Shown piece by piece: positions 1 to 64,000 of a stretch of 64,000 bases of DNA (the first letter of the stretch is position 1; each line of letters opens with the position of its first letter). The stretch is from positions 932,501-996,500 of the forward strand of contig NC_135246.1 in NCBI RefSeq assembly GCF_947623445.1, given 5' to 3'. Source of the stretch: Clavelina lepadiformis. Its lineage: Eukaryota; Chordata; Ascidiacea; Aplousobranchia; Clavelinidae. Under the pieces are notes generated by a model. It was not told the DNA's origin and searched no databases. It worked only from the letters and a program-made list of their open reading frames with translations. A program made the translations under genes and the position numbers.

Positions 1-383
1 TTGCAATAATTTTGTCACTTCCGTTTGCCCCGAGAACCTAAAATATGCGCGACTAATTATAAACACAGTTCGCATTTAGCCTAAGGAATCGATCTTTTTG
101 AAATTAATTTAGATTTACGATTGTCTTCTGTAGTTAATATAAGCTAAGGTACTTATCAAGGTTCTGAGTTTTCGTATTTGAAAGAAGAAAACAAAACCCA
201 TAGACAAGCAACTCTTATGTATATTATATAGTATTAAAAAATACTTTTACGTTTCGGAAAGAAATTAAACCTTGTATTTTTTCCACACTGCAAAGTAAAG
301 GCAACAAACCTTGCTGGTATGATCCGCTGCAAATTCAAGAAATACAATACTGAGTGCAAATTAACCGCAATAATTTTACAAAC

Positions 384-3300
384 CTTTCCCTGCATTTCCA
401 CGATGGCTGAAATTAGACGTTTGACATCATGAGGAGTGGAGAAACATTTGGTCAAATCAAGTTCTACTAAATTGTTCCTTTGCTCAGATAAAAGCTTGCT
501 CAAGATAATAGTCGAGGACGAGTTGATTTGTGTATACCCCAGGTTCAGATCTCCTGGAAAGTCTTTTATGATTTTCCTATTCAACTTATCGTTTGCACAT
601 TCAGCCGTGTCAACCATGAGCGAAATATATCTCCGTTTGTTGTCATCTACACAAACATATGAGTTACTAATACCTCATTGCAATGAACTACAGTAGGTTA
701 CAGGAAATAAAAACAAAGCAGCCATGCAGAAAATAAACGTAAAGTTCCAGAAAGTGATCCTAACTATCAAGAACACAGGGACCAATCGTCAAGGAAAACT
801 TAAACTGTTGATAACATTATTTACAGTATTTCAGACGAGTTTAAATTGTTTTGAAAGTTTTACACTGAGCGATCGAAAAAGATAAAAACAAAACATAAAA
901 AAGAAAGCGCTTTTAGTGAGGCCACAACAAATACATAAAGATCAGAGTATAATTATCCAAAATAAAAATGAAGTATCACACTTGACAATAAATAAATAAC
1001 TTTTTAAATATAAGCAGTTGATTGTTAAAACCTTATTACATGATGTACATTTCAATCGTTATTTGCTTCTACAGCATGCATTTACCCTTTTGCCAGTCAT
1101 CCCAATCCAAATACGTGAAGTGCTTCAGCTTTAAGGTTAAGGCGTCAGCCAAGATGTTCCTTTTATTAGCAATATCTACAGCAAAAAAGCTTCATTTGTG
1201 TATGTTGTAATATTTGAAAGCACAAAAAATGGTTAGAAAAATACACTTCAAATGTATTTCACAAAAACTGTACTGGATTCAATCTGTTAAACCAAAGAAT
1301 TCCAAATTTCTGAACAAAGGTGTTTGTAAGTAAGCATGGAAGGGTTAAGAATCTATTTCTAACAGTGAATTATGTCCTTCTTTATCATATGCATAAGCCT
1401 ATCTGACATCAAACTTGTTTGTCGAAAAAATGATGTTTTACAGTAATTATATATGGTCTCATCGGTCTATGCTATTTTTTGCTCAGTATATTGAATAACT
1501 TAGTTGATAAGCCCCTAGTTAGTAATTATACTTAGCTCATGAATAGTTTATTGCATAACATTAAAATGGAACTCATTTTGCCCAAGATTCGAAATATAAA
1601 ATACTGCTCAAAAATTTAGTCATCTTATGGGATTTTCGATAAATAGAATATTTTTGTTATATTAAATTCCATTATTGTTTTGGTTAGTATTGTCAGATGT
1701 GATACATGTCATAAGGAACATAGTCACCGAGACTTCTTTAGGCCGTCAATTCGTTGTCATTCCTCATATGACATATGCCTTTGATATACCACAATCGCTA
1801 TCCTTTTATAATGACGTATCATATTGGCAGCCTATTATCCACAAAATTGTCTTGCAGTTTTAAAATAACTTGCAATCTTCTATTTTGTCATAGCATTTCA
1901 AGTTTAATCCTATTTAGTATGAACAGTCAGTAGGGATGAATTAAGTTTCTTGAATTTGGTCCAAAAACAAATTTTTCAAAACAAAGACCAAATGTTTTGG
2001 GTTAAATCAAGTATTATACTGTATTGTAATATTGCAAATATCTGTATCATAAAGGTTGTCAGCGCATAATTAAAATTAACAGCTTGTCAGGTCCAGTAAC
2101 TACCAATAACAGAGACGAAATTTTGAATTTTGAAAGCGCTTCTTTATAAAATTGACATATTTAGGTTCCATGTAATTGTACGTGCAAAACTGATCACATT
2201 TGCCTTAGTTATGGATTTATTGCAATAAAGCGTTTACAGAAATGTGTTAATAATAGGTTGGTTGAATCGAAACCGGAAAAAATTTAGGTGAAGACCGTGT
2301 GTAGACATTTTATCCCGATTTAGTGGGATTAATTCGGTATGCGGAGATTTCGGTAATACTTGAGTAAATAAACATCGACATCGACATGTTTTACTTTTCT
2401 AAAATACTGGACAAGAAGCTCTTTGCTGAACTTTTTAGAGAGTAAAGAAGTAATATTTTGGTATTCGTGAACTTACTGTAGGTTTGTATTTAACCACCAT
2501 GTTGTTTCTAACGTTCAATTGTCCCCAAAGCAGTGGTACCCAAGCTTAATTTTAAGGATGTTCATATCCATAGGATTATCATATCATACGATAGTAATTT
2601 CATCAAAGAAATATTATCGACACTAAAAAACGTAAAATTATTTGATTAAGTCCGTCAAGGTAAAAGGTACTATGACACCTTATCGAAAGATACTTTATCG
2701 AACGACACTTTATCGAACGACAGCTGATCGAAACGACAGATGATCGAAAGACACTTTATCGAACGACAGTTAATAGAACCGACAGTTGATCGAACGACAC
2801 TTTATCGAACCGATAGTTGATCAAACCGACAGTTGATCGAACGACACTTTATCGAACCGACAGTTCAAGCAAGATTTTTGCGTGTTTCTCAAACATTGAA
2901 ACAATAAGCCATTGTGATGTGCGGTCTTTGTAATGGTGTACATTAATGAATTGTGATGTATATGTCATAAAGTTGACGATTTATATTTTATATCTATATT
3001 TTAGATTTGTAGCATAAAGTTGACGATTTCGCATAGTGGCCGGCCCGCCCACATATTAATAAGATATCACAAGAATACTCACTAGAATTACTAAGTACGA
3101 GATTGTCTGTACAGTAGACTAGACTAGTCGTTATAGATACAAAGAGTAAGGAATTGAAGGCAAAATTTCATAGCAAGGGGCATATCGCTGCCTGACTTTT
3201 ACACAAAGTAGCTTCTTGAAAGTGGTCTTTGTCCCAGCTTTTTCAATTCTTGTTGTACAACGGTTCGAGGACTTCCTGGCCACGTTCAGTGACGACGATG

Positions 3301-6300
3301 AGCAGCACTTGTCTGAATACATTGAATATTTCGAAACTACTTGGATTGGAAACTACTTGGAAACTACTTGTCAACCTCTATTTCCTATCCGGTGTTGGAA
3401 TGTCTTCCACCGGGTTCAAGATGACCTTCCACGAACGAATAATAGCATTGAAGGATGGCACAATGCGTTCAGCAAGCGTGTCTCAATATCCCATCCGACG
3501 CTTCGCAGACTCGTCAAAAATATTAAGCGGGAACAAGGTTCCAACGAAATGTTTATTGAGCAATTGAGTGCTGGAATTGCTGGCCCACCTCGGAAGAGGC
3601 GCTACGACGCTGTCAACCAACGGCTGAAGAGCATAGTCGAAAATTATGACTCAACGAATATTGACATAAAAAGTTATCTTCGAGCAATTGCACACAACTT
3701 GTAATTAAATGAATGCGATTGAAATGTGCACTTCGTCAGTTGTCGTGCTTTTAACAGTGCATATCGTCAGTTGTTTCGTTAAATTGTGGTTCTTTTAACC
3801 CTATCCTAACCAGGCTCGCGAGTTTACTAAAAAACTAGGTGTGGCCGACTCCGCACACACATTTGCAATCGTTAATTACTAGAAAACTATGCGTCGTAGA
3901 CTGATGAGATTTTTACATGTTAGCAGAAACATAATCTGGCTTCCTGTATACATCATAATTGTAAAACTAAAGAAAGTGAATTTAGTGTAAATTAGGTATT
4001 TCTAAAAGTGACACATTTCTAGAAATTCTTCTTGTTACGCCGCGCCCCCGCTGTGAGAAGAGAACGAAAGAGAATAGTTAGTCAAGTTATTGGTGCGTAA
4101 ATGAGTAATACGCTTCAATGCGGAGAGAGAGCAAAATTATATAAATATCACAATATCTCAAAAATTACAAAATTTAACTTTATCAAACAAACATGGACAG
4201 ATAGCTGAACATTTTTTATGAAAAGTCACCAAATTTTAATTTTCTACAGCAAACAATGCAACGGTACGCCACGTTTTGCTATGACTGTGTGCGGGAGAAG
4301 CAACAGTCGATTCGATCAACTGTCGCTTTGATCAGCTGTCGGTTCGATAAAGTGTCGTTTGATCAACTGTCGGTTCGATAAAGTGTCGTTCGATCAGCTG
4401 TCGTTTCGATCAGCTGTCGTTCGATTATGTGTCGTTCGATAAACTGTCGTTCGATTAAGTGTCGTTCGATAAAGTGTCTTTCGATCAGGTGTCGCGTCAC
4501 GAAGGTAAAATAACATCAAAAGCGTATTTGATTGAAAAGTTTTATTAAAGATTAAAAAATTGTCAAGTTATTATTTTGATGGAATTATTTAGATCATTTT
4601 CAATGTATTCCGGTGATACTGTCACTCTGTTCTTGATAAATAATTGTGTAGCTTTTTGTTTAGAGTGATTAAGTATGTTATTTCTATAAGCATTAGTATG
4701 TCATTTTTTAAAGATAGTCAAAACGTTGCATGCTAAACACATGCACATATATGCACTTTACAAACAGGCTTGGTGTTACAGAATTAATACCTTTTCAAAA
4801 GGATTTATTAATTGAAAATCATGTGTACATATTTTGTTGTAATTTAGTACTATATTTACAGAACTTCAATCGGGATTTCACATAATTTTCTAGCCCAGAC
4901 TAAAGAGAACTAAATTACCTCCATGCAATTGAAGATCTTCAATCATTTTGTGGATCCAATCAAAGTCCTCGTCAACTTTAAGACATCAACAGCGTCAATG
5001 TAAACGGTTCAAAAATTTGAATAAAAAATAAGCAAAGATATATTGTTAGAGTATACCAATGAAGATACATTGTCACAGTTTAAAACACTAACCTGTTTCT
5101 AATGTAATGTCAACTAAAAGCCCACAAGTGAACTGTCTCACCATTGACCAATGATCTAAGAAGAGTGTGCTGGTGGTAAAATCTCGAAATTCAGCGACAC
5201 TCATGTTCAGCAAAATGTAAAGTGCAGCAAAACACTCTTGTATTGTCTGATGAGAGAAGTGCATCTGACGTTTTCCTCTGATAATCCTTGAGTTGGGACC
5301 TTTACGACTGTGATGGACAATAACAAGATCCTGGACTGTTTCTACATCTAACCCTTCTTGTAAAAGTTTCTGCTCACTGATTACCACTGTAGACTTCTTT
5401 GTTGCTTCAAAAGATACTTTAGCAAGACCTTGAATGTTCCGTGTAAAGTTATCTTGATATTCAAGCCGAACATTGCTGCAAAACTGCAAGTCTGAAAATA
5501 CAGTGATATAAACTCTGCTGAGTGAGGTGATGTCTGGAGTAGAAATTCCGACTTTAGTCAAACATGCTCTAGCCACAAACTGGACTATCAGAGGGCTGAG
5601 ACAAAAATTTATGAGATGAGGGGCATCAACTTCAATTTTGGTCCATAAACGGTCATCTTTCGCTCCAGTGTAGTAGACAAACAGAAGCTTGGCATCATCA
5701 GGAGAAAGATCGTGAAGGTAATATGTGGCATCTGGCCGAAGTGGCTTTGGGATGGTAAGAGCAGAGTGTGGCCGCGACGTCACTATAACGAAAACATCTG
5801 GTAGAAAGGTTCGATTCCAAATACAAGCAACTAGCTCACATGCGCTCATTTTATCCTCATAGCTAAGTTTTGGAAGCGCTTTTTGAGGAAAGCTCCAGTT
5901 CACTTGGTCGAGACCGTCCATCAGCAAGATGCACTTTTCCTGATTATCCCGGATCCAATCCCAAGCTAAATCTTTGGTCCCGTCAGACAGTCCTGAATAA
6001 GGCTTATCAATGAGAAGCTCACGAAGTGAAAGCGGGACATTGTAGTCAATGTCAGTGAATTTAAAATTTAAGCTGACGTAAGTGGGCCAATTATTGCATT
6101 TTTTGGATAAACGTTTGTAGAAAACTGTTTTCCCAGATCCAGGGTTCCCCACCACCAAAATAAATCGATGTTTATTTTTTTCTTCAACCAGCTTGTTAAA
6201 AGATATTTCTTCGCCTTTCTTGAAGTTTTCTTGATGCTGTTTCGTTACTTCCATTGATGGAATGTACCATTTTTTAGGATGAATTTGCTGTAAATAAAGG

Positions 6301-9300
6301 TCCACTTTCACTACACGAGGATTAACATTTGGAATTGAAGATGGATCAACATTTTCAAACGAAACTTCAAGATGGACTTCTTCTGGTTGCTCAAATTTTC
6401 TTTGATAATGCAGAAGATCTATAATTGCTTTATCTTCTGCAATGCAAGCAAAAGCATTAAAAACACTGGACAACAATCAATGCACTTCAGTTACTTTATT
6501 TTAAATTTAAATAAAAGCTGAATATACATGAGCATATTTTAACGTGAAACAGAGCTATCATAACTTTTTGTCAAAATCTTTTATTTCAATTTCATTCGAT
6601 TTGCAAATTTTAACGATTGCGTAAAGAAAATAGAGCGGAGAAGTAATAAAACTAAAAATCTATTGCATGATATTTTATCGGAATTTTTACCCTCAGATGT
6701 TGGAAAATATTTCCAGTTTGAGCGTTATGAAAAATTATTTATCAACACGGTCCACCAACATTGCGTTTGAGCATTGTCATATATTTCTGTTTAAAATGTT
6801 TTGAGAATTTTTCTTCGAATTAAGAAAAGTTTATTAAGAAGACTAAACGGAGAAAAATATTCTTGACAATTTGCTAAAGCCATTAAAAAACAGTCAGACT
6901 GTCGGGCATCGACCGCACAGAAAAACTGCAGGTATTTTGCTCTGACCAACAACCAGCAACAAAGAAATAAAACAAGCCGGGTATTATATGTTTTTATTTA
7001 CGTAATTTGTAGAGAAAATTTGTAAAATAAAACAAAAACAATACCTGATGTAACCAAAGAGCAAACATTTCTTGTTGGATTTGGTGGTTTTCCAACTTCG
7101 TTCCAATTTAACTCTAAGCATGAAAACATTAGCATAAGATAGAGATCGTATTAGATTTCCTAATTGGTGTAAGATCCATCTATAAAATTAGTGTAATCCA
7201 AGAAAGCATGAGAATTACGTTCCAAAATAATCTGTGAAATAAATCCGAAAACTACATTTTGAACAGTAACAAAAGCAACAAGTTGTTTTTACCTTTTATT
7301 TTGTCCAATAGTCCCTGGAATTTATCATCATATGACCCCTGGCTAAAATCATGATATATCTTTCCAGCAGTAAGTAAACCTATTGTAACGAAAAAAATAA
7401 ATTCTAAGTAGTTTATAAAAAGTAACACGAGGTAGACGTCCAGAAAAGAAAGAAAGGTTTTTAAAACTGACCACTTCAACACATACACGAAATCCTTGAA
7501 CTTGAGGAAAATTGAAATCGTATTGTACCAAAATGTTAGAATTATTTCAGAAAAACTGAAAATGTTCTTTGGGATTTACAAAGCAAATATGTGTTGAAAT
7601 TTAAGGTTATATCACTTGCAGTATGTTGCTGAAGCTTACCCACAAGTCACGTAATACACAAATTTAAAGTTTAAAGTATAGTTAGGTATATAGATTAAAA
7701 TAGGTTATAGATGGGATATAGGTTTAAAGTATAGATGCTACAGTTTTCATATTTTCTTGCTATTTTAAAAGTGAGGAGAAATTCAAAAAACAATTTTGCC
7801 TTAAATTAAGGAGTACTTGTCAGTATATATACTGGTGAAAAGGATTTTTAATAATATCTAGTGGTTAGCAGTTGTTACCGAAAATGTATCACAAATTTAG
7901 CTTCCTATTATGATGGAGAGAGCCGTCATTATGACGTTACCATGTAAAAACAACATGCTTGATGACTAAGGTTTGTATAAGGTATGATAGTAGCGGTTGG
8001 CTAGCTAAAGAGGTTCTGATGGAATACGTCTCCATAGGTAATTGATTTGTAGCAGGCAATGGTTGTTTTCAGCATTGGAATGTCATAAATGACAGCATAT
8101 GAACTGGTAAAGCAGTCTTTGTTATGGCAATTACCGGTACCGGACTAGACTAGACCCATTAGCCAAAACTGCCCTGCACAGTTGGTTGGTATCTATTGTA
8201 CATCAACCAAAACAAATACACCAACGAAAAGCTATTTTAGGCTTATTGAACGCATAATGTTTTTATTATACACTTAAGTACGCAATAATTATACCTATTA
8301 CTCTTTAGTTGTCCGATCCACGAAACATTCTAGTCATATATGATCCAAATAACTCATTCAAATGAGTCATCCTCAATTTCCTTTCATTATGACGTAATAC
8401 GAATCACTAACTTTGTCATAATTAAGCGATGGATGTGCGTATTTTTGCGATTTTTTATGGCAATACCTGCTTAACCACTACATATTAATACAAATCCTTT
8501 CTATAATATATTTATTGGCGACTACTCTGATTTAAGGCCGACTTGGTTTTGGACTTGCCCTTCGCTTTAATATTTCTTCCTTTAAACGTTTTTGTCAAAA
8601 TTAAGCATACCTGATAGTTATAGCTATCAGTGCGTAACACATACTTTTCCTAACATAAATCTAGCACTTGTTTTGGCTTGACAGTCAATATGCTTATAAG
8701 GAATTAGTAGGAAAGGAAAACTATAACAAAGTAGCTCAGTTTTAAGCATCAACTTTCGTTCAATCCAAAAATGACTGAGAACTAGTCTGCGAGATATCGC
8801 ATCATCATGTTGGTATCATCACCAACCTGTTTAAATCAACCAAACTTCCGGAAACTAGATCATCATTTTTTACGAAAGTCATTAAATTTATAAGCAACAT
8901 TGTATTCGGGTTCGCCATTGTTGGTATTCGTGTTCCCCCAAATCTTCCATAAAGGCGATATTCGGCGAATCTATTCGAGTTTGGTTTCCCATCCCTAGTT
9001 ACAACTACTGAACGGTACACTTTGAACTAGATCCTTTCTTCAAAGGCTCGTTACTTTCCACGCTTTAACAATCTCAGAAATATATTCTAAGATATGTGTC
9101 TCAGAAAAACAATCTCAAAACGACAGTTCTGGAAGCTCTTTTTGTAATTGGAAGTCAATGCTTATTGAGTTTTTCAAAATACAGTATTGCTGTTAGAGCA
9201 TTTTACTTTGTTTTTTAAATGCAAAGAAGTTTGCAATTGTGCAATAAACCGTGTGATTTCGTTGCATAAACACAAACATATTTCTGAATGTACTGCATGT

Positions 9301-12300
9301 CTCCATTTATTTTCGTACAGAACAAAGCAAATAAAATAAGATTTAAAATCAAACAACTACATACCGGACCAGCCTTTAATCTTGTAGTTTGCTTGGGTAA
9401 CTATGGGTATTATAGGCTTCTTCAAGTCACCAGCGTATTTGCCTTCTCTTTGGCAGTTTTCACTTTGTTCATATTTGTCCGACAAAAACATTAGGACCAG
9501 CGAAGAATTTTCTACAGCTTGAGCCATGCTTTCGTATAGCTGTGTGCCCATCTTCTCTTTGTCAATCCACACATTGTAGCCGGCATCCGCAAGCCTGTCA
9601 TGTATCTAAAACATAAACCGCTTTCTATAAAAATACAAAACAGAAAAAGGAATTTTTGTGAAATCATCGCAAAGCATCAAATGACCCACTCATATGGAAA
9701 AACCGCGTGAAAAATAAACGAAAATATTTCACGTGTTATTTATAGTAACTTATATTTTACCGTTTTAATGGTGTGTCAATTCTCTACTTGATGTGCGATG
9801 ATTACTTTACGGTGTTTTGGTGTTAGTTGATTAATTGTGATTATCGTTGTTTATCTCACGTTTTGTGCGTTCTAATCTTATCAATATTTTGGCACCTGGG
9901 TCGTGGGGGCTGTTTAATTAAATAAATTGCTTTCTTGGGTTTCACTGATAGTGTCACGGTTCACATGGGAAGACAGTCTGGCATTTGAAAGCAAGAGTTT
10001 TCGGTTATATCGTATTATCTTATATATCATAATACGTAATATCATCGTTACATGATGTTATATAATACTTGGATGAGAAATCCAGGTAATACGCTTTAAA
10101 TTCTACATCTTGGACGGAGTCTTGTGAAACTCCTGAGCATAGAACAAAAGCGCTGGTTGTTTCAAAATTGTTCAAGTTGTTTCTTGAAAAATAATGAAAG
10201 AGACATGGAACGCTCATACATACCACATCTACATTACGTTTGATGAAAGATCTGCTCACATGATTTGCTTAACGCGCCACTGCTTGTCATTTGTTTAAAG
10301 TTTTCATGATATTATGCAGGAGATTATGCATTCTAGGTGTTCGTATAAAAATTATTTTGTAATGAACACAATACACCTTTAGTTTTAAATAAAGCTTTCC
10401 GTTTACCACAGTAACAACAACAACAACAGTAGTAATATCAATACACCATAGTAACAGTTGGTTGCGCAGTGTTAATGTAATTTTTTGCCACATAAAGAAA
10501 ACATTAGGACATTTCTGTTTAGGTTCCAAGTCACTTCGTAAAAATATCGCATAGTTTTAACATATCTACTTTTTGCGGTCAATGTTCTTTAAGTGGATTA
10601 TGACCTCACAAATTACGATGATTTCATTAATTTTTGTTTAATGTTTCCCGGGAACAACTTGATGCAAATGGATACGCAGCTAGTCTTAACTGTTTATAAA
10701 ATGTTAACCACAGCCCCTATACCCACGGTTAAAGTTGCGAACATCTTTTTATGTCTTAAATTGGGTTGCGTAATATCACTGGTCATAGGATTTACGAGCG
10801 TTTTCTTGGCTGACGCAATGCGTTGACCTACAACTAAGTTGTATGCTGTCGAATCAGGTATTTACCTACGATATACAAATATATTTATTATGAATTTACA
10901 AACGTCAACTAACTTTAAGAGCCAATATTTTATCATCCCAGTTATAACTGATCATGACGTGTTTCTCTTTCTTGCCATCCGTTCCTTCATCCGGAATGTT
11001 TTTGCGAGTAATTGTTGACTTTGCATCAGTTTTCACTTTTGGACTGACTTGCTCAGTCAAGTACCGGTCTTCGAGTGTAGATATATTTTGACCTAGTTTA
11101 TTGCAAGCAAAAAGAAATTCACGTGTAACAAACGCTTTTATTACTTTGAGGTTTTTCCTCTCAGTTTACAAGACGCACCAATTCTATATAAGCTACAAAC
11201 ATGTTTGATTAATATGTCATCATAGCAGACGTGTTTAACGGCTTGAGAAGACACAAAAAAGGGCGTGGCCAGTAAATGCACGATGTGCGCAACCAACCGC
11301 ATTGCTTCGGTTTCGTTCTCTAAGTGGTACAATGGATGGTAGTTGAGTTAAACAACCTATATCTTATATCGTATATGACAACCTGTGCTGTATTTATACT
11401 GTAAAATCAGATTGCCTTGTTTATTTTATGGCGGTAATATTTTGAACAGAAGGTGAGTTACTTAAATTCTTGTTGATTTAATTGATCACAACCATGTTCA
11501 GAATAATCTTATTCGAACCGTCTAATTCTTGGATCTTTAATAGATTCATAAGCGTGTTGCACGTTTAAATTTTTTGATATGGATTAATTATTACAATCAT
11601 TTAATAATACCGATTAATTATTGTTTTGCTTTAATTAAACATTTTACCTTTGTGACAAGTGATGGTAGTACTTTGGCCATCACCTATGTTTATTTCTTTG
11701 GAATCCTTGATTTCAGTTTGAGTAAACTCTCTGTTGTCCTGATACTGCCTCTGGTCATAGTAAATTTGAGGAACAACCTTTATAACAACTGGCCCTGCAT
11801 GAAATGAAGAAAAATCGGGAGCTTTTTATATAAGAAATAAGATTTATATAAAATTGATTCCTAAAATTAGGATTTTATTAAACAAAACTAAGAAACACTT
11901 GGACAAAATGCTATGACCGTGACATGCGTTCTTATATCTAAAAAAGTAAACGGTCTGCAAACAGTAAACGTCGTGATCTTATTTCATCAAAACTGCTCTT
12001 TAAGATAAATTTAAAGGAAAAATCAAATCAATGAAGTCAGTTAAAAAACCTGTTTCCTGCACATCTTATTATTTCCACGTTTCAGTGTACAGCATAGTCA
12101 AATCAAGGTTAATGCAAAGATGTCTCACATTTTTTGCATTTGCACTGCTTTATGGATTTAGAGTTTGACATTTCACGTAAGAGTCAATTAATTTGTGAGA
12201 TTTAAGCATAAATTAGTCATATTGACGTCACTGAGTATTTTGACGCACAAATTAATGAATTCACGTGAGTAACTTTACCACATAAAATATACTAATAATT

Positions 12301-12526
12301 GTTTGTATCATTAAAGAGTGTTTAGAATCGCATGTACTACCTGTTTCACATAAAAAGCTGAACAAATATCATGGAAGCAATAGTAGCTCAGGACTGTAAT
12401 TGCAACGTGGCAAAAATCAAAAAAAAGCTTTGCATGTGGATAAGGAATGTTTAGTTTATTGGACAACTTACCAGCAGTCGACTTATTTTGCTGACTCACG
12501 TCGGGGCGCGTTTGAGATCCTCCCAT
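384..12526 (-). CDS. TIR-NACHT-LRR receptor (NLR-A), 3' end beyond window
   Basis: Nine coding exons join in frame (795 codons so far): 12472-12526, 10914-11092, 9365-9605, 7293-7379, 7045-7113, 5093-6436, 4919-4975, 1086-1175, 384-646. The ATG at 12526 gives MGGSQTRPD and the first donor is GTAAGT. A TIR domain spans about residues 62-187, from HVMISYNW through GYNVWID and SENCQRE to KIYHDF. E132 sits where NADase TIRs carry their catalytic Glu. NACHT follows: Walker A GNPGSGKT at about 307-314, Walker B LLMDGLDQV at about 380-388, then VIVTSRPH. The last three exons encode post-NACHT helices and an LRR-like segment (LVELDLTKCF). A further exon may lie at 1-37 after a TTTTAG acceptor, in phase but unproven. 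The family role is a cytosolic sensor that oligomerises on nucleotide binding; signalling through TIR is inferred. The gene is the tandem paralogue of the gene at 20781-29732. Its intron between 1175 and 4919 carries a transposon. Confidence 0.85.
2676..2870. repeat. Left subterminal tandem repeats of the Mutator-like element
   Basis: The stretch is a run of units alternating GACACTTTATCGAAC and GACAGTTGATCGAAC, with small variations. The right end of the element carries the same units in inverted orientation. Confidence 0.8.
3216..3704 (+). pseudogene. Mutator-type transposase, C-terminal fragment
   Basis: An open frame of about 160 residues ends at TAA and has no plausible start, so it is a remnant of a longer protein. 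The diagnostic stretch is RTNNSIEGWHNAF, which matches the conserved C-terminal segment of MULE/Phantom-type transposases (N-N-S-x-E-G-W-H). It is followed by HPTLRRLVKNIKREQ, also typical. The DDE catalytic core expected upstream is not visible; the sequence before 3216 has stops. It lies inside the element with Mutator-like ends and target-site duplication, which agrees with the assignment. It is not expected to be active. Confidence 0.7.
3795..4301. mobile_element. piggyBac-like MITE, right-truncated, nested copy
   Basis: The sequence begins TTAACCCTATCCTAACCAGGCTCGCG and is nearly the same over its length as the complete copy at 32395-32956. The match stops at GCGGGAGAAG, losing about 25 bp of the right terminus, and the Mutator-like right end repeats follow at once. 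The copy therefore inserted into the Mutator-like element before or as that element's right arm was rearranged. Relative to the complete copy it lacks about 20 bp near 4055. Confidence 0.7.
4306..4497. repeat. Right subterminal tandem repeats of the Mutator-like element
   Basis: These are about ten units of TGTCGTTCGATNAA with variants, the inverse of the array at 2676-2870. Together the two arrays form a long imperfect terminal inverted repeat. Confidence 0.8.
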
Positions 12527-15500
12527 GTTCAGTCTCTCAACCTAGTTTATTGATTGCTCTACTTGCTTTCTGTTTTTTGAATCAAGTTTGGCGATAATGG
12601 TTTGGATAGAAAACCACTCCGCGAGTCGCTGGATTTTTGGTCGATGTCTATTTTTGGCCTGAAAATGTAAAACGTGACCAATCATACATTAGTGAAGCAT
12701 TCACGTCTTTACTTCAATTACCAGTATAGCCAATAACCACGTGCTCAGTGAGTTATAGCTTAGCATTTACCTCAAGTAGAGAAAAATTTTCAAGCTCCAA
12801 CTGTGACGTAATTGGCACAAAAGCAAAATATTGTAAGGATTTTAAGTCCACTTTAAGCCTCACGTTCCCATAAAAAGATTCATGTGTCACAATTTTTAAC
12901 CAACGTAAAAGTAAAAACTTAGCATGGACATGCAATCACTAAACACCAAAACAATAACAAACTACTTCGCTACTACGTTACACGCACATCGGATTGAAAT
13001 CATTCTTGCTTTAGTTAATACGACGCTGGGCGACATCATCATAAACACAAAACATAGGACACAAGATGAGTACATTAACCTCAACGAATAACCACTAAGG
13101 ATGAATCACACTACACCGAAAAATAAGTCTTAAGTTGCGCAAATCATACTATTTATCTCGCTTTCCAACTTCCCCTTTATTAAAATCGTTTGTTTATTTT
13201 CCAGCCCCATTTGTTTGGCTTTGTTGTTTTTTCGCAGCCTCAATCTCAATGCCTTCCCCAAGTTTATTGTAAAGGTAGCGCCGGTGAACTGAACTGGTGA
13301 ATTGAACTTGGTGAAACTGTTTGACTTTCGTTTTAGCCGTTGCATTCACCTTAAAATTGGAAGATAAGTTCTAAACCTTGCATCACTAACGCAGTGACAG
13401 ATTTTCGAAATTTTAGGCTATTCGTAGTCCAGCTATAACCCACTTGATAAGTTTTTTTCCTTCCAACCGACTTTAGATAATGATGCATCTTCAATTATTA
13501 TACATCTCATATTTCAAAGAAGAATAAATGATTAAATAAACATTAAAGAAAAAACCAGGTTAAAATTAAACTTAAACTTAAACAATTTAACAACAAGTTT
13601 GATATTTCCGGAGCTAAACCGAGAAAATTTTGAACTTTATTTAGATGCTGACATAGAAACCCTGCAACAATACATAAACATATATCAAGCATTATTTATC
13701 ATGTAGATGTACTAAATATGGTGTTTACACTACTTCCAACTAGCTTTCTTGGCGATGTTGTTTCAAGTCCTTCATCTAACGACAAAGATATGACCAAAAG
13801 ACGTGACCACAACAACAAACTTGAAAATTTGCAAAAAAAGAAAATTAAAATACCGAACAACAAACAAACGTAGTTTAAGCTTAAACGTATGCCATCAATC
13901 CTACTCTTCTTCCACGCTGCCACTTCCAGTAGAGCATATTTCTGTATTGACAACTCTATTCACTGTCATTCTGCAAGGAGTTTTCTTACGTGACGTCATA
14001 TGCTCTACTTTAAACGTATGCAATGAATCACACTGCAGCATCCTAATTAAGATGTGATTTAGCTGTAGATTACAGTACTTTGTTATGAATAACAACTGGA
14101 ATGATTAAATGATTTTACGGAAGTTGCGTGTTTATCTATCAATTATTTCCCACATATAATATTTTCAAATACAATAGAATTTATTAATTCAAGAATAAAA
14201 CACATAAGAAGATATACGTACTCTCAAAGACATCAGCATCAGGGAATTTCAGGAATATAAAGCGATGTAAGCGATGTGTAGCCACGCACCTAAACCAAAT
14301 TCTGCACTAAAAATAGCTATAATGGTTAATTAAACAAAAACTTGTGTATGTGGAAGTAACTTTTTGATTGCAATAAAAAGGTCTTTCAATACTGGTTTAC
14401 GCTATAATTCATTTTTGACCACGCGCTAGTCAGAAGTCAAAGAATGGAATTCAATTTTGTTTAACTTGACTCTTTCTTACAAATTTTAGAAAATGAAATG
14501 TCTCATAAATTTCATCGCGTTTCGGTTGATTTTCCACCTCAAAGATAAACAAAGTAGGACGCTTTAAGCATGATCATTTAGAACTTAAACATAGCGGCTT
14601 TTTTGGTTCAGTTTCAGCAAATTTTCAGGATTTTAATTGTTTGGTTACTTCGATAACCTTATTCAAACTTTCTACAGACTGACAAAAAAAAGCTAAATAA
14701 AAATTAGTCATAGTATCTCGTTGGATCGATGACTAGACGGTTAAAGTATAATATAGCACACTATATTTTGTTGATTGAGCAGATTTGTAGGTTCGCTTTG
14801 TTTGTTTCTTGAATTAAGTTCAACATTTTCGCTTCAGATCAAACATGACACTTAACAGAGGCAGGCAAATGAACTAAAACAAGTCACTACATGAGTTTCA
14901 TACAATGTAATAATATGAATGTACTGTAAGTCAACCTACTCAAGTTTCCATACATTAGCACTGTCGTCAAGTCCATTGAGTAATTTAACGCTTTATAAAG
15001 TGACTTGAGGCATCCAATCACCTTCTAAGAAATCGAGCTTGCAAGTTATTCCATTGTATTCCAAGTTAATAAATTTTCTTTAGCAATCTAAATGTTACGT
15101 AAAAAGCATAAATATTCGTTGGTATAAATGGTTGGTAATAATATAACAAAATATTCGTCGGTATAAAAAATAAACGAATAAAAATTGAACGTTAGAAATC
15201 ATAAATGAAAACAAGCATAAATAAACACATTTAAATGAAAGATGACATTATTGCTTAGATTGATGAAAGTAAAATCAGGAAATTTATTTTCTGACTATGG
15301 GTTTAAACAACTTACATCTACGGCCACTCTACACTCACACACATAAGGCTTGTTAATTACATCTGTCAATCATCAAATAACTTGAATTTATGATAAAGAA
15401 AGTTTGATGAAATGTTTGAAAAGAATTTTCCGCTACTTTGCCTTGGTTTTACATTAAAAAAATAAACCACCATGGTGGCGTCATATTCGCAAAACTTTGG

Positions 15501-15947
15501 CATAAATGAGTAAAATTAAATGTTAAGGGTTTAACTTTTTCACCGATATTTAGAGAACAACTCAGCATAAAAGTAAAACAAAAGTTTCTGGTGAAGTGGC
15601 AACTATGTATACTTTACGATTAGGGTTTGATGAACATGACTGATACGACTTAACTTGATAATGTAAGTTATAGCTTGAGGCCTGGCTGCCGAGCCTACCT
15701 TGGTGTAAGCACCGATAAACATACAACAGTTTAGTTCATAATTGATTCTAGTCTGCTACTTCAAATTGTGCCCATAATAAATGAAAAAGATCTCATGCGT
15801 GACGTTATGTTATAGGAGCAGTCATGGATAGATTTGGAGCATTCACCTGTAATGGCGCTCATTTTGGGAGTAATCAACGCTCCATGCTTTACCTAACCTC
15901 GCCTTCCACCTATCCCAAACTCGAGAAATTGTTGAGAACCCGGAGGT

Positions 15948-16012
15948 CAGTAGTAGGTAGGTAGGTAGTAGTAGGTTGGTAGGTAGTAATAGGTTGGTAG
16001 GTAGTAGTATGT
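15948..16012. repeat. GTAG-type simple repeat
   Basis: The run alternates GTAGGTAGGTAG, TAGTAGTAGG and TTGGTAGGTAG. It is a microsatellite of tetra- and trinucleotide units in intergenic DNA. Confidence 0.8.
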
Positions 16013-16027
16013 GTTTGATGCTAGAGA

Positions 16028-16210
16028 GGGCGTTGTAAGAACCTAGTACAAGTTTAGCTGGAGTCGAGTCATCTGCTTATGATAAAACGTTTATTTGGAG
16101 TGAATATTGATTTCTTTACAAGCACGTTTCGTATATGTGTGTAAGTAGTCTATGAGGGATAATTGTACGTCTGTTTTATGTGCAAGCCATTCTAAACGTT
16201 ATATCAGAAC
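16028..16210. repeat. Dispersed repeat, copy 1 of 3
   Basis: It contains AAGAACCTAGTACAAGTTTAG, TTTCTTTACAAGCACGTTT and a distal ATGTGCAAGCCATTCTAAAC. Related copies lie at about 16305-16460 and 18860-19030. No termini or coding capacity were recognised. Confidence 0.6.
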
Positions 16211-16304
16211 GTGCTAGAATGTAATCCTAATCCTAATGCTAGAATGCTAATAATTCGTAGTAAACGAAAGAACCTAATCTAATCCTAATACAATCTTAAT
16301 GCCA

Positions 16305-16460
16305 GAAAGAACGTTGTAGGAACCTAGTGGAAGTTTAGCATGAATTGTTACTGCTCCCTTTTTAAGGCGTGTTTGTGGACTAAACATTGATTTCTTTACA
16401 AGCACGTTTTGTATATCTGAAGGAATAACTGGAAGTTAGTTTTAGGCTACATGCAAACAA
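16305..16460. repeat. Dispersed repeat, copy 2 of 3
   Basis: It shares AACGTTGTAGGAACCTAGT, GATTTCTTTACAAGCACG and ACATGCAAAC with the copy at 16028 in the same order and orientation. The offset is about 280 bp. Confidence 0.6.
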
Positions 16461-18239
16461 ATGCAAACATTACAACTAGACCTAACTAGTTCCCTTTGTT
16501 ACCTATCAACCGTAACGCAACCATACTTGTAAATACTTGCACTGTACCGTACTGTAAAAAATTTGTATAAAAAAAATGCATGCAAAAGGTTATTTTAAAC
16601 GAGCAGCGATAGATAACTTCCCCATTAAATACAACGCATTTTTGAAAGTAATCAACGCTCCACCAAACTTAGAAAGCTCGCTGATTCCAAACTCGTCAAA
16701 TCTTTCAGAGCTAGAAGGTTAGTAGCAGTAATGGCAAAATGCCAGAAAGGTAGGCACCTACACTGTAAAAAAAACCTTAAAATTACATGCATTTTTATGA
16801 TATCTTACATAAAAACATATGTAGATATTTGTAACAGTTAATTATGTGTTTTTTTACTAACACACTTCAGAATTTACAAAACATTTTCTGTTTTTTGATT
16901 TTTTTTATGTATAACCATAAAACATAATTTTGTTTGCAATTTTATGATAAACTTACCTAACAGTACACTAAGAATAAAATAAGAAGTGATAATAAAACAA
17001 AATATTTCAATACAGTAAAGCAAATACTCATGTGGGCTCTATTTCTGTCATTAGCGCTGTAACACTAGGCTTTTTGTTATTTATAGAATCGAAAACAAAA
17101 CGATGATGAAAAAAATTCCGATCAAACTACAATCACTTTTTGCAAATCCTTGACGTTCTTTTAAAAATTGCTTTAAGGTTAATTTGTATTTTACCTTGTC
17201 TTGGAACGAAATCTATCAAAAATATATGTAATCCATATTTTGTATGTAGCTCATAGACCTAAATGTATCATGAAATGCTTCCACAGGTTTATAGTCCTGG
17301 TTAAACTATATAATATTGTACATCAACCATTTTTTGAATTAAATTAACATTTAAAGTAATTTTCATTTTTTCATGTCATTTTTTTCAAAGGGATTTTTCC
17401 AATCCTTCAGAAAAAAATGTTTAGATTTCTATGTTCTTTCCCTGAAAATAATGTGGAACTGCTGCTGCACGTGGCAGGCCTCTTTGAGTTCTGCTTTGGT
17501 TTTGGTCAGGTTTGATGGCAGCAATACTTGCGATGTTAGTGGATTTCGGTAGCCTAAAGGTAGGCAGTCGAAACTTTGAAAATAGTGTTGGGTAACGGTA
17601 CCAGTTTTCGAAATTGTTTGGAAAAATTAATTTGGTACTTTTTGTTTAACGGATCCTGCATTGCAAGTTAAATTTTTGGATCTCATTAAAAGGCTGAAAT
17701 CGAAAAAAGTATTTTTCAACGATTTTCTGAATTGAAAAATTAAGAGGAATTTTCAACGATAATGCGAGAGTAAAAACTGAAAATAGACTGATAACTTTCA
17801 AAAAAAGTTTATAAAATTTTTTTTTCGGCAACATTAAAAAATTATGCTCTTTAAAGGTTTTCGGGTGATATAGTAACAGCCTTTTACCAATCAGCATTTT
17901 TAAGCCATTTTCTATACTGGCTGCTGGTTACCAAAATTGGAAAAAAACTAGGCTTAGTACAGTACTTGGCTAGTCGGTTACGCAATTGGCCAGACTAAGT
18001 AGTAGGCAGTTTTCGATGTGAAATTGGGTGTATAAAGACGTCTATTTTTGGATTGATGGCGTACACCAGCCTCAATTCTTTGTTTGTTTATTGTAAGTTG
18101 GCGTTCAAACAACCAGCTTTTTCTTTGTTTATTAACCTAAAATTAACCTGTTTTAACTAACCATTGACAGCTTTTTTTCGAGGATAATGTTGTTATTTAA
18201 ATATGATTTATGCAATTATAAGATTGATAACTCGGATGT

Positions 18240-18551
18240 AAATTTTTTAAGCCCATTTCAATTCATCGAAATGTGCATAACTATGTGTTTAAATGTGGTG
18301 CTGCTGACTGCAACCTGAACTTCAGGAAGTATACTTCACTTATGTCTCACTATAAAAGAAAGCATAAGACAAAACCATATCAAAGAACTTTCACTGAGTC
18401 TGACATTTCTTGTAATTTGTATAAATGTGCACAGCCTGATTGTACTCAGCAATATCCAAGTAACCAACTGTGCAATATTGTAAAACATGTCAAGTGTCAT
18501 ATTTTGAATGGTGAATTAATTAATTGTCTGTATCACCACTGTCATGCAAAG
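18240..18551 (+). CDS. C2H2 zinc-finger exon, probably internal
   Basis: The open frame encodes two C-x4-C / H fingers: FKCGAADC with HYKRKH, then YKCAQPDC with HVKCH. A third finger begins (CLYHHC) and is cut short. The frame hits a stop at 18552, but the sequence GCAAA then GTAAAG there could be a splice donor, which would explain the interrupted third finger. There is no clear upstream ATG; the frame stays open to about 18230, so an acceptor is likely. Fingers with C-x4-C spacing and a loop such as H-I-x-N-G before the next finger are common in transposon-related or poorly characterised invertebrate proteins. No partner exon was found between 18552 and 20780. It may be an orphan exon of a decayed element or gene. 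The DNA-binding role is inferred from the fold only. Confidence 0.5.
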
Positions 18552-18859
18552 TAAAGTAAATAAAAGTAATTGTAAATAAAAGGCGGGTAATTGATAGATT
18601 TACTTTCAATAAAGTATTGACTTTTGCGTTAATACAGCTACATGTATGTAGAAACGTGTGTATAGGATCTGTAATAAACATACTACCATTACTATCTTAA
18701 CAGTTTTATGCGTTAATTTACATAACGCATTGTTTTCGGAAAAAACAAATTGCTTTGTGTAAAAGCACTTTACATCTTTTGAATGGAAAAATACATAATT
18801 TTGTATGGCGACACTGCTGCCATACATTTAAACGTAAACAAGAAAAAAATTTTTACAGT

Positions 18860-19030
18860 CTAGTTAAGTTAAGCTGGAGTTGAACCAATTGCTTTTAATT
18901 AAACGTGTAAGTGAAGTGAATATTTATTTCTTTACAATCACGTTTCGTATGTGTATAGGTAGCTTAATAGTATGTAGGCAGTATTTGGGAAGTAATCTTC
19001 CATTTGTTCTACATGCAAACGATTCTAAAC
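18860..19030. repeat. Dispersed repeat, copy 3 of 3
   Basis: It shares AAGCTGGAGTTGAACC, TTATTTCTTTACAATCACG and CTACATGCAAACGATTC with the copies at 16028 and 16305. It lies just downstream of the zinc-finger exon. Confidence 0.55.
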
Positions 19031-19204
19031 TCTATACTACGTTTAACTAAATCCAACTAATCCCCTTTATACTGCCTACAAACCAAACCAAAATGCATAA
19101 TTTATTAACCGCCTTATAGGCTATGGGCATGCGGCAGTTAGCAAGTGAAGTGCAGTGGTGTGTAATAAAACAAACGTTTTTCATGTAAAAAATTGCGTTT
19201 GTTT

Positions 19205-19529
19205 ATAAACTTTTGTATATCACCGTTAACCCACGCAAATTAACCATTATAATTAACTAGTTGATAACTAATTTGCACTGTGTAGCTTAGACCTAATAGC
19301 TTACTGGAAAAACTGAAATTCTTGCTTTTTTAAACAAAGAAACAAAATTTTAACTGACGAACTAAAACAGGAATCCAGTGTTAGTTGTACAAAGATTTCA
19401 TGACATTAAAGTCGAAAAAATATTTTTATTTTCTAAAAAATTTAAACTTTTGCTTTTGACAAAACTTAGAAAAGCTGCTAATCCTGGCTGGCCTAAACTG
19501 AACCAACAAAACCTTGTCATTTCGTCATA
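19205..19529. repeat. 325-bp direct repeat, distal copy
   Basis: The sequence from ATAAACTTTTGTATATCACC to AACCAACAAAACCTTGTC recurs at 21125-21451 in the same orientation with scattered substitutions. This copy is downstream of the NLR-B stop, and the other is in an NLR-B intron. Confidence 0.8.
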
Positions 19530-20594
19530 AAAAATTTAACTTTATTAGTGCGGAACTACCGCCAGGCTCTAAGTTAGATAGCAATGACCTTGTTGGCGTT
19601 TATTCGCTCATAGGTTGGTTTTACAATTTTTGACCTATCCATAAAAAGTCAAACTTGCTGTTGTTAAACGATCTGTAAGTTGATTATACTGTATGTTGGA
19701 TATAAATGTGTTAAAATCGTGCTCTGCTTCTAAACTCCAGTGGAAATGATTGAAATGGCCTCACCTTTTCCAGTCCTTACCGCACGACCCTCATCTGTTC
19801 GTCGATACAAACAGCTTAGGACAGTTTTTCGAACTCTGTAGCGAATTTGTTCAAGTAGGCTTTTATTATGCCTTGCTCTGAAGTATGCTGTTTTTTTTAT
19901 ACAGAGCGAGAGAAGAAACTTATCCCGGAGTGCTATGTTTTATGGTCAAGGGAAAGACTACGTAGTCACATTGGCGTAAAGCCGGCCATGTTTATTAATG
20001 AAGACCTTTCTATTTCTAATAGAAGATCAACTAATGTTTGTATTGGAAATTCAATGGCTTGCAATTTGTTATAAATTTTATCGCGTTTCAGTTGGTCTTT
20101 CCCCTCTCAAATATAAACAAGTCGGACGATTTAAAACAGAATCTTTAAAACTTACAGAAATATTGTGGCTCATTTGCGCCAACTAGCGTAGTAAATAACT
20201 CCCTTTCATGGCCGCTACGCCTACTTTTTACAATTTCACACTACCTAACTTCCATCAACTTTAATGAAAACGGCGCTTAGTACATAGCACAAGATCTGTA
20301 TAATATGCAGCGTGGATACAATTACAACGAATCCTGTTAATACAAGCACATGACCAATGAATACGCATTAAAAGAAAGCCACGACGAAATTAAGGAAACT
20401 GCAATTTCTATGTAATATCACACCACTACAGCATGCACGTACAACAACTAGAGGCAAACTGTGCATGGAAAATAATTTTTAACTTGTAATAATTTTTATA
20501 ATCACGCAAAAATCATCTAATCGTATAACAAATTCTTTAATTAAATCTGTAAAATTGGTACAAAAACATATCTGAATATATACTAAACTATAAT

Positions 20595-20650
20595 GACGTA
20601 ACAATGCCCTGGGAGAGATGGTTGAGATTCGAATCCCGGCCAGGTCGTGA
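20595..20650. repeat. tRNA-like B-box fragment, possible SINE remnant
   Basis: The stretch contains GAGATTCGAATCCCGGCC, a good match to the RNA polymerase III B-box consensus. No A-box or cloverleaf can be drawn upstream, so it is not a tRNA gene. A truncated tRNA-derived SINE is the likeliest explanation. Confidence 0.3.
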
Positions 20651-20780
20651 TTCTTAAAACTGAATCGCGGTCGATCGTCGCTACATTTTGAACAAATATA
20701 TCGATGTCAGCTTAAGTTTTAACTGAAATAAAATTAAAATAAGAATTCTTGTTTAGAATAACAACTTTACCCACGTGATT

Positions 20781-23700
20781 TCACTTCTGCGGGCTGAGTA
20801 TGACGCCATAGCCAAGAACAACCTCCAATGTCTACAAATTAAAAGTTTTACTAAATATTCTGTGTTCAACTACAAACAAACGTGACAAGATATGAACAAT
20901 ACCGAGTCATCCAGCTGGTCTAATATTCCTTGAATTCTAGATTTTTCTTCGTCATTAGGAAATCTAAACCCTCCATTATCATCATAGAAGCATCCCCTCA
21001 TGTCCAATCTATCTTCAACCTGTGCAAAGAATTCGGGAGGACGAAGCTCCGGAAGTTTATTGTCACTGATGTCCAGCCACTGTAGCTGCAATAAAATGTT
21101 TGTAAAATTAAACTACTCCCTATTATAAACTTTTTTATTTCACCATTAACTCACTCAAATTAAACCATTATAATTAACTAGTTGATAACTATTTTGCACT
21201 GTGTAGCTTAGACCTAATAGCCTACTAGAAAAACTGAAATTCTTGTTTTTTTAAAGAAAGAAACAAAAGTTTTAATCGACCAACTAAAACAGGAATCGAG
21301 TGTTAGTTGTAAAAAGATTTCATGACATTAAAGTCGCAAAAATATTTTTATTTTCTAAAAAAGTTAAACTTTTGATTTTGACAAAACTTAAACAAGCTGC
21401 TAATCCTGGCTGGCCTAAACTGAACCAACAAAACTTTGTCATTTCCTCAATAAAGAAATTGATTTTAACGCGCGAGCTAAAACGTGGATTCTACATCCGT
21501 TGTAGAATCAAACAGTGACAATTTAGTCGCAAAATAACTTCCCAGTTCAAAAAAATTTAAAGCAAAATATTCTGACTTCGACTGCACAGAGATCACAACA
21601 AACCATGCTCGTTTTGAATGACCGGCAAGATACGTTTATGACGTCATAGGGGCAATATAAAAGGGCATTGTGACCGCGCTTTAACAAAACGTTAACAAAT
21701 AAAATAAAAAGCTAACCTTGGCCGGCATTTGTATAATTGCCGAAATTACTCTTCCCACATCAGCAGGAGCGGAGAAGCATCCGGACAGATAAAGCCCCTT
21801 TAAATTATTTTGCTTGGATAATCGTTGACACAAGAGGGCAGTAGTGGTCGTGTTTAGAGGCAGCCAATTCAGGTCAAACACTTCAGGAAATTTAGCTTCA
21901 ACCTTCGTGTTTAGATCATCATGAGCGCACTCGGCTATGTCAACTAGAAGCGAGATATATCTGCGCTTGTCATCTAAATAAACATATTACTTATATCTGG
22001 TTGTAATGAGCCCGGTTATAGGAATTAAATACAAGGCGACCTTGTTCGTATTGGTGGTTAGGTTACAGCTTATAACCGCAATCATTTATGGTAAAAACTG
22101 AAATATTAATAAAACCTATTTCAGATGATTTTAAAAAATAAACTAAACTCCATTCAAAAGGAATAGCAGATATTTAGGCTAAAAAGTAAAAAGATTTTTA
22201 AACTAGATGCAGTGCGGAATGCAGAGTATAGCCTATGGCAGTTTTCGCTGGGATCATACAGTTTCTGGTGTTCAGAAGCAAAATTCTTCTGGCGTGCCAG
22301 GTAGCAGCCGGTGTGCGGCTCACGGTCTAAACCGGTTCGGCAATTTGATAGGCAAGCTGCAGCCTTTTACAATGGAAATATTTTAGAAATAGAAAAAATT
22401 AATGTCTCTTTTTGTTTTTATTAGAGACATCGCTTTTCTCCTGGTGTACAATAATGTTTTGGCTAAAAATTCTCGAAAGTGCTCCTATTATACCCTGCAG
22501 TCTGGAATACAGCAATAGTCGGGAAATTCACAGCAAGAATACTATCTGACAGTAGCTTATTAGGCCAAGCAAAAGTGAGTTGTTTGACTTGGCAATAAAA
22601 CAGTTATAAACCGAACAGTTATACCTATTATACCCTGCAGTCTGGAATACAGCAATAGTCGGGAAATTCACAGCAAGAATACTATCTGACAGTAGCTTAT
22701 TAGGCCAAGCAAAAGTGAGTTGTTTGACTTGGCAATAAAACAGCTCAGCTTCATAAACGCATGGTTGTTGCAAACTATGTACACCATACATACTTCTATC
22801 ATTTAGCTGCTTATATAACATGGAATTACCTCTGCTCCATTTATTCCAGGTCAATGACGTAAAATAATCCAGATTTGATTCTAGTGCTTCAATCAAAATT
22901 CTTTTCTTCTCTTCAATATCTAAGATATGAAAACATAGGTTGCTTTAATGTAGGCCTATGTTATAACACTTTTAAGGTTTAAAAAATAACTACTTGAAGC
23001 ACAACATATGTGCATGATACCATGTAAGTTTACTGCACAACATCAAAATAAAGGTACTTTACAGGTATAGGCTTGCTTCATCAGTTACTTTGCGGCCAGT
23101 TCAAAAATCTATGCCATAGTCAAATCAAGTAATCATAATTATAAATAAATAATAAATCTTTATAATAAATGAATAATAATAAATAAAAAGTAATAATAAA
23201 ATAAAACAAATAATAATAATAATAGAAATAATATTAAATAATAACATAATGAATCAAATAATTTAGAAACTTTCTTTGCGTATCAACTTGCAGTAAGCAA
23301 ACAACACAACCGTGATAAAAAACTAATGTTTTAAATACCAGTGACTACTTATAGTGTATAATTAGTAAAATTTGGCACGGAATCTCTGCCCGCCAAACTC
23401 AGCAGAATATCTGCATAGGCAAACAACATCTGCTTTGCTGGCCTGAAGGACACCCCTCAGGTGAGCAGCATTTATAAATTTGCCGGTTACAATCAACCAA
23501 ATCAAAATACAAGCAATTAAATTGAAAAATAACAAACTAAAGCTTAAATTCCAAAGTGCAATAAATGGTGAAAAAGGTGAAAAAGGTTTTCAGTAGTTGA
23601 AGAAAATTTCAAACGGTAAAACAGTGGACAAAGGCCGATATTTAGTTTACAGATTGTGACCATAAAACAACATCTTATAAAGTTGCATGGCAAAGTTAGG

Positions 23701-26700
23701 AACTGTCAACGCCTAGTAGGGAAATTCTCTTCATATCGGTACGTGTTTGTGTATAATGAAATAGTGATAGAAAATTTCATTTCTAAAAACTGGCAACTTC
23801 GGCTTACCAAACTTGCCAAAATATGCCGGAATTTACTCAACCGTCCTATACAGTATGCCAGTATAGAACAACTAAAAACATCTACCTGCAGCAGTTTGAG
23901 GATCTTCCGTAAGATTTTGAATCCATTCCATATCATCGTCACCTTCAAAATATTGAAAACATTTATGCTAATACAATTTGCTTTTAAAATTTTTAAAAAA
24001 CTGCGATTAAATTAGTTTGGCAGATGTGAACAATATAAGTTACTGAAAGATGTCTAGAAATAGTCCTTCATAAATAGCGTTTTTAATGCCGATGCCAAAA
24101 CATAAATTAGATTTGGACAACATTTTGTGACAGTTTGGCGCATTACTTTATTCATCACAAACCTGTTGATGATGCAATGTCAACCAGCATACCACAAGTG
24201 AACTGTCTCACCATTGACCACTCATCTCTGAAGAGCTTGTGTTTGACAAAATCTCTGAAATCAGCTACACTCATGCTCTGCAAAACGTGAAATGCGGCAA
24301 AGCACTCTTGCACAGTTTGGTGGGAAAAGTGGAGCTTTCTTTGTCCTTTTATTACCTTTGCACTTGCACCCTTCCGGTTATTAAAAACAATAACAATGTC
24401 TTGAACAGATTCTACGTCCAAACCTTCTTGTATAAGCTTTCTTTCACTGATGACTACGGTGGACTCTTTGGTGGCATCAAAGGCTACTTTGGCTACACGC
24501 TGAACGTTGTCGTTTAGATGAAGCTGTTTAGAACTGTCGCAGTGTTGCAGGTCATTTAAGGCTGTAACATACACCCTGCTTAATGAATTAAGAACTGGCA
24601 AGGAATTCTCAGACTTAGACAGGCACGCTCTTGCCACAAACTGGACAATAAGTGGACTGAGGCAAAAGCTGTGTAAATTAGGGGCATCTGTTTCCATTTT
24701 GTTCCAGAGGCTGTCATCAACTGCTCCAGTGTAAAAGCGAAATAGCTGCTTGGCATCTTCAGAAGAAAAATCCTGGAGATAGTAAACGGCTTTCGGTCGC
24801 AAGGATTTGGGAATGGCTAGCGCGGCGTGTGGCCGAGATGTAACAACAACAAACACATCCTTTAACAAATTTCGATTCCAAATTGATGCAACTAGCTCAC
24901 ATGCAGACATCTTTTGATCAATACCAAACCTTGGAAGCTTTTCAGGCAAGTTCCAGTCCACCTGATCAAGTCCGTCGATCAGCAGCATACACTTACGTTG
25001 GTTTTGCAATATCCATTCCCAAGTCAAATTTCTGGTTGCTTCAGATAATTCTGAATAAGGACGGTCAATAAAAAGCTCACGAATGGAAAGTTGACTTTCG
25101 TAGTCAATGTCAATGAACCTTGCATTTATGCAAACCGAATGTGGGAATTTATCACTTTGTTTGGACAAACGTTTGTATGACACGGTCTTGCCAGACCCTG
25201 GATTCCCAACAATCAAAATAAATCGATGTTTCTCTTTTTCTTCAAGTAGCTGTTGAAATTTAATTTCTTCTGAGTGCTGAAAGTCTTTCTGAAGCTGCTT
25301 CATTCTTGTTTTTGAGGGAGTGTATTCTTTTTCCAGGTTCTTCTGCTCGTTATAAATGTCTACCTTCGCTACTCGGGGATATACTACGGGAATCGAAGAT
25401 GGATTAACATTTCCAAATGACACTTCAAAATGAACATCTTCTTCATCCTCATACTTCCTTTTGTAATCTAAAAAAGTCTTGATGGCTTGTTCACCTGCAA
25501 TAAACCAGCTGCTCAAAACATTGTGCAACGCACGTTTAAAGCATGAAAACCATATTTTGATCAACTGCTACTAGTAGAAGTTGAAGGTCATGCATAACTC
25601 CACTTTTCGTGGTTGGATAAAGGTTTGCTGTGAAATAGCAATAAAATGAAGTTTAAATCCCACAAAACTGCTAATATTAATAAAATTACGCCAAGGCTTG
25701 TCTTTAGTTACTGGTTTCGGACATGTCTTTCTACTCACTGTATTTGTTCAGAAATATATTTATTTGCCTGTACATGTAGTCCTATACAATACATGGACAA
25801 CTCTCAAAAAACGCAATTTAAAAATCTGCAAATATTTCTTTAATCATTATAAATGTTACCACAGCACAGATTTCTTGCTGGAGTCTATAGGCCTTAAAGC
25901 AGGCAGGCTGTGTAAGCATAACCTTGTGCAGTATTACTGTAGGTATTTTTTGTGGTAAAACATCAAGTAAAAATTATACCGGTCAACCTTCGTCCCACGT
26001 TCGCATAAATACCGGGAGTTAGAGTTGCCGTACTAGAAGTTGATGGTGGGCTGGATGCCATTGGTTGATTATCTGCTGATGTGAGGGTGTGAGGTGTTTC
26101 ATTGGTAACCGTGCATTCGATGGGTTGCTTTATTTGTGTAGTACCAGGAGTGCCTAAAATAAATTAATAATAAATAAAATACTAAACAAAATTTCTCGAA
26201 GTATGTGTGTCTCAAAGTGCTCAAGCGTAAGCAGAACTAAAACTAAGTTTTTTTGGTAAATTTGTTTTAATCAACCCTAGGCTAATATGGTGCTCAATAA
26301 CAATCATAGACATAGCACCACTGCATAGTTAACAGCATGCACGTTGTAGGCCCCCGAGGCTATGTCGCGTTTTCCCGTTCGTTGATTAATTGTGTCAACA
26401 CTCAACACCAACTTGGCTCTTCTCTTCAGCCCAAAGGATGAAGCTTTTTTCTCCGGATGCTGCGAACCGCTAATCCTAAGCAACCGCAAGCACTGATGCT
26501 GATAACTAGGGCAACCAGTTTTTTGACCTAAAAATTTTAAATTTTGACCTTAAAATTTGCAAATTTTGACCTCATTTTGACCTAAAAAGTTTATATTTTG
26601 ACCTTATTTTGACCTAAAAAGTTTACATTTTGACCTTATTTTGACCTAAAAAGTTTAAATTTTGACCTCATTTTGAAAAACGCTATACTGATAGTCTCTA

Positions 26701-29700
26701 CACTGTCTACAGCAACTTTCTAATCTAAAGCTGCATTTAAAAATGACAAAATGCTTTTCTAGTGTTGACTTTTTTTTCGTTTCTGCGTATTAAGATTGAC
26801 AACTTGCAGTTTCAAATGCAATGACGTCACATCGTGACGTCACCAAACGCGCTGAAAAGCCTTCCCTCTCTTTGTGGCTTGGGTTCTAAGTAAAATTTGC
26901 GGGACTGGAATTGTTTGCGGTACAAGAAAAGAGAAAAACGGAAGAATAATATTACAAAATGGTTACAAAATTACAAGTTTAATAGATTTTGACCTAAAAA
27001 AAAGACCCGTATTTTGACCTAACGTAACATTTTGACTTTATCTGACCTAATAACTTCTATACCACACGTCGTACAAAGCTGAAATTTGTTTTGTGCTTGT
27101 TTCATAGCATTCTGAGCAGGTAAAAAAAAATTGACCATATTGACTTTTGGTTGCCCTACTGATAACCAACCAATGAACAGATGCACACTTTAATACTTTC
27201 CGCAGATCAAACATCGATCCTCGCTTATCAGTGCTTGTGAGCTAATGACATCAGTTCTACGCACCCAAGCAAAACAATTGAACTTAAGAATCGCCGATAG
27301 AAAACGCTTCAGTCTTATTACCAACGATTCCGTCTAAGGCCGCCTGAGACCTGATTGTACAAACATGGACCAGCCTGACTGAAACTTCTGCAGCATCCTA
27401 AGACTTGTGGAAAATATCCCACGTGGTCAACTCTCTAACTAGTTGCCTTGTTGAGATTTCGAGTGTGAGGTACTTTAAGCACTTTACTGCTCATTAAAGT
27501 CTCCAAGCACTACATCAAATGAATCCACTCTTGAACTGTACTTGGAGAGGTCCGATAACAAGAGGCTTGCGCGGTGATAAATACGTCAGCTTCGTAAACT
27601 TCTCACACCTGAGCCACAAACCGTGAAGTTCTATGTCACTAGACTGTCAGCCACATCCCCTTGTCCGTGTTCTCTCTTTCAATGCCACCCAATTGGTAGA
27701 AAACGAGATGCACGGGATGACAGACCGCAACTTGGGGCAAAGGAAGTGTCTGACCTGTGGGGAGCAGAACCACCTGACGGCAAAATATGACAAAATATCT
27801 GCATAAAAAAATTTGTGTGTCTGTTGTTTTGCCAAAACATCTCTTTCGAGTGCTCTCTAAAAGAGTTTCTTGTTCCTTGATCTACGCCCCTGCCTACCCA
27901 TAATGGATCTCTTCCACCTCCCCAAGAAAGCTGGGTTCAGACTCGGAAAGTCAACCGTTGACCAGGTCACTCTTATGACCCAGTACATCAAGGAAAGCTT
28001 AGACGCTAATAAAAATCCGGCACTCTTAGAATTTAAAACTTAAAATTATTCACTCCATGTTATAACGTCACAGTGACAAATATAATTGCCCAACACCCAA
28101 GCAAACCTGTGGCATTTGCAGCTTGGCTTGGGCCTGCAGCTTGTTCAGATAGAACTCGATCAAGATGTGGTTTAACTGGAACAATAACGAAGAACTTCTA
28201 GTATGTATTCTTTTATGCGATGTTGTGAAATAAGATGAACCGAGATAGTCATAAACGCTTAAATATCACGCACAAGTGGAGTTGTTAAATAGCCACATTT
28301 TTTAAAGTGAAATAATTTGGACATATTTAACATATTTGTTCATTTAACATTCTTTAACACTATAGCGTACATATAATGTATGTTATTGTTATGTGCAGAA
28401 CATAACGTTGATAAGATATTAAGCAAAAGCAAACCTGGTTCATTTTCAACGTTTTCTCTAAGTTCAGTTTGTTGAGAAGAACTTGATGGTTGGCCGGTAA
28501 ATGGCGCTAAAGATTAATGATTTTACATTCAGAAAATTTGTATAAAGTACAGCAACGAAATTTTCCCGCAATAAAGACCACGTGAAAGCACACTGCATGA
28601 CAACTTACAAGTTTTGGCTCCTGCGATTCTGCTTCCCACTCTTTCTGGCAGTTGTATTGAAGGTTGATTGTTACTGGAATCCTGTGGTGGCGCTACAAGT
28701 ACAACAAACATTAGAATTCTTAAGGGGATGAGATTTTTCTAACAATTGATTGGAATTTTATATCGTTTTTGAACTTCTTCCAAAACTAATTGAAGGTCAG
28801 AATAATTGTTAAGGTAATAATTGCCACAAACTTCCTGTCCGCCACATACTAACCGGATAAAGCGGCTTACTTGACACAGTTAATGCAAGCACGCTCTTAC
28901 TTTCAAATTAAGAGAACTTACATTTCATCTCTAAATTACAAAGAGTGGCTCCCTCAGCAAAGTTAACTGATGTCTGATTTCCTATATCTACAGAAACAAT
29001 ATTAAGCAAAAATAAGATTTAAAACGAGCAATGTACTGTAACAAATCTGTCATAATTTTTAGATACTACCATTGGTCACACATATCTAAGAGCTTCTTCA
29101 AACTCACCTTCATCCACAAATAAGGTACAAATGCAAAATATTTTTAACAGTCTTGTGCAAAAACGTGGTTAAAATTATGCAATCACCTTGATGAAAAAAT
29201 TGAATATCACCAGCAGCCTGATGGATCTCTCTGTTATCATGATGATGAATCTCAGTGGTAATGTTTAGAGTTACTGGGCCTGAAAAGGTACTTACTTTTA
29301 ATTGCGGTGTCGAAACAAATACAAATGCCATCCATTGTTTGATATTTACCAGCGGCTGTCAGTTTCTCCACTAAATCAACCAATCCTTGCTCAGCTACGC
29401 AAACACTCTGGGAAGCTTCAGTGCTTTCCAACCTTTGTAGGCCTTGACCTGAATCAGCAAAATGTTTAACTCAGAAAAATTGAGAAATTTTTAAGTCAAG
29501 TTTGCATGAAAACGTTGTTTTATATTGTTTTAAATTTCTTTAAACTTTAAGTTTTAAAATTTTATGAAGCTAAATTCTACTCACCAGGGGAACTTCTTCC
29601 TTCATGTAATATAAGATCAAGTGACGTTTCCGGCTGTTCCTCGTCTTGACCAGATGAGGACTCATTACTTGCATCATGTTCTAAAGTTGTTGACTCATCT

Positions 29701-29732
29701 TGATGCAATATTTTGTCTTCCGGCAACGACAT
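20781..29732 (-). CDS. NACHT-LRR receptor with non-TIR N-terminus (NLR-B)
   Basis: Fourteen coding exons splice in frame to 924 codons plus TGA: 29585-29732, 29350-29448, 29187-29279, 28922-28987, 28609-28692, 28435-28506, 28107-28175, 25980-26153, 24163-25494, 23886-23942, 22830-22919, 21717-21973, 20903-21085, 20781-20831. The ATG at 29732 opens MSLPEDKILHQD. Residues 1 to about 268 are acidic, Ser/Thr/Pro/Gln-rich and without a recognised domain; one exon carries EIHHHDNREIHQAAGDIQFF. NACHT has Walker A GNPGSGKT at about 365-372 and LLIDGLDQV at about 441-449, then VVVTSRPH. Helical exons follow, then LRR segments (LKGLYLSGCF, LQWLDISDNKL). The expected role is a cytosolic nucleotide-dependent sensor; the ligand is unknown. 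From NACHT onward it parallels the gene ending at 384 exon for exon. The intron between 26153 and 28107 holds a hAT-type element and retroelement remnants. Confidence 0.85.
21125..21451. repeat. 325-bp direct repeat, intronic copy
   Basis: It is the counterpart of 19205-19529 and lies in the NLR-B intron between exons 21717-21973 and 20903-21085. Both copies share TAATTAACTAGTTGATAACT and GCTGCTAATCCTGGCTGGCC. Confidence 0.8.
22484..22743. repeat. Tandem duplication of 120 bp in an NLR-B intron
   Basis: Positions 22484-22603 and 22624-22743 read as identical by eye, with a 20-bp spacer, giving a 140-bp period. Each copy begins CCTATTATACCCTGCAG and ends GGCAATAAAACAG. Identity suggests recent duplication or an assembly artefact. 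Confidence 0.85.
23140..23262. repeat. (AAT)n-rich low-complexity tract
   Basis: A run of AATAATAAATAAAAAGTAAT-type sequence lies in the NLR-B intron between 22919 and 23886. It has no coding potential. Confidence 0.7.
26507..27158. mobile_element. hAT-type MITE with internal TTTTGACCTA array
   Basis: The terminal inverted repeat TAGGGCAACCA is perfect over 11 bp at both ends. It is flanked by an exact 8-bp direct repeat, CTGATAAC, at 26499-26506 and 27159-27166, the size made by hAT transposases. The interior begins with a tandem array based on TTTTGACCTAAAAAGTTTA (about 26517-26677), with related units near 26987-27050. No transposase is encoded. It lies in the NLR-B intron between 26153 and 28107. 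Confidence 0.75.
27690..28041 (+). pseudogene. Decayed non-LTR retrotransposon fragments
   Basis: Two coding remnants are visible on the plus strand. At about 27690-27805 a frame reads RKCLTCGEQNHLTAKYD, a CCHC zinc knuckle whose last Cys is Tyr, as in a gag-like ORF1. At about 27920-28041 another frame reads KAGFRLGKSTVDQVTLMTQY, matching the reverse-transcriptase motif AGFR-x-G-(K/R)-S-T-x-D-Q of non-LTR elements. The pieces are only about 115 bp apart, whereas an intact element would have an endonuclease and more RT between them, so a large internal deletion is implied. Stops separate the frames. The fragments lie in an NLR-B intron on the strand opposite to the gene. Confidence 0.6.
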
Positions 29733-31171
29733 GCTCAGATATTATTGCTAAACATTTTATCTATATTGAGGCGCGTAGATATCAATAACATCAAAGGAAC
29801 GAAATCGAAAATATTGGAATAAGACCGTCACCGGATAAAATTAGATCAACAAACTATTTAGTTTAATATGGAAATGATACGGAACTTTTTGATTTGATGG
29901 AATTACATCGGTCCTTTTCAAGTTATTCCGTTGATGATATTATTCTTATTATTCTTTCCTTGATAGAAAAACGCCTTTTCGTACTAGGGATGGGACAAAA
30001 ACGTAATTACCTGGGTTCACCGAAGCATAAACTGCACACGCTCACTGAGTTGTCGGTAGCACAGACCGTGAAATACGACCAAGCCGGTAAGAATTTAGTA
30101 GACGTTGCCGTTATAACCATACTTTGTTTTGCTCAAGCAAGCAACAGTATTGCGGAAACAGGTTTATGTATGAACGCGCACGCGTGAAGATATCGCCTGA
30201 GTTTGTTCATTCAATTGTTCGTATGAACGAGCACGCGTTAAAGGTCTCTTGTTCTCTTCAAGTACAACTTGCGCTGGAGTTTACAGCACAGCTATGCGTT
30301 TGGTTAAAACTTAAGTAATCCACAATTTACTGGGTAGGTGTGCGAATAATTGAACTGAAACGTTTGAAACTCAGAGGCTCGTTGTGAATTATGAAATATC
30401 CGCCGAATACGAGTATTAGGAATTACCGCAATACCCGGGCGGGTACTCGGTCTCGGATTCGACCCGGTATATCCCTTTTTCGTATTGAGCCTATTAAAGC
30501 CAGCTTTATTTTCGACATGAATTGCTTCCAGGAATTTTTATTGAAACAAACTTTAACGATGACCTTATACAGTGACCTAAAGCATTAAACCAAGATTCTA
30601 CCATTTCTAAACTAAATATGTGCCATCAAGTATTATCAGTTTATGCTCTGCAGCGTTAATGTTAAACCTGTAACATTTATTTGTCGATTTTTGTAAAAGA
30701 TAAATTACATTTATAAGATTGAATTTCTTACATAGCAATCTACATTTTTGGTTTTCCATTAACATCTGTTACTGTTTTTGTGCGCTGCTTCTACTATTAG
30801 AGCGTATTTCTTATGAAAGCGACTTCAACCCTTTCAAAATGATTAGATGCGTGATTGCAGAATCGAAAGTAAACGACCTGATAAATTGGCGGCTTTTAAA
30901 ATGTTATTAGGGAATTAACACGCGCTTCGTCACTTTACATACAAAGTGGTATCCGTGCTTTTAGTATTTCCTTTCATACTACTGTATATTAAAGCTATTT
31001 ACAATTTTTGCTGCCTTCTCTTATTTGTACAAACAACCAAAACCCTCGATAAAAATGCTGTGTATGCACTTAATGCACTCGTTGTGCTTTTCCCAATTGT
31101 ATATTTCCATTAGCAAGGTCCAAGGTATGCATCGCAATTATCAGAGAAGTCTTGCAGTTCGCGCAACATCG
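29733..31171. other. Intergenic region upstream of NLR-B
   Basis: No exon was recognised. The open frame at 29894-30187 has no domain and no splice context. The NLR-B promoter should lie at its left edge. A TGTTTAG just before the ATG (about 29749) could serve as a splice-leader or 5' UTR acceptor. Confidence 0.5.
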
Positions 31172-31179
31172 GTCTAGTT

Positions 31180-31533
31180 CAGAGGTGACGAACCTATTTG
31201 CTGTCGCGGGCCACTTTGTCAGTTACAGCTGAGGCAGCGGGCCTCACAACTTTTTTTTAATTTTGCGTAATAATTAGCATTCAAGCGCAATCGCTTCATT
31301 CCACAGGTTTTTAGCTTTTCCCGCGGCCACAAAAAAGACATCGGTTGTGTGCGGCAATCTACTGAAGAAATACTGCTGCTGCGACTCAATCGCGCTATCA
31401 GCTTTTGATATCCCATTGTGCAAAGATTAGAAACAGGTCAAAGAAAGTTGAAGACTGCTGGTCTCACCGGAATGCTTTGCCATGCAAGAGCGGTTGTCAA
31501 AGCGATTTGCGGGCCGCATGTTCGTCATCTCTG
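31180..31533. mobile_element. hAT-type MITE
   Basis: The left end CAGAGGTGACGAACCT and the inverted right end CAGAGATGACGAACAT form a 14-of-16 terminal inverted repeat, of the CAGRGGT type common in hAT elements. An exact 8-bp target duplication, GTCTAGTT, flanks it at 31172-31179 and 31534-31541. The 354-bp body holds no transposase. It is intergenic. Confidence 0.8.
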
Positions 31534-32173
31534 GTCTAGTTATTCAACTAAAAATGTCTGTACCTGTACGTCATGGTTCCGGTGTGATCTACGTTGAGCA
31601 TTAGCTTGTATATTTTTTATGTAATTATATTATATCGTTGTTCTATGATATTATTATTATTATTCACTAGAATACAATTTTCGAGATACAAAAGTTAAAG
31701 TCGATTTTTACCAGCCTGTTTTCGTTCGCTTATTCTATTGGTGGTGACATAAAAGCATTTTTTTAAAAACGGAGATTCTGTGAAATCTCGCTAAATTTTT
31801 ATCAAACATATGCAACTTATTTTTAGTCCACGTGTAGTAAAATCCACGTATGGTAAAATCATCAACAGTAGACACCTAACGTAGTAGACCCGTCATCGAT
31901 TTCACGGAAAGGCAGCATCGCATAATTAAGTAAACATTTACAACCTTCATAAGCCTTAAATTAGCCAAGCTGGTGAATTATTCTCGTGCATTCCAACCGA
32001 CCATCTGTCATTCCACGGCGTGTTGGGATTCGATAGAATTTGCTTAACAGCAACTTTGACAAATTAATAAACATCTCTTCTCTTTATATTTGACTATTCT
32101 GCGAAACGTTTTCTTCATTTGTATGGAAAGTCCTTCAAGGCTTAATAAAGTAAACATGTACTGTCATTATAAG

Positions 32174-33108
32174 CAGGGTTGCCGTAACGTCCTTATTTCT
32201 AAGATTTGTCCTCATTGTGAAGGCCTGTGTCTTAGAAATTATTTTTGTCCGTTTTTCTAAGAAATCTCCTTATTTTCACTTGAGTCCTTATTTTTATCTC
32301 ATTTTTAGGGCAGAGCTTTCCGTATTGGGCCTTTCGATATGCCTGAGTGCGCCATTTCGAACCGAAGATAGGAACAGCCTTAATGAAAGGACAGTTAACC
32401 CTATCCTAACCAGGCTCGCGAGTTTACTAAAAAACTAGGTGTGGCCGACCCTGCACACACATTTTCAATCGTTAATTACTAGAAAACTATATGTCGTAAA
32501 CTGATCGGATTTTGACAGGTTAGTAGAAAAATCATCTGGCTTCCTGTATACATCATAATTGTAAAACTAAAGAAAGTGAATTTAGTGTAAATTAAGTATT
32601 TCTAAAAGTGACACATTTCTAGAAATTCTTCTTGTTACGCCGCGCCCCCGCTGTGCGGAAAACCAGCTGACCACGAGAAGAGAACGAAAGAGAATAGTTA
32701 GTCGAGTTATTGGTGCGTAAATGAGTAATACGCTTCAATGCGGAGAGCAGAGCAAAGCAGAGGAAAATTATGAAAATATCGCAATATCTTAAAAATTATA
32801 AAATCCAACTTTATCAAACAAACATGGACAGATAGCTGAACATTTTTTAGGAAAAGTCACCAAATTTCAAGTTTCTACAACAAACAATGCAACTGTACGC
32901 CACGTTTTGCTATGACAGTGTGCGGGAGAAGCCAAGCCTAGTTAGAATAGGGTTAAGTCGTTGTCAGACAGTCGCTTTCTCCTGCCGCCTTTTGCATTGA
33001 ATTGACATGTTGCATGAATACATTCCGTTCAGCAACTTCTGTTCCTTTTTAATCTTATCTTGTTTCCTGATTGTCCTTATTTTTAAGTCCGGAGCGATAG
33101 CAGACATG
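32174..33108. mobile_element. Probable hAT-type element interrupted by a piggyBac-like MITE
   Basis: The left end CAGGGTTGCCGTAACG looks like a hAT terminus. The inverted right end CATGTCTGCTATCG matches it only partly. An exact 8-bp direct repeat, ATTATAAG, flanks the element at 32166-32173 and 33109-33116. Both arms contain GTCCTTATTTTTA-like sequence. Removing the nested MITE at 32395-32956 leaves about 380 bp. Confidence 0.5.
32395..32956. mobile_element. Complete piggyBac-like MITE
   Basis: The element is bounded by TTAA at 32395-32398 and 32953-32956. It starts CCCTATCCTAACCAGGCT and ends, inverted, CCCTATTCTAACTAGGCT, an 18-bp terminal inverted repeat with two mismatches. TTAA targets and CCC-type termini are hallmarks of piggyBac elements. 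There is no open frame of note. Truncated relatives lie at 3795-4301 and 33849-33926. Confidence 0.8.
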
Positions 33109-33116
33109 ATTATAAG

Positions 33117-33729
33117 CCATTATAGTCATTAGCTTGTTAATTATTCTAATGTATTCGAAAACACCAGAAGTTTTACTTCGGTGGCATGTTTTAAATTTCT
33201 GTGGCTAAATTTTATCTGATATTGGTCGAGACTTCTTTGGCCTTAACTTAACAGTTGTAGCAACGCCAAGAAAATTCGTTTGGGGAAGGATTAATCGTTG
33301 TCTCAGATGTGTTGTCTTGTTTGTCTCTTCATCCTCGCCACCAGATGGTTAATCACAAGCAGAAAGTAGGTTGCAGGCCTAGCTGCTAACAGCATGTTAA
33401 GATCTTTGATAAATAGCTTGTTGGTTATAATTTACGTGTGCTATCTTTGCAAAGTCAATACTATGTAAAAACTATTCAGGCATCGAATCATTTATTTTCG
33501 TCGTTGATCGCATGTCGGAAGGTAAAAGTATGGTTCTAACTTCGTTGTACAATGGTCAAACAAGAAATACGTTCACATACAATCTAGAAACTGGGAAAAG
33601 CCCTGATGGTTTAAAACGTTTAAATTACAGCGGTGATACAACGATGGCTGGCACGGCAACTAAACCCAGATGTATGTTCACAAACAGCAAAAGCGGCAAT
33701 TAAAAAACTAGACAACTTTCACAGCTGTT
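33117..33729. other. Intergenic, nothing recognised
   Basis: A 63-codon ATG frame lies at 33512-33703 (MSEGKSMVLTSLYNGQ), without domain or splice support. No other structure was seen. Confidence 0.4.
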
Positions 33730-33852
33730 CTGAAGACGACAGCAACAACAAAGTTGTTGTTCAGCTTTGATGTAACAAACGCTCGAGGTTGCCATCTAGT
33801 GTATTTTACTTCAATGGGAGAATGACGTCCGAAGAGAAACACCGATGCTTAA
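33730..33852. repeat. 123-bp direct repeat, left copy
   Basis: It runs from CTGAAGACGACAGCAAC to CACCGATGCTTAA and recurs at 34214-34336 with the same length and few substitutions. Its terminal TTAA is the insertion point of a truncated piggyBac-like MITE. Confidence 0.85.
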
Positions 33853-33926
33853 CCCTATTCTAACTATAGGCTTGGCTTCTCCCGCACACAGTCACAGCAA
33901 AACGTGGCGTAAAGTTGCATTGAAAG
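33849..33926. mobile_element. piggyBac-like MITE, terminal fragment
   Basis: It starts TTAACCCTATTCTAACTATAGGC and matches, inverted, the right end of the element at 32395-32956 through GCGTAAAGTTGCATTG, then stops. The other terminus is absent. Confidence 0.7.
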
Positions 33927-33940
33927 CTAACTTTATTGAC

Positions 33941-33997
33941 ATATCAAATAAGAAGGCTGGCTGATTACATTGTAAGATAACCAGATGGCCGAAGGTC
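33941..33997. repeat. 57-bp dispersed repeat, copy A
   Basis: It contains AATAAGAAGGCTGGCTGA and GTAAGATAACCAGATGGCCG. The same block recurs at 36942-36997 in a macoilin intron. Confidence 0.75.
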
Positions 33998-34213
33998 TAA
34001 AAAACTCCATTTTAGCTACTTTCATGCTAACTTTTAGCCTAAATCTGCACGAGACCTGGGACATTGAAGCGCGTCTACTGCTAGGGTAATTCCCAGGCTT
34101 GAAAACAACACCAACCAAGCTACATTCTGATTGGTCTAAATAGGTTTTTTAAAGCCCTACGTAGGACGTACAACAAATTCATAAAGATCTTAGTTTTAGG
34201 GGTTTGACGCCTC

Positions 34214-34336
34214 CTGAAGACGAAAGCAACAACAAAGTTGTTGTTCAGCTTTGATGTAACAAATACTCGAGGTTGCCATCTAGTGTATTTTAATTCAATG
34301 GGAGAATGACGCACGAAGAGAAACACCGATGCTTAA
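34214..34336. repeat. 123-bp direct repeat, right copy
   Basis: It is the counterpart of 33730-33852, offset by 484 bp. Here the terminal TTAA is unoccupied and is followed by GACATGTACTG. Confidence 0.85.
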
Positions 34337-35273
34337 GACATGTACTGAGGATAGATCGATCAATGTGGAGATAAAAACGAGACACCAGGAACTGACAATG
34401 CTGGGGTGAGAGAAAGTTTTGGTGAAGCGAAGTGGAAAATATTCGCACTGATGCTAGTCTGAAAATATTTGGGAAAAAGTTCTCAAAATTTAGAGGATCC
34501 ATCAATGAAAGTTTCACAGAGAAAATAGGCAAAAATAGATAAAAAATAAAATTATTTGCTGTTTTGTTTGAGTTGAACACACCTGATAGTAGGCTCAGTA
34601 AACCAGCCATAGTAGTACAATGTAAACAGAAACAATGGAAATAGTAGGTATGTAACATCATTGTGGTTTTAAGTTAATAAAATTGCAGGAAAATAACCTA
34701 TTGACGAGATCAGTGACAGAGACTTTAGAGCCAGACCACTTCAAATTAAAAATTTTCCTCAAAAGCGATTGTTTTAGACGGGGATAAAAGTGATATATAT
34801 TTCAACGCGCTTTGCTAAAACTAAGCAATTCTGATGTCATTAAAAAAACTTTTCGGGAAATATAAATAATTGCCAACGAGCAGCAGAAGAGATGATTTAT
34901 GCGAGATAACTAGACAAGTTTTCTGTGCGTAGTTTAAAAGCGAAGCATTGTGCAAGCCCAAATACCTTCGTTTCTTAAAGTGGAAACGTTTTGAAATGTA
35001 GACAGAACACCAAAGAGAATTGAGGAACACCACTTTACAGTTTTGCCGGATGCCACCACACCAGTTGGACAGCTGTATGCTTTTAAAATTAACTCCAAGT
35101 TTCAGAAAAAAGATTTGGAAAGAAAATTAAATTATCAAATCAGGAAACTGTCCAATTTTCTCAGCTGTATAAAAATGAAATTGACCGACATGTAAAAATG
35201 AGAGGGAAAAACGAATTAAAAGCAGCACATAACACAAACAAGTTGTCTTACTCGGAAGCGGGGCACAATTTCT
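34337..35273. other. Intergenic between repeats and the macoilin 3' end
   Basis: The longest frame (34290-34661, minus) overlaps the direct repeat and has no domain. Nothing functional was recognised apart from the macoilin polyadenylation signal at its right edge. Confidence 0.5.
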
Positions 35274-35279
35274 TTTATT
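35274..35279 (-). terminator. Polyadenylation signal of macoilin
   Basis: AATAAA on the minus strand lies about 155 bp beyond the macoilin TAG. It is the first canonical signal I see after the stop. Confidence 0.5.
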
Positions 35280-35431
35280 GAACAAAATCTTTTCAATGTG
35301 AAACTTCTAGCCGGGTAGTAAAGAAAAGTAAAGGTTTTAAACTGAATATTTAACTTAATGCGTAAAACTTTCGATAAAATACAAGACCTTAGTGCACAGC
35401 AGCCCGAAACACATTTACTCAGAACACGAAT

Positions 35432-38400
35432 CTACACCCCCGAAGTGTTTGGGGTGTACATGGCAGCATTCGGGTCAAGATGGACAGGCTGTAGGTGGTT
35501 CATCATCGCCTGTTGGTCCATTCCTGCCGGTCCCTGGACAACCGGTGGCCGGGGTGGACGAGGGACAGAACAAAAGGCGTTGGCGTACTCCTGGGTGGGG
35601 CTTATCTGGACCATGGGCTTCTCCAAAAAGTTGGTCGAGTAATGTGGCGTGGGTGAACGAAGCCGCTGCTCGGGTAGTATCGACAGAATATCGGACATCC
35701 TCGCTTTCAAGTCAGCAATCTCGGCATCGCGCTTGTATATTATACCTAAGACGAGACAATAAGTGGGATGAGATGATAACGTAGTCACTGCAAAGGTGAT
35801 AAATCATAATTTCAGCCAACACGCTTTAACACGCTAACAGTGTCCGGCCTACCGTGCGCTAACTCTAGCTGCCGCTTCACATCTCCCAAGGCTGAGAAGA
35901 GATCCAACTTCAGACGCGTTTCGGCACTGAGCGATTTCTCCAGCAGCGCATTCTTCTCCTGCATCGCTTCCAAAGCTGACATCAGCGTCTCTGACTCCTT
36001 GATCGACTTATCCTGGACCTGCAGTTGCTAGAAAAATTGAAACAGTTCACTGTAAAAGAAGTCATGGTAGTAAGCCAAAGTTAAATGGTCTACAGCAACA
36101 TTACTACAGTCATTAAACACTAAATGTTGTTGACAGCATCAGCAATTACAGATTTTACCCAAATAAGATTTGTAAAAAGACACAAGTGCTGGCTATGATC
36201 CAACGTTTAAGTATTGACAATTTACAGAACAACAGCTAATTTACAGAAAACCCCAGGCACAAAAGTCATCTTAAACATTAAAACAAAATAATGATGTTGA
36301 TATAACAAATCAAATTTCACTTCAAACACAAAACTTAAAAATAATAAACAGCTTTTAATAAAATATTCATCACTAGAGAACACAACTTTTTACACAAAAG
36401 ATATAAAAGTCTTAGGGTCAAGAATTTCTAAACTCACCAGAACTTCCTTCTTGAGTCCGTTGCATTCTTCCTCCTTCTGCCTCAGGTTAATTTGCATCAA
36501 TTCCATCTCAACCTGCAAGTTCTTCTTTGCTTTTATCAGGACATCGGCTGCTTCCTTCTCGCTGAGTAAATACAGGTTGTAAAATTAATTAATAAGTACC
36601 GGTATTTGATCAAGTTAGGGGTTTAGGTAAGCTTATATTCAGCCCAAATTTGCTTGTATTCTTCTTATCACCACAGATGTATAACTACCTAATAGTGGTG
36701 TTATAATACTTGGCTACAATTAAACAAATGACCAGTGCTAATGCATTCCAATGATGTACATATATAAAATGTTCACAAAAAGCTTATTGAAATGATGGGC
36801 CTAATGCAAGTTTCTGAAAGCTTAATGCAAGTTTCAAATAGGTTTTTCAAGATCATAAAGTTTATCAAAAGTTGTAATATCTAGAAACCCTTGTTATTTC
36901 AACTTGTATGTGATTAATACTGAAAGCTATTTTTATTTACATATTAAATAAGAAGGCTGGCGGGCTATATTGTAAGATAACAAGATGGCCGAAGACAAAC
37001 AGACTAAAACATCAGTTCATTAAACTATGGATCGTGAAGTTAGTATAGGATAGTTTAAACTCGACAAAACAAACCAAAGACTCACCGACATCTTTGAGCA
37101 ACAGCAGCTGCTGCTCTGCTGGCATTTTCCTCCTCCTCTTTTCTTCGGCGTTTCTCTTCGAAAAGCATCTTCTCCGCGAATTCCCGGTTATCTACTTCGG
37201 TCTTCAAACGCTTTTCCATGGACTGAATAATCTGTTTGTCTTTTTGCTTGCAAGTAACAAGTGTTTGCAGTCTGCCAACGTGAAAAACAAAAGTGCCAAT
37301 ATCTGATGGTGATTTTCAAACAACAGGTAGGAGTGTCGTCAGTAATTATCCTTACCGCATTTGTAGTGATTCATTCTCTTTTTTCAGGTGTGCCAACTCA
37401 CTTTTTGCCAAACGTTCCATGTTCATCCAGTGATCAATCTGACTTTTTAAATCAGATTCACTTTTACGAGCTGTTGTAAGTTCGGCTCGTAGTTTGGCGA
37501 TGGTCATTTCAAGTTTTTCGATAACGCTGCAAATATTAACTGAACTATAAAGATCACTCCAACCATATATGATAGATTTCCATTGTGATTGCAGAAAATG
37601 TATATTGTAAGAAGTCTCTATTCTTGTCGGCAATCTATTTTTTCATGACTGGCCGATTTTATAATAGTTTGTTACCATCACACAAAAGTCCTGACAACCT
37701 TAAATCCAATCAGATGTTTCAATAAACGGATGTTTAATTAAAAAGAAATACAAATAAAAAGTCCAAGCATGTTCAGTCACTTACCTTGGTGTTGATATGA
37801 GTTCGACTTTGGACTCTCCAATTTTATCGGACAAAACATGACCGTTTGTTAAAATATTTGACAATGAAGGAGATGACGCTGAGAAATTGTTTATTGCGGC
37901 AGCATTTTTATGCTTTTCAGACTCACTAGTGATAGATGACACGCTTGAACGGGTCACAGAAACTTGTTTCCCAGATTTCGGGGAATTGTTTCCACTGCTA
38001 CTTCTAGACCCTTTTAAATGCTGAAAATAATCAATTTTTAACAATCCAAGTTTCAGCAATAACTGTTTCATACGCTCACACACACAAAAAAATTTTCATT
38101 TTAAACTGCTCTCAAAAATAAACAACATTATAGTTCTCCTTTTTAAAGCTGCAAATTTACCTGACCGGTTGCAGACAAAGGTGAGTCACCGGAATTTGCG
38201 TTGAGTTTTTTACTCTGTGACGTTGATCTTCTTTTTAGCTCCATATCCGGTGAAGCATTCCCACTTGGGTTAACTTGAAAGCTTTCTTGAATGCTTTTAA
38301 CAGGCGTGTGGGAGTTAGTGTTCTGTTTACGCTGATTTGAAGTTGCACTTGCACCTCCGGAATTATTGTTGTTAGGAGAATGTTTAGGCAGTGAGTTCAC

Positions 38401-41400
38401 AGTGGACAACTCTGCAACTAAACATGTATCCCAGTCAGTTTTACGCAAAAAGAAGTAAAAACAATTAAGATAAATCAAAAACATGGAGGCTATTTCACCA
38501 ACAGACTGCATAGTTGGAAATGAAAAGATAGGAAATGGTACATTTAAAGACAAGCTTGAGGATAGATTAAGATAGATAATAGTTAAATGTGATGGAGTAA
38601 CAACTTGACGTTTAACTTCTGCCAATGAAATAGATGAAATCACGAACTTACTCTGTAGGGAGTTGTCTTGAGCAGAAGTGGAACTGGATTTCTGATATTT
38701 TTCGTGCGATTTCTTGTTTGAAGAGTGATTCGACACGGCTCCATTAGAAAGACTCGTACTTGAAACTTCTTCTGTTTAAATTAAACATACAACTGTAGAT
38801 ATAACCAATAAAGAGTTACAAGACATTTAACAAAAGGAAAAGGAGACGTAAAATTGTGTTTTTACTTCATTGTTCTGTTTCAGTTTCTGAAATATTTTGA
38901 TGGCAACACCCTCTGCATATTTATATAAAACTACAAACCTGAACGTCTTTCTTTTTCAGTGACTGCTAATGTATGATTGTGATGTTTGCGAGGTAAAGCA
39001 TATTTTAATAATTCGTAATAAAAGTTGTTTTCGTTTTGGACTTGACGCTGCGTTCGAATCCTCAAACGGTATATTACATAACTCTTGATTCCGATCCCCA
39101 GAGTAACAACGGGATGACCGATGCTGAAATAGTTAATTTACATTTTCAAATTGCAGCTTTCACTATTACAAGTTGTGACACCACTGACGTATGCATTAAA
39201 ACTCACCAATGTGCAGCGAACGGTTGACATAAATCAATATGCAACTGACTGCTCTTCAAATCTCGAAGCCTCACTGTCGTTTCGATGTACATGATGAATA
39301 ACCATAATGAGACTGTTGGAAAACAAATGCCTCGATCTGCGAATAAAAAATTAGACAACAAATAAACAAAAACTAAATTATTACATATGCAGTGGGAGCG
39401 TGGCTGATGAGGCCAACAAAGTTACTACAACAAAGATATAAGAAGTTTGTTCCAGAACTGTTGGTAAGTATATCCATGAATATCTGGTGAGCAATTTATA
39501 AAAAAATACAATATTATGTTGTCTGCGTGTTTAGTAGAAATCAACAGATGTGGTTTTTCAGGGTCTATATCGATTATGTTATTTAGTACACGAAGAAGCC
39601 GACAACCGATGTTTGAAGCCGATATTAATTTGTAGCAACAGAAAAATATTGACGTCAAAATTTTGAACAATACAAACTCTAACACTTCAATTACTTTTAT
39701 ACACTTATTAAACAGCTTGTGCTCCAAAAGCATGTGACACGAACAAAATCTTACACCATCAACACATAACAGTAAAAGAAAATAATCTGCAAGTTAAACA
39801 GCTGTGCATGAAAGATTTTCGCTGCTGGTTGGCTGTCTATTGGCACTGTGTATATCTGAGACAACGCTGGAGACAGAGAAGCACCGTTTCTGGAGCAAGC
39901 CAAGTTACCCGATTTTGAAGTGAGGGATTACAAAAAGGCTGATGCCGACAAGCGCCGAAAGGAGAAATAACAGCATCCTAATTCAGTGACTTGCTAAATT
40001 CTAGCAATCTGTTCATAAATGTGTGATTTCTTGACTTTCACTTGTACAAAGAGAGAATGTATTTTGATATAAAAATGTTACTGGTAGTGGCATCTCATAT
40101 AGTTAGTCATTAGTACGCTTCGTAGCACTTTCAATACCTTCCTACCCCTAGCCTTGCCCAGGCAAGTCCCCAAATTGTTAATTACCTAAATTCTACCGGC
40201 AAACTTCTCCATCTTAGTTATATTGTTAGTTTTTTATTTTTTTGTTCAACTTCAAACTGTCTTAGTCTATTTGGTTGCTTTAAATTTTGCTGCATTCTTC
40301 TGCTTCACTTTATCCTTATGTTTACTTAGTCCCACGCTCTTACCTTTAAACTATGACATTATCAACTCGTCCTAATCTTTCCTACAACAAACATGTCGCG
40401 TTTTAGCGTATTACTGTGCTAACTGAGCGTGTTGTTCGATTAGCAAAGTACACCTTCCAAAAAAAAAAAAACAATTTACTACGGATAATACTCTACAACT
40501 TGTTTTTTGACAAGTTTGTATATATAATATATACTATGAGCACTACCGAGCAGTCTTAATGTGACCTGCAATATTGGCGTAGAAATGAGAAATTATGAGG
40601 AATTGTGCTCAATGATAAAATGATAATGAAAACCAGGCTTTTAGTAATAACAAAAATACTGACATCACGACAAGAGCTGAAGTCTATAAAGAGCCTATAG
40701 CTAAGTCTCAAAGAGCAAATGTGCAATACAGCCTGTATATAATTATATATAGGATATAGGCCATGTACAGTATATATATATATATAGAAAGCTTTTGATT
40801 TACTTCATTATAGCAGTCGCGTGGTGCAAAACTCACAAAAAAGAATGTTATTTATTTGTAGTGCATCAACAGACCTAACAACCTACAGAAAAAATGTGGT
40901 GAAAATGTACCTGTGTGCCAGACGTAGTGGATCCACACATAAGTGCTAGCCATGAAAAACAGCCACTGAATGGGAATAAATAATAGACAGATGGTATCGG
41001 ACGTGATGGCAATGCAAACAAAAAATACTGAGTATACCTGAAATATATTCAGGATATCTGGTTTAAAACTGAGAAGTTGACAAAACCTGGGTTTAGTTTT
41101 GCTAAAAATGTAATAGTAATATCCAATAACGTTACAGTAAGTAAAATGTTGTTTTCAGCTAAAACTCATGTGCAGTGTACACAAAATAGTCACAAACTCT
41201 TGAAGAAATGCTAAAGTATTCAAAGCTCACCAGTCCTTGATATTTGAAAGTTTCGTAGACGCTCTGCAAAAGTAACCACAGCGGCCAAATGTACTCAAAT
41301 CGAAATTCAAGAATAAAATCGGCAAGCAAAATAAAAAGCCACACGACGATGAACTTCAAGTAAACGAATGAACTGCAGAGAAAAAATTAAATTTCGTCAC

Positions 41401-42015
41401 ATTGATGAGGGCGGAAATGCAAAAACTATTTTTACAATAACAAGGCTGTTTGACCATCACCAGTCACATAACATGTTGCATATAAACACATAAACCTTCA
41501 GTCATGGATTTTACCACGTGCCGGGATAAACATGCAGCTTTTGATTTCCTTTACAGCAATACATACGCACCTACACTCTATTACTATATTTGTCCACATC
41601 ATTTGCAATGCATTTTGCAAAATGATACCACATAGTAAATATTTTTTAAAATGAAACACCATAGATATATATGCTTAGTACTTCTGGGGACTGTGAAAGA
41701 TATTTTTCTTCACTTCGTTAAGCACGAAGATGGCTAAGAATCCTACTCATATCAATGATGAATGGTTATGTACACATTAGTCTCATTCATTTATTATATA
41801 ATTCATATTCTGCTTCATGAACAGTCCCCAAACGTGTAAAGTTATGTGTAAACTTCTCATAGATGAAATTAATACGGCCAGATTAGAAAATATTATAAAA
41901 AGTGTCATAGGAAATAGTCTGTATCATACCTTCCATACACGCTGTCTGTAAATTTTGAACTTCTTTTGGTGGGTCGTCGGGGGGGTTTCCCAACGTCGAC
42001 ATTTCTTCTTTTCAT
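35432..42015 (-). CDS. MACO1: Macoilin
   Basis: Thirteen exons splice in frame to 750 codons plus TAG: 41930-42015, 41231-41372, 40911-41037, 39207-39336, 38939-39123, 38652-38771, 38161-38417, 37785-38020, 37356-37526, 37086-37271, 36438-36561, 35853-36027, 35432-35745. The start MKRRNVDVGKPPRRP and the following LKFIVVWLFILLADFILEF match the conserved macoilin N-terminus. Four hydrophobic segments lie in roughly the first 150 residues. A Ser/Asn-rich low-complexity middle (exons 38652-38771 to 37785-38020) is followed by long coiled coils (KQKDKQIIQSMEKR, SAETRLKLDLFSALGD). The end LDPNAAMY is conserved. Macoilin is an ER and nuclear-envelope membrane protein active in neurons. It is somewhat longer than the roughly 660-residue vertebrate protein, through the low-complexity part and the proline-rich tail. 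A fragment of dispersed repeat lies in the intron at 36942-36997. Confidence 0.93.
36942..36997. repeat. 57-bp dispersed repeat, copy B
   Basis: It reads AATAAGAAGGCTGGCGGG then GTAAGATAACAAGATGGCCG, matching 33941-33997. It lies in the macoilin intron between 36561 and 37086. Confidence 0.75.
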
Positions 42016-45000
42016 GGCGAATATAAACACAGCTTTGCTTACACACTTTCAACCACTAAGAATTATTGATACTTTATTTAGACCTGAATATTGGTGCACT
42101 TTTATCAACAAGGTAAAGAATTAGAATAGGAACACTTTATTTATGGCTATGAAAAAGCTTTCTAAAAATCAATTTGACAAATTTGAAAGTTACAGCTTCA
42201 TCTAAAACAAGCTATACTTTAAGCTATTTAAACATACTTTAACTTAACTTAAATAAAAAACTTTAACTTAACTATACTTTAAGCTGTTATGGCTTTAAAA
42301 GAACAGTAAAAGTTTGAACTAATAGTTCTCCTTACAAGATGTCTATTGCTAGTTGCAACAAGCATTGCTCATACTACAATTGCCTACATGTTACACTAAG
42401 TACCTTTCTAGAACCCTTCAAAATTTCCTAATTTCATTAAAGATTTTTCACCTAGAACAGAAGGTGAATGGAATTTGTGAAGTGACGCAGTACCTACACC
42501 TACACCTACACCTTGCTTACAGCTTACTAATCTTGCTTTAAATCCATTCTAATAAGAAATCAGCTTAGAATGCATTCAAATAGAAATATACGGCAATAAA
42601 AATAAATTTTGGCAGCTCCGATATTTAGAAAAGAATTGAAAGCGGGCGAAAGTGAGAGGACAAAAAGCACCTAAACTGTTTAAAAAGTGATAGTATAAAT
42701 ATCGTGCAGCGCAAACGTTTCTACAATGGGCCTTGCAAAAGCACACAGTTTAACAGGAAGTAGGTGGTACTTGAGCCGTTTCTGTTTGTGATTGCATACC
42801 ATGAAATAGCATCAAAATGAACTAATCGCAGCCAACACTGTGATAGTTGTTTGCAGCAATATCGTTCTTTACATTTAACAAACAAATCTGGTGACATTCA
42901 GATATAAAAATACAATTTACTAAAGCTTGCTGCTTTACATGAGCACATGCTATAAATAAAACAAAATCATCATATCTAATTACTGGTAGGAACCAATACG
43001 AATCAACGTGTCAAGAGTTTAAAGCAAAATGTATACATTTTAAAGCATTGCAACGTATTGCAACTTAAGTTGCTTTCAGTTTGAATCAAAAATGCATCAA
43101 GGGAAATAATGGCAAGTCTCTCCAAACCATGTACTTTCGTATCAGTGTTTATTCATTTTCCAATAATTATGTGGACTTAATGTACCATGGCTGATGGCGT
43201 CATGTGCAAATCATAAACCTTAAACAATGTTTTGATAATCACTAAACAGTGTAAATTTACATAAAGTATTTGTGTATCATTTATTCACATAGCTGTATGC
43301 CTGTTTTACACAAAAATCAAATATATGTATCATAACTTCATTGTATTGCTAATTACTAAAGAAACTTTTGATCAAATATTTGCATGCTTGTTCCTATTTA
43401 CCAGTGTAAACACCTCAAAATGAACGAGTGTTCTATATACCAGTGCGTTAAGGGGGTGTAGATCTTTTGACAGAAATTGAAAAATCTGGGATCTTATGCA
43501 TAAATACAAACTTTACACATACATGCAAACTTTAAAAATTAATCTTGAAACTCAAAATTATCAACAAAATTCAATTCTCACATTAGTTAGTGGAATTATC
43601 GCAGTCTGTAGACTGCTAGTATTTCACCGGAAAAAAATTGTGCACTCAAATTTTATAACATAGTTATCTAAACCTAACCTAACTCTACCTTCTAATCTAA
43701 ATCCAATAAAACCTTAAATACCCAAATCAACTTTTTGCATCGTCTTTCTCCTAACCTAACTGCCCATCTTTAACCATGAGCATGATAAACTCGCAGTGAA
43801 ATAGTCACTATTTCTAATTATGCTTGAGACTCCTTTTAATACTTTTAGTCGGTATCGTGGCTGATCTAGATCTAGTGGTTAACTAGCACCATTGCCAACA
43901 ATGTATGTTCCACTCACAAATATTACATATGGTCTTTCAAAAATACTATGCCGAAAATGTGTGCCAAGCATAGTCACATAATAAACACTCTCTCTTTTGT
44001 AAATCCACATGGTAACACTTTATAGCCTTTATATTTTAATAACATGTGAGCACCATTCACACACAGCATGCCTTTCAAACACCCTACATACACAGTTAAT
44101 ACATACACCCTATACACACCTTACAGTTAATAGCAACAACAACACAACAAAGCATATATGCGTATGTGTTATTTCAATCAAGTTAGCATCGAACAAAATA
44201 CAGTTAATAGCAAAAAATTACATAGCCAGGTGTTCCTTTCTATTATTATGCATCGATGTCTGGCTCTTTATTGCTTCATACTAATTCTCTACAAAAGGTT
44301 GTTCTTCGTCGACTAACTGAATCAGTGACATCATTAATGATATTGTGATATCATATCTAAGTACTTAAAACTCAACCTAGTATAGTATATTCTCATTGAA
44401 GTGATCATGTATGTGTGTAAGTATGATGTACTCGGATTCAACAAGTCATTTAATTATAAATTATTCTTCACTTCTAGCAGTCGTTCTTATTCTCATTTCT
44501 TTCCCGATACAAAAACAAGTGTATCTTTGACCATCTTACTATGTGTTATTTAGGCAGAAATGAAAAAGCTTATATAATATCACATCAATTAAATATAAAA
44601 TAAATAATAGGCCACAAATTGCAGTGCGCACAGGCTGTTTCCTTGCACACCTGCATACAGAAAATTTTGCTTCTGCACCCACAAGATCTCGGTGAAAGTC
44701 TCACAAGATCTCGGCGAAAGCAAACTCTGCAACCTAATGTGCTACTAAGCTGGCATATATTGCTTAGGCCCGCAACTGCAAATTTTGGCAGATTTCGACA
44801 AGATATCTTGTGTGTAAACACACAAATTTCAGCTGATGGTGTGCATTGAAGTTTGAAATTCTTGTTTATATTGATCTTAGCTTCTACTTCAAACATGCTT
44901 GTTTGTCTACATTTAACTTGTTTGTTTGTTCTAAATTCGGCGTGCATATGTATTTCCTTGAGTGGACGCCACACAAAATGATTGAAAACAAAAAATAGTA

Positions 45001-48000
45001 GCCACCCTTGATTAGAAGTCGTAACGAATGATGCTAAGTGTTATGACACTCTATTGAAAGTCGCTCACACATATGAGCTTCTGCGATAGATATTCTCTTA
45101 TTCTCGATCGACACACAATAAAACAAAACAAAGACTGTTATAAAAGAAGGATTAGCTAATTACAAGACTGCTATATTATAAGCAGCATATAGTAAAAGAC
45201 TCCGATTGTCTATTGATCTGATTAACAAATAGAAGCTATCCTTGATTACAAGAGACGCGATAAAATGATTAAAAGTATAATATAGTAGCTGTGGCTACTA
45301 TTCGAAAAAATGCGGAATTGATCATACTGGAAAGTATGGCAGCTACACAATCGAGATTCATCAATATGCACGCTTAACTTAATTTTATCTACATGCACCT
45401 GTATGAAAAATTTGCATGACAAGCTGGATATCTCCGACATGGCGAAGGAGAAAATACCATTACGTCACTGACTTGAATATCAGCTTCAGTCTTTCTGCTC
45501 TTGCATCATGAAATCATGTCATAAAATGTCAAAAGAATCAGAATATAAATATTTACATATAAAGGTTCCAAGTGCAGTTTAATTATTTTAGTTTTATCTT
45601 TTGTATTAGTTTTTTAGTTCTTCAGTTTCATCTTTTAATAAATAAACAAAGAGCTGAGGCTTCAGTAGGCTATAAACTTCAACACACCAAAAATTGTGTC
45701 TTTGCAGACACAATTTGGTTGAAAACTGCTGTATTTTCTACTCAGGCATATTGATAAATCTCGTGCAGGTTCCACACTTTTCACCATGGATTAGCCCTAC
45801 TTTTGTTATTACTGACAGATTAAATAATCTAACCTGCATCATGCAACTGTAGAGTAGCCTATAGTTCTCCTGGAGCCTGTAGGCTAATAGCCTATAACTT
45901 GGCTTACCTGCAGACGGAATATAGGTACCGGTAACTTAGGCTTTTCCAAAAAGTAATCAAAGTTTGATGATAAATATATACAACTGACTGACAGAGATGA
46001 TAAAGGTTTAGATTCTAAACTTTAGAAGGTGGGGCTCATAATTCAGCCGGGATAACCCTAGGCGTCATTTCTAGGCCCTTGCTATTAAGTTCCAAATGGG
46101 AAACGTCAGACGTATTCCTGCATAGCCCCCCAACTATCGAAAATTAAAATCAATTGTTCTTTCAGTTGAAAACTACACCCTTGCACTTGCCAAACCATTA
46201 GCCTAGCTTTACAATCATCACGAAACCACGTAGCCTGTTGAACTCGTTCAACTAAGTTTGCATGATTAGGGAAAATCAATTTCAGAACGATAAATCGTAT
46301 AAACCCAAAAAGAAAAGCACCCATGTTTGATTGGGAATTTAATGGAAATTTTCGGAATATTTCTGCAAAATATTTCGCTTAATAGTATTTTATAATTAAT
46401 CATACAATACTTAGATATCCAACATTTAAAATAACGTTAGGGTAAATTCGCAAAAACTAGAAATACGCAAACTAAACTTAAAAGAAGGCGATGTATTTCC
46501 TTGCTACGAAGAGAAACTGTAACCACAGCGCAACTAGCAAGGAGGAAGTTTACCAAGTTATAAAAAATCATGCAAATTTTGTGTGAAAAGGAGTAATGAT
46601 TCGATCGCTTCGCATCTTACAATGGCTTTTCTACTTGCACATTTAATGCAGCCGTTTTAAAAGTTAGCGTTCGGGTTATTACGGCCTTCAGCTATCTTAA
46701 AGGGTCTTATTAAATTTCCTTACAGTAATATTTTGCAGTTAAACGACCTGTGTTCAACCGGTCTTTGCCATCGTCACAGACCACCTTACTGGGACTGCAG
46801 CTTGCTAGACAGAGGTCATGTTAGTTGTGCTTTTCTTTTACTATTCAACATTTCAGGCACAAAAAATGGTTTGGTTTTTATTTTAGACCGATGACCTGTT
46901 GATTGCGCGCTGCCCTGCTTAACACCACAACGAAAATAACAGTTTATCTTTTATATTGCGCAAATCGCAGTGTTATGTTTCAATTTTTACTCGAAAGAGA
47001 ATGTTTTGGCGAAAATAAATCACAAAGCAAAACTTCGATGGCAGCTGACTTTTTTTAAAGTTATTATTATCATTACAGTGAGTTATCTAAAATTGCTAAG
47101 TGGCTCTGCCATCAGTTCTTACATGGGTCCCCGCACGTGCTGAGACCGGTCCTGTCCGCATTGGTATGTTAACCTCAATACTTCACCCAAGCTTGGGCGG
47201 CATGATGTTAATATAATGAAAAAAACACTGTCCGAGCCAAAACAATGACGACTTCACATTTAATGTTGGTTACTAAAACGCAGTTTATCCCACAATTTCG
47301 ATCGTGAAGTTGGATTCTGCGAAACAGCAAAGATGAGCTTTCTGTCCCTCAACATGTAAGTTGATTTCCAGATTGCAAGAAAATTTAACACAAGTATGTT
47401 GTAGTCCACACAGAATTCGGAATTATAATCGACGCCGACCAAAGTTTCATGTATTTATGTATAACGCCAACATGAATAACAGAAGTGCGGTAGCCTACTG
47501 GCACATCATAAGCTGTTCAAAATAACACTGAAAAATCACCAAGCATACACGAAAGTTCAATGCATTACATAAAATGATAAGCACATAAGCAGCAACGTAA
47601 CGACAAACAGCACAATCGCATTATTTTACAGAAGCACAACCAGTGGAAATGATTGCACTATTTCAGGTTGAGCAGCCGAAAGTGACATGACGTCACTGTT
47701 GATCGTCGGGGATTTTTGCAGATTCCGATGACGCAACAGACAAACTTTTGCTCTTTGGCGATGGAAGTATATCGACCCAAGTCGGAACCTTTTGAAAAAA
47801 GAAAATTTTAAACACGAAAATGTTGCTTTCAATGTTGCACGCATGTTAGCTCGAGCTCGTGTTAGAAGCAGTTGCCGAAGTTGTTAAGTCGTTGCTGCAA
47901 GTTGCACGGTACAATCTGGAAGCTTATTAATCATTAACAAATTGCAATAACAGCTGTTAGTTACATAGATATTTCAATGTTATTTGTTGCGAGCTTAAAG

Positions 48001-48123
48001 TAATTTTTAATTTTATTTTAGTTTTTTGCTAAATTTTTTTTTACTGAAACATTTTAGAAATAGGTTTAATTCAAACATAAAAATAATGGTAACTTGCAAA
48101 AATAATTAATCCCTTAACTCTTA
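42016..48123. other. Gene-poor interval between macoilin and FSD1
   Basis: Six kilobases without a recognised exon on either strand. A 129-codon minus frame at 44585-44974 is Cys-rich but has no domain or splice context. At 43853-43900 there is a tRNA-like A-box region (GGTATCGTGGCTGATCT, then AGTGGTTAACTAGCACC), possibly a SINE head. A 20-bp tandem pair CACAAGATCTCGGNGAAAG lies near 44691-44728. The macoilin promoter should lie at its left edge. Confidence 0.5.
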
Positions 48124-48129
48124 TTTATT
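48124..48129 (-). terminator. Polyadenylation signal of FSD1
   Basis: AATAAA on the minus strand lies about 140 bp past the inferred FSD1 stop. Confidence 0.4.
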
Positions 48130-48268
48130 CTTATTTTCTACGTCAACCGGCCGTGAATCTTAATAACTTTGAAGCCTGTTTTATTTTCAGAAAAACCTTG
48201 GCTCAAACACGAGGCTTGGAAGCTACAAAAAGTGACGTCGAATGGTCAGAGACAAGTCAAACAGCTAA

Positions 48269-51200
48269 CTAAAATATTTTTATATATGCGCAATTATTGA
48301 TGATGCGCCAAAAGAATTGAGTTTTACGACATAAATTAATATCATAAAAATGAGAAACCTGCAATCCGCTGCGCAGCGCCATTGAGCCACACCATATAGA
48401 GAAGCCGGGCACGAGAGGCAGTAGAGATTTTACTTGTTTGAACGTGTACAGGCATTCCTTGGTCTCGGCGTTGTAAAAGGCGAGTAGAGCTGAAAAAAAC
48501 AGAATTTAGTGGGAAAACAGGATAAAATGGGTGAAAATACGGAGAATTATTGTTTGAAGCAACTGAGACTACTCTTGCAGCAATTTCGAATAAAAATTAA
48601 GGCAGTTGTTTGAAATCGGTCATAGACAGCTACCGCGTTGACTATTGTAGTAGATTCCAACCGCATTTGGAAGCGATGCTTGATCGAGATTTTTCATTTT
48701 GTTATTATGTTTTGCAACAAATGTGTTCTGTAAAGCACGTGACAAAATATTGAAATTTTAGTCAAATATTTCGATTTTGTGTTTAATTTTCGTTTTAAAT
48801 TTTTACTTCAAATCACATTTTTGCTGCGACAAGGTTTTGTGTATTTTTCCTTAATTCAATAAAAAAAATAGACATTAATTTTGGCAATGACCTGTATCCA
48901 CTTGGTGGCGCTGATACACCAGGAATTTGGCGTCCTTCCAAGTTGGTCGTACCGGCTCAACGAACCGGAAGTGACTCCCACGCTGTATGTCTTGCACTCG
49001 GGGTGGGGGGTGACTTCAAAGTATACTTCGCTGTCTGCGATCGCTGCGTCACCTGCGATGACAATTACAACACTGGTGAAACGATAAAAAAATTATCAGG
49101 ATTAAATACGAGACTCACATGTGTAAGTTTGATTGAAAATACAAAAACAAATCGGCTAATAGCAATAACAGTAATAATTAATCGTTAGTTGAATGGTGTT
49201 AATGTCCAATTAACTAAATCCCTTAATGGCATATTTCTCTTGAAGAAAGTTTATTTAAAGCGCGCTGACATTAGGCCAATCACAAACCGCAAAGAACGAT
49301 CGCGCAGCACACACAATACATTTATTGGTGGCCATAGAACAAAGCGCATTATTGCATCACAAAATGAAAAGTCGAAACTTTTAAATCGAACCACATTCAA
49401 CAAATTCTTGTATGCAAGTTAACAGTGTTTTTTTTAAGGTGTTTTGGGGGACCGAAACGGTCCCCCAAATTTCACCAGCGGTTTCCCAAAATTTGGACTT
49501 TAAGCAAATATGGCTATTTTTTGGTATTTAAATGAAACACTTGCGGTCTCTTAAAACTACTTAGCGGTCACCCAAACCAAACCTTAAAAAAAAAACCTGT
49601 GCAAGTATATTAAAAATACGATCAAAACACCGGAATTGTTGCGAATGATGATGTAACAAAATATGCCCCATTCAACCAACGTACGACTAAACCCACACTT
49701 GTTGGTTGGGACGTCTTAGAACCGTTAACCATCAGATAAATAGTGCTCCATAACAGACAGTAATCACAGACAAATACATACCGAGAATGGTGTAGGATTC
49801 GCCAATGAACCTGTCCTTCGATTTCAATTTACTAGGCGATGCAGATTTGCTTGGTGAAGACCCTGGTCTACCACTGGCGCTTCGAATTCTAGCTTCAACA
49901 GCTGTCCAGAACAACAGCACAACATAGTGAATAAGCAAAACTTCTAACAGATAATGAACTTTGTCAAAGAAATATTTTTCAAAAAATAGCATCTAGTATC
50001 AGCACAGATCAGCAAATGGTGCTTAGAAAGGAAGACAAGACATAAAGGGCAACCTTACACCGGGTAGCAGTCGGTTCGGGAACACTGCTATATACAAGTA
50101 TGAAATAAAGTAATGTATAGAGTTATAGATGTTACGGATACTAAATTCGACCTAGGAATGCCAACACTGACTCCAGACCCCGATCAGGAGTTGCACCTTT
50201 CCACAACTAACAATCCTCCAACGTTATTCACTACCCACCATAACCATGGTACGTACAGCACTGCACAGGTTAATTGAGCTATAGTAGAAGAACAAGCATT
50301 ACCATTTACCATTCGGTTGCAATACTACTACTTATCAATCATTAGAATTCAATATTGCTTCGTCTGTTTTTGATAACTTTTTTGACTTGTCTAGGTATGG
50401 ATTACACTTTTGTTTTTCACAGATTTTGGTAATTTTGACAAAAAAATAATTTGCAGGGAAATTTTGTAAAATTGCTTTGGGGGCTTTGTTTTGTTAAATT
50501 CAAAGGATTTTTAACATAATTTGCCGATAAAATGACAAATTTAGGCGCTGGATACTGTGAGAATCAAGAGCAATAAACTCTCCCGGCAAATTTGGGTTCG
50601 TTGAATAATAAAATGGATTACTCGTATGTTGATTTACAAGAGTCGTAAACTTTCAGGTTTCGTAGGAACTCGACTTACGTTTGGTTGCAGTTGGGTCCCA
50701 CTCTACCATACAAGGTTCGACCACCTTCAGGTTGCCATGAGATGCACTTGCGTCAAATTTGAAAGAAAATGCGTTCGTTGAAAGAGTGACGACATCGCTG
50801 AACTGGCCACCTACTGCCTTATTCCACGCTTGCACTTTTATTTGCATGAACGACTTGCAGAATATTATACCTGGAAAAAAATGTGCTTTTAGTCTTTTTA
50901 ATTTATTGATGATATTAAAATGATCTGTTGTAACTGCATAAAGATCATTTATGTATTATCGGTATCACAGTAAACAATGCAAACAAAACAACATTCCAAA
51001 TGTTTACATTCTATTAAATATATATTTTCAATGTCAACTTATTCGTCACGATATTTGTGAAAATAAGTGATAAACTACATGATTAGCAAATTTATTTTCA
51101 ATTCTAAAATTAGTGTGTTTTTGCCAGAAAACAGTCATTTAATTAAAAATGTCTCTAAAACCTTTCAAAAAAAAACTTATTAAAAATAGCAACAAAAATA

Positions 51201-54200
51201 GAATTTGACAGTGAAACAAGCATATGTTGATTTATTGAGGAAGAGAACAAGATGAGAAGAGAAAACCACTGCAGTTTCACAACCACCACAAGTTTCACAA
51301 CCACTGCAGTTTCACAACCACCACAAGAAACCTGGCAATGTGTAGGCGGCTTCTTTAACATTCTCGACGGTCTTCCACGGTACGTCAGGATTTCCCTGGT
51401 CACTGCTCACTTGTCGATGTTGGAGGACGTAAAAATCAACTACAGGACGAGGACAAATATCTTCCGCCAGGATTGAATCCTCCTCCGAACTCTGAGGCAT
51501 CTCCCACTTCAATTTAAGCTCGTTGTCGATGCAAACGCATTCTTCTTCATTCAGTAACGGAGTTCCGGGCACTAAAATTTTTGACATTTCGTTTTAGACT
51601 AAGAGGATTATCAGAAGATAGGCACAAAAAGTACTTGTCAAAAGATCAATCTTTAAATGCATTTATAGTTTATTTGGCATCCAAACAACTTTGAACAATT
51701 AAAACATTTGCCTACTACTTCACTGGAAAAACATTTTTTAGTTTCTCTATTTTGTAAATCTCACCACAAACAAGAAAAGAATTAAATATAATACATACAC
51801 GTATAATATACAATATAATATACACATTACTATAGAAATCACATAAAATCAAAATTACATTACCAGGTAGAAAGGATAACTTTTCAAGTATTTTTTCTTC
51901 TCGTGTAAAATCAGCCACCAAGTGGCAAGTAGAGTCCGATAAAAACGGCGTTCCGGACAATCGAAATATTGATGACATAGTAATTCTAGAAAAATTCATA
52001 GAAACAACTTCATGAAGTGCATGCAGGCTGGAAAGTGCATTTGTTTTGACGCAAGGAAAATATATCTTATGTCGCAATAAACATGGATTGATCATAATAG
52101 GCTGAAAAATATTAGCAATTGTTATACACACACTTATCATAATGTATTATATAATAATCTAAAACTAACACCAAGCATCAACAACATTAAACATGCTTAA
52201 AAAATTGCGAAGTACTCAGATTTAAAAAAAATTACAACGGCCAAAGTATAATATTGCACAAAATTACACTAAACCAATTATATATATATAGAATACTTGG
52301 CCACGTTTTACATTTTTTCCCAGTTAATTACATGAACAACATTGCAAAACAAATCTTATTAACTTGTAATATTTTATGCCAACATAGAGGCTTGTATGTA
52401 AAAACCTATGGCGTCATAATCTCTTAATATACATATGTATTATCCTAATGTTCTATCTATCCTAATGCGGGCTTGATCTAAATCTTACTAAAGCAGGCTA
52501 ATCCCCATTAGCATGTTACTGATAATAAGTTCTAGGTCAATTCAACCCATGACAACCCAACCAACGTCTTTGAATCGTCCGTAGCTTGAATTGACCAACC
52601 TCCCTGATGATCAACTAAACGACAAGGTAAATCATCAAAAATCAACGAAAAGTTGTGCGCACGCTCAACACTTCTTTGCTTTACTTGTGAATAAATTAAA
52701 TTAAGTTAAGCATAATGGCATTATAACCAAACCGAGCAGACTAAGTGTTTAATTTACCCACAGCCTACAAATTAAACAGCCATCATTGAAAAAATTGAAT
52801 TTTTTCTATTTATCATCTTCCTGTTATAACCCAACCAGCACTGTGACAGAATAATTGAACATTGCAGAATCTTATTTACACACTTCCACATTATTATTGG
52901 TTTATTTTGACATCTATCATGTCTTTTTGGGTAACATACACCTTATGTATATCATATAGGTTCAAAAATGTATGCCATATTTTTTCTTTTGATAGTAAGC
53001 ATTAGGATTGCTATGGATTGGTCTTGCTCTATTACAGTTCCATTATGCAGAAATTGCAAGCATTTAATCAGGCGGCAAAAAATTGCAAAATAACTTGCTA
53101 AAACATTTAGTTTATAATAACAATCGACTATGCACATTGCACAACTACAAAATACACCAGCTACAAAAATACCTTTCTTTCAGGGAAAGAGCAACCTAGA
53201 ATGCCAGTAATAATATGCATTACATATACGAAATATTATAAAATATATTTCTCCTAAAAAAACTTTACACACAAAGAAGTTAATCAAACCAATATTGTTA
53301 TTTATATACAAACTGACACTTTCAGCTGTTCTAAAAGCGACTGGTGCTTCAAGTTAATCAGTTTAAAAAAAAATTAGTTAGCAAAGAGTAAGTTGCACAC
53401 CTATGGTTATTGCAGTAAGTTTGAAAGCCGCATGAACAGTGAACTCTCTACCAATCAAGAACAGGTTGATACAAGCCCAAAAAAGTTTGCCAAATAATAA
53501 CCTATTGCATGACTCAGGCAAACATGAGATGCTAGCATTGGTGGACCAGAATATAATGTTTATCCGTGTCATACTTCAAAATGAGCGCGCAATGTATATG
53601 AAATACAATGTCTGTGTGCAATACCAGTCTGAATGACAAATAAATGTTAAATTCGACCATCATCCAGCCAAAAAAAACAGTACATCGGAAATATATGTTG
53701 AACGCATTAATCTCAGTCTTTGGTAAAACAAATCTTTTGTATATGTATGTACATATCCTACCTGATTGAACTGCGAGAGGTTATCAATGTCCAAAGCTTT
53801 TTTTGCCATTTCCAATAATTGATCAGCATCGGAACGGGCATCCATATAATTTCTCAACTGATTCTGTTACCAAACAGCATGCATTTATGTATGGATAATT
53901 ATGATTCTGTTTTCAGAAATGCGTAATGCACGCAACAGTTGTTACCATCTTGCTAAAAAATTTACGTTCTAATAAACTGAACGTTTAATTTACGTTTCTA
54001 ATTTCTAATTTAAAATTACGTTCTAATTTACGTTCTTCACCAAACAGCATACATATATGTATGGATAATTATGATTCTGTTTTCAGAAATGCGTAATGCA
54101 CGCAACAGTCGTTACCATCTTGCTAAAAAAATTATGTTCTAATAAACTGAGCTAAAAAAGAGTAAACTGTACAAAAAGCAGATGTAGTTCTAATACAGTA

Positions 54201-55218
54201 CAATCATATATGAAAACTTTAGGGATAGAATCAGAATCAGATAGAGATGGATGCAAAGGATTTTGAAGCAACCAAAAATTACTTGTTGTGTTTTTATTGG
54301 GATTTTAGACTGATTGACAAAACATACTTACAATGCGGTAGATATGAATAAGCATAAAAGAATGAAATTGCCGCATTCAAATTGTGTCGGGGGATAAAAT
54401 GTGATGGCATCATTCAGCCATGTAAGGATCATAGGATATTATCTTTGCAAACCTAGACAGCTCTCATTTTCATTTTACAAATTTTTTATGATGATTTGAA
54501 TTAGAATTTACAACAAAATGATAAAAATAGCTCAATATGATAAAAGTATTACTGAGAAATCCCAGTGTTCAGACAGAAACAAAATTGAGGAATCCATATC
54601 ATTTTAAAACTATTAAAAACACTATTAAGTCGCTTGCAATTTGGAAGAATTGGTCAGTGTTTCCATAATTATAACTGTTGAAAAACTTACCTTAAGTATT
54701 TCCTCTTTGCTGTGAAAATCATCATAAACTTGTCGCTTCATTTTCTCCCTCTTAGCTTCCAGACACTCGGTGAGCCTATCAAATTCATGACACAAATCGG
54801 TTGTGTTCGACTCATAGGATTCTTTTAACACGTCCAGCTCAGAAGATAATTCCACCTCTGTGGTTGATACTTGATTGTATTTGTGCCGAAGGGAGTCAAC
54901 AATTCGAATCAGAGCATCCTAAAAAACAAACCAAAAACGTTACAAGAGAAATTGAGATGTTAAGAATTGATATTTAAGTCTATTGTCAAATTCACTAAGT
55001 AACCTTGATTATTTGATTATGAAAAATATTAAGATGCGATTTAACTCGACTTCTTTTAAATTTATCCATTTTACGTGCCAACAACAAACAAGTATGAAAA
55101 ATGTTCCAACCACAAAGCTCTGGTTCACTTTTTAAGTAATATTAGAAGATTGCGATGAAAATCTACAAAGTTAGCAGCCTGTCTACAGCGATGTGTAACT
55201 TACTTTTTGTTTCTCCAT
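48269..55218 (-). CDS. FSD1: Fibronectin type III and SPRY domain protein (FSD1/FSD1L orthologue)
   Basis: Exons found: 55204-55218 (MEKQK), 54691-54918, 53762-53863, 51864-51985, 51332-51571, 50679-50870, 49782-49901, 48892-49052, 48634-48727, 48269-48489. Order of parts: an N-terminal coiled coil (to about residue 81), a COS-type segment, FN3 (about 160-285; WKTVENVKEAAYTLPG, WNKAVGGQFSDVV), a Ser-rich linker with RFIGESYTILG, and SPRY (EVYFEVTPH, YSVGVTSGSLSRYDQLG, LLAFYNAETKE). All match FSD1. FSD1 binds microtubules and is linked to centrosomes and cilia. Exon 53762-53863 ends in phase 0 while 51864-51985 needs a two-base carry-over. A micro-exon of 3n+2 nt (about 11 by family alignment) is therefore unaccounted for. 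With it the protein is about 501 residues, near the vertebrate length. The last exon may read through to the TAG at 48269 or have one more intron. Confidence 0.9.
49423..49599. mobile_element. Small MITE in an FSD1 intron
   Basis: The left end CAGTGTTTTTTTTAAGG and the inverted right end CAGGTTTTTTTTTTAAGG form a terminal inverted repeat. TGCAAGT occurs at both flanks (49413-49419 and 49600-49606). Inside is a perfect hairpin, GGGGGACCG-AAA-CGGTCCCCC. The ends suggest hAT type. Confidence 0.55.
51265..51328. repeat. 35-bp minisatellite abutting an FSD1 splice donor
   Basis: Nearly two copies of a 35-bp unit (ACCACTGCAG, TTTCACAACC, ACCACAAG, TTTCACA) end at the donor of exon 51332-51571. On the coding strand the intron therefore begins with G-rich repeated sequence. 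Confidence 0.75.
53869..53960. repeat. 92-bp direct repeat, copy 1
   Basis: From ACCAAACAGCATGCATTTAT to CATCTTGCTAAAAAA, repeated at 54039-54130 with few changes. It begins a few bases upstream of FSD1 exon 53762-53863. Confidence 0.85.
54039..54130. repeat. 92-bp direct repeat, copy 2
   Basis: It is the counterpart of 53869-53960 at an offset of 170 bp, in the same FSD1 intron. The spacer has smaller repeats of ACGTTCTAATTT. Confidence 0.85.
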
Positions 55219-56812
55219 TTTCAACTCAAGTATCAGTTCGATTCGTTCACGTAGGTTTTATCAGCAAATCTACAGAGCACTCCTACGTTAAGTCAACTAC
55301 TATTAAAATCAATGGCTGACTAAATGCTTGCTTGCTTTAAAATTCTACAAGAAACAAAACACAAAATGCAAACGGTTAAATTGATTTCATTATGTATTAG
55401 AATTGAGATGAGTTGAAGCATTCTTAAAACGTGGTCTAGCGCCAGTCCATAGTGAAAGTACAACAATTGGGCCTTAAAAGGTTTCTCGGTACTCGATGTA
55501 TTTAGTATATATACAACCGCAACAATTGCATGAACAGAAAAGCAGTCTGTTATGTCATAATAACACGATTAAGGGTTCACTTTATTAATTAACATTCACA
55601 GTTTTTATCTTGCATTATTGACAAATCAATGAAAATCACTTGCAAAATTGCACTTAAACAAAATCGTAAGCATTCCGAAAACGTATTGTTTCATTATTCT
55701 TGTGGGATAAAAGGTTTGACAAAAAACTACTTCCACAGAATTATCTACATAATAGTTGTCAAAATCAATAGCAACCACACAAGGAACAATTTCAAAGCTA
55801 ACGAAAAAAGTTTGCAAAACACGGAATGAATTTTTTTATAGACAAAAACAAGTTGAAGTGGTAATTGCATGCGATGAGCATGAACAGGTGCTAATGCAAA
55901 CATAGATAAAAATTACACAAATGGCTGGATTGATATTATACAAAATTTAGAAGGTAATTTGCTTGATCTGCAGAGGATCGTCAGTTTTGTTTTGTAGATA
56001 TCGAACATGTTGACACCTGCTTTCATTGATGAAATGGTGATTTATAGGAACCGAATTCTTCTTAAACGTCATCGCTGCTAATACATGATGTGGAGTCGTT
56101 CATGCACATACATGTCGCTTTAAGACACATCAACATGTGTACAAATCTTTTAACGTTATCATCTTAACAGAAATGTAACCCAGGCGAATTTGTTTTAGTA
56201 AACGCAAACTTAAAAGATCTGAGGATCTAGTTGATGCTACCACGTACGAAAGTGTTCTTTCTTCAACTGTTTAACATTAATTCTGTATTTCCTAATATGG
56301 CTTCCGACGCAGTTGAACACAAATTAGAAAAAATTAAATATTTCGGCCAAGAGCTTTTCCTCTCCTGTAAGCATTGAGTCAAATTATGCATAAGTTATGG
56401 TTTTCTTCGAAACAATTACTAGTGTTGCAAAAACGTTCAGTTTTTGACACTTTGTAGTCTGTGTTCTTACACATTCCACCTAAAACCAATAAATTTTTTC
56501 ATTGAGCAAATTGTGTTCATTTTCCATTCAGTTACATAATAAAATCTGTGCTAAACGGATCAACTTAAGTTGCAACTGAGCGAACTAATAAAAATTTTTA
56601 GTTACTCTGATGACTGAATTCGAAGCGAGTCTAAGTTGGGTCCAAGATTTTTGCAAAAGCGCTTGACTTGATCCTAATTGTATTTTATCGATACATACCT
56701 CCATAAAATTACATACCTACGTTGCCCGTAAAATGGCAAAATCCCTATCTGTGCCTAACACCTATAGTGAGACCTGTTTTAAAAAAGACAGCACTTTTAG
56801 GTCTGGTTTTAC
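55219..56812. other. Intergenic between FSD1 and RPLP1
   Basis: No conserved exon was identified. A plus-strand ATG at 56298 opens MASDAVEHKLEKIKYFGQEL and reaches a GTAAGC that could be a donor, but no continuation was found before RPLP1. Confidence 0.45.
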
Positions 56813-56818
56813 TTTATT
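56813..56818 (-). terminator. Polyadenylation signal of RPLP1
   Basis: AATAAA on the minus strand lies about 73 bp past the RPLP1 stop, a short 3' UTR as is usual for ribosomal protein genes. Confidence 0.7.
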
Positions 56819-56890
56819 AACACCAGTTTAAAACAAGTTAGGGCGTTGCAAGTTCCGAAGTTATCGGTATCAGCTAGGCATTAGGCCTAT

Positions 56891-57220
56891 TCAGTCGAAC
56901 AGACCGAAACCCATGTCATCGTCGGATTCATCTTCCGATTCCTCTTTAGCTTCTTGTTTCGCTTCTTCTTTTGCCTCTTCTGCAGCTGCACCACCGCTAT
57001 CAGCGCTTGCAGCAGAAGCACCACTGCCAACTCCTACGTTGCACAACAAGCTCTGAATATCTACTCCGCTCAAAGCTTTTGCGAATAAGCCTGGCCAGTA
57101 AGAATCGACGTCAACGTTAGCGGCCTTAAGAAGCGTTGAAATTTTCTCGGAAGTTATTTCCACTTGATCATCATGCAAGATAAGCGCAGCATATACGCAT
57201 GCTAGTTCTGAAGAACCCAT
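56891..57220 (-). CDS. RPLP1: 60S acidic ribosomal protein P1
   Basis: An uninterrupted frame of 109 codons starts [18 protein letters not shown]. It has the P1 N-terminal helical domain (to about residue 65), an Ala/Gly hinge, and an acidic Glu/Asp/Lys run ending [10 protein letters not shown]. That ending is the invariant P-protein tail that contacts elongation factors on the ribosomal stalk. The length is close to the usual 110-114. No intron interrupts the coding region. The sequence about 50-80 bp upstream of the ATG on the coding strand has CTTTCTTTTCC, which could be a terminal oligopyrimidine tract. The frame is intact, so either this is the functional locus or an undamaged retrocopy. 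The nearby polyadenylation signal and absence of an adjacent poly(A) tract favour the former. Confidence 0.93.
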
Positions 57221-58885
57221 TTTGTTCCAATAAAAGAGCTAGAAACAAGCACGGAACGGACCCAACCTCTTCTGGTAAAACGTGGAAAAGAAAGGCTCAA
57301 AGAACATGGTTTTCTCTGTTCACTGGAAATATAGCGCCCACTAGGGTCACTAATGTTTTATGCAACCGCTATAATTAAGTAAGTTAGGTTTAAAAATAAT
57401 TCTAATCTTCGACTAGATCCTGAAAGTTTACAACGCTGAATCCTGAAAGTTTATTGAAGTTTGGTAACTTGGAAAAAACGTTCGACTTATTTCTGCCATG
57501 CTACACATTGCACATGTTTCTCCATATGGCCCGGAAAATCATGTTACACCGTCATGTAATAGGGGAATTCCATAAACTTGGCGTCCTTTCTAGCTTGTGA
57601 AACATGTAAAATGAAGAAGTGCATCAATCAAAACTTAATAAACGGTTACAGCGTAATAATCATGAGTGCTTATTGCCGCAAGGCGAGCGGACACAAAAAT
57701 TTGTAGACCACAACCACCTGCACCATATTAAGCAGTGTAATAAAACCGTAACTTTATACTACTTGGAAAGAAAAACGACAGAAATCACCAGTGAACATGG
57801 CTTCTATATGTCATGTCATTTTCCAGAGCCTATTTTATCAAGACTGAATAAATCTTTGCCAATTCGAAACTCGATGGTGATTCAAGGGGTCCCCAGGTCC
57901 ACTAAATAGGGTTAGCTGTCGTTAATGCCTTTGCAAAAAGTATTACATTTATAACGCCACTGGGTATCAAATACAATCCAAATTTGTTGCGGGGCCAGCG
58001 CTCTAACCCTCGGTTGCCGAGCCGATAATAACAATTATAAATAACCAACAGAAGCAAGCGTCGTTAAATCTCTATCGTGCCACATAAGGTACCGTAATAA
58101 ATTAGATAAATCTGATTCTCAGCAAAGGAACCTGTTTATTTGAACTTTTGTTAGTAGTTATAGGCCTATAACCATGCAGAATATCCATAGCATGAATAGG
58201 TCTACATAACAAAAGAAACTTTAATTTTTTGAGCTACTTTTTGAAAGTGTAGCTTCCTTAACGCCAGGTTTGTGTAATGAGGGTAAAGAAAACGTGCATC
58301 CGATAAAATAGAATGTTGAATGAAAAATCTTGAAAAAAGTCTAAAGTTGGGAGTATAAATAAAATTAGAACATTCTATGATTAAGTTTCTCTCAAGTTAA
58401 AGAAAGTGTTTTAAATAATATTTTTTTTAATATAGCAACTAGCACGATCAACTACATAAATTTAAATACTATTACTATAAGTTAATATTTTTTTCCGTCA
58501 ACCAACGAAGCTTCAAGATTTTTTTCTAGTTTTCAGGTTTTAGGATATATTTCGGATCAGACATAAAACTCAGCCCAAAGAATGTTAATTATGTGCAATG
58601 GAGCATGTCCTTCAGAAGCTTTTTATTTCTGAAGTATGATATTGGTTACTTGGTTTAATAGACGTGTGAGGGCTAGATGAACGATTGCAAAACTTGTGTA
58701 GACGTAGCCTTGTTACATATTGCACAAAATTTAAATAATACAAAACAAACTGTAGACATTACGTGAATTCTGGTATAGTAGTGTTCTGTACCTTCAATAA
58801 TAACACAACTTTAGATCTGCAGTCAGAGATTTTGCCACTTTTATCTTTAGTCCTACAGTTAAATGACGTTTGATGAGCTCTGCAT
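57221..58885. other. Intergenic between RPLP1 and ARL6
   Basis: Divergent promoters for RPLP1 (left) and ARL6 (right) should be here. The plus frame at 57619-57909 lacks an ATG start and any recognisable domain. Nothing else was supported. Confidence 0.5.
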
Positions 58886-58891
58886 GTGACT

Positions 58892-60199
58892 ATGGGACTC
58901 ATGGATAAATTGTTTGGATGGATGAAATCCAAAAAGAAAACAGCTTGTATACTCTGTATTGGTTTGGACAACAGCGGAAAAACAACGATAATAAATCATC
59001 TCAAATCGCCCGAGTCTTCACATCAAGACGTTGTTCCTACCGTTGGATTCAACGTCGAAAAATTTATGATGTCAAAGTAAGGTTGCCGTAGAAATAAATG
59101 AAAAATGAAATGAAAGATGATGATAATAAAATCAGAACAGAAAACCCAGATTGGAAAGCTTGCTACGTGTGCAGTGAATTAAAACTAATTGCGCGTATAA
59201 TGGCTCTTGTTGTGCGTGGTATTTCTCATCCAAAACAGCAAAGTTTCCAATCTGGCTGTAAAGTGATTACTTGGTTCAAAATTTAAAGCTTGCTAAAGAA
59301 ATCAATACAATGTAAATATATAAGTTATAGCCTCCATGTTTTCTTTATGTTGCTTTTTACTTCAATGTTAGCACTTAAAATTTTTTGTCGGTTTGAATTA
59401 AATATAAATATCAAGTAATTTCAACTCTAAAATATCCTTTTTGAGACCTTGCTTTTACCTATGTTGTTGGATTGATCATAGCGGCAGCCCATATTACTGG
59501 ATTCTCACCATTTTACTGAATATATACTTAAGGAAGTAAGAACCTAATGCCATGGTTTAAATATTAGTTTAGTTTTCACCGTATTCGACATGTCTGGGCA
59601 AGGGCGGTACAGAAACTTATGGGAACACTATTATAAGGAAACGAATGGAATTATTTTTGTTGTCGATAGCGCAGATAAGTTACGCATGGCAGTTGCTAAA
59701 GATGAATTGGATCAACTTTTAAAGCATCCAAGTAAGCATGTACTATAAATGGTATTTATTAATCATCATTTATTTAGCGGGATTGAGAATTTAGAAATAC
59801 TGTAAGCCTGTATACATTTTTATATCAATAGCATTTAATTTCATAATAATTTATTTTAGTTAAATACCTTATGCTACTGTTAATGTATTTCTGTATGCTG
59901 AAAGGTGTTGCTGCGAAGCGGATCCCAATTCTTTTTTTTGCAAATAAAATGGACGTGCGTGATGCATTGTCAGCAGTTAAATGTACGAAACTCCTCGGAC
60001 TTGAAAGTATTAAAGAAAAACCGTGGCATATTTGGTACGAGCCTATTTGAACTAAATGTTATTATCACAGGTTTTAAGTTGCAATTTAACAACATGGTTT
60101 TAAAAACCTTTCGACAGCGCCAGCAATGCAACAACTGGGGAGGGTCTTAATGAAGGTGTTGGATGGCTATCGGAGCAATTGCAAACTCTACGACCATAA
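58892..60199 (+). CDS. ARL6: ADP-ribosylation factor-like GTPase 6 (BBS3)
   Basis: Four coding exons, 58892-59076, 59568-59731, 59905-60034 and 60118-60199, give 186 codons plus TAA, the same as human ARL6. The start MGLMDKL is chosen over an ATG two codons upstream because family members begin MGL. G1 is GLDNSGKT, the switch I region has [11 protein letters not shown]3 is [13 protein letters not shown]4 is NKMD and G5 is [21 protein letters not shown] is characteristic of ARL6 among Arf-like proteins. In its GTP form ARL6 recruits the BBSome to membranes at the ciliary base. It is the only clear plus-strand gene in the right half, divergent from RPLP1. The intron sizes (491, 173 and 83 bp) show nothing unusual. 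Confidence 0.96.
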
Positions 60200-60279
60200 A
60201 ATGTGAACGTTTCCTACGACATGAAACCCATGATAATTTGAGTGATAAGTTTCTGGAAAGTCCCTATGTTACCTCAACA

Positions 60280-60285
60280 AATAAA
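60280..60285 (+). terminator. Polyadenylation signal of ARL6
   Basis: AATAAA lies 81 bp after the ARL6 stop. Confidence 0.6.
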
Positions 60286-62248
60286 TTTATGTCTTGCGTT
60301 TTGCATAAAGTCGACCCTGTATGTTTTTAGACAATTTTATACGTGTCATTGTAGTGAGCATGTGTTTATATGTAGCTGCATTTGTTAATTCTGGTTGTTG
60401 TGTTACCTTTAACCGATAAAACCTGAATATTTTTGTGCAGCAATTGTGCGAGTTTCATGCTGACTGCAGTTACTGTTAAAACAAAATATAATAGATTTGG
60501 CAGACAAATTAAATTATAGGGCCTCTACATTGTGTTCATATCGTGCATTGTGAGCCCTAGTCTGAGCAAAACTATAATGACGTAGTAACAGAAGTGTTTC
60601 TAATAATTACATGCCACATTTATTTTTATTTGAAAAATTACCGTCACTGTGTTATTGTTTATTTGATGTTAGTATTTTAGATCGGTGCTGAATTGTTTTG
60701 CCCAAATAAATAAAATTGTGTTGAAATTTTACTCTTTCAGTTCAGATCAACTTTATGACAACATCCAGGCTTGTAAAATGTGATGTCATAATAAGGGGAA
60801 ATTGCCCTCAAGGCCTAGCCACATTTTCCCGCTATCATTTTTGCATATTATCATTGCATCTAATACGTTCGATTCTCAGCGTCAGCACAATTTTTGGCCC
60901 CCCGCAACATTGGCGAAAAAAATAAAATGGGCGAATGTCAATTAGTAGTGTATAGTTATGAAGGGTGAATCAAATCACCAATTTCTACCAACAATCCCAT
61001 CATGTGCCATGAAAATCATCATATCATGATCTTGTGCTACGAAAATGATCATATCATGATTATGTGATACGAAAAAATGACATGAGGTTAAAACAATGGA
61101 AACATAAACTGTCCGTGATGGAGATTACAGGAAACTTGCTCAATACTTACATTCTTATCACACAAACACGGCGAGAATTGATTAAAATATTATCCATTAG
61201 TCGATAATAATGAGTTTTACTAATTAATGCTGGAATTGGTGTGTTAGCGCAGCAGCGAAACAAATCAATAAACTAAACTGCTACAAACCTTCACAAATTA
61301 ATTAGCTGTTGGTTTACTCACAATCAGTCCATTGTGCCTAACACAGTTTTTATTATGGAACAATGGTGTTGAAAGGTAAATCAAGAATAACATGGCTAGC
61401 TGGGTCAAGCTTGCACATAGGATCAGGTGGACAAAATTTAAATCACGAACATGAATTGTTTTTTTGAAAATAATTTGTTTCCTGATCATCAACAGCTCGA
61501 TAGAATGTTTCTGATTATTTTACAAAACTTCATTTTGGGGAGCAGAATTTAGTAAAGCACACATAGTGTTCACCAGCCATGGCATCCTTAATATGACCCA
61601 TAGCTCTGTAGGCAAAATGTTGCTTTGAAGAACTGTTGTACTACAGAAAGTAACAGAATTGCATGCAAGTATATTGAAAATGTTTCAATTACCTACGTCA
61701 GAATATGAATACAATGCTAAGACGAATAACTTCAAGCAATAAAGCAATTGCCAACCACAAAGTCTAATAATTGCACAATGCATGTAAACAAATTATCTTA
61801 GTAAAAGGCCGGCCCAAGCAAGCGCGGGGCAAAATACAAGAAACGATGCCGTAAATAACTTACCTTAATGTAGTAATAATAATAAAGCAAACCACATATA
61901 GCAACCTACTCTTTGCAGACCGATTGGCATCAAAACATTCTCTTTCAAATATAAATTAAGAAATAGTACTGTAACTTTTGCAAAAGAAAACTAAAATGTT
62001 ATTTTCGTTTTGGTGCTAAATAGCACAAAGCCACATCACTCGTATTGGCCTATATATATGGCCGGCCTTACGCATGTATCTAAATTTCCTATAAAACAAA
62101 CCAAAAAACGCCAATGTTTTTCAAAAAATAAATTGTATAGTGGGCGCAAGGGGCAAGCAAGGTATCTACAGTAGCTTCAATTCATAAACACAGGTGCATA
62201 GTAGAATAGCAAACATAACAACAATTGAAAATTTAAACCGCATTGAGG
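60286..62248. other. Intergenic between ARL6 and adrenodoxin
   Basis: No exon was recognised. The region contains a short 30-bp tandem repeat at 61001-61078 and the putative 3' UTR of the adrenodoxin gene near its right edge. Confidence 0.5.
61001..61078. repeat. 30-bp tandem repeat, 2.6 copies
   Basis: The unit is CATGTGCTAC, GAAAATNATC, ATATCATGAT with minor changes. The inner ATATCATGAT and ATGATCATATCAT are palindromic. Confidence 0.75.
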
Positions 62249-63993
62249 CTATACTCCACGTGCGTCTGTGATTTCTATGGGCAATGTGAAAGTCACTCCT
62301 TCCATTTCTCTGGTCACGTGAACTTGACAACCGAGTCGTGACCTGCAAGTTCAAGTTGTTTGATGAAAAGACAATAAACCCGTTGTATCCTGAATGTTGT
62401 AGCATATAAATTAGACATTTAACAGTTTACTTGTAAAAAATAAAATACTGATACTAAGTATTCACTGAGATAACATTCTATTTAGATTTCATATTTCTGT
62501 ACATTTGGAAAGGGCTACAAATACATTTATTCAAGTACAAAAACAAACAATATTACTAAAAACTTAGCAAATAAAAGAAATGATACTTCCATGAGCCTGA
62601 CTGCAATTATAACCAGGAATTGCAAAGTATAAAGTACTTTGTGGGGGATGGTATGATATCGGACACAAGTCAAAAATATAGGTTTAATATCTAATCATAT
62701 CATATCGTTCTATATCATTGCTGTTTCATATAATGTTCAGAAGGTGTGTTCACGAAGCTAATACCAACTGGCATAATTTTCTGTCTTCTCCGCACTTTTG
62801 ATAAAAAAATAAAATGATTGATTGAAGTGTTTAACTTTATTTGTCCACAAATGCTGCGCAAGCAAAGTGCAGTTGGTAGAAATTGACGTCACTCTATCCT
62901 TGTGTGAAGAATAGGAGTCTTGGACCATGTCATGAGCTCCTTGCTATTCACAGGAAACATCTGTTATCAAAATGGTCCAAAAAGGCAATGAAGTCTTCTC
63001 TCAGTAATGAGGAAGCAGTGTTGACTTAATTATTTGAATTCTGCATGAACTTCGATCATGGCGCTAAATATTCAGTAAACAAATTTTGCCTGAAAGTGCT
63101 TTTAAGTTATTTTTATAAACCTGGTCGTTGCAATCGGACGGCCAAAGAAATGCCGAATGCACAACAACAGTAATATGCTTGCTCCTGTATAAATATTTCA
63201 AAGCTTTCTAGTTAAGGAAAGTAAATTACTTGTGGCACAAATCTCTCTATTCTCCCAACTTGGCACCATATGACTTCTACTTGTCCAAGTCGCAACCCAT
63301 GCTGTCTTGAGTAACTTGAGTGACAATCTAATCACGGAACTGCTGGGAAAAGTGCATTAACTTCCAACTTGAAGAGGTTTTAAGCGAGCCGTGAATATTT
63401 TATTTTGCTTAAATAGGGTGGTTTAAAGCCATAGTCAAAAAATAAAATACATTACAGTAGATGGGCTTTGAAACAAAATTTAAGAAATGCATAATAATGT
63501 TGTGTTTTTTCATGTTAAAAGTTTGGATACTTTTCGAATAAACTTTCCACAGAAACTTAAAACTCTTTTTGGGTATAATTTCCAGCTAAGTCAAATTTTA
63601 AGAAAATTAACAAAATTTGTTAATTTTCATTTTAACATTATGTCTGGAAGAGCAATTCTTTGGGACAATCAGTGTAAATTTGTGAACAAATGTATACATG
63701 CCACAGTGAGGACGTCACTGTGAGGTTGGAAGAAAAACTGCATCTCTGTGTTCTATCATACCGCAGGAATTTTTAGATCTTAACGTAAAATTAATTGAGA
63801 ATAATAAATCGCTAACTCATAACAGTAAGAACCAAGCACTTCCATGATTAAGTATCAACTTACGTGTCCGTTAATCCGCAAGCTAGGTCAAGCATATCGT
63901 ACTCGTCCATTAACGGTTCCTCTAACTTGTCGAAAGTTGCTTGGTCAAGAATGACATGACAGGTAGAGCAGGAGATTGTGCCTTCACACACAC
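62249..63993 (-). CDS. FDX1: Adrenodoxin-type [2Fe-2S] ferredoxin, 3' part
   Basis: Two exons are visible. Exon 63864-63993 follows a TCCAG acceptor near the window edge, and exon 62249-62342 ends in TAG. They join in phase 2 at LTD-T-SRLGC. Cluster ligands are present: CEGTISCSTC supplies three Cys (C-x5-C-x2-C) and RLGCQ the fourth. EYDMLDLACGLTD is the acidic interaction helix that docks P450s and ferredoxin reductase. The tail DARGV resembles FDX1 (DARQS) rather than FDX2. The protein is mitochondrial in known families and carries electrons from ferredoxin reductase to P450s or to lipoylation and heme steps. The 5' exons with the mitochondrial presequence are outside the window. The intron holds a mariner fragment. 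Confidence 0.88.
63230..63310 (+). pseudogene. Mariner transposase remnant
   Basis: The frame reads YSPNLAPYDFYLSKS before a stop. This matches the highly conserved mariner segment YSPDLAP-x-D-F/Y around its third catalytic Asp. Only about 27 codons are readable and flanking frames are broken. It sits in the adrenodoxin intron in antisense orientation to the gene. Confidence 0.55.
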
Positions 63994-64000
63994 CTGGACA

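Follow-up and report, generated by a model that had tools for sequence, protein, structure and literature searches.

The question raised by this locus is whether TIR, NACHT and LRR-like coding segments that lie near one another in an ascidian genome belong to a single gene and, if so, what kind of protein they encode. The segments lie in a 64,000-nucleotide stretch of Clavelina lepadiformis DNA (C7:932501-996500; genome of 209 Mb in 95 contigs), hereafter the window. A first-pass annotation, made from the letters alone, had claimed that a complete TIR is spliced to a NACHT ATPase and to LRR-like exons, giving one protein that parallels plant TIR-NLRs.

A single gene, LOC143465263

A protein search with the joined gene model found an almost identical entry, isoform X1 of NCBI gene LOC143465263 from C. 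lepadiformis (930 aa; PF13676 and PF05729), which we call P0001. When the ten window exons on the minus strand (12526-384) were joined by script, they gave 844 residues identical to residues 1-844 of P0001, and all nine introns start with GT and end with AG. By tblastn, the gene comprises 12 exons on the minus strand, ten in the window and two just past its first base (Table 1). The claimed splicing was borne out, as the NCBI model was made independently and its exon ends agree exactly. A single TIR-NACHT-LRR-like protein is further backed by 17 more predicted proteins with TIR_2 and NACHT from two Clavelina contig sets, and the TIR-NACHT join also by conserved exon order in the genome. The exact agreement and the conserved order rule out chance or misread splicing.

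Table 1. Exons of LOC143465263 and its neighbouring paralogue, in window positions
Feature	Position	Strand	Remarks
Exon 1	12472..12526	-	Start MGGSQTRPDVSQ...; ends in phase 1; tblastn map and script join
Exon 2, N3-type N-terminal motif exon	11648..11794	-	PVVIKVVPQIYYDQRQYQDNREF...; phase 1-1; script join
Exon 3, linker and TIR start	10914..11092	-	HVMISYNWDDKILALK; phase 1-0
Exon 4, TIR middle	9365..9605	-	Catalytic-type Glu E181 of P0001; phase 0-1; TIR_2 matches
Exon 5, TIR end (LLTAGKIYHDF...)	7293..7379	-	Phase 1-1
Exon 6, TIR-NACHT linker	7045..7113	-	Phase 1-1
Exon 7, NACHT then helical domains	5093..6436	-	Phase 1-1; Pfam NACHT, Walker motifs, NOD2/NLRP3 fold
Exon 8	4919..4975	-	Phase 1-1; tblastn map and script join
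Exon 9	1086..1175	-	Phase 1-1; tblastn map and script join
Exon 10, start of short LRR-like end	384..646	-	Phase 1-0
Two further exons, outside the window	about -140..-331 and -403..-468		Locus L009; tblastn
Neighbouring paralogue LOC143465951 (P0003)	20784..29732	-	NACHT-LRR plan as LOC143465263, no TIR exons; tblastn map; no TIR_2 scored

The phase is 1 at eight of the nine window junctions and 0 at the remaining one, inside the TIR, and also at the junction that follows exon 10. Frame-neutral modules are therefore formed by exon 2, by the TIR block (exons 3-5), by exon 6, by the NACHT exon, and by each of exons 8 and 9. Exon 1 opens with MGGSQT, which we presume fits an N-myristoylation pattern; the paralogues start otherwise (MSxxEE...). 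Exon 2 is 52% identical to that of the paralogue P0002 and, over residues 19-54, 46% identical to the type found on contig C4. Its N-terminal motif (exon 2/N3 type) had no Pfam match in P0001-P0003, and for the RHIM-like stretch INIGDGQSTTI in the same exon Pfam returned no RHIM row at E up to 5, a search in which most weak matches are filtered out.

Within the intron that separates exon 8 from exon 9 lies an insertion (2674-4494) made up of two inverted arrays of a 15-16-base repeat that lie ~1.5 kb apart, with arms of up to 95 nt that are 84-92% complementary (seven first-listed pairs). The arrays flank a plus-strand frame of 176 codons (3174-3704), for which Pfam gave nothing above cut-off. 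The insertion looks like a foldback-type mobile element.

An enzyme-type TIR and a NACHT with an unusual Walker B

Pfam places TIR_2, here an N-terminal effector-type domain of the animal-NLR kind, at residues 113-232 of P0001 (E 1.7e-24) and NACHT at residues 350-515 (48.8 bits against a curated cut-off of 26.7). NB-ARC is ruled out as the central ATPase, since it scored 14.9 bits, below its cut-off of 23.5, while NACHT passed; the suggested parallel with plant TIR-NLRs, in which NACHT replaces NB-ARC, thus holds. The domain search of the spliced protein recovered TIR_2 and NACHT but not the LRR, for which P0001 has no Pfam match. In the predicted structure, which is of moderate confidence (mean pLDDT 72, pTM 0.61), residues 256-930 follow NOD2/NLRP3 in fold and domain order, including the helical domains. 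Strands and helices are predicted at 789-840 and the alignment with NOD2 reaches residue 905; the LRR-like end is short. Searched whole against PDB sequences, P0001 matched NLRP3 chains only. The model suggests a disordered N-terminus followed by TIR, NACHT, helical domains and a short LRR-like end. Libraries of bacterial defence proteins gave only weak TIR matches, the best being PADLOC bSEFIR (E 1.3e-10), and NCBIfam Thoeris ThcB4 reached E 1.2e-4 (21 bits, where the cut-off is 220).

A profile built from 12 TIRs of Clavelina and other species matched 21 PDB sequences at E up to 0.001, among them Cat1 (CRISPR-associated), RPS4 (E 9.7e-7), SARM1, tir-1, an ADP-ribosyl cyclase and the 3h16 TIR protein. 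Twenty of the 21 are plant, bacterial or SARM1-type TIRs, the exception being a weak TLR15/TLR2 match (E 9.2e-4), and the solved relatives found in this way are mostly NAD hydrolases. The single P0001 TIR sequence found only Cat1, weakly (E 0.0041); it is the profile and the fold that give the enzyme-type matches. In the profile alignments, E181 of P0001 aligns with the helix C glutamate position of SARM1 and RPS4; in RPS4 this residue, E88, is reported to be needed for NADase activity (PMC7414095). Of 77 aligned TIR segments (43 taken from proteins, 34 from genome loci, with several cases of one gene appearing twice, short matches dropped and L033 giving none), 76 have the catalytic-type Glu; the exception is one of the two TIR segments of the Rotaria protein P0009. 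A Cys lies three residues before the Glu in 71 of the 77; on our reading, it would occupy the position of the neighbouring Cys that has been linked to 2',3'-cNMP synthesis in plants (PMC9153377). Conservation of the Glu is no proof of NADase activity, and we regard the P0001 TIR as a putative NAD hydrolase.

Many animal TIRs act as scaffolds that recruit adaptors, and the P0001 TIR might likewise have no enzymatic role, the NACHT wheel seeding TIR-TIR assembly that recruits MyD88-like adaptors for NF-kB signalling. The TLR15/TLR2 entry among the profile matches is in keeping with this. However, the origin of the other 20 entries, the near-universal Glu and the much higher score of TIR_2 (87.1 bits) over the TIR model PF01582 (20.4 bits) argue against it, and we consider a pure scaffold unlikely.

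Exon 7 encodes a Walker A motif, GNPGSGKT, and a Walker B motif, MDGLDQ. The Walker B form DGhDQ occurs in all 45 proteins of the P0001 NACHT group in which both Walker motifs were found; with 11 further proteins in which Walker B alone was found, 56 of 56 end in Q (once as DALDQ), covering relatives on contigs C4, C5 and C7. DGhDE is found in three of eight other Clavelina NACHT loci scanned (L002, L003 and L008), the other five giving no recognised motif. In other ATPases, an E-to-Q change in Walker B slows hydrolysis; a long-lived ATP state is therefore possible in this NACHT group, whose nucleotide cycle may, by that analogy, be unusual.

The C4 array and its modular TIR exons

A genome search found at least 97 NACHT places (97 of 137 candidates scored) and at least 77 TIR_2 places. 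NACHT lies within 12 kb of 28 of the 77, always downstream and on the same strand (28/28); 27 of these pairs are on C4, and the remaining one is LOC143465263. The N3 N-terminal exon scored at 51 places, 49 of them on C4 (exon 2 of LOC143465263 being too diverged to score). These 49 comprise 26 N3-TIR-NACHT units, 21 N3-NACHT units without a scored TIR, one N3 with a TIR but no scored NACHT, and a second N3 ahead of a unit already counted. Absence in the 21 means that no TIR_2 place scored, and 7 of them, when also read as DNA, had no TIR exon (L043-L049). Altogether, 15 C4 loci were read as DNA (L010, L011 and L037-L049): all three TIR exons were found in 7 and none in 8, the latter having been picked because no TIR scored nearby, and N1-N3 exons are kept in 7 of these 8. 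At the protein level, 17 of 68 predicted matches carry TIR_2 and NACHT; contig 25070715 accounts for 8 of them and the second Clavelina contig set for 9. LOC143465263 is 55% identical to the L010 type in TIR and 36% in NACHT, and sequence comparison places it on a branch separate from the C4 genes.

The family includes other arrangements. P0004 (L050, C4:700000-709999) has a TIR, 58% identical to that of LOC143465263, followed by an LRR-like end and no NACHT, and at C5:22.49-23.93 Mb there is an array of 18 further TIR_2 exons with no scored NACHT within 12 kb. The N3/exon 2 motif, with HHDxRQYQ-type repeats in the C4 copies, is common to NLRs with and without TIR and is possibly a homotypic assembly motif. 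It also occurs in P0069 (Clavelina, contig 5383449), in which the same N1-N3 N-terminus is joined to a protein kinase. The kinase part had no near-identical match in this genome (matches of 25-63% over parts), which may reflect presence/absence variation or a chimeric model. P0042 (contig 2727647) is predicted to combine NACHT, an LRR-like tail, ZU5 and a caspase in one protein; it resembles parts of NLRP1/PIDD, with the caspase attached. There are also predicted triple-TIR and TIR-Kelch proteins in Clavelina (P0065, P0078 and P0070).

TIR exons are ~95-97% identical between C4 genes whose NACHT exons differ by 31-38%. For example, L010 shares 95.1% of TIR exon bases with both L041 and L011, compared with 61.5% and 69.3% of NACHT bases, respectively. 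Conversely, L011, with a TIR, and L044, without one, share 97.0% of NACHT bases. The TIR, near-identical across diverged NACHTs, thus behaves as an exchangeable phase-1 cassette. On a NACHT tree of 47 rows (18 with TIR and 29 without, counted from protein models), TIR presence takes 8 changes, at least 6 of them forced by well-supported branches, although N1-N3 are all missing from 12 of the 29 TIR-less rows, and truncation is possible for the models P0042, P0043, P0045 and P0048 at least. A single clade (100/97) unites the C4 TIRs, while their NACHTs split into three deep groups, so the two gene halves differ in history. Exchange or conversion of the 5′ half would be the simplest reading for the C4 genes.

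The NACHT of P0001 groups with those of TIR-less P0002 and P0003, its closest NACHT relatives (100/100), and its TIR is placed next to the clade of C4 TIRs, a position of modest support (82/88). Long-branch warnings came from both tools for the two trees, with P0001 among the branches concerned, and the TIR tree was reduced from 77 to 65 rows by dropping P0009 (two rows), P0010, L018, L034, L050 and six identical rows. LOC143465263 may have gained its TIR, or P0002/P0003 may have lost theirs. The TIR exon of LOC143465263 has a low dN/dS against C4 copies. Among close C4 copies, dN/dS is scattered (0.23-1.42; 14 pairs with changes, 243 bases), and constraint among them is thus not shown. The NACHT dN/dS rows of window against C4 were set aside, being poorly aligned and from segments of unequal extent.

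Two other readings concern the transcript. One is that TIR and NACHT exons are on separate transcripts, or that their join is an annotation error. In its favour, three family models (P0056-P0058) have a TIR and no NACHT, and the intron between exons 4 and 5, within the TIR, is ~2 kb long. However, phases and splice sites fit throughout, joined proteins come from two contig sets, and a same-strand N3-NACHT interval encloses 26 of the 30 C4 TIR exons scored, which together make this reading very improbable. It is somewhat easier to imagine, but still improbable, that the TIR cassette, being in frame, is skipped in alternative splicing, which would make an NLR without TIR the main product and the form with TIR a minor or regulatory one. 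The 1-1 phase of the TIR block would allow this, 21 of 49 N3 units are without a scored TIR, and the NCBI name "isoform X1" implies that other isoforms may exist. However, we saw no sequence of a TIR-less isoform of LOC143465263, and the low dN/dS of its TIR exon also speaks against skipping.

Proposed mechanism and comparison with known systems

We favour, as the probable explanation, that LOC143465263 encodes an intracellular tunicate NLR whose NACHT wheel gathers NAD-cleaving TIRs, and that the C4 array shares an exchangeable TIR cassette. P0001 would then be sensor and effector in one protein. At rest, the NACHT-LRR part would keep it a closed monomer; a putative ligand acting on the C-terminal part would open it, and the NACHT domains, by analogy with other NLRs, would assemble into a wheel. 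TIRs meeting at the hub could cleave NAD+ or make a signal of the cyclic ADP-ribose type, leading to cell death or alarm. Many sensor cores would come from the related C4 array, with one TIR cassette inserted into them, lost from them or exchanged among them. A bolder version, possible yet rather doubtful, is that one NAD-cleaving TIR cassette between phase-1 introns has been inserted, deleted and copied many times over among the rapidly diverging NACHT-LRR sensor cores of a chordate chromosomal array, and that the Walker B Q may hold the wheel ATP-bound. If true, the C4 NLR array would be to an animal what TIR resistosomes are to plants, with effectors that can be swapped.

Wheel-driven TIR NADase activity is known from plant TIR-NLRs and laboratory chimeras, and P0001 offers a natural animal protein for testing whether an NLR wheel drives it. 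The C4 array, for its part, would show effector-domain exchange among the sensors of a single gene array, in an animal closely related to vertebrates.

TIR-NACHT architecture is already known in animals. It was named in amphioxus in 2008, in an account that called it absent from vertebrates and tabulated 4 TIR and 49 NACHT proteins for Ciona (PMC2575513). NACHT/NB-ARC with TIR was described in Hydra viridissima in 2020 (PMC7642931), and TIR was given as the commonest NACHT partner in Cassiopea xamachana in 2021 (PMC8260672). Among the matches listed in the literature searched, which does not include subscription journals, we found no report of a tunicate TIR-NACHT-LRR or TIR cassette array. 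No TIR+NACHT protein of another named tunicate species came up in the protein searches, whose candidate set was so limited that absence is not shown.

Like P0001, the amphioxus proteins come from an invertebrate chordate and join a TIR to NACHT; compared by description, they are mentioned, in the passages concerned, without an LRR, an array or a cassette. Hydra viridissima and Cassiopea xamachana likewise combine TIR with a NACHT-type ATPase. However, the accounts, as far as they go, report no NACHT proteins with LRR in Hydra and the surveyed medusozoans, whereas P0001 has an LRR-like end. Vertebrate NOD2 and NLRP3 resemble residues 256-930 of P0001 in predicted fold and order, but P0001 differs in its N-terminal TIR in place of CARD/PYD, its Walker B DGLDQ and its short LRR-like end. 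Plant TIR-NLRs such as RPS4 share the N-terminal enzyme-type TIR, the central STAND ATPase and the LRR-like end; their ATPase is NB-ARC rather than NACHT, and the TIR-ATPase joins are probably of separate origin. The engineered TIR-NLRC4 chimeras, in which an animal wheel is reported to switch on TIR output (PMC7414095), also place a TIR on an animal NACHT-LRR wheel. Those chimeras were made in the laboratory, whereas the Clavelina combination is natural.
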